From: a virus
IMG/VR virus record: IMGVR_UViG_3300017987_000311
Span: 1-26,818 of that record
Reading direction: 5' to 3' (one strand)
DNA length: 26,818 nt
The notes under the pieces were generated by a model. The model was not told the DNA's origin, did not search any database, and saw nothing but the letters and a program-made list of their open reading frames with translations. Each line of letters starts with the position of its first letter. Position 1 is the first letter of the stretch. The translations under genes and the position numbers were made by a program. This document shows positions 1 to 26,818 of the stretch, piece by piece.

Positions 1-191
1 CGTTCTTCGCAAGTCGCCTCGATTCGTGACAGCCGTTCACCATGTTCTTTCACCTCGTCAGATATGCCGTTGTTTAGCGCCTGTTCAATCGCTGTCAGTC
101 GAACGTGTTGAGAGGCAGTGTTCCATACCAGCACACCGATGTTCGTTGCACACGCGATGATTATGGCGGTCGCTTGCGGCGTCAGTTGCAT
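1..191 (-). CDS. Partial small membrane/coiled-coil protein (runs off left edge)
   Basis: The frame is open from ATG at 191 to the window edge, giving 63 codons with no stop. AAGGAG lies 8 bases before the ATG, which supports the start. The N-terminus (MQLTPQATAIIIA...) is hydrophobic to about residue 25, then turns into a charged, probably helical stretch (ISDEVKEHGERLSRIE). A membrane anchor followed by a short coiled coil is common in small phage virion or lysis accessory proteins, but I do not recognise the family. It lies downstream of the major capsid gene on the same strand, after a structured 118-base gap. The C-terminus is not visible. Confidence 0.6.
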   Translation of the reverse strand, partial: MQLTPQATAIIIACATNIGVLVWNTASQHVRLTAIEQALNNGISDEVKEHGERLSRIEATCEE

Positions 192-214
192 TCGTCTCGC
201 TCCTTATCCAGCGG

Positions 215-291
215 GGCCGAGGGCTACAGATCCTTTAGCTGCCAAAACAGCGACCGCACAATGCGGCAGGAGGGGCGTGTAGCCCCCGGCC
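215..291. other. Imperfect inverted repeat with nested hairpin after capsid gene
   Basis: Two 14-base arms (215-228 and 278-291) are inverted copies with one mismatch. A short hairpin (CCGCA/TGCGG) sits between them at about 254-266. The element fills the gap between the capsid gene stop (310) and the next start (191). It could be a weak terminator or an mRNA processing/stability element of the late transcript. No clear T-run follows either arm, so a Rho-independent terminator is not established. Confidence 0.4.
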
Positions 292-309
292 TACTGCGGT
301 ATACTGCGC

Positions 310-1470
310 TTACGTTGTGCCGTCAGACGCCCAGCACGCTCGGGTTTCAACAGCCGCACCAGCAAACACATGCCGGACTCGGTAGAATATGTTGTCAGTG
401 GCGAAGTCGCCGGTAAACGCATCGAGTAGACCGTTACCGCCGACGCCAACTTTGTCCGAACTCTTCATACAGATTTCCGGCGTCTCGTGTCCCTTCAGGA
501 ACGATATCTCACCGGCAGCAATCTGTTTCGGATCACTGAACAGAGCCCATGCCGTTGTCGGTGACGTGGTATCAATAAACGGTTGCCATTCGTTGACAAT
601 CAGTTCGAGTCCCTGCTGTGCAATTACGTTCGTTGTCGGAAACGCGCGATGTGTACCCCACATGGCTGCGACAGCATGATCGCTCATCCACTGTTTTGTC
701 ACGCTTTTGAGGATCTGTTCTGCCGTGAACTTCAGAGCTGGCGGTACCACCAGATACTTAGGTGCGTTCATAATCGGTTCGTTCGTATCAGGATGTCGAT
801 ACGCGATCATCTGTTCGTATGCGGTTTCCAACGCACCGATCGACAGACCGGCAGTTGCAGCCGCAGCGTTACCGAAGTTCGCTGCTATCGGACCGGCAGC
901 GTTCCAGAACAACGATGTGATATACCATTCGATCGTATTCTGGACAGCCGTTGCCAAATCCCGAGCACATTCGGAGAACATCCCGAGATCATCGTTCAGA
1001 TATGCTTCCCACGAGAAGTCTAACTGGCGGCCCCATTTCGCCAGATTATACTGCGTCCGATCCTCTTCGTACTCTTGCGCCAGATATTCGCCTTTCTCGC
1101 CAACCTGTTGCAATCGCATTGTAGCGTATCCGCCTTTGCGGAACGTCTTGATCGTGCGGAAATCGTCAACCGGCGTTCGTTTCCGAAGTATCTGCATCAT
1201 CTTCGGCTGAACGGCTTTGTAGTGGCTTAACAGTTCACGAGCCACGCTATCGCCAAACATAAGCGGGAAGTCGTCGGTTGTCATGGCTTCCTGCAACTCG
1301 TAACGCCAGCGGTGTGACGGTAACCCGTCCCGATTTTCCATCAGCGCGTTGAACCGCTCGAGGTTTTCGAGATGAGCGGTTGTGTTATTTCGCGCATAAT
1401 GGTTCTCGCGATAGCCAGCCCAGTCTGCACTTTCTGTCATGTCCTTTAGCATCAATGGTTCTGGAGGCAT
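310..1470 (-). CDS. Major capsid protein (HK97-fold type, probable)
   Basis: This 386-residue protein has the size and position of a phage major capsid protein: last gene of the head module, downstream of protease/scaffold and decoration-like genes. The N-terminal half is charged and helical, with the pattern (M..FGD...RELL..Y) of the start of a major head subunit. A long loop region (FRKGGYATMRLQQVGEKGEYLAQEY) and a core (WYITSLFWNAAGP) follow. The C-terminal part has substrate-like turns (SSDKVGVGGNGLLDAF) and an R-R-H-V-F strand. AAAGGAG lies 8 bases before ATG 1470, and the upstream gene ends 3 bases away. The assignment rests on context and general pattern; the exact capsid subfamily is uncertain. 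Confidence 0.75.
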   Translation of the reverse strand: MPPEPLMLKDMTESADWAGYRENHYARNNTTAHLENLERFNALMENRDGLPSHRWRYELQEAMTTDDFPLMFGDSVARELLSHYKAVQPKMMQILRKRTPVDDFRTIKTFRKGGYATMRLQQVGEKGEYLAQEYEEDRTQYNLAKWGRQLDFSWEAYLNDDLGMFSECARDLATAVQNTIEWYITSLFWNAAGPIAANFGNAAAATAGLSIGALETAYEQMIAYRHPDTNEPIMNAPKYLVVPPALKFTAEQILKSVTKQWMSDHAVAAMWGTHRAFPTTNVIAQQGLELIVNEWQPFIDTTSPTTAWALFSDPKQIAAGEISFLKGHETPEICMKSSDKVGVGGNGLLDAFTGDFATDNIFYRVRHVFAGAAVETRACWASDGTT

Positions 1471-1473
1471 TCG

Positions 1474-1707
1474 TTATGCTCCTTTCTCTTTTGTCTCTTC
1501 TGCTGCAACAGCCGCTTTCTGCGCTTCAACGTCGCTCAGACTACGGTTGACTTCAGCTTGACTGGCTTCGAGAACTACAATGTTAGCGTCAATATCCTCG
1601 ATCGCTCGTCGATGTCCTTCTCGTTTCCGTGACAGCATAGCCAGCTGACCCATATACTGTTCACGCCGTTTTGTCAGACTGTCTTGCAGCATCGTATCTG
1701 TACTCAC
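1474..1707 (-). CDS. Small coiled-coil protein, head module
   Basis: This 77-residue protein is almost entirely predicted helix with heptad-like spacing (KRREQYMGQLAMLSRKREG, then DIDANIVVLEASQAEV). The start is GTG at 1707, chosen because AGGAGGGG lies 7 bases upstream. It sits between an unknown 141-residue protein and the capsid gene, and its stop is 3 bases before the capsid start, so the two are probably translated together. A chaperone or connector-associated role is possible but not shown by the sequence. Confidence 0.6.
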   Translation of the reverse strand: MSTDTMLQDSLTKRREQYMGQLAMLSRKREGHRRAIEDIDANIVVLEASQAEVNRSLSDVEAQKAAVAAEETKEKGA

Positions 1708-1721
1708 TCGTTTACCCCTCC

Positions 1722-2147
1722 TTATTCAATGTCTGCTCCAATCGCAGCCAGAACGTTTACGAGGTTTAGCGTAAACATCGGTACGCCGATCTCGTCATCT
1801 TTGAGAATCGATACCAACCATTTATAGGTCTCGTCCTCAATGTCAAACTCCGACCGACCGTCTTCCCGGCATGCTGTCAACACTGCAAGTAATTTCGTCG
1901 ATTGCGCAATATTCGACATCGTCCATCTTGAACGCGGGAAGTCGCGTAACACACAATCGAGCACGTCAACTATCGTGCCATGTATCAACACGTCCTGTGT
2001 GACAGGTTGACCTGACGGATCTGTCAACGGCTTGCCATCCGGCCCGACGATTGGTTCGTTTATAGCTCCGCCCATCTCATCGAACGTCGGCACCATGAAC
2101 GGACCGCCTCGGTAATTCATAACCTTGTTTACTTTGATCGTTTTCAT
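1722..2147 (-). CDS. Unknown 141-residue head/tail-region protein
   Basis: The start ATG at 2147 is preceded by AGGAGGGG at 9 bases. The first 30 residues look strand-like (MKTIKVNKVMNYRGGPF), followed by a Gly/Pro-rich turn region (VGPDGKPLTDPSGQPV). A helical C-terminal half then includes FPRSRWTMSNIAQSTKLLAVL and a final hydrophobic helix (TLNLVNVLAAIGADIE). I do not recognise the family. Its place between the decoration-like gene and the coiled-coil/capsid pair suggests a structural or assembly role in the same late operon. Confidence 0.65.
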   Translation of the reverse strand: MKTIKVNKVMNYRGGPFMVPTFDEMGGAINEPIVGPDGKPLTDPSGQPVTQDVLIHGTIVDVLDCVLRDFPRSRWTMSNIAQSTKLLAVLTACREDGRSEFDIEDETYKWLVSILKDDEIGVPMFTLNLVNVLAAIGADIE

Positions 2148-2177
2148 TGTTCTGTGCCCCTCCTTGTTTGGCTATCG

Positions 2178-3263
2178 TTAGCCGACTGCGTTTGCGAACA
2201 TCATGTAAGCTACCTGACCGCCCGGCAACAGACACCGAGCAGACCATGCGTAATTAGCTTCTGTGACGGACGCTTCGACGATGTTACCGCCAGCAATCGA
2301 GCCGCCAACAAGTTCTAGCAGATACGCTTTGTCGTCAACGTCTGCTACGCCCGCAGCATTGCCAGCGTTGGTACATCGGATAAACGATAGGTCGGTTACG
2401 GCTGCCGGGTCTGATGCTGCGCCATAGGAATATATCTCTGGCATAACAGCCGTATATGTACCACCGGCTGCCATAGCAACGTCCGGCAATCCGATTTGTG
2501 CCCGGCATCCAGCGGCAAGTCCTGTTACAGAACCGCCTGTCGTGCTTTCACCAAACCCGGCTGTTACATGCAGACCGAACACGTTAGCTGCCGCTACACC
2601 GACAACATCGGCATAGAGCCGCATACAGTCACCACCACCACCAGCACCCGTATAATAGACCCGGAGGTATTCGCCGCGATTGTCGCCGCTAGTTGCGCCC
2701 GAGTCATATCGGAACTGCCGAAAGCTCGTGTTCGCTGTGTCGTTCACATACGGTGCGCCAGCGACGCCACACAGCGGTTCACAAACGACCGACCAGTAAG
2801 GATCCCAATGGACTTTGACCGGGATGACCGATGCTGTACCGGCCCCAGCGATTGTGACCGTGTTCAGCGCGTAGCCAAACGGTCGGTTCGTGTTCGCGTT
2901 CCGAATCTTCGACAACACAGCGGTTGTCACATTGATAAAGATCTGGTCGCCGAACACGATGTCACTGTTACCAAGATCGTCGCTTGATACAACGTCCAGA
3001 TACCAGATACCCTCGGTGTCCACAGCGACATAATCGGTCGCGGCGGCGGCGCTTTCAAACGCTACGCCGACACCGGTATAGTTGGACTGACCGAGATCGT
3101 TGAAAATGACCGGGTCGCCCTTGTTCACAAGATTGTCGCCGACTGCCGGATGCGTCAGATCGGTTTCGAGTATGCTGATATGTCGGCCTTCATATGTGCT
3201 GGAACATTCTGAGCCAGCTACCATATCCGCCGCATATCCGCCTCCTGGTGCAAATGTTGGCAT
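2178..3263 (-). CDS. Decoration-like structural protein (DUF2190-like N-terminus)
   Basis: This 361-residue protein starts at ATG 3263 with AAGGAAG upstream. Residues about 30-110 (DLTHPAVGDNLVNKGDPVIFNDLG... GIWYLDVVSSDDLG... FGDQIFIN) match the small beta-rich DUF2190-type fold of phage capsid decoration proteins: 'hpv..gd.v.kGdpV.f', then a 'd.eGiw.ldV' strand and a 'vGd.ify' strand. The remaining 250 residues are Gly/Ala/Thr-rich and look like a beta-sandwich (YTGAGGGGDCMRLYADVVG), perhaps an exposed capsid spike domain. It lies directly after the protease-scaffold gene, which fits decoration genes. The DUF2190 link is from pattern memory. Confidence 0.65.
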   Translation of the reverse strand: MPTFAPGGGYAADMVAGSECSSTYEGRHISILETDLTHPAVGDNLVNKGDPVIFNDLGQSNYTGVGVAFESAAAATDYVAVDTEGIWYLDVVSSDDLGNSDIVFGDQIFINVTTAVLSKIRNANTNRPFGYALNTVTIAGAGTASVIPVKVHWDPYWSVVCEPLCGVAGAPYVNDTANTSFRQFRYDSGATSGDNRGEYLRVYYTGAGGGGDCMRLYADVVGVAAANVFGLHVTAGFGESTTGGSVTGLAAGCRAQIGLPDVAMAAGGTYTAVMPEIYSYGAASDPAAVTDLSFIRCTNAGNAAGVADVDDKAYLLELVGGSIAGGNIVEASVTEANYAWSARCLLPGGQVAYMMFANAVG

Positions 3264-3266
3264 TGT

Positions 3267-3701
3267 TTATCTTCCTTTCACATAGTCTGTGGCCATACGT
3301 TCGGCCACTTCTGGCGTTTCACCCTGCTCGATATAGTGTGCCTTCCGCGATTCGAGCAGCCGAGCAGCAGCGTCACCGTCTTCTGGCGGTTTTGGCGTTG
3401 TGTTGCCGAGACCTTTGATAACCCCGGCCTCTTTCAATGCCGCCACTTCCGTTATGGCCGCTGCAATCGCTTCAGCTACACCGTCTACCGACTCCGCTTC
3501 TTTGAACTGTTCGGTCAGTCTAGCCTTGGTCGCGTCGGGTAGCTCGGCTTCGTCGATCAACGCTGTGATAGCCGTTGCCGCTTCACGCTTCGCATCTTCC
3601 GCTTCCGCAGCCGCAACTTTCGTCTTCAGCCCGTCATTCTCGGCGGTCAGAGTCTCGTTGCTCTCTTTGAGCGCTTTCAGTTCCGTTTCAACTTCCGTCA
3701 T
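3267..3701 (-). CDS. Probable nested scaffold protein from internal start
   Basis: Inside the protease-scaffold gene an ATG at 3701 has GGAGG (3710-3714 on the plus strand) 8 bases upstream, a near-ideal site. Translation from here gives 144 residues, almost exactly the coiled-coil scaffold part (MTEVETELKALKESNETL...) with the C-terminal tail and no protease residues. This mirrors lambda Nu3, made from an internal start in gene C. It is inferred from the ribosome-site geometry only; the product has not been shown. Confidence 0.5.
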   Translation of the reverse strand: MTEVETELKALKESNETLTAENDGLKTKVAAAEAEDAKREAATAITALIDEAELPDATKARLTEQFKEAESVDGVAEAIAAAITEVAALKEAGVIKGLGNTTPKPPEDGDAAARLLESRKAHYIEQGETPEVAERMATDYVKGR

Positions 3702-4985
3702 ACTGGATACCTCCGCTTCGAGCGACTCTCTGATCTCGACGGTGATTCGCTCGACAATATCAGGCCGCCGTTCCTTTAGCCCCTCAACAGTAACTACATC
3801 CACATCGTATTCGTCTTCCGGTCGTGCACTCTCGTAATATTCGACTGTGCCGCCAGCTCCCGGATACGTCACGAAATCTACCGACCGGCCATGTACCAGC
3901 TTCTCGATGAAATCCGTTTTGACACCTTCAACCTCAGCCTTTTTACCTTCACCGGACGCTACAATACTCGTACCCATCTCATGTAACAGCCCGGCCTTTT
4001 TGAGGTTCGATAGTTTCTCTTTCATCCACGGTTCAATGATAGCCGCCCGTCCTTTGATACTACCGTCCTCGGCAACAAACACGTGCTTCAACGAACCTAC
4101 CCACGACCGGATTGACCGTTCAGGTTGCGCTCGTTCTTCCGCCGGCGTCTGATGATCGGCAAACATCTTCAACCCTTCAAACACCTTATAGTCACGAGCC
4201 AACGTCGCGGACGGATAGAACCGCTTTTTGCTGACATTGAATCCGGGCTTGATTATCGTGACATCAACCTCACCTGTATCGGCATCGTATCCAGCTTCAT
4301 CGAGCATAGATGCTTCTCGCGCCAATAATCGTTTCATCGGCTCTGCCTCCTGTACGCTTTTCGGTATGTTCTTGTCCTCGACTTTGAGCGATCGGTACGC
4401 CGCTCGAATACGACCTTTCACTTTAGCAACTTCGCCGCTCGGCAACTGAACAGGTTGACCCCGATGACCGCCCGGCGAAAATGCTGCGGCTGCCGCGCCT
4501 AACTGTTTCCGTGTAACTTTCAATGTTGGTGTTTCCCATAGCCGCAACTTCCAGCTTGATGGCTTTTGTGGATCGGGAACGTATGCAAACGCGGCAGCCG
4601 GAAACTTCTGACCGTTCTCAGTCTTCATGGCAGCGGCCTCGTGAATAGCCTTATACGTCGAACGGATAAGCGCCGTATCGTCTGGCGACGGATGCTCGAT
4701 TAGCGTAGCAACTATATCGTCGTAGCCTTCTGGCACTTCCCGTTCGGTGCACAACAGCAACAGATCGTCGAGCGCTTCCTGTGCAGTCTGTTCTGTGGCT
4801 TTACCATCAGATTCCCGAATCACACCGTTCGCTATCTTGAACGCTTGCGCTTCACAATCGTCACCGCCCTTTTTCTGACACGACTCATGCGCCGAATTCC
4901 ATGCTGCAACCCATCGAGCTTTAGCGTCGGCGCCTAACGCCTTAACGTTAGCCGGTAGATTCGCACTATCTACTGTATACGGCAT
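3267..4985 (-). CDS. ChaB-like domain / prohead protease / scaffold polyprotein
   Basis: The start is taken at 4985 rather than 5003 because GGAGG lies between the two ATGs, 4 bases before the second. Residues 1-60 resemble ChaB (PYTVDSANLP...W..AWNSAHE). Residues 130-195 carry a segment (AFAYVPDPQKPSSWKLR) seen in front of phage maturation proteases. Residues 217-390 are the protease, with candidate catalytic His278 (FADHQT) and Ser368 (GRSVDFVTYPG). Residues 400-520 are acidic coiled coil typical of a scaffold, ending in a basic tail (MATDYVKGR) like capsid-binding scaffold ends. In-frame ATGs at 4337 and 3701 each have a Shine-Dalgarno sequence 8 bases upstream, so shorter products are likely. 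Known protease-scaffold genes such as lambda C/Nu3 use the same trick. Confidence 0.85.
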   Translation of the reverse strand: MPYTVDSANLPANVKALGADAKARWVAAWNSAHESCQKKGGDDCEAQAFKIANGVIRESDGKATEQTAQEALDDLLLLCTEREVPEGYDDIVATLIEHPSPDDTALIRSTYKAIHEAAAMKTENGQKFPAAAFAYVPDPQKPSSWKLRLWETPTLKVTRKQLGAAAAAFSPGGHRGQPVQLPSGEVAKVKGRIRAAYRSLKVEDKNIPKSVQEAEPMKRLLAREASMLDEAGYDADTGEVDVTIIKPGFNVSKKRFYPSATLARDYKVFEGLKMFADHQTPAEERAQPERSIRSWVGSLKHVFVAEDGSIKGRAAIIEPWMKEKLSNLKKAGLLHEMGTSIVASGEGKKAEVEGVKTDFIEKLVHGRSVDFVTYPGAGGTVEYYESARPEDEYDVDVVTVEGLKERRPDIVERITVEIRESLEAEVSSMTEVETELKALKESNETLTAENDGLKTKVAAAEAEDAKREAATAITALIDEAELPDATKARLTEQFKEAESVDGVAEAIAAAITEVAALKEAGVIKGLGNTTPKPPEDGDAAARLLESRKAHYIEQGETPEVAERMATDYVKGR

Positions 4986-5004
4986 CTGGCCTCCAAAAAG
5001 CAAA

Positions 5005-5052
5005 GCGGCACACCATCAGGCCGCAATTACAGTGGCCCGTCTAGTGTGCCGC
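5005..5052 (-). terminator. Hairpin plus T-rich run before protease gene (possible attenuator)
   Basis: Perfect 9-base arms GCGGCACAC (5005-5013) and GTGTGCCGC (5044-5052) enclose a loop that itself has GGCC/GGCC pairing. On the minus strand the hairpin is followed by TTTGCTTTTT and then at once by the GGAGG of the protease gene. It looks like a weak intrinsic terminator or attenuator, and could also be a processing or translation-control hairpin. It lies in the longest gap (177 bases) of the late head operon; the rest of the gap, 5053-5162, shows no convincing gene or promoter. Confidence 0.4.
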
Positions 5053-5162
5053 AGAGATAAACTCAGTAGCTATTCAGTTGTGGTTACGTAGCTTCTAGTT
5101 GTCCTCGTAAGGTTATATGCTCACACGCTTGGCTTTACGATATAGCAAACACCTTCCGTTTT

Positions 5163-5909
5163 TCAGCCACTCTCTTTTGCCTCCACCGCTTTACGTACAG
5201 CAACTACGGTTATCTTGCCAGCAACGTTCGGCGCTAGTGTCGCCAGATCGATACCATGCCGTTTCGCCAAATCCTTCGCCCGTTTCGATGCGTTGATCAA
5301 TGGCACTTTCTCAGGAGCCGTTTTGATAGCACCATCATCGTCCCGTCGTATCACATCTTTCGGCGGCCCGAACTCGTCGTCCATAGCCTTATCGTCATCA
5401 GCCAGAATCTCGTCGAGAGTAGGTTCGTTGCCTTCAAGTTCGCCGAACTGTCGATCGTCGCCTACTAGTGCAGGGTCAAGCGGTGCCGCCTGTACGGCAG
5501 CGTGTTTAGCAAGCGCGTCGGCAACAGCTTTCTTCGCAACAGCTTCGATATCCGCTTGCGATGTTGGAATGGGCGTCTCGGTTTTGACCCCGGCTTGTAA
5601 CGACAACGGGATATCAATCAGAGGGTCTCCATCTTTGCGGTTGGCATGTGCGACAATCACATCGTACGCTTCTTTCGGGAATGTCGCATGACCGTGAAAG
5701 CCTTGACAGTCTGCCGACGCTAACGACGGCATCTCGTAAGGCTGGCCGGTTGCCCGGTTCGGTTTCTTCTCGACCGCTCGCAGACACTGTTGCAAAAACC
5801 CCGCGAAGCACTTGGCGCAATCAACCACCAGCCGTTCACCTTCGTACTTGACGCTCAGTCGCGGTTTATTACCGCTCACCATTACAGTCATCTGAGATTT
5901 GTCTGCCAT
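5163..5909 (-). CDS. Head-region protein with E3-binding-like C-terminus
   Basis: The start at 5909 (MADKSQMTV) is chosen because AGGAGGGG precedes it, although the frame stays open upstream to 5981. The 248-residue protein has a beta-like N-terminus with a C-A-K-C pair (about residue 32), then an acidic middle (EPTLDEILADDDKAMDDEFG). The C-terminus (NASKRAKDLAKRHGIDLATL...GKITVVAVRKAVEA) closely fits the peripheral subunit-binding (E3-binding) fold of 2-oxoacid dehydrogenase E2 proteins: 'SP.ar.lA.e.gidl..v.gtG..GrI...Dv..a'. That small helical fold also occurs elsewhere as a protein-binding module. Position between the MuF-like and protease genes implies a role in head assembly, but function is unknown. 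Confidence 0.7.
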   Translation of the reverse strand: MADKSQMTVMVSGNKPRLSVKYEGERLVVDCAKCFAGFLQQCLRAVEKKPNRATGQPYEMPSLASADCQGFHGHATFPKEAYDVIVAHANRKDGDPLIDIPLSLQAGVKTETPIPTSQADIEAVAKKAVADALAKHAAVQAAPLDPALVGDDRQFGELEGNEPTLDEILADDDKAMDDEFGPPKDVIRRDDDGAIKTAPEKVPLINASKRAKDLAKRHGIDLATLAPNVAGKITVVAVRKAVEAKESG

Positions 5910-5913
5910 ACTG

Positions 5914-6063
5914 TTACCCCTCCTTATTGTGCCGTGTCGGTTTTGTTCGTGCCATTCTCGGTTTTGTTCGTGCCATTCCAAGAAACTCCTCTATCACTCC
6001 CAGCGCCATTAACAACGCCTGTCGAAGTCCTAACCATAACGCTTTGCTTTTCGCATCAATCAT
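5914..6063 (-). CDS. Small 49-residue phage protein with tandem repeat
   Basis: ATG 6063 opens a 49-codon frame with a hydrophobic helix (KALWLGLRQALLMALGVIEEFLG) and a basic tail. This 'LRQALLMqLgaiEd.LG' pattern is familiar from very short ORFs in phage head modules. A strong AGGAGGGG at about 6102-6109 lies too far upstream for this ATG, so the true start may be a non-ATG codon nearer to it, or the gene may be coupled to a 10-codon GTG ORF that ends on this ATG. The tail contains a perfect duplication (MARTKPRMARTKP). Its stop codon lies within the ribosome site of the next gene. Confidence 0.5.
   Translation of the reverse strand: MIDAKSKALWLGLRQALLMALGVIEEFLGMARTKPRMARTKPTRHNKEG
5937..5978. 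repeat. Perfect 21-bp tandem duplication
   Basis: Two adjacent identical 21-base units (5937-5957 and 5958-5978) lie near the 3' end of the 49-residue gene. The unit length is a multiple of three, so the frame is kept and the protein gains a repeated seven-residue block. It looks like a recent replication-slippage duplication. Confidence 0.9.
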
Positions 6064-6104
6064 GCCACATTTACCATACGGAATCTTGCCACGTTTTGCC
6101 CCTC

Positions 6105-6992
6105 CTACAATCCCAGCAGTTTTGCAACCCCGGTTTCTGTCGCGCCGAAGTACGCTTCTGTACACATGCAGTTCGGATGATAGAGCGGGTGCATGTCGCC
6201 GCTTGAATGAGGCTGATCGATTGGTATGCGTCCATCGGCTTCGTTCACCACACAGATATCATCCATATCGGTCGTCATAATCGATTCTTTTGTATCCGCG
6301 CCCACAGCTTTGTTCGCTTGAAATGCACCTTCGCTAACCGCTTCACCCATCTCTGTACGCGCAATCACTTTGCTTTTAACGCTACCGATCTCTTCAAACC
6401 GATCACGCAACTCTTTTGCAAGTTGCGCCGGGCTGAGATTCTTTTCCAGAGCGTCGGCTATCACGGTTGACAGTTGTGCAGCCGTATCCTCAACGATACC
6501 CTTTACTCGTTCGCCAGCATGTTCGAGAGCCTGTTTGATAACGGACTCTGGCAACATAGCCGCAGCGTCAAACGGCGGAGCTTTAAGCTTGAACTCATCA
6601 ATCCATGCCTGCAAGTCACCCTCAAATCCAGCAGCTAGACCGTCCTCGATACTCGATGCAAGCAACACCTCAAACTGTTCGATACCATCGTCCAACCATT
6701 CGGTGAACGTGACAAAGAATTCGTCTACGTCAACAGCGGTTTCCTCCATCGCTTTCAGCCGCTTGGTATACAGAGCAGATACACGACCGACCGGCAGTGA
6801 TTTAGTTTGTGCCCGAAACCATGCCAGTACCTTACGTTCCATCTGCACGACAAGCCGTTTACCTTCAGGACTCTGCGGCCCGAGCCGGTTAGCTTTGTTC
6901 ACAGCTTCCGCAGACCGCTCGATCAGACGGCACAACTGCGGATGCCATTGCTGGTCGTGCAGATACTCGTACTGTGTCAAGAGGCTGTGCAT
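6105..6992 (-). CDS. MuF-like phage head morphogenesis protein
   Basis: This 295-residue protein lies directly after the portal gene, the usual MuF (SPP1 gp7-like) place. The C-terminal third carries the family signature: a helical lead (LSPAQLAKELRDRFEEI), 'SKVIARTEMGEAVSEG' (the R-T-E motif), and a Cys/His end (DDICVVNEADGR...HPLYHPNCMC) like the 'D..vCp.C..l...HP.CRC' ending. The N-terminal part is helical. MuF proteins bind the portal and act in early head assembly. ATG 6992 has no clear ribosome site. It follows by 7 bases a 19-codon ORF with a strong site, so translation may be coupled. An alternative upstream start cannot be excluded, since the frame is open to 7043 without an ATG. Confidence 0.8.
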   Translation of the reverse strand: MHSLLTQYEYLHDQQWHPQLCRLIERSAEAVNKANRLGPQSPEGKRLVVQMERKVLAWFRAQTKSLPVGRVSALYTKRLKAMEETAVDVDEFFVTFTEWLDDGIEQFEVLLASSIEDGLAAGFEGDLQAWIDEFKLKAPPFDAAAMLPESVIKQALEHAGERVKGIVEDTAAQLSTVIADALEKNLSPAQLAKELRDRFEEIGSVKSKVIARTEMGEAVSEGAFQANKAVGADTKESIMTTDMDDICVVNEADGRIPIDQPHSSGDMHPLYHPNCMCTEAYFGATETGVAKLLGL

Positions 6993-6996
6993 ATGG

Positions 6997-7056
6997 TTAA
7001 GTCCGAGTATATACTGAGGTTTCCATATCCCAAGTTGAAACCATCATATCGCCCAT
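6997..7056 (-). CDS. 19-residue ORF with strong ribosome site between portal and MuF
   Basis: AGGAGGGG, part of the portal gene's last codons, lies 6 bases before ATG 7056. The resulting frame encodes only 19 residues (MGDMMVSTWDMETS...) and stops 4 bases before the MuF ATG. It may be a coupling leader that loads ribosomes for the MuF gene, a tiny structural peptide, or a remnant. It is reported because otherwise a strong ribosome site would be unused. Confidence 0.35.
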   Translation of the reverse strand: MGDMMVSTWDMETSVYTRT

Positions 7057-7059
7057 CTC

Positions 7060-8586
7060 TCACCCCTCCTGTACTCCACCTTGTTTCACTACTTCCCGCA
7101 AGTATCCGTATACCAGCGCCGCAACATTATGGCCGGGTACATCCTTGTACGTCTCAGCCAACTGCCCCAGAACTTCATCTGGTTTGCTGATACCAAGCAA
7201 CGTTAACGCATACTTGGCTATATCATCACTGGCTGCCAGTGTCGAGAACGTGCGTACAGTTTTCTCGATACCATCTATCAACGGCCCTATATCCTGTTCA
7301 CGAATCGGCTGACCCTTCACGTTCACTACACATTGCTCGTCCGGTACGTTCGCCTGTTCCAACACATACTGGAAAATGAGTTCGTATGCGTCACGCCATA
7401 GCTCTTGATAAGCGGTGAACGCTTTGAACATAGGCGGCTCCATAGAGGCGGCAGTTGCCAGTCTGAACGAATTGCCGAGACCATAGTAATGTGGAAACAT
7501 ACCGCTACCACAAGTCGCCTGTTGCATAAACAGTTCGCTGTCAACTTTAGCAGATGCTGCCCCGGTTTCTTGTCGAACAGTCGAATATGTTGCGCCGGCG
7601 TTCTCGAGCATCGTTGAACCGGATACAGGCGGCGGGTTAGTTTCGCTAGTCGATTGGCTCAAGCCCGTACCGAGCTGCGTTGCTGCTGCTGCCAGTCCAG
7701 CCGCGTCGGTCTGCATTTTGAGTTTGGCTGCAAACATAGCGATCGCTCGAACCACGGCGGCCCGGCCTGTCATGAACTTCCGATATTGTTTAGCCCAATC
7801 CATGTCGGCTATCAGCCCGGATTCGCCGCGCAATCCGCGCCCGGCCAGTTTGACATGATAGATTACAGCATCTTCGAGATCGCCGGTTACGAGCTTACCT
7901 TGCGCTGTTGCGGCGCCCCCCTCTCCATCCCACATCCAGTCTCGATATAGTTTCGTGTGTTCTTGGCTACCGACATAGTATTTGCGAATATAGATACGCG
8001 GTTCGCTTTTATCTTCCGGGTTGGTTGCCACAGCCACGATTTCGAGCGGGTCAATGGTACGTATCTTCATCGGATCGGATGGAAATAGTACAAAAAAGAT
8101 TTCACCGTCTGTAAGCAATGCCTTTGACGAGTTCCGTTGTCCCTGCGTCGAAAATATCTGCCGGTTAGCAGGAGACTTGATAAACGCATTGAGCGTGGTT
8201 GCAGCCGCTTCGTGTTCCTCGTTAACCGTACCAGCAAAGCCTGTACCAACACCGAAGTTCGTATATAGAGATACCGTCTGTTTTACAATCCCGTCGTGTC
8301 GAGCGTATTGACGTGCTCGATGCACGATACCCACACGTAACGCGTCGGGCATATCGAGGTTACTGGCATCAGACAGCCGTTGCCAACCGGCGTCGTCTTT
8401 CAACAACTCCATCGACATAAACTCGGCTTCAGACAATTTGAGGAGACGGCCCGCGATATCTTCACGCTCAACTTGCCGGATAGCGACGTTCATTGCATCT
8501 TCATACCACGGCACATCGTCGTTGCCGTTTCCGCCAAGCAGTTTATACCTCGGCTCGTTCAGAGTTTGATCGGTTTCAGCCTGCAT
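7060..8586 (-). CDS. Phage portal protein
   Basis: This 508-residue protein sits between TerL and the MuF-like gene, as portals do. Portal-like features in order: helical N-terminus; 'RARQYARHDGIVKQTVSLYTNFGVG' (about 85-115), the usual 'a..lyr.npiv...v...t..vvg.G' start; a wing with 'LLTDGEIFFVLFPSD.MKIRTIDPLEI' (about 160-185); 'RGLRGESGLI' and 'WAKQYRKFMTGRAAVVRAIAMF' stem helices; and a late 'GNSFRLATAASMEPPMFKAF' helix. It forms the dodecameric ring through which DNA enters the capsid. The start ATG 8586 has AAGG 9 bases upstream. Its end (VQEG-stop) overlaps a strong ribosome site for the next short ORF. Confidence 0.88.
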   Translation of the reverse strand: MQAETDQTLNEPRYKLLGGNGNDDVPWYEDAMNVAIRQVEREDIAGRLLKLSEAEFMSMELLKDDAGWQRLSDASNLDMPDALRVGIVHRARQYARHDGIVKQTVSLYTNFGVGTGFAGTVNEEHEAAATTLNAFIKSPANRQIFSTQGQRNSSKALLTDGEIFFVLFPSDPMKIRTIDPLEIVAVATNPEDKSEPRIYIRKYYVGSQEHTKLYRDWMWDGEGGAATAQGKLVTGDLEDAVIYHVKLAGRGLRGESGLIADMDWAKQYRKFMTGRAAVVRAIAMFAAKLKMQTDAAGLAAAATQLGTGLSQSTSETNPPPVSGSTMLENAGATYSTVRQETGAASAKVDSELFMQQATCGSGMFPHYYGLGNSFRLATAASMEPPMFKAFTAYQELWRDAYELIFQYVLEQANVPDEQCVVNVKGQPIREQDIGPLIDGIEKTVRTFSTLAASDDIAKYALTLLGISKPDEVLGQLAETYKDVPGHNVAALVYGYLREVVKQGGVQEG

Positions 8587-8640
8587 GGGTTAGCCTTTTC
8601 AGGTCTAGAGGTATATAGATTTCGATCCGTATACGTATAT

Positions 8641-8745
8641 TCAATCGCTGTCTCGCTCTTCAGGCTGCTGATAACACCATATCGCTCCGCCTGCCATAAC
8701 GACCAATCCCAGCAGCACCACGATTACGTTCACGACGTAGAGCAT
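8641..8745 (-). CDS. 34-residue single-pass membrane protein
   Basis: A short frame between TerL and portal starts at ATG 8745 with AGGAGG 4 bases upstream. It encodes a hydrophobic segment of about 22 residues (VVNVIVVLLGLVVMAGGAI) and a charged tail (QQPEERDSD), a clear one-pass membrane peptide with its C-terminus probably in the cytosol. I do not recognise it. A membrane miniprotein inside the packaging module is unusual and could be a lysis-inhibition, exclusion or host-interaction factor. The remaining gap to the portal start (8587-8640) holds only the portal ribosome site and an AT-rich palindromic stretch (TATACGTATA). Confidence 0.6.
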   Translation of the reverse strand: MLYVVNVIVVLLGLVVMAGGAIWCYQQPEERDSD

Positions 8746-8753
8746 AAGTCCTC

Positions 8754-10154
8754 CTACATCTTATCAAACCCGCCTACCAACCCGCCCATATCCGCAAACG
8801 CATCATACACCACAACACGCTCTTGTGTCAAGGGTGCGTTCTCAATTAGCGATGAACAGGCCCAGACTAGAGCGTCCAGCCGATCAGGACTTGTATCGCC
8901 CGGCACCCATTGGCACATTTGATCTTCCAGCTCTGCAAACGTACCGAGATGATGGCCGCGACCCTGTTCGTATAGCGCCGAGATTGGCTCCGCTCGTGTT
9001 CTTTTTCCACGGCTGGCATGGACTAGCTCAACCGGTACGTTCGAGTCAACGGTTTGAATTGTAGACTTGACCATATCGCCGCCGTTATTCTTTTCAGCGA
9101 TTACGATGTCAGCCATATTCTTATGGTACGCTGCAACTACAGCAGAGCCCCAAGCGTGCGGACTGCCACGTAACGACGCATCGTCGAGCACATAGATGTG
9201 ACCGTCATGTATGCCACCCTGTCGAGCAGCAACAATGATACCCGTCTCAGCACTTTCTTCTGTCGCCGTCACAGCCGGGTCAACACCGACAACAATCTTC
9301 CCAAACTCAGGTCGCTTTGTCTGCCGATACCTATCAATCATGGCTCGCGTCCACAGCGCGTCAACGCTATCATCGATCACTTCACCGTATATCTCTTGTC
9401 GAGCCAGTTTTGTCCCCTCGTACTTTGTGCGAATCATGTCGATATAAGCGCGAGGTAGGTTCATACGGTTATCGTATGTCGAGCCGGTTGAGATTACCGT
9501 AGAGACATCGGCCAGAATCTCTTTGACAAGCAGCGTTGGCCGAGGTGTACTGGCTACCATCGCACGAGGATGAGAGCTTTCTCGTAACCCGTACCAAAGA
9601 TTATCCCACGTCTCACGAGCATACTTCCATGCAGCTAGCTCGTCACACAACGCCCAGCCGTGTTGAGGGCCACGCAACTGATCGGGTTCTTCGGCAGAAT
9701 AGATGTGAGCTACGGCCCCGTTATGGAACGTAACTTTACGTTTAGACGGTTCGTAGTTTGGCCGTTGATGAGGCGGGAAGATGTTGAGCAGGCCGGACGG
9801 CCCTTCAATCAACACGTCACGTGGATCTGCCGCTCGCCGGCCTATAAGAGCACCTCGTGGCCATCGTTCGATCTCTTCGCGCACAAACTCTGTCCCGGTA
9901 CGTGTCTTACCGCTACCACGCCCGGAGCGATAGAACCATACGTTCCAGTTGCCGGCAGGACATACCTGTTCAGGCCGTGCCCAGAACCGCCAGTCGTATA
10001 GAAGTGCTTCGCAGTCAGCTTCCGTTAGATCCGCCAGCCACGCCTTTAGCACGAGTGACGGCAAAGCGTCCAGCGAGCGCACGTTCCAGTTTATCTCTGG
10101 CGGGACTAATTTCTTCTGTTTGGACGTGCGCTTCGATTTCGTGTTTGACGACAT
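8754..10154 (-). CDS. terL: Terminase large subunit (TerL)
   Basis: This 466-residue packaging ATPase/nuclease has all expected parts. Walker A is RSGRGSGKT (residues 76-84), Walker B ALCDE (168-172), and the coupling motif STP is near 203. The RNase H-like nuclease follows, with acidic residues D292 (VVGVDPAV), E354 (VIAEKNNGGD) and D424/D427 (SPDRLDALVWA). TerL pumps DNA into the prohead and cuts concatemers. ATG 10154 has AGGA 8 bases upstream. The first 140 bases overlap the TerS gene in another frame, a longer overlap than usual. Length and motif spacing match complete terminases. Confidence 0.95.
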   Translation of the reverse strand: MSSNTKSKRTSKQKKLVPPEINWNVRSLDALPSLVLKAWLADLTEADCEALLYDWRFWARPEQVCPAGNWNVWFYRSGRGSGKTRTGTEFVREEIERWPRGALIGRRAADPRDVLIEGPSGLLNIFPPHQRPNYEPSKRKVTFHNGAVAHIYSAEEPDQLRGPQHGWALCDELAAWKYARETWDNLWYGLRESSHPRAMVASTPRPTLLVKEILADVSTVISTGSTYDNRMNLPRAYIDMIRTKYEGTKLARQEIYGEVIDDSVDALWTRAMIDRYRQTKRPEFGKIVVGVDPAVTATEESAETGIIVAARQGGIHDGHIYVLDDASLRGSPHAWGSAVVAAYHKNMADIVIAEKNNGGDMVKSTIQTVDSNVPVELVHASRGKRTRAEPISALYEQGRGHHLGTFAELEDQMCQWVPGDTSPDRLDALVWACSSLIENAPLTQERVVVYDAFADMGGLVGGFDKM

Positions 10155-10404
10155 CCGATTGTCCTAACATGTGTTTGCCAAGATGGATAAGCATCTTATC
10201 ACCGCCAGCAAGGGCTCGCTTCATCTGGGCACGACGGAGTACAGTTTTTCCTGTACCACGAGCTAGTTCAATCTGTTCAGAAAAACGGTTATGGAGGGTA
10301 TCAGGATGACAACCGAGCGAAGCGGCCATCTCTTTGTACGTACATCCGATTTCGGCGAGGTCAACTAGTTTCTTCTCGTCAATCTGCTTCTTAGGTCTAG
10401 CCAT
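10015..10404 (-). CDS. Terminase small subunit (TerS-like)
   Basis: This 129-residue protein is the first gene of the late operon. It has a basic start (MARPKKQIDEKKL) and a helix-turn-helix at residues 13-41 (LAEIGCTYKEMAASLGCHP, then TLHNRF), the DNA-recognition layout of TerS proteins. A central helical segment (KTVLRRAQMKRALAGGDKML) and 'GKHMLGQSD' follow, the latter matching the 'lgK..LGq.d' motif of TerS oligomerisation regions. Its tail overlaps TerL by 140 bases. It would recognise the packaging start site. A strong minus-strand promoter lies about 60-90 bases upstream. Confidence 0.8.
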   Translation of the reverse strand: MARPKKQIDEKKLVDLAEIGCTYKEMAASLGCHPDTLHNRFSEQIELARGTGKTVLRRAQMKRALAGGDKMLIHLGKHMLGQSDVVKHEIEAHVQTEEISPARDKLERALAGRFAVTRAKGVAGGSNGS

Positions 10405-10421
10405 ATCTTAATTCTACCACA

Positions 10422-10470
10422 CTAAGATAAAAGACACAATACACCATATCCCTAAGTGTATCTAAGTATA
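10422..10470. promoter_or_regulatory. Three CTAAG boxes at helical-turn spacing (operator candidate)
   Basis: CTAAG occurs at 10422, 10452 and 10462, offsets of 30 and 10 bases, so all three face the same side of the helix. The last two lie in TAAGTGTAT and TAAGTATAC, and the third overlaps the -10 box of the minus-strand promoter. A regulator binding here would control head-gene transcription. An 8-base inverted repeat (AATACACC at 10438-10445, GGTGTATT at 10507-10514) brackets the same promoter. Function is inferred. Confidence 0.4.
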
Positions 10471-10493
10471 CCAGATAGGCAAGATAATGTCAA
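10465..10493 (-). promoter_or_regulatory. Sigma70-type promoter for the late (minus) operon
   Basis: On the minus strand TTGACA (10488-10493) and TATACT (10465-10470) are separated by exactly 17 bases. The -35 is perfect and the -10 has one mismatch. It points to TerS, whose ATG is about 60 bases beyond the -10 box. A consensus-strength host promoter in front of structural genes implies either control by a repressor or constant expression. Confidence 0.8.
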
Positions 10494-10520
10494 GTAGCTT
10501 GAAATAGGTGTATTTTCCCC

Positions 10521-10549
10521 TTGAAATCTGAATAAATATGTGCTATACT
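10521..10549 (+). promoter_or_regulatory. Sigma70-type promoter for the early (plus) operon
   Basis: TTGAAA (10521-10526), 17-base spacer, TATACT (10544-10549). It lies 26 bases before the first plus-strand ATG (10575). Its -35 is back to back with the minus-strand promoter, the two -35 boxes being 27 bases apart, so one regulator could affect both. Confidence 0.8.
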
Positions 10550-10574
10550 TGTATTCAGGATAAGGAGATTGGAT

Positions 10575-10688
10575 ATGTTACTTCAGACAAACACACAGAT
10601 TCGGCTGCTCGTACAGGTTCACCTCAATCCTTTCTCCTCCCTTGCCTGTGCGGGCAGCCACCTTTACAAAGGGAGGGTAAGAGAATGA
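10575..10688 (+). CDS. 37-residue leader ORF
   Basis: ATG 10575 is the first start after the early promoter and has AAGGAG 8 bases upstream. The 37-residue product (MLLQTNTQIRLLVQVHL...) resembles nothing I know. Its stop TGA (10686-10688) overlaps the next ATG (10685), a classic coupling arrangement. The coding region also contains the strand that can pair with the next gene's ribosome site, so ribosomes reading this leader would expose that site. It is probably a regulatory leader rather than a protein with its own function. Confidence 0.55.
   Translation: MLLQTNTQIRLLVQVHLNPFSSLACAGSHLYKGRVRE
10636..10676 (+). promoter_or_regulatory. Hairpin masking ribosome site of second early gene
   Basis: CCTCCCTT (10636-10643) is the exact complement of AAGGGAGG (10669-10676), which is the ribosome site for ATG 10685. 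A small inner stem (TGCC/GGCA) lies between them. Pairing would hide the site unless a ribosome is translating the leader ORF. The complementarity is seen directly; regulation is inferred. Confidence 0.5.
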
Positions 10689-10876
10689 AGCTTTGGAGAT
10701 GTTATGCGTGGATGCCTAATAAGAGGTATCCTCACGGGCGCCAACAGATTGGTATTAGCCAGACAGTTGTGGCCGCAACAAGAAAAGATGCGCGAACCGC
10801 ATTTCTGGCACTGGGAATGCACCACGGTCGGAATATAAGTTGTCGCGTCTGCAATCGTCAGCACAAGGACTCCTAA
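10685..10876 (+). CDS. 63-residue unknown basic protein
   Basis: The start at 10685 is chosen because GGGAGGG lies just upstream; the frame is open further back to 10538 but without a site. The protein is basic and compact: a strand-rich N-terminus (MKLWRCYAWMPNKRYPHGRQ), a central helix (AATRKDARTAFLALG) and a C-terminal C-R-V-C pair. It could be a small DNA-binding or host-takeover protein; I do not recognise a family. It overlaps the leader ORF by 4 bases and the next ORF by one (TAATG). Confidence 0.6.
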   Translation: MKLWRCYAWMPNKRYPHGRQQIGISQTVVAATRKDARTAFLALGMHHGRNISCRVCNRQHKDS

Positions 10877-11028
10877 TGAAATCCTCTGCGGCAGAGATGC
10901 ACAATATAGCGACCGTTCAGCACGTCCGCCCGATGTTCCTCACGGTTGCTAGACCTTGCTCTATCCGGCATGTGTTCCCCCGTGTGCCGGTTCGCGTCTC
11001 TGCCGCCCTACCTGAAAGGATCGTGTGA
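10876..11028 (+). CDS. 50-residue unknown ORF
   Basis: ATG 10876 overlaps the previous stop (TAATG), with AAGGA 7 bases upstream. Its own stop overlaps the next ATG (TGATG at 11026-11030). The product (MKSSAAEMHNIATVQHV...) has no motif I recognise and is rich in Val, Arg and Pro. The tight packing on both sides is the main argument that it is translated; composition is not decisive. Confidence 0.4.
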   Translation: MKSSAAEMHNIATVQHVRPMFLTVARPCSIRHVFPRVPVRVSAALPERIV

Positions 11029-11105
11029 TGACAACGCCTATATGTTCTGACTGTTTCAGTCAGGTGGAAATAGAACAAGCAGCAGGAACCGAACAGGAGG
11101 GGTAA
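11028..11105 (+). CDS. 25-residue Cys-pair miniprotein
   Basis: ATG 11028 has AAGGA 8 bases upstream and overlaps the previous stop. The peptide carries one C-S-D-C pair and ends in EQEG-stop, where the last codons form the AGGAGGGG ribosome site of the next gene. It may be a metal-binding miniprotein or mainly a coupling ORF. It is very short, so confidence is limited. Confidence 0.4.
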   Translation: MTTPICSDCFSQVEIEQAAGTEQEG

Positions 11106-11348
11106 ATGATGAAGAGAGAGCAGATCCTATGTGACAGATGCTGCCGCGTAATGCAAGATGGAATAAGCTGGTGCGATACGAGTATGGATATCGTCTTTGC
11201 CGGCACAACCGTATGGGACGACGCGTACGAGCATCTTTGCGACAAGTGCAAACAGACGCTTATGTCCGTTCTGAACAAATACCGAAACGGATACGCGACA
11301 ACCCGCGCCAAGCTGATAGGGGGTGATGCGATGAAGGTAAACGACTAG
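11106..11348 (+). CDS. Small zinc-ribbon-like protein (80 residues)
   Basis: AGGAGGGG lies 3-6 bases before two consecutive ATGs (11106, 11109). Two Cys pairs, C9-x2-C12 (CDRC) and C45-x2-C48 (CDKC), fit a zinc ribbon or treble clef, with a strand-rich segment (GISWCDTSMDIVFAG) between and a basic helix after. Such proteins in phages often bind nucleic acid or a host protein, but nothing shows which. It sits in a run of small early genes with similar Cys pairs. Confidence 0.7.
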   Translation: MMKREQILCDRCCRVMQDGISWCDTSMDIVFAGTTVWDDAYEHLCDKCKQTLMSVLNKYRNGYATTRAKLIGGDAMKVND

Positions 11349-11353
11349 ACTAA

Positions 11354-11441
11354 TGCCGGGGCAATACAGCTTCGTGGTAGTGTATGTTGTAGTGCACCAC
11401 TCTTGGCAACTTTCTGAACCTTAATCAGCATAGCCCCGGCA
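11354..11441 (+). ncRNA. Possible structured RNA in 136-base gap
   Basis: Perfect 9-base arms TGCCGGGGC (11354-11362) and GCCCCGGCA (11433-11441) close an 88-base element. Inside are ATAC/GTAT and GTGGT/ACCAC pairings that could form further stems. No ORF with a ribosome site fits here. It is not a convincing tRNA: there is no GTTCRA T-loop and no normal anticodon arm. It may be a regulatory 5' structure for the gene at 11485 or a small RNA. Confidence 0.4.
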
Positions 11442-11484
11442 CGTAATTATAACTTATTTCGGTAGGGGTAAGGGAGGATAGACA

Positions 11485-11883
11485 ATGAACACCATGACAG
11501 ACCGAGCGTACCGTAACAGATATAACGAGCCGGCCACGTTTGCCGAGCAGGATTGGCAAGCGGAACAGGCTGATGAGCGTAAAAGAGTCCAGTGTAATAT
11601 GTGCAGCAGGACCGTCGAGCCGAGTAACGTGCGGATAACCTACTTTTGGGTTGACGACAAACGATACGAGGTCAACCAGTGTCCGCATTGTCAGCGCCGA
11701 TGGGACAACAGATGCAACGGAGACTACGAGAAATGCGCTGTGTGCGGCGACGAATGTTGGAGCCTTGGTGATGATAGCATCGAGATAACATCGTTCGTTC
11801 GGCCGCATAACACGCGCGAACAGATAGCTTCTGGCTGCATATGTGCAGAGTGTGCGATAGCATGGAGCATATGGAATGCTTAA
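11485..11883 (+). CDS. Cys-rich zinc-binding protein (132 residues)
   Basis: GGGAGGA precedes ATG 11485. The protein has four Cys pairs: C37/C40 (CNMC), C66/C69 (CPHC), C84/C87 (CAVC) and C120/C123 (CAEC), with extra Cys at 91 and 118. This suggests two zinc sites, probably two ribbons in tandem. The first 30 residues are charged and helical. I do not recognise the family. Its stop overlaps the start of the DNA methyltransferase gene by 8 bases, so it may be co-translated with it and could relate to DNA modification. Confidence 0.75.
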   Translation: MNTMTDRAYRNRYNEPATFAEQDWQAEQADERKRVQCNMCSRTVEPSNVRITYFWVDDKRYEVNQCPHCQRRWDNRCNGDYEKCAVCGDECWSLGDDSIEITSFVRPHNTREQIASGCICAECAIAWSIWNA

Positions 11884-12541
11884 ACCGTACTACCAGCGAG
11901 ACGGAATCACGATATACCACGCGGACTGTCGGGACGTGTTGCCGCAGCTAGACAAGGTGGATTTGGTGTTGACCGATCCGCCGTATGGGATGAGGCTCAC
12001 GGCAGATTGGTCGATGTGCGGGGGGCGGCGATATGACAAGGTGGTAAACGATGACAGGGATTTTGACCCTCGCCCAATCATGGCCGCCATGCAGGGCGTT
12101 CAAGAGCAACTATGGTTCGGCGCACATTATTATGCAGAGAGAATACCCAATAAGAACGGGGGATCGTGGTATGTGTGGGATAAGCGGCTGACCGATTCCA
12201 GTGACAAGATGTTCGGCAGTTGCTTCGAGTTGATATGGAGCAAGACGAGACACAAACAGCGGATCTATCGGGTGAAATGGGCTGGCCTATTCGGCACAGA
12301 ACAGCAGGACATTAAGTACCGAGTCCACCCAACTCAAAAGCCGATCAACCTCATGTGCCCTTTGATGGTTGACCACTCGAACGACGGGGATGTGGTATTT
12401 GACCCGTTCATGGGTTCCGGTACAACTCTAGTCGCGGCGAAACACTTGGGCCGTCGCGCTATCGGAATCGAGATCGAAGAGAAGTATTGTGAGATCGCTG
12501 TACGCAGGTTGGCGCAAGACGTGTTACCGCTGGGAGTGTGA
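11876..12541 (+). CDS. DNA methyltransferase, beta class (N4-C or N6-A)
   Basis: This 221-residue enzyme carries the catalytic motif IV DPPY at residues 34-37 (LVLTDPPYGM). The AdoMet-binding motif I region lies near the C-terminus (DPFMGSGTTLVAAKHLGRRAIGIE, about 176-199). The order IV before I defines the beta class of amino-methyltransferases. It methylates the exocyclic amine of adenine or cytosine; the target is not readable from sequence. It is shorter than typical type II enzymes but holds the main motifs. No partner restriction nuclease lies beside it, so a role in protecting phage DNA is likely. Confidence 0.9.
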   Translation: MLKPYYQRDGITIYHADCRDVLPQLDKVDLVLTDPPYGMRLTADWSMCGGRRYDKVVNDDRDFDPRPIMAAMQGVQEQLWFGAHYYAERIPNKNGGSWYVWDKRLTDSSDKMFGSCFELIWSKTRHKQRIYRVKWAGLFGTEQQDIKYRVHPTQKPINLMCPLMVDHSNDGDVVFDPFMGSGTTLVAAKHLGRRAIGIEIEEKYCEIAVRRLAQDVLPLGV

Positions 12542-12565
12542 TTTTCCCCTTTCAAGGATGTGGTT

Positions 12566-13495
12566 ATGGCAAAATCGCCAGCGTTTCAGTTCTATCCGGG
12601 CGATTGGCTGAGTTCGGAGAAGGTTATGTTAATGTCGCCAGCACAAGAAGGTGCATATATACGGCTCCTGGCAATAGCATGGGGCGCTGAGGATTGTGGC
12701 CTTCCAGACGATGATCAAAAGCTTGCTATCCTTTCTCGGCTTGGTGAAGGGTGGTTGAACGGTGGTTCAAGTGTGGTTCGTCAATGTTTCTTTTCGGAGG
12801 GTGGAAGGATATATAATGCGCGGCTCTTAGAAGAGCGGAAGAAGCAGAAAGAATGGAAAGAAAAGTCTGCTGCTGGAGGTCGAAAGTCTGGTAAAGTTAG
12901 GCGTGATAAGAAGTTAGCTGGTGCTAAGGGTGGTTCGGAAATGGTTGGAACCAAACGTGAACCAAACACGAACTCTTCTTCTTCATCTTCTTCTTCATCT
13001 TCTAAAGATATAACCACCTGTGTGGATGATGCGTTTGATATACTCTGGAAAAAGTATCCTCGACGGCTTGGCAGAAAAGAAGCATTCAGACATTTTAAAG
13101 CGTCGGTGAAAACCGAGGACGATCTGGTAGCTATCAATGCGGCGCTTGACACGTTTAAAGCACAGATGGACATCGAAGCTCGTGCACCTGATAAGATTCA
13201 GCACGGGTCGACATGGTTCAATAACTGGCGCGATTGGATTTCGTATGAACCGCCGCCAGCGCCTAAGACGCCAGAAGATGTGAGGCGAGAACGGCAACGG
13301 CCAACTCATTGTGGCATGTGTGGGAAGACATTAGCCGAAGGTGAGCTAGTTGGCGATTATCACAAACTTTGTAGTGAGCGGGTTGAGCAAGGCAAGTGTA
13401 CAAGATGTGGCAAGCAACGTGTCGCAAAAGAAGTCCGTATGAGCCACAGTTTCTTGTGCCCAGAGTGCAACGAACGCCAATCAAAGGAGGGGTAG
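12566..13495 (+). CDS. DUF1376-type phage replication protein with zinc fingers
   Basis: ATG 12566 has AAGGA 7 bases upstream; a GTG at 12560 is less likely. Residues about 5-85 (FQFYPGDWLSSEKVMLMSPAQEGAY...AILSRLG) match DUF1376, found at the N-terminus of phage replication initiators. A basic linker and a run of ten Ser (12974-13003) follow. A second domain (DAFDILWKKYPRRLGRKEA...STWFNNWRDW) is the one usually found at the end of phage replisome-organiser proteins. Two Cys clusters (CGMC...C and CTRC...CPEC) form a C-terminal zinc module. It probably loads replication proteins on the phage origin. Its end provides the ribosome site for the YqaJ gene. Confidence 0.85.
   Translation: MAKSPAFQFYPGDWLSSEKVMLMSPAQEGAYIRLLAIAWGAEDCGLPDDDQKLAILSRLGEGWLNGGSSVVRQCFFSEGGRIYNARLLEERKKQKEWKEKSAAGGRKSGKVRRDKKLAGAKGGSEMVGTKREPNTNSSSSSSSSSSKDITTCVDDAFDILWKKYPRRLGRKEAFRHFKASVKTEDDLVAINAALDTFKAQMDIEARAPDKIQHGSTWFNNWRDWISYEPPPAPKTPEDVRRERQRPTHCGMCGKTLAEGELVGDYHKLCSERVEQGKCTRCGKQRVAKEVRMSHSFLCPECNERQSKEG
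12974..13003 (+). repeat. TCT/TCA microsatellite encoding ten serines
   Basis: Ten consecutive Ser codons (TCT with two TCA) form a 30-base near-perfect trinucleotide repeat in the linker of the replication protein. Because the period is three, slippage would change linker length without breaking the frame. Confidence 0.9.
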
Positions 13496-13497
13496 AT

Positions 13498-14442
13498 ATG
13501 GACGCAGAAGTAAGAGCGAGCGGAATTAGCGGTACAGATATTGCGGCGATCTGTGGGATCGACCCGCACAAGACGGCGTTTCGGGTATGGCTTGAAAAGA
13601 CAGAGCAGGCTGAACCGATCGAAGAGACACCGCAGATGCGATGGGGGTTGATCCTTGAGCCGGTTGTGGCGACACAGTTTCGGCAAGCGCATCCAGACTT
13701 TGCTCTCGACATGGCTATGAACACTACGACATATAAGAATCCAGATAACCCGCTTATAGTCGGCACGCCAGACTATCTGATACATGACATCGAGCAGGGC
13801 CTTGAGGTTAAGACACACGGCGCATGGGCTGCCGCCCGGCTGGGCTTCGGCGAACAGGGTACAGACGATGTACCGAAACACCACTATCTGCAATGCGAGT
13901 GGTATATGGCGCTGATGGACTGGCAGACATGGCATCTGGCGGTGCTAATCGACAACAGCGACTATCGAGAGTTCAAGATCGAACGTAACACGGATCTCGA
14001 TGAACGGTTGATCGGTGTGGCGCAAGCATTTTGGGATAAGTATGTTGTGCCGGTTGAGCCGCCGAAGATGGACGGATCAAAAGACGTGACGGAATATCTG
14101 AAACGCCAGTACCCGACGCACACTGATATGTTGCTGGTAGCGACCGATGCACAACGCGAACTCTATGACGAATACTGGCAGTATCGACGCGCCCGCGACG
14201 TGGCCGTTGCAGAGATGAATCGACTTGAAAATGTGCTCAAATTTCATATCGGTGATGCGGCAGGTCTCGTGTTTGATAACGGTAAACTGACGTATAAACG
14301 GTGCAAGGATGGTAGCAAAACCGATTGGAAAGCGGTCGCAAAAGCCGCAGGTGCGACGAAAGAGCAGATAGCCGAGTATACTACTGTACGACCGGGCGTT
14401 CGGCGATTCTTGGCGAAACTGACTGAACAACAGGAGGGGTAG
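13498..14442 (+). CDS. YqaJ-family viral recombinase/exonuclease
   Basis: The start is at 13498, next to AGGAGGGG; the longer frame from 13396 overlaps the previous gene without a site. The 314-residue protein has the YqaJ/lambda Exo-type nuclease core: 'GISGTDIAAICGIDPHKTAFRVWLEKT' (residues 9-35), E54 (WGLILEP), D92 (VGTPDYLI), E103-V-K105 (GLEVKTH), and 'HYLQCEWYMALM'. These are the D...ExK residues and the QxxWYM helix of the family. It digests one DNA strand to give single strands for the RecT annealase encoded next. The C-terminal 100 residues are helical (RRARDVAVAEMNRLENVL). Confidence 0.92.
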   Translation: MDAEVRASGISGTDIAAICGIDPHKTAFRVWLEKTEQAEPIEETPQMRWGLILEPVVATQFRQAHPDFALDMAMNTTTYKNPDNPLIVGTPDYLIHDIEQGLEVKTHGAWAAARLGFGEQGTDDVPKHHYLQCEWYMALMDWQTWHLAVLIDNSDYREFKIERNTDLDERLIGVAQAFWDKYVVPVEPPKMDGSKDVTEYLKRQYPTHTDMLLVATDAQRELYDEYWQYRRARDVAVAEMNRLENVLKFHIGDAAGLVFDNGKLTYKRCKDGSKTDWKAVAKAAGATKEQIAEYTTVRPGVRRFLAKLTEQQEG

Positions 14443-14445
14443 ACT

Positions 14446-15369
14446 ATGACGGGCGAAAACGGGAAGCAGTTGACGAAACCGCAAGCGTTAAAGGATACAC
14501 TCGAAAAGGCGCGGTCACAGTTTCTTTCAGTGTTGCCGAAAGATCAGAGCATCGAACGGCTGTTGCGGGGGTTTATGCTGGCAGCGGTGAATAACCCGAA
14601 GCTATATGAATGTACGGGGCTGTCGATTCTCAGCACGGTGATGGAAGCCGCTACGCTTGGCCTTGATTTCAGCCGAGCTATGGGGCAAGCATACGCGGTG
14701 CCATACGGCAAAGAGTGTGTATTGATTCCCGGATACCGAGGTCTGATAGGGCTGGCGCGTCGGTCCGGTGATGTAATGGCGGTGTGGGCGCGTAACGTGT
14801 ATGCTGCGGAAGATTTTAAGGTCGTACAAGGTACAGAAGAACGGATATATCACGAACCACGAGTGAAAGGCGAATGCGGCGACTATATAGGCAGCTATGC
14901 CGTAGCAGTTATGCCGGACGGAACTCGGCAGTTTGAGTGGATGCCGAATGAGGATATCGAGAAGATTCGTAACCGGAGCAAGGCAAAGAATAGTGGGCCG
15001 TGGGTTACGGATACCGACGAGATGCGACGAAAGACGGTTGTACGCCGGCTGCTCAAATATCTGCCGATGTCGCCGGAACTTGCCCGCGCCATTGAATCTG
15101 AAGATAATGCCGAGGCGGGTATCCATGCCGACAAGTTGATCGACGTCACACCGGAACCGCAGCCAAGCAAAGCTGATACGATTCTCGACGACGTAAGCGT
15201 GGCAGCGGTCAAGCTGGACTTACAGGAACCGGCTACGGCGGATGATGTCGAAGCGCGATGGGACGAGATGCACGGTACAGGCGAAAGCGCGACAAGTGAA
15301 CAGCACGAACGGCAGCCGGGCGAAGAGCCTGAACAGACGGAGCTTGCAACCGATGAAGGAATCAAGTAA
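14446..15369 (+). CDS. recT: RecT-family single-strand annealing protein
   Basis: This 307-residue protein follows the YqaJ gene by 3 bases and has AGGAGGGG upstream. RecT features in order: 'LPKDQSIERLLRGFMLAAVNNPKLYECT' (about 30-57), 'SILSTVMEAATLGLDFSRAMGQAYAVPYG' (about 61-90), 'LIPGYRGLIGLARRSGDV' and 'MPNEDIEKIRNRS', ending with a conserved 'RRLLKYLP'. The last 90 residues are acidic and low-complexity, as in many RecT proteins. It anneals complementary strands made by the exonuclease, driving phage recombination and possibly concatemer formation. Confidence 0.95.
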   Translation: MTGENGKQLTKPQALKDTLEKARSQFLSVLPKDQSIERLLRGFMLAAVNNPKLYECTGLSILSTVMEAATLGLDFSRAMGQAYAVPYGKECVLIPGYRGLIGLARRSGDVMAVWARNVYAAEDFKVVQGTEERIYHEPRVKGECGDYIGSYAVAVMPDGTRQFEWMPNEDIEKIRNRSKAKNSGPWVTDTDEMRRKTVVRRLLKYLPMSPELARAIESEDNAEAGIHADKLIDVTPEPQPSKADTILDDVSVAAVKLDLQEPATADDVEARWDEMHGTGESATSEQHERQPGEEPEQTELATDEGIK

Positions 15370-15851
15370 TGAGCTTCGCGGAATTTCTAAAAAAGCCAAA
15401 GGTTCGTGAGTGTATCGTGCCCGGTAAGGTCGCTCAATTGATAGCTATGTATAAGACGTGGCGGGCGAAGATTAGCCGTGATAGAGGTAAACGGTTTGAG
15501 CAACGGTGTTGTCGATTGTTACCGGGGCTGCTCGATCACGATCATTTCAAACGGACTGGCTCAATCGGTAAACAGCATCGCGGTGATATTGTGCCGTGTG
15601 ACGCGGCTGGCAAGGTTGCACAGGATCTGCTCGACCGCTGGTATATCGAATGTAAAGTACGTGCCATATTGACACCACGCCAGATTCGAGAATGGGCGCG
15701 CGAGGTACGACATGCCGGACGTCATGCGTGCTTTGCCTGGTTGCTGTTTGGTCAACACAGAGGGCCGGTATATGCTCTGTACTGCGATTCGAGAGAAGCT
15801 AAAGATGATTGGGTGATGTGGGTCGAGATAATAGAGGAGAAAGAGCAATGA
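15369..15851 (+). CDS. PDDEXK nuclease, Holliday-junction-resolvase (Hjc)-like
   Basis: ATG 15369 overlaps the RecT stop (TAATG). The 160-residue protein has the Hjc-style layout: 'RDRGKRFEQRCCRLL' (E44), 'KRTGSIGKQHRGDIVP' (D73) and 'WYIECKVR' (E94-x-K96), i.e. E...D...ExK as in PDDEXK nucleases. The later part (WAREVRHAGRHACFAWLLFG) fits the closing helix-strand. Being third in a YqaJ-RecT operon, it probably cuts branched recombination or replication intermediates before packaging. A restriction-like or VRR-NUC-like nuclease is the alternative. Confidence 0.75.
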   Translation: MSFAEFLKKPKVRECIVPGKVAQLIAMYKTWRAKISRDRGKRFEQRCCRLLPGLLDHDHFKRTGSIGKQHRGDIVPCDAAGKVAQDLLDRWYIECKVRAILTPRQIREWAREVRHAGRHACFAWLLFGQHRGPVYALYCDSREAKDDWVMWVEIIEEKEQ

Positions 15852-15928
15852 GCATAGATGTTGAGTGTGTTGTGATACCGGGCGTGGAAGTTATCAAAGG
15901 CGATGTAGTGGTGAGTGTAAGGGTGTGA
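15848..15928 (+). CDS. 26-residue ORF
   Basis: The ATG overlaps the nuclease stop (ATGA) and has GAGGAG about 8 bases upstream. The peptide is Val-rich (about nine Val) with alternating hydrophobic residues (VIPGVEVIKGDVVV), so it would form a small beta structure. It is immediately followed by the next ATG at 15929. I do not recognise a family; translation is supported by the site and packing only. Confidence 0.4.
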   Translation: MSIDVECVVIPGVEVIKGDVVVSVRV

Positions 15929-16165
15929 ATGATGATTGAACACGCAATGAATGTGCGAGTTGGTCAAGCCAGTCCAACGGGGTCAAGCCGTGAATGGTTT
16001 ATGTTCTATGATGATTCGTGGACTGGCGAAAAGTGTATGGACAGGCGATTAGACTCGGTTACACGGGCAAGGGCAAAAGAAGAAGCGGCCCGGCTGTGTG
16101 GTATCCCGGTCGCAACTGTGCGGGTGATCGCCTGGCACAAAGCACGAGGAGTGGCAGCGAGATGA
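15929..16165 (+). CDS. 78-residue unknown protein
   Basis: Two ATGs (15929, 15932) follow directly after the preceding stop. The N-terminal half has a strand-like, aromatic stretch (SSREWFMFYDDSWTGEKCMD). The C-terminal half has a helix (VTRARAKEEAARLCG) and a strand (VATVRVIAWHKA). That layout is common in tiny phage accessory proteins of unknown role. Its stop overlaps the next ATG (16162). Confidence 0.55.
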   Translation: MMIEHAMNVRVGQASPTGSSREWFMFYDDSWTGEKCMDRRLDSVTRARAKEEAARLCGIPVATVRVIAWHKARGVAAR

Positions 16166-16914
16166 GCGAGTTAATAGTGGAAGTAAAGGATTGGACAGAC
16201 GCGAGAATCCTTCCGTTTCCACAACCTGATGAGCCTGAGCAGCGGTACGTTGTGGTGGACTTGGGCGCGGAAGCTGCGGGAAGTGAAAAGAAGTATGTGT
16301 ATAACTGTTCTCTGGACGGGAGTCCGGCTCATGCGGAGACAAGACGCATCTGGTTTGAATCTCGTGTCACATTCAACACTGAAAGTAAGGCGCGAAACAT
16401 GGTAGATGCTGCGTTTAAAGGTTATGGCTGGCACTGCGAAGTCCGCCCGTGGCCTGAGCCTGAGAAGTTGTGGTGTGTGAGGCTTAAAAGTAGTCGCGGC
16501 AACATTAGCTATATCAATCCAAGGGGGCGCGGATCAACCACTAGTTCTCAAAAGGGTAAGCCGGTCAACTATGGTAGAAATGAAACCCCGGTTGCCATGA
16601 CAAGAGAACAGGCTGACGAGTTTGCGGTTAAGTGTTGCTATTCCGCTCTAAAATACGGGCTTAAAGTCCTCCCCTACCCGCCGCCAGCAGAGAAGCCGCA
16701 AGCGGTGAAGTGGGCGGTGCGGCTTGTGCAGGCGGGTGATAAAAATCCTTGGCGCGGTCCTTGGCGCGGTGATGAAGGCGCAACGGATTATCCGCAGTAT
16801 TTTGAAAACAAGGTTAAGGCACAACACGAATGTGAGTGGTGGCAAGTTCGAGCACAGGCAGCGCAGTACGAGCTAGTTGGTTTCGACGCGGACGGTAACG
16901 AGGTGGAGGAATAG
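16162..16914 (+). CDS. Unknown 250-residue protein with three internal repeats
   Basis: The start at 16162 overlaps the previous stop (ATGA) with AGGAG about 11 bases upstream; a longer frame from 16018 overlaps the previous gene. The protein repeats a helix followed by an aromatic-Pro strand motif three times: RILPFPQPDEPEQRYVVVDL; then HCEVRPWPEPEKLWCVRL after helix SKARNMVDAAFKGYG; then KVLPYPPPAEKPQAVKWAVR after helix EQADEFAVKCCYSALKYG. A final helix (KAQHECEWWQVRAQAAQYEL) may start a fourth. No family is recognised and no catalytic motif is seen. The early position suggests a DNA- or protein-binding accessory role. Confidence 0.7.
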   Translation: MSELIVEVKDWTDARILPFPQPDEPEQRYVVVDLGAEAAGSEKKYVYNCSLDGSPAHAETRRIWFESRVTFNTESKARNMVDAAFKGYGWHCEVRPWPEPEKLWCVRLKSSRGNISYINPRGRGSTTSSQKGKPVNYGRNETPVAMTREQADEFAVKCCYSALKYGLKVLPYPPPAEKPQAVKWAVRLVQAGDKNPWRGPWRGDEGATDYPQYFENKVKAQHECEWWQVRAQAAQYELVGFDADGNEVEE

Positions 16915-16928
16915 AAAGGAGACGAACG

Positions 16929-17561
16929 ATGAACGGATGGATGAAGGCAGCGGCATTTCTAAAGCGGCACGTGATGGAAAGCATAGTCGGTGTGGTTGTG
17001 CTTGCACTTGCCGTCTACGTAACGGTAGCAATGGCGGCAGGTACACGACCGCCGAGCGACGAAAATCTGGTGTGGGCGGCGGCGGCTCACGAAATCGAGA
17101 TTGGTATGTCGGCTATCTCGCCGGAGCAGAGGTCAATCGCGTTTGTGCATATTGAACGGCGGCAGGCCGGGTCAAGCAGCGAGACGGATTGGACTGTAGT
17201 CGGCATGATTACGAGTGCTGAACCGGGTGCGCTGGACGGTGGTATAGAAGCCACGATCCCCATTGACTCTGTACCTGAGCCGGGCTTCTATGAATACCGG
17301 GGTTATGTGGTTGACGTGGACGGTCAGTCGAGCGCGACTCCGCTGGTTATGATCGAGGTGGTTGGCGTTGCGGCACCTCCACCGAACCTTGATTATATCC
17401 GGCTGAAAGCGTCACAAGCCCGGGCGGACTTCACCGGCGACAGCGCGGTTAACACCGGCGACCTGCAAGAGTTTCTGGCGTTGATGGACAGAGAACCTGT
17501 ACGACATCCAAACGCGGTAGACATCCAGACGGTGATCAACGCTGCGATGGGGATAGCATGA
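16929..17561 (+). CDS. Membrane-anchored protein with Fn3-like domain and dockerin-like tail
   Basis: AAAGGAG lies 7 bases before ATG 16929. A basic start (KAAAFLKRHVM) and hydrophobic residues about 18-37 (SIVGVVVLALAVYVTVAM) form a signal anchor, so the rest should lie outside the cytosol. Residues about 60-150 have a beta-sandwich/Fn3-like look (FVHIERRQAG...FYEYRGYVVDVDGQSS). The C-terminus has two dockerin-like calcium loops, 'ADFTGDSAVNTGDLQEFLALM' in spaced D-x-T-x-D...D form, and 'PNAVDIQTVINAAMG'. Loops of this type are abundant in Planctomycetota surface proteins. The stop overlaps the methyltransferase start. The role in the phage is unknown: surface exclusion, or a gene taken from a host. 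Confidence 0.75.
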   Translation: MNGWMKAAAFLKRHVMESIVGVVVLALAVYVTVAMAAGTRPPSDENLVWAAAAHEIEIGMSAISPEQRSIAFVHIERRQAGSSSETDWTVVGMITSAEPGALDGGIEATIPIDSVPEPGFYEYRGYVVDVDGQSSATPLVMIEVVGVAAPPPNLDYIRLKASQARADFTGDSAVNTGDLQEFLALMDREPVRHPNAVDIQTVINAAMGIA

Positions 17562-18427
17562 ATGGCCTGGCTGTTTGTGCCGGGATCGGTGGACTTGAAC
17601 TCGGTCTCAGAATCGCGCTTGGCGACGGATACCGAACCGTGTGTTATGTCGAAGGGGAAGCCTATGCCGCGGCGATCCTTAGAACGCGCATGGAAGACGA
17701 AACCTTGGATGAAGCGCCTATCTGGTCTGACGTTAGAACCTTCAACGGCAGCTCGTGGCGTGACAAAGTGGATTTCATCTCTGCCGGATACCCGTGCCAA
17801 CCGTTCAGTTTCGCCGGCCGACGGCGTGGAACCGAAGATCCTCGACATCTGTGGCCTCATGTACGACGAATCGTTGAAGAGGTTGAACCCCGATGGCTCT
17901 TTTGCGAAAACGTGCCAGGCCACGCTCGACTTGGGTTCAGGGACATCGTCCACCCCGAACTGTGCAGCCTCGGATACCGGGTGGAATGGGACACATTTAG
18001 CGCGGCTGAAATTGGCGCGACACATCGGCGTGAACGGTTGTTCTTTCTGGCTTACTCCCGTGACATTCGATGCTGTAGCAGACCGAATGAAACAGAGTAC
18101 AGAAACGATCTTGCGGAGGATGAAAGTAGGGGGTGCTTGCAGTTTGGCGCAGATGGTGGTCAATCCAAACCACCCGAAGTTTTGGGCAACCCCAACCAGC
18201 CGAGATCACAAGGACGGAGCGTGTGCGGATGCGAACGTACCGACGAACGCCCTGCTTGGCCGCCAAGTCCTTCGGACGCCAACGCATGGCGATACGTGCT
18301 CGACCGATGGCCAGAACTCGCACCAGCTGTGGACAACAGCATCAACTTACGATGCACAAGGAAATACCAACACAAGAAATGCGGGGGGGGTGGAAGAATG
18401 CTCCACCCTTGTGCGCACAAGCTGTGA
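17558..18427 (+). CDS. C5-cytosine DNA methyltransferase, frameshifted before its last motifs
   Basis: The start at 17558 overlaps the previous stop (ATGA). Motif I is VCAGIGGLELGL (residues 6-17), motif IV GYPCQPFS with catalytic Cys (about 78), motif VI ENVPGH, and motif VIII GATHRRERLFFLA. These are the core of a Dcm-type enzyme that adds a methyl to C5 of cytosine. The frame runs to 18427 but lacks motif X, which is found 1 frame over (RLRALGNAVVP, ending at 18611). A run of eight G (18383-18390) lies at the switch; with seven G the enzyme would be a continuous protein of about 350 residues. As written, the product is probably inactive, unless the tract is phase-variable, is corrected by slippage, or is a sequencing error. 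Confidence 0.85.
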   Translation: MNGLAVCAGIGGLELGLRIALGDGYRTVCYVEGEAYAAAILRTRMEDETLDEAPIWSDVRTFNGSSWRDKVDFISAGYPCQPFSFAGRRRGTEDPRHLWPHVRRIVEEVEPRWLFCENVPGHARLGFRDIVHPELCSLGYRVEWDTFSAAEIGATHRRERLFFLAYSRDIRCCSRPNETEYRNDLAEDESRGCLQFGADGGQSKPPEVLGNPNQPRSQGRSVCGCERTDERPAWPPSPSDANAWRYVLDRWPELAPAVDNSINLRCTRKYQHKKCGGGGRMLHPCAHKL

Positions 18428-18588
18428 GAACAAACAAGAGCCGCAAACTCAACCCGCTATTCGTCGAATGGCTGATGGGAACGCCTCACGGGTGGACAGA
18501 CTTCGCGCCCTTGGAAACGCCGTTGTCCCTGTGGTTGCAGCGGTGGCGTTCGTACATCTGTGGGATCGCATTAAGGATAAGACGCTGA
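17562..18588 (+). CDS. ORF overlapping the methyltransferase in the +1 frame (same frameshift)
   Basis: The +1 frame relative to the methyltransferase is open for its whole length: 17562 to the G8 tract in one frame, then on to 18588 in the next once one G is removed (uncorrected, the first frame runs on to 18611). Its text is not random. It has Ser/Thr/Trp-rich blocks (ISSLPDTRANRSVSPADG, SFAKTCQATLD, FWATPTSRDHKDG, TNALLGRQV) and ends in LNPLFVEWLMGTPHGWTDF. From memory these blocks recur in phage proteins annotated beside or over Dcm genes, some of which do not overlap such a gene. The single-base shift repairs both frames together. Whether it is translated is not known; no separate ribosome site stands out at 17562. 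Confidence 0.45.
18383..18390 (+). repeat. G8 homopolymer at the methyltransferase frameshift
   Basis: Eight consecutive G after TGC. Reading seven G instead joins motifs I-VIII to motif X and at the same time joins the two halves of the overlapping ORF. Tracts of this length are typical sites of slipped-strand variation and also of sequencing or assembly error. Confidence 0.85.
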
Positions 18589-18611
18589 TCAACGCGGTGC
18601 TGAATGGATAG
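18391..18611 (+). pseudogene. Out-of-frame C-terminal part of the cytosine methyltransferase
   Basis: This stretch, in the frame of 17562, encodes '...IRRMADGNASRVDRLRALGNAVVPVVAAVAFVHLW', the motif IX/X end that folds back on the AdoMet domain in C5 methyltransferases. It has no start of its own and is separated from motifs I-VIII by the G8 tract. It is the missing tail of the enzyme rather than an independent gene. Confidence 0.8.
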
Positions 18612-18624
18612 GAGTGGGCGCAAA

Positions 18625-19383
18625 ATGAAGCCGATTAAAGCGTGGCATTTTATGAGAGCGGATCGGAAGTTGGGTTACGGTGACGAGCGTGTGGCGGTTA
18701 AGGGGCGCACATTGCGGGTGGATGGTAAGCCCGTAATGTGTAGTCACGGCCTGCATGGATCGCGCCGGATAGTTGACGCACTTAGTTATGCCTGCGGTCC
18801 TGTGGTCTGTCGGGTAGAAATCGGCGGGGATATTATTGAGCAGGACGACAAACTAGTTGGCAATATCAGAAAAACGCTGTGGTGGATTGACGGTACGATA
18901 TTGTTGCGCGAGTTCGCATGTCGTGTGGCCGAAGATGCGTTGCGCGTTGCAGATGTAAAAGATGAGCGGTGTTGGAACGCGATCAGGGTTGCGCGGCAAT
19001 GGATGAAAGGTGAGACAACAGACGAAGAATTGGCTGTGGCAAAGGATGCGGCTTGGGATGCGGCTGCGGATGCGGCTGGGGTTGTAGCTAGGGCTGCGGC
19101 TTGGGATGCAGCTAGGGTTGCGGCTAGGGATGCGGCTGCGGCTAGGGTTGTGGCTTGGGCTGTGGCTAGGGCTGCGGCTTGGGATGCAGCTAGGGTTGCG
19201 GCTAGGGATGCGGCTAGGGCTGCGGCTTGGGATGCGGCTAGTGCTGCGGCTTGGGATGCGGCTAGTGCTGCGGCTTGGGATGCGGCTAGGGTTGCGGCTA
19301 GTGCTGCGGCTAGGGCTGCGCAGAATCGCCGCCTAACCGCGATGGTTTGTGCGGCAAATCACAACGCGGTGCTGGGAGCGTAA
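18625..19383 (+). CDS. DUF7666-like protein with Ala-rich pentapeptide repeats
   Basis: The start at 18625 is supported by AGGAG 10 bases upstream; the earlier ATG at 18604 has none. Residues 1-100 (IKAWHFMRADRKLGYG..., 'MCSHGLHGSRRIVDALSYACG', 'VCRVEIGGDIIEQDDKLVG') match a phage/metagenome family I remember as DUF7666, of unknown function. Residues about 140-235 are five-residue repeats of type A-A-W-D-A / A-R-V-A-A, predicted to be one long helix or helical solenoid. It ends with the usual family tail (QNRRLTAMVCAA). It is likely a phage accessory protein; repeat number probably varies. Confidence 0.8.
   Translation: MKPIKAWHFMRADRKLGYGDERVAVKGRTLRVDGKPVMCSHGLHGSRRIVDALSYACGPVVCRVEIGGDIIEQDDKLVGNIRKTLWWIDGTILLREFACRVAEDALRVADVKDERCWNAIRVARQWMKGETTDEELAVAKDAAWDAAADAAGVVARAAAWDAARVAARDAAAARVVAWAVARAAAWDAARVAARDAARAAAWDAASAAAWDAASAAAWDAARVAASAAARAAQNRRLTAMVCAANHNAVLGA
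19045..19320 (+). repeat. 15-bp degenerate tandem repeat (Ala-rich)
   Basis: About 18 copies of a 15-base unit, mostly GCGGCTtGGGATGCG or GCGGCTAGGGTTGCG, code for pentapeptides such as A-A-W-D-A. All changes keep the frame. Neighbouring units are often identical, indicating recent expansion by slippage or recombination. Confidence 0.9.
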
Positions 19384-19431
19384 CGATGGATGAAGCGGCA
19401 ACTATGTACGGCGAAACGCAGGAGGTGGACG

Positions 19432-19506
19432 ATGACGAAAGAACGGGCGCAAGCAATCGAGCGGCGCGAAGGAGGGCGAGATGAAAGGGTGGGAACGAGA
19501 ATATGA
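19432..19506 (+). CDS. 24-residue ORF with strong ribosome site
   Basis: AGGAGG lies 7 bases before ATG 19432. The peptide (MTKERAQAIERREGG...) is charged and helical. Its segment AIERREGG also forms the C-terminus of the gene ending at 20575 (AIKRREGG), and the underlying DNA is shared, so it may be a fragment left by recombination. A weaker alternative frame starts at 19386 (32 residues). The next gene starts inside it at 19481. Confidence 0.4.
   Translation: MTKERAQAIERREGGRDERVGTRI
19453..19483 (+). repeat. Recurring gene-junction sequence carrying the ribosome site (copy 1)
   Basis: The stretch 19453-19475 matches 20549-20571 in 21 of 23 bases. The stretch 19464-19483 matches 19973-19992 in 19 of 20 bases, up to and including the ATG. 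All three copies contain the GGAGG ribosome site in front of a small ORF. They look like exchange points for swapping small genes. Confidence 0.6.
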
Positions 19507-19666
19507 CGAACTAGACAGACGTTTTGACGCGGGCGAGCTAAGTGTATCTGAACATACAGAAGAAATACAAGCGCTCGACAGGGCATTGAGAGCTTGCTAT
19601 GAAGAGGATTTGGATAGGGCCGAACAGGAAGTTCGTGAACGTTACTTTAGAGGATATGCGCAATGA
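19481..19666 (+). CDS. 61-residue acidic helical protein
   Basis: GAAGGAGGG lies 5-8 bases before ATG 19481. The product (MKGWEREYDELDRRFDAG..., then HTEEIQALDRALRACYEED) is charged and predicted as two helices, acidic overall, with a basic/aromatic end (RYFRGYAQ). It is a typical small early phage protein of unknown role. Its stop overlaps the next ATG (ATGA at 19663). Confidence 0.65.
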   Translation: MKGWEREYDELDRRFDAGELSVSEHTEEIQALDRALRACYEEDLDRAEQEVRERYFRGYAQ

Positions 19667-19890
19667 CAACAGTAAGAGAAGCAGTCGGGCGGCTATACAG
19701 CGAGTTCCACAACAGTCTATGTCAGATGGCTAGCAGACATATCAAACACAATAAGGACGGCACTGTTGAAAGTTGCAATATCGAAGATCATAACGAGGTT
19801 ATTCGGTTGCTGTGTCAAACTGGCGACATGTTTATTGTCGATGAAAGTGGCAAGAATATTGTCGCAAGGTGGGAGGATACACCTGTCTAA
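19663..19890 (+). CDS. 75-residue unknown protein
   Basis: ATG 19663 overlaps the previous stop, with AGGA about 8 bases upstream. The N-terminus is helical (VREAVGRLYSEFHNSLCQM) and the C-terminus strand-rich (GDMFIVDESGKNIVARWED), suggesting a compact alpha/beta fold. No motif is recognised. The stop overlaps the next ATG by one base (TAATG). Confidence 0.6.
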   Translation: MTTVREAVGRLYSEFHNSLCQMASRHIKHNKDGTVESCNIEDHNEVIRLLCQTGDMFIVDESGKNIVARWEDTPV

Positions 19891-19988
19891 TGAAATGTTC
19901 TAAATGTGGACGGAAAATAAAGCCCGGCGATTATGTGGGTGATAGGTGTAGCTTTTGTTATTGGAAAGCAAAGCGCGAAGGAGGGTGA
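19890..19988 (+). CDS. 32-residue zinc-ribbon miniprotein
   Basis: ATG 19890 overlaps the previous stop. Two Cys pairs, C3/C6 (CSKC) and C20/C23 (CSFC), 13 residues apart, form a minimal zinc ribbon (MKCSKCGRKIKPGDYVGDRC). It ends in KREGG, where these codons also form the GAAGGAGGG ribosome site of the next gene. Single-ribbon miniproteins of this sort are frequent in phage early regions; the target is unknown. Confidence 0.65.
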   Translation: MKCSKCGRKIKPGDYVGDRCSFCYWKAKREGG

Positions 19989-19989
19989 G

Positions 19990-20340
19990 ATGGACGGGTG
20001 CGGGAAGTTTTTTGGAACGATAAAGAGTCCTTATGTATCGAAACCAAAGGGATCTGAATTCATACATGTACATTGCGGTCATGTTCCCGAGGGCATACGT
20101 ACGGGAACAGCGCGAGTGTTATTGGTTCTTTGCTCCGATTGTGTAGCCAAGCTCGAAGCGGAGAACGAGCGGCTGCGGGAACGCGAGCAGAAGATGAGTA
20201 GACAATGGGAGGCGTTACGAGAAATTGCAGTAGCACTATCGCCGGCCGCACAGCGAGTTCCTTGGACGCCACAACAAATGTTGAAACACTGGGATGCAAT
20301 CGAGACCGCGCAGCCGGTGGAGGGCGAAGACGATGAGTAA
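19990..20340 (+). CDS. Zinc-finger plus coiled-coil protein (116 residues)
   Basis: The start at 19990 follows GAAGGAGGG; the longer frame from 19933 overlaps the miniprotein without a site. The N-terminal half has CGK, HVHCGH and LCSDC, giving a probable treble-clef zinc site. Next comes a strong coiled coil (VAKLEAENERLREREQKMSRQWEALREI). The acidic tail ends EGEDDE. The CGK...CG-x-H...C-x2-C order is shared with the following gene, so the two are probably diverged copies. Confidence 0.65.
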   Translation: MDGCGKFFGTIKSPYVSKPKGSEFIHVHCGHVPEGIRTGTARVLLVLCSDCVAKLEAENERLREREQKMSRQWEALREIAVALSPAAQRVPWTPQQMLKHWDAIETAQPVEGEDDE

Positions 20341-20575
20341 GCGCGGCGGGTGTGGCAAGTCATATGGGATATCTCAATTGCGCGGTAATAACAGCGGCCT
20401 GATATGTGGCATTAAGGACGGCCACTGCCCCGCTTGCGCTGAAGCGTACCGGGTGTTGCGGGATGCTGTGCAAGCGCGAGTAGATGAATACAGTCAATCC
20501 GGTAGAACGTCGGCTGGTACAGGCAGTGAGGTATTGACGGCGTTAGCCGCAATCAAGCGGCGCGAGGGAGGCTAA
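20333..20575 (+). CDS. Zinc-finger protein, likely paralogue of the preceding gene (80 residues)
   Basis: ATG 20333 overlaps the previous stop by 8 bases; the upstream codons (GTGGAGGGCG) supply the ribosome site. The order GGCGKSYG...LICGIKDGHCPAC followed by a helix (EAYRVLRDAVQARVDEY) repeats the layout of the preceding protein in shorter form. The C-terminus AIKRREGG lies on a DNA segment shared with 19453-19475. Function unknown; probably a nucleic-acid or protein-binding accessory. Confidence 0.65.
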   Translation: MSKRGGCGKSYGISQLRGNNSGLICGIKDGHCPACAEAYRVLRDAVQARVDEYSQSGRTSAGTGSEVLTALAAIKRREGG

Positions 20576-20580
20576 TCCAG

Positions 20581-20631
20581 ATGGGTGAATCTACTGGTAT
20601 AGGGAGGCGCGGGAAGAATGAGAGATTGTGA
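20581..20631 (+). CDS. 16-residue ORF before the last early gene
   Basis: GGGAGG lies about 9 bases before ATG 20581. The 16-codon frame (MGESTGIGRRGKNERL) contains the ribosome site of the next gene and ends 11 bases inside it. It is probably a coupling ORF if translated at all. Confidence 0.25.
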   Translation: MGESTGIGRRGKNERL

Positions 20632-20935
20632 TATCGTTTGTGTACGGGTAAACGGCAACCTGATTTTTGGTCGAGCAGCGTATCAATACATGTACGATGG
20701 TACTTACGACGAACTGATCGGACGTGACCATCTCACGCTAATGGCACATGCCGATCTCGGTAATCACTGGAAGCATATGGCAGAAGCACCGACGTTACTT
20801 ACAATCAAGGGTGGGGTGCCTGTATTACCAGCAACAGTACCAGACGAGACAGAATGGCAGGCTACGTTCAAAAAGGTTAATCCATTTCATCTTCAGCCTG
20901 AAAGCCAAGGTTCAGCCCGACACCGCGTGTTGTAG
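20618..20935 (+). CDS. 105-residue unknown protein, last early gene
   Basis: GGGAGG lies 11 bases before ATG 20618. The protein starts with alternating hydrophobic residues (CDIVCVRVNGNLIFG), followed by an aromatic/acidic stretch (YMYDGTYDELIG) and a His-rich segment (LTLMAHADLGNHWKHM). It has no recognised domain. Its last 59 bases overlap the end of the convergent lipoprotein gene on the other strand, so both transcripts run into each other here. Confidence 0.6.
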   Translation: MRDCDIVCVRVNGNLIFGRAAYQYMYDGTYDELIGRDHLTLMAHADLGNHWKHMAEAPTLLTIKGGVPVLPATVPDETEWQATFKKVNPFHLQPESQGSARHRVL

Positions 20936-21128
20936 TATCAACCTCTTTCTCAACGCCGTCCACAACATGCTTCTCGACGGTCGTGTACTCGGCGCTCAAC
21001 CCGAGTGGCCGTCCGCCTGACAGAACGTCCACAAACGGGGGTAACGCGCTCGATAAGGATGCGCACCCTATAGAGCAACTGGTTAAACAGAGAACGGCTA
21101 GCACAGCGCAAATTTGACGTGTTCTCAT
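20877..21128 (-). CDS. Small lipoprotein (o-spanin-like candidate)
   Basis: AGGAGG lies about 8 bases before ATG 21128, preferred over the upstream in-frame ATG. The 83-residue product has a basic start, a hydrophobic core (ICAVLAVLCL) and two possible lipobox cysteines (LTSC at 18, SIGC at 22), so it should be lipidated. The mature part (TTVEKHVVDGVEKEVDTTT) is small and soluble. Being directly after two holin-like genes fits an outer-membrane spanin (Rz1-like), but no inner-membrane partner is visible. A virion or surface-exclusion lipoprotein is the alternative. Confidence 0.65.
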   Translation of the reverse strand: MRTRQICAVLAVLCLTSCSIGCASLSSALPPFVDVLSGGRPLGLSAEYTTVEKHVVDGVEKEVDTTTRGVGLNLGFQAEDEMD

Positions 21129-21132
21129 TGAT

Positions 21133-21414
21133 CTAGCCTCCTTTCTGGGGTTTGATGTCATCCTTATGTTTCATCCAGTTTGCAAGTGCGTTCAGACCGC
21201 CGTTGATTGCGGCTACGGCCACGACCATAAACGAGGCTGCAAACGTCGGGTCCGCCGCGCTTGGCGCTACCCGTTGCAACACCCACAGGAGAGCGGCAGC
21301 TATCACGCCAGCCAGTCCTGCCGTCTTACCGCCAGCCCGCAACTTGCGCCATACTCGGAACCATTCTAGTCCAGACGGTGGCGGAAACGCTACTGTCTTC
21401 GATTCATTTGTCAT
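21133..21414 (-). CDS. Holin-like protein, two membrane segments (93 residues)
   Basis: The start at 21414 has AAAGGG upstream; the ATG at 21435 has no site. After a polar N-terminus come two hydrophobic segments (about 31-49, AGLAGVIAAALLWVL; about 57-77, FAASFMVVAVAAINGGL) and a charged tail (KHKDDIKPQKGG). Size, layout and location beside another two-segment membrane protein and a lipoprotein fit a phage lysis cassette. The final codons (AAAGGAGGC) form the ribosome site of the lipoprotein gene. No endolysin is visible in this window. Confidence 0.65.
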   Translation of the reverse strand: MTNESKTVAFPPPSGLEWFRVWRKLRAGGKTAGLAGVIAAALLWVLQRVAPSAADPTFAASFMVVAVAAINGGLNALANWMKHKDDIKPQKGG

Positions 21415-21601
21415 TGTCTTGTGCCCTTTCAGCATCTCTCACTCGCAGCGCGATATATGAGACCGCGCTACACGCAATCAAAAACCAGCCAAACTGAGCA
21501 TACTCTTCTGGCGTGAACATTGCAAGCACAGCATAGCTGAAAATCGCAGTTGCCAGAACAATAGCAGCCGGGATTACAAGATACCATCTGACATGTTTCA
21601 T
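21404..21601 (-). CDS. Second holin-like two-segment membrane protein (65 residues)
   Basis: AGGAGGGG lies 8 bases before ATG 21601. Two hydrophobic segments (about 6-28, YLVIPAAIVLATAIFSYAVL; about 36-53, FGWFLIACSAVSYIAL) and a short charged tail (RVRDAERAQDNDK) suggest a small class II-type holin or antiholin. It overlaps the next gene by 11 bases and the pseudopilin stop by 4 bases, so the three genes are translated together. Which of the two membrane proteins is the true holin cannot be told from sequence. Confidence 0.65.
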   Translation of the reverse strand: MKHVRWYLVIPAAIVLATAIFSYAVLAMFTPEEYAQFGWFLIACSAVSYIALRVRDAERAQDNDK

Positions 21602-22074
21602 TCTACAACCCCTCCTACTTTCACGATGCCCGTAGCGTTGGATACTTTCACCGGCACGTAACCGGATAGCCGGTCGTCATGGACACGGTATTCCATTTTG
21701 CCGTATGCCGGCACTTCTCGTGGCGTATCGTATTCTTCCCAATTATAATCATCCGGTCCCACCCTGACCCAATGTCCATATAGTATCTGTATAATAGAGC
21801 CAGACGGATTAAACTTTGCCTCAATGTCTTGCCACCGTTGTCGCTCAATCGTAACGTGTTTGCCGAACTGAATGTTACTGTAATCTATTTCCGCAACCGT
21901 GTTATTCCTAATCGCATACGAGCGTGTCGCACGGATGCTTTGACGCAACAGCGATGCCGCCCTGTCACGAGCGCGTATCGGTGATGGACGAATGGTGACT
22001 GCCGCTGTCGCCAACAGACTCACAATTGCAACTACAACAAGAAATTCAACCAGACTGTATGCTCGATACCTCAT
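21598..22074 (-). CDS. Type II/IV pseudopilin-like protein (GspH-like)
   Basis: The start is taken at 22074 because GGAGGTGAT lies 8 bases upstream, better placed than for the GTG at 22083. The N-terminus (RAYSLVEFLVVVAIVSLLATAAV) is a prepilin signal: short basic leader, then Y-S-L-V-E with Glu at +5, then a hydrophobic helix. Ala instead of Gly precedes the cleavage point. The rest fits a minor pseudopilin of the GspH type: a helix (RDRAASLLRQSIRATRSYAIRNN) then strands, ending NATGIVKVGG. Such proteins normally need the host prepilin peptidase and a type II secretion or pilus machine. Finding one between tail and holin genes is unusual. Confidence 0.75.
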   Translation of the reverse strand: MRYRAYSLVEFLVVVAIVSLLATAAVTIRPSPIRARDRAASLLRQSIRATRSYAIRNNTVAEIDYSNIQFGKHVTIERQRWQDIEAKFNPSGSIIQILYGHWVRVGPDDYNWEEYDTPREVPAYGKMEYRVHDDRLSGYVPVKVSNATGIVKVGGVVE

Positions 22075-22124
22075 ACATATCACCTCCGTCCATAGTATAC
22101 ACTATTCCCGCCGATTTATTCAAG

Positions 22125-23213
22125 TCAGTTGTACGTCCAGCCGTTGTAGCTCTGTCGGATGCGGAAACAGCCAGTTGCGGCTAAAGGAAAGCCTGCGCCC
22201 TCGAATGCGTATGTCAGTCTATCGTTGCCGGGATCGGCTGGAAATGGGTTTGTTGTTCCTTGATCCATCCGCAACCAGAAATTCGTACCATCGACAATCC
22301 AGCCCGGCGTCGCGTATGTAAGATAAGCGCCTGTCGTTGCCGCATTGAATGTCACGGAATCTCGTAGCGTTCCGTCACCAGCCCACGCTGTTGTCACGTA
22401 TTCGGCGTTTGATATGGTTCTCAACTCCCAGTCGAGATCGTCTGTAGCATTCCCGCCGACATCGATTATATCATATGCAATCCGAAACTCGTTGACTGTA
22501 GGATATGGTGCCGATGTAGGTGCTTTCGTGAACTTGAATGTACGTAACTGGTTCACATAATCTGTATATGCCACACCAGTATAATTGACTTCAGCGTACA
22601 CCCATTGTTCCCAACCGGCATGATAGCTCCCACTCCCAATTCCGTTAGCGATAGCAGCGGCATGTATATCGTCGGTGTCCGCTTCAGGACCCGCATCGAA
22701 AATATAATGCCAATCGTTTCCGGCTAATCCGAAATCCCTATCTTTCCACTCCCAGTAGTTCAAAAGCTCGACACATTTCATTAGTTCTTCGAGCGCCACT
22801 GTTAGCTCTGCAACAGGCTTACCCGTAAGGTCTGCCGTCTGCCACGTTGTGCCAGCACCCATCGCAGCGTTGTAAAGAGTCGCAAGATTGCCGTACGCCG
22901 TCCATGCCGCATTTGTAGCTCTCATTTCGTGTGTTGTATGCGCCGTTGCGGTTTTATTTATGATATTGGATTCACCAGACGGCAGACTCGCTACAAACGC
23001 AGCACGGGCAGCATCTATCATGCTATGAGCTACCGTTCGCTTCTGTCCGGCAAACGCGTTGTGGGCGGGATATGAACCATACGCGCCCCACGTTGATATC
23101 GTAACTCCCATCATGTGTTGACGTTCGTTGATTGCGTACAGAATCTCTGAAAGAATATAGCCTATGTCCGTACAGTACCGTCCAGCCGGATTATTTGTAT
23201 AAGCCCACGCCAT
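22125..23213 (-). CDS. Unknown tail-region structural protein (362 residues)
   Basis: It lies just after the tail protein gene (9 bases apart) on the same strand. The N-terminal half is helical and polar (CTDIGYILSEILYAINERQ, then VAELTVALEELMKCVELLN). The second half is aromatic and strand-rich with Gly/Asn/Asp turns (WVYAEVNYTGVAYTDYVN, FNAATTGAYLTYATPGW), like a carbohydrate-binding or fibre beta-sandwich, ending in FRIRQSYNGWTYN. No family is recognised. It is probably a distal tail or receptor-binding accessory protein. The ribosome site is weak (GAG), so it may be coupled to the upstream gene. Confidence 0.7.
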   Translation of the reverse strand: MAWAYTNNPAGRYCTDIGYILSEILYAINERQHMMGVTISTWGAYGSYPAHNAFAGQKRTVAHSMIDAARAAFVASLPSGESNIINKTATAHTTHEMRATNAAWTAYGNLATLYNAAMGAGTTWQTADLTGKPVAELTVALEELMKCVELLNYWEWKDRDFGLAGNDWHYIFDAGPEADTDDIHAAAIANGIGSGSYHAGWEQWVYAEVNYTGVAYTDYVNQLRTFKFTKAPTSAPYPTVNEFRIAYDIIDVGGNATDDLDWELRTISNAEYVTTAWAGDGTLRDSVTFNAATTGAYLTYATPGWIVDGTNFWLRMDQGTTNPFPADPGNDRLTYAFEGAGFPLAATGCFRIRQSYNGWTYN

Positions 23214-23222
23214 GTTACGATC

Positions 23223-25121
23223 TCATGTTAGAAGCAAGAACGGAACCCACGAAGTGTTACCAGCTTCATAAATATATATCTGGTTTTCGCCGCTCGGACC
23301 GCTGCCGTCGTTCGTATCTTCCCACAAATCGCCGCCGTATAGAGTACCGCCCGGGGCTGTTGTCTGTCGATACATACGAGGATACAATGTGCTTCGCGGA
23401 TGTTCATGATCGTCACGGGCGCCCCGTGTGCCAGTGCCAATTGCGCCGGCAGCAGTGTCAGGAGCGGGTAATAGAACTGCTGTTAACACCGGCGTCTGAT
23501 CGTGGTTCATCATATCAGCTATATGCGTATCGAGGTTGCCGGTCTCGGCAGCATCGTTCCAGATGCACACGTCTCCAAGTCCGGCTATGCCCGGCGTGCT
23601 TACGCCAAGCACATCGAGCATATTGTTGTCGAGGTTGCCGACGTTACCGGCAGTTTCCCATGTACAGATTTCGGTCGTATCGGTTATCGCAAGTACATCC
23701 TCGATCTTTTCGTCGAGGTTACCGTCATTTCCAACTTCATCCCAAACACACAGATCGCCGAGCCCTGTCATCGTCGGTTCGCTTGCTTGGATAGCGTCTA
23801 CCATCAACCCGTCCAGCGTACCTGTATCGCCTACAGATTCCCATGTCGCAATCTCTGTCGGTGCATCTGTTATGCTCAACACATCTTCAAGCGTTTCTTC
23901 AAAAGCGTCGGTATCCGTATACGGTGATTCGGCGTCCTCTTGTGCAAGCTGTTGTTCGCGGACGACCCGTTTCCACAACGCCGTAATGTTGCGCGGCAGG
24001 TTCGCCAGCACAACTCGAACATTTAACGGATTCTTGAGATCGTGTACGATCTTCACAACATTCTGTAACGTCGATATGCCTAACTCTTCATCGATGATTC
24101 GACGTGGACTACCAAGATAGATTTCTTCGTATGCCAACTCATTGAGCGCCGATTGTGACAGGTCAACTATATCAATCGTATAATCGACTCGCGGATCTTT
24201 TTTGATAGCTAACCGAGCTTGCGCTTTTGCTAACAGTTCAGCCGCGTTGACGATACTACTATCTCGCAGCGACCCGCAATGAATACCATACGCAGCGATA
24301 CTTGCAGCGTCATCAATATATTCGTTCGCTTCACCGGCATCGATTAGGTTCAGACGGGTTGACCGAGTGGAGCCATGGCCGTAAGCGTACATCCGGTTAA
24401 CTATCTCGTCGTATCGCGTCTTGGCTTTAATACCTTTCATATTCTTGCGACGTCGGAACTGTTGACCTCGATTCGGCGTAAGCCGCACCTTCCAATCTAT
24501 CCGCCGCGCCCAGTTACAATGATAGAAGCCGCCGATGGTATTGTGAATAGTCTCGATAGCATTTAAGACAGTTTTGTTGGTAGCGTTTGTATTGGTCTGC
24601 CGGTTCGCAAGAGTCGAAGACATACTGCCGATAGACAGTTTGTTCGTGTTCGCCTGATGGTCGAGATACCCTTGTAGAATCTGACGGAATGTTAGCCCGT
24701 CAGTAACGGTTTTGACGTACGATTCGATCCATTCTTGACCCAACTGGATTAGAAAGTCTTGGCAGAAAACGTTAACGATGTCTGGAGCGACGCCGCTAAC
24801 TTCGGCGTGAATGATTTTGAACCGTTGCAACAGCGTACCCGTCACACTATCACGTAACCATATCTGGTACGGTTTCGCAAAGTATTGAACGTCATCGTCT
24901 CGAGCCGGGTATGTGAACGTCAACGAGTCCGGTCGGTTGACTTCCAGCGTCCATTCGGGATTGTCAAAGTTTCGCAATATCGACACTAGAGCATTCGCGC
25001 TGGTACGAAGTTCGAGCTGATATTCAACCGTTCGGAATTCAGCCAGCATCGTCGGGCCGATACGTTCACCAGCCCATAACGATTCCGCCCATAGGTCACG
25101 ACCGAGGATACCTTCAGCCAT
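23223..25121 (-). CDS. Phage tail protein (Gp37-like / prophage tail endopeptidase type)
   Basis: GGAGG lies about 9 bases before ATG 25121. Residues about 30-120 (YQLELRTSANALVSILRNF..., 'EWTLEVNRPDSLTFTYPA', 'PYQIWLRDSVTGTLLQRFKI') match the start of siphovirus tail proteins of the Gp37-like or prophage endopeptidase tail group, baseplate/tip proteins related to gp27/gp44 hubs. The middle (about 130-400) fits the same fold. Residues about 415-545 hold four repeats in A-B-A-B order containing 'TWE..G..G.LD' and 'GLGD.C.W...G..GNLD'. The C-terminus has a fibre-like 'TRGARDDHEHP' turn and 'GTLYGGDLWEDTND'. It probably forms the tail tip and carries host-binding repeats. Confidence 0.8.
   Translation of the reverse strand: MAEGILGRDLWAESLWAGERIGPTMLAEFRTVEYQLELRTSANALVSILRNFDNPEWTLEVNRPDSLTFTYPARDDDVQYFAKPYQIWLRDSVTGTLLQRFKIIHAEVSGVAPDIVNVFCQDFLIQLGQEWIESYVKTVTDGLTFRQILQGYLDHQANTNKLSIGSMSSTLANRQTNTNATNKTVLNAIETIHNTIGGFYHCNWARRIDWKVRLTPNRGQQFRRRKNMKGIKAKTRYDEIVNRMYAYGHGSTRSTRLNLIDAGEANEYIDDAASIAAYGIHCGSLRDSSIVNAAELLAKAQARLAIKKDPRVDYTIDIVDLSQSALNELAYEEIYLGSPRRIIDEELGISTLQNVVKIVHDLKNPLNVRVVLANLPRNITALWKRVVREQQLAQEDAESPYTDTDAFEETLEDVLSITDAPTEIATWESVGDTGTLDGLMVDAIQASEPTMTGLGDLCVWDEVGNDGNLDEKIEDVLAITDTTEICTWETAGNVGNLDNNMLDVLGVSTPGIAGLGDVCIWNDAAETGNLDTHIADMMNHDQTPVLTAVLLPAPDTAAGAIGTGTRGARDDHEHPRSTLYPRMYRQTTAPGGTLYGGDLWEDTNDGSGPSGENQIYIYEAGNTSWVPFLLLT
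23506..23896 (-). repeat. Coding repeats in tail protein (A-B-A-B, about 61 residues per pair)
   Basis: Four units of about 29-32 residues alternate between type A ('LEDVL.ITD..EI.TWE..G..G.LD') and type B ('S.P...GLGD.C.W...G..GNLD'). The DNA copies are diverged but clear. Boundaries are approximate. Confidence 0.7.
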
Positions 25122-25124
25122 GAT

Positions 25125-25367
25125 CTATTCCTCCGGCTCCGGCTCCGGCAAATCCGCTTCGTGCAACGTCATCATAGACTCTTCAGACAGTTCAAGTCTG
25201 GCAGCTTCAACCAGTTTGCATAGACGTCGCTGTTCCATCTCTTGTGCTAGCCGGAACTCTTCTTGTTTGAACGTCGCCAGATTTGTCGCGGCTACCAGCC
25301 GATCAATAAATCCGGTGAAATCATTTAGAATATATCGACGTATTATCTGTCGCGTCTCAGATGTCAT
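25125..25367 (-). CDS. Small helical protein between fibre and tail genes (80 residues)
   Basis: AGGAGG lies 7 bases before ATG 25367. The product is nearly all helix (TRQIIRRYILNDFTGFIDRL, then FKQEEFRLAQEMEQRRLCKL) with an acidic end (LPEPEPEE). It starts 10 bases after the fibre stop and ends 3 bases before the tail gene start. It could be a fibre-assembly chaperone or connector; no family is recognised. Confidence 0.6.
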   Translation of the reverse strand: MTSETRQIIRRYILNDFTGFIDRLVAATNLATFKQEEFRLAQEMEQRRLCKLVEAARLELSEESMMTLHEADLPEPEPEE

Positions 25368-25377
25368 GACATACCTC

Positions 25378-26818
25378 CTATTTCAATCGCTGTATGACTA
25401 CATATACCGTCGCAGCCCCCTGTGTAGCCGTTGTCTCTGTCACGAATGCGTCAACTGTATCCGCACCGGTATATATTTTCCGGTCGCCGTTGGCAATATA
25501 CGCGCCACGAGCACTTACATCTTGACCGTAGTATCCGGCAACGCCTTGATTGATTCCGGCATCGGTCAAGAACCCGTCTGCCGTACCACCGTCACCTACC
25601 GTCACAACCGCGTCACCGTCGAATGTTGTCGTAATCTCAATATAGACATCTTGCACCACATATCCATCTGCAACTGTCGCGCAAGCTTGTGTCGCTCCAC
25701 CATCCCATGTGATATCGTGCGAGATGATCGCTACGCCGTGCTCAATTGTATCTGAGATGCTTATGCTACCATCGGTGTTCAGCACAAGCTGTTCTTCATT
25801 GCCTTCGGTGAACAAATACAGAGGCCGAAGCACACCCGATCCACTTTCTTCTGTGTAAATATTATATCGAGATACCGCCGCATCCCAACCCATCCGCAAC
25901 CGTTCACGATTTGCGGTATCGCCCGGTGTGCCGACACCCCAAAATTGAAATAGGCAGTTATCTGTGCCGTCACCGTCCGCGGTCATAAACGATACGCCAG
26001 CTCCGGTCGCAGCTGTCAGCCCTTGAATCAACAGCCCGTCACCGATATTTGTGAATTTATAATCTTGGTTTGCGCCGAGAGCTATTGTAAGGTCGGTAGC
26101 AACAGTCATACTACCGGCTCCATCAAAGGTTAAAGCTACGCCGCCGCTATCAGAAATGTTGTTGCCTGTCACGGTCAGATTGCCGCCCATAATGAAGTCG
26201 CCATCGTTCTCAAATATGAATTCGTCAGCATCAGATGTCGGGCCAAGATGAAACGCTGCACCTTCCGGCGATAGCGTCCAATAGTCTTCTACACCATCCT
26301 CGTTGGCAGCGTTATACATACGCAAAATCGGGCTGTCGGCATCGTTGTCACCAAACAGATACAAATAGCCGCGAGCAGAATGGTCAGTGCCAATCCACAC
26401 TTTCGCTTCATCGGACGATAGCTTGACGTCGTTTGCAAACGAAGCGTCCAGCGTACCTGTATCCATCTCAATAACCGCACCGGTATCATTCGAGATTGTG
26501 TTGCCGGTAACAGTAAGGTCGCCAGCCAGCGCCGTGTTTAGAGTACCGGTCGTCATCTCGATAACCGCACCGGTATCGTTTGAGATTGTGTTACCCGTCA
26601 CAGTCAGGTCACCACCAACACCAAGATCGCCGGTTAAAGCGACATCGTCTGTGCCAGTCGTCATCTCGATAACCGCACCGGTATCGTTCGAGATTGTGTT
26701 GCCGGTAACAGTAAGGTCGCCAGCCAGCGCCGTGTTTAGAGTACCGGTCGTCATCTCAATAACCGCACCGGTATCGTTCGAGATCGTGTTGCCGGTAACA
26801 GTAAGGTCGCCAGCCAGC
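25378..26818 (-). CDS. Tail fibre protein, N-terminus beyond right edge
   Basis: The frame is open through the right edge, so the gene starts outside the window; ATG 26754 is only an internal Met within a repeat. At least 480 residues are visible. The upstream part is 30-residue repeats (GDLTVTGNTISNDTGAVIE...) of the beta-helix style seen in fibres. A middle part with 'YLYLFGDNDADSPILRMYNAANEDG' and 'SPEGAAFHLGPTSDADEF' follows, then another 'GNLTVTGNNI' unit. The C-terminal domain (VQDVYIEITTTFDGDAVVTVG..., ending VYVVIQRLK) is a beta-rich tip that could bind the host surface. The role is host recognition by analogy. Confidence 0.85.
   Translation of the reverse strand, partial: LAGDLTVTGNTISNDTGAVIEMTTGTLNTALAGDLTVTGNTISNDTGAVIEMTTGTDDVALTGDLGVGGDLTVTGNTISNDTGAVIEMTTGTLNTALAGDLTVTGNTISNDTGAVIEMDTGTLDASFANDVKLSSDEAKVWIGTDHSARGYLYLFGDNDADSPILRMYNAANEDGVEDYWTLSPEGAAFHLGPTSDADEFIFENDGDFIMGGNLTVTGNNISDSGGVALTFDGAGSMTVATDLTIALGANQDYKFTNIGDGLLIQGLTAATGAGVSFMTADGDGTDNCLFQFWGVGTPGDTANRERLRMGWDAAVSRYNIYTEESGSGVLRPLYLFTEGNEEQLVLNTDGSISISDTIEHGVAIISHDITWDGGATQACATVADGYVVQDVYIEITTTFDGDAVVTVGDGGTADGFLTDAGINQGVAGYYGQDVSARGAYIANGDRKIYTGADTVDAFVTETTATQGAATVYVVIQRLK
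26464..26818 (-). repeat. 90-bp tandem repeats in tail fibre gene
   Basis: Units at 26464-26553 (90), 26554-26661 (108, with an 18-base insertion), 26662-26751 (90) and 26752-26818 (cut by the window edge). The 90-base copies are nearly identical. Each encodes a 30-residue fibre unit (36 in the long copy). Such repeats allow fibre length to change by recombination and also hinder assembly. Confidence 0.9.

Follow-up and report, generated by a model that had tools for sequence, protein, structure and literature searches.

A cytosine-C5 DNA methyltransferase gene on a linear 26.8-kb IMG/VR virus contig, analysed here in full as a window of 26,818 nt, is very probably the broken copy of a nested two-polypeptide enzyme in which a one-base slip in a G run has thrown both coding frames out of register. 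In the intact form, a single mRNA would be decoded in two frames. The first, alpha, would encode the catalytic domain (motifs I-VIII), a linker, and motif X, and the second, beta, would be read in the +1 frame from a start inside alpha near motif IV, would supply the recognition region and motif IX, and would overlap motif X at its 3' end; the alpha and beta chains would associate into one enzyme. In the window, the sequence downstream of the G8 region is displaced by one base relative to the family, so that alpha would stop at 18427 without motif X, which would be left on the beta upstream part instead, and beta would be deprived of motif IX. Both breaks would be due to a single event, the two products being parts of one enzyme, and the displaced copy has presumably lost its activity. 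The slip could be genuine, an inactivating mutation carried by the phage population, or it could be a metagenome consensus error; a fixed mutation and such an error are about equally likely.

As deposited, the alpha ORF occupies 17558..18427 on the plus strand (mod3=2), and runs from motifs I-VIII (to approximately 18061) through the linker into a shifted tail and a stop, without motif X. Its assignment is supported by matches to Pfam PF00145 (E=6.7e-33) and phrog_363 (E=5e-53) and by alignment with relatives, and its PCQ and ENV motifs are those of the motif I-VIII part of a C5 methyltransferase. Motif X (RLRALGNAVVP, 18498-18530) is found in mod3=0, in an alpha downstream part (18391..18611, plus strand) with its stop at 18609-18611. 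The beta upstream part (17709..18382, plus strand, mod3=0) has candidate starts at ATG 17709 or GTG 17760, likely near motif IV, and contains the recognition-type block WATPTSRDHKDG (18183-18218). Its natural continuation sits one frame on, in a beta downstream part (18391..18588, plus strand, mod3=1) which carries the motif IX block LNPLFVEWLMGTPHGWTDF at 18448-18504 and a stop at 18586-18588. Comparison with the frames of relatives indicates that the displacement has fused the beta upstream part to the alpha motif X, giving a chimeric 349-aa ORF (17562..18611, plus strand) that matches phrog_1008 (E=5e-16). Motifs IX and X are each encoded in the window, one base out of register, with motif IX in a frame other than that of alpha and overlapping it.

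The G8 run (18383..18390, plus strand) is the only homopolymer of seven or more found in a scan of the 26,818 nt, and its presence is unsurprising, since a Markov model predicts 0.67 runs of at least eight in the window (and 3.1 of at least seven). Downstream of this run, motif X and the VEWLMGTPHGWT block are each shifted by one frame with respect to the sequence upstream, and the jumps of the alpha and beta blocks are +1 each. The slip is bounded by WPELAPAV (approximately 18336) on its 5' side and by the alpha stop (18425-18427) on its 3' side, and the G8 is the sole run of four or more between 18336 and 18425; it is the probable place of the displacement, and we infer that it is the exact slip position. 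The preliminary description had noted the G8 run and the joint one-base jump of both frames, which was confirmed by frame mapping, and its proposal that a single indel in or beside the run disrupts both frames was borne out as well. One of its three suggestions was a switch controlling two products; the two frames instead encode complementary parts of one C5 methyltransferase.

Other ORFs in the window were also characterized. A second DNA methyltransferase of the N6/N4 type (PF01555, E=9.7e-28) is encoded at 11876-12541 on the plus strand. The adjoining downstream ORF (18604-19383, plus strand) has a DUF7666 domain and an alanine-rich repeat (AAWDAARVAARDAA and similar units), and an ORF on the minus strand (25378-26817) with repeated GDLTVTGNTISNDTGAVIEMTTGT units, perhaps a tail or appendage protein, extends past the end of the contig. 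A scan of neighbouring genes turned up no recognisable restriction enzyme gene.

A search with the alpha frame identified 11 viral relatives, nearly all having a continuous alpha that includes motif X. In these, the +1 frame is open over nearly the whole gene, ending in the near-invariant block F[VT]EWLMGWPIGWT. Relatives found by searching with this block numbered at least 456 among viruses and 120 among bacterial genomes, and the best 80 of each were taken. Motifs I-VIII and X share one frame (+0) and motif IX is in +1 in 163 of 168 distinct genes, whereas the window as deposited has motif IX in +2 and motif X in +1. Among the remainder, motif IX is in the same frame, as in a single-chain enzyme, in two genes (that of Gordonia phage JKSyngboy and a Streptomyces locus), both blocks are displaced by +1 in the window and in one other locus (L167), and L106 is displaced in the opposite direction by a change immediately 5' of motif VIII. 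Given this common layout, the +1 offset of both IX and X in the window is more than chance would produce. EWLMG and the GN of motif X lie exactly 47 nt apart in 122 of 162 relatives, and the block coordinates give the same 47 nt for the window. One of the nearest intact relatives (L091) has 66% identity across motifs I-VIII, and in Paenibacillus phages each of the two nested CDSs carries the annotation DNA cytosine methyltransferase. Isolated phages that have the nested pair include Paenibacillus phage Bloom and Synechococcus phage S-H1. The nested arrangement is found in many phages and also in bacteria, mostly Alphaproteobacteria. Ten loci recovered as terminase-based relatives lacked this methyltransferase in the stretches examined, and a plasmid search gave weak matches only. 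Four loci matching an 18-mer were considered as siblings and were set aside, as they had no tblastn similarity to the methyltransferase pieces of the window.

Several relatives depart from the usual layout in other ways. Two contigs (L106:1312-2189 and L112) are identical over 2120 bases, and in both, through a one-base change, the entire recognition/IX part of beta shares the frame of alpha motifs I-VII, with motifs VIII and X in another. They were considered as a further case of slipping at a G run and rejected: the G7 that they carry is in frame, and the change of register occurs immediately 5' of motif VIII. L003 contains a Cys/His-rich, HNH-like insert (3239-3700) between the parts coding for motifs IX and X, with both frames open; this is possibly a homing element or intron, and had no Pfam matches in the frame that was tested. 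L007 (2501-3472) has one in-frame nonsense codon in alpha, 3' of motif VIII, and an open beta. In three viral contigs (L048, L050, and L051) and three bacterial MAG contigs (L117, L118, and L120), from several to 14 alpha-frame stops are present between motifs VIII and X, beta is fully open, and the alpha frame retains a conserved motif X. Motif X in these contigs may be a separate piece, may be reached via frameshifting, or may be dispensable.

A consensus error, whether a homopolymer miscall or a minority read path, would mean that the real phage carries an intact alpha-beta pair, and we give this slightly less than an even chance. In its favour, the displacement is located at the sole long homopolymer of the window, the core genes that were recognised (terminase, portal, and recombination) include no other that stood out as broken, and nearly all relatives are intact. 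Displacement was found in 2 of the 4 genes with a G run of at least eight in the VIII-IX zone, compared with 1 of 162 others (Fisher p=0.0013, with the window counted among the two), an excess that fits slips at G runs, either natural or in assembly. However, a G8 is not always misread, as it is present with the frames intact in L022 (the phage S-H1 record) and L161. Recent assemblies are also mostly short-read, in which eight Gs are rarely miscalled, and this would argue against a consensus error if the record is one of these. The nested architecture stands whether the displacement is real or such an error.

That the G run is a phase-variable switch, turning a two-subunit enzyme on and off, is unlikely. 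The tract is sufficiently long for slipping, a single step disrupts both subunits, and L167 (a Rhodobacteraceae MAG, 535-1885), with a G10 in its VIII-IX zone, independently shows motifs IX and X displaced by +1 as in the window. However, the tract of L167 is at a different position in the gene from the G8 of the window, and the tract at the window's place is not kept in relatives. G runs of at least seven are not enriched in the VIII-IX zone of relatives, where 8 were found versus 25.6 expected under a Markov null that ignores coding constraint. In-frame G8 genes indicate that such runs can occur without displacement, and a search with exact patterns around the tract, in a collection from which near-identical records may be missing, found no sibling record or second allele. 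Alpha and beta are continuous in dozens of related phages that lack a G run at the corresponding position, which is largely an outcome that the preliminary description, in proposing the switch, had named as counting against it. ModM of Moraxella catarrhalis, a phase-variable Type III adenine methyltransferase, is known to switch (PMC6902483); unlike ModM, neither alternative tract lengths nor a conserved tract was found here. The further proposal that a contingency tract toggling the two-subunit enzyme through both nested genes at once has arisen more than once, in the window and as the G10 of L167, is marginally less probable again.

Programmed slippage of RNA polymerase or the ribosome on the G run, by which the domains would be restored or regrouped, seems highly improbable. 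The codons of the run are GGG GGG GGT in the alpha frame, and the geometry of the frames permits such an event: a -1 ribosomal slip there would link motifs I-VIII to motif IX, leaving the recognition part and motif X to the 349-aa ORF. However, this arrangement is used by no relative, and the slip site is not conserved.

Selection on the two frames was assessed by comparing codon positions in 46 close pairs of related genes. In the part encoding motifs I-VIII, 0.52-0.57 of substitutions are at alpha third positions, and in the VIII-IX zone the alpha first (= beta third) positions account for 0.47 versus 0.28. This reversal indicates that in that zone the variable recognition region is maintained in the form of beta protein, while alpha is kept open. 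Between motifs VIII and IX, only 2 alpha-frame stops were observed compared with 329 expected from synonymous beta shuffles of 85 genes. Over the last 300 nt or so up to the end of motif VIII, 1 beta-frame stop was observed compared with approximately 116 expected, and more appear further upstream, a pattern that places the beta start near motif IV. An ATG is found within two or three codons after the last beta stop in L026, L071, L080, L087, L103, and L108, and in Paenibacillus phage Leyra the CDS annotated for beta begins at the corresponding position near motif IV. The PHROGs library holds both an alpha-like (phrog_363) and a beta-like (phrog_1008) family, each named DNA methyltransferase. 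The substitution pattern and stop avoidance show that both frames are under selection. It is therefore extremely unlikely that the +1 ORF merely shadows the methyltransferase frame without coding for a protein: its upstream half does track alpha conservation (substitutions in zone B are alpha-like) and beta has no Pfam or NCBIfam match, but this reading is contradicted by the VIII-IX codon-position reversal and stop avoidance, the near-invariant EWLMG block, the phrog_1008 match, and the presence of that block in frame within a single-chain enzyme.

The nested two-polypeptide reading also agrees with the anatomy predicted for the two chains. Sequence matches of the alpha profile fall on the catalytic part of M.HhaI and M.HaeIII, and the model predicted for L011, an intact compact alpha, agrees with that catalytic domain in fold. 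The linker from motif VIII to motif X in this model is mostly below a pLDDT of 50, and is apparently unstructured. In the single-chain enzyme of phage JKSyngboy, the beta block has its aligned counterpart at residues 275-299, between motifs VIII and X, and it was assigned to the place of motif IX because of this alignment. Beta modelled alone gave a low-confidence fold only, and a PDB sequence search with beta returned no matches. By analogy with M.EcoHK31I, alpha and beta would be separate chains that assemble, or frameshifting could join the parts in place of separate translation of beta.

The gene pair offers a strong natural example of interlocking enzyme halves encoded in two frames of the same DNA, and it recurs across many viral contigs as well as in bacteria. 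Nesting means that one indel eliminates both subunits. Since gene callers usually retain one frame, annotations of many phage methyltransferases probably lack the recognition subunit. In the open-licence literature we found the M.EcoHK31I precedent but no description of a widespread nested family, a weak sign of novelty.

In M.EcoHK31I the coding sequence of the small chain lies within that of the large chain, in an alternative frame, and M.EaeI is organized in the same way. The large chain of M.EcoHK31I (recognition sequence YGGCCR; Lee et al. 1995) carries motifs I-VIII and X, and the small chain has only motif IX (PMC3404938). Unlike M.EcoHK31I, the copy in the window is displaced by one base and is located on a phage contig. 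The predicted recognition domain of M.EcoHK31I has been assigned to the large chain (PMC3404938), whereas the substitution data place the variable region of the enzyme described here in beta. M.AquI (CYCGRG) is also a C5 methyltransferase made of two polypeptides, split in the variable region (PMC3404938), but its motifs IX and X are together in the small subunit, while here they are in different frames. M.HhaI, M.HaeIII, and JKSyngboy gp4 share the catalytic domain with alpha but have all of their motifs in one frame, and gp4 has the same block (EWMMG-P-GW) between motifs VIII and X. PHROGs 363 and 1008 fit the two frames, although the library draws no subunit link between them. Judged by the published motif layout, the relatives appear to belong to the M.EcoHK31I type of two-polypeptide enzyme, and the gene in the window to be a broken copy of that type rather than a working member.
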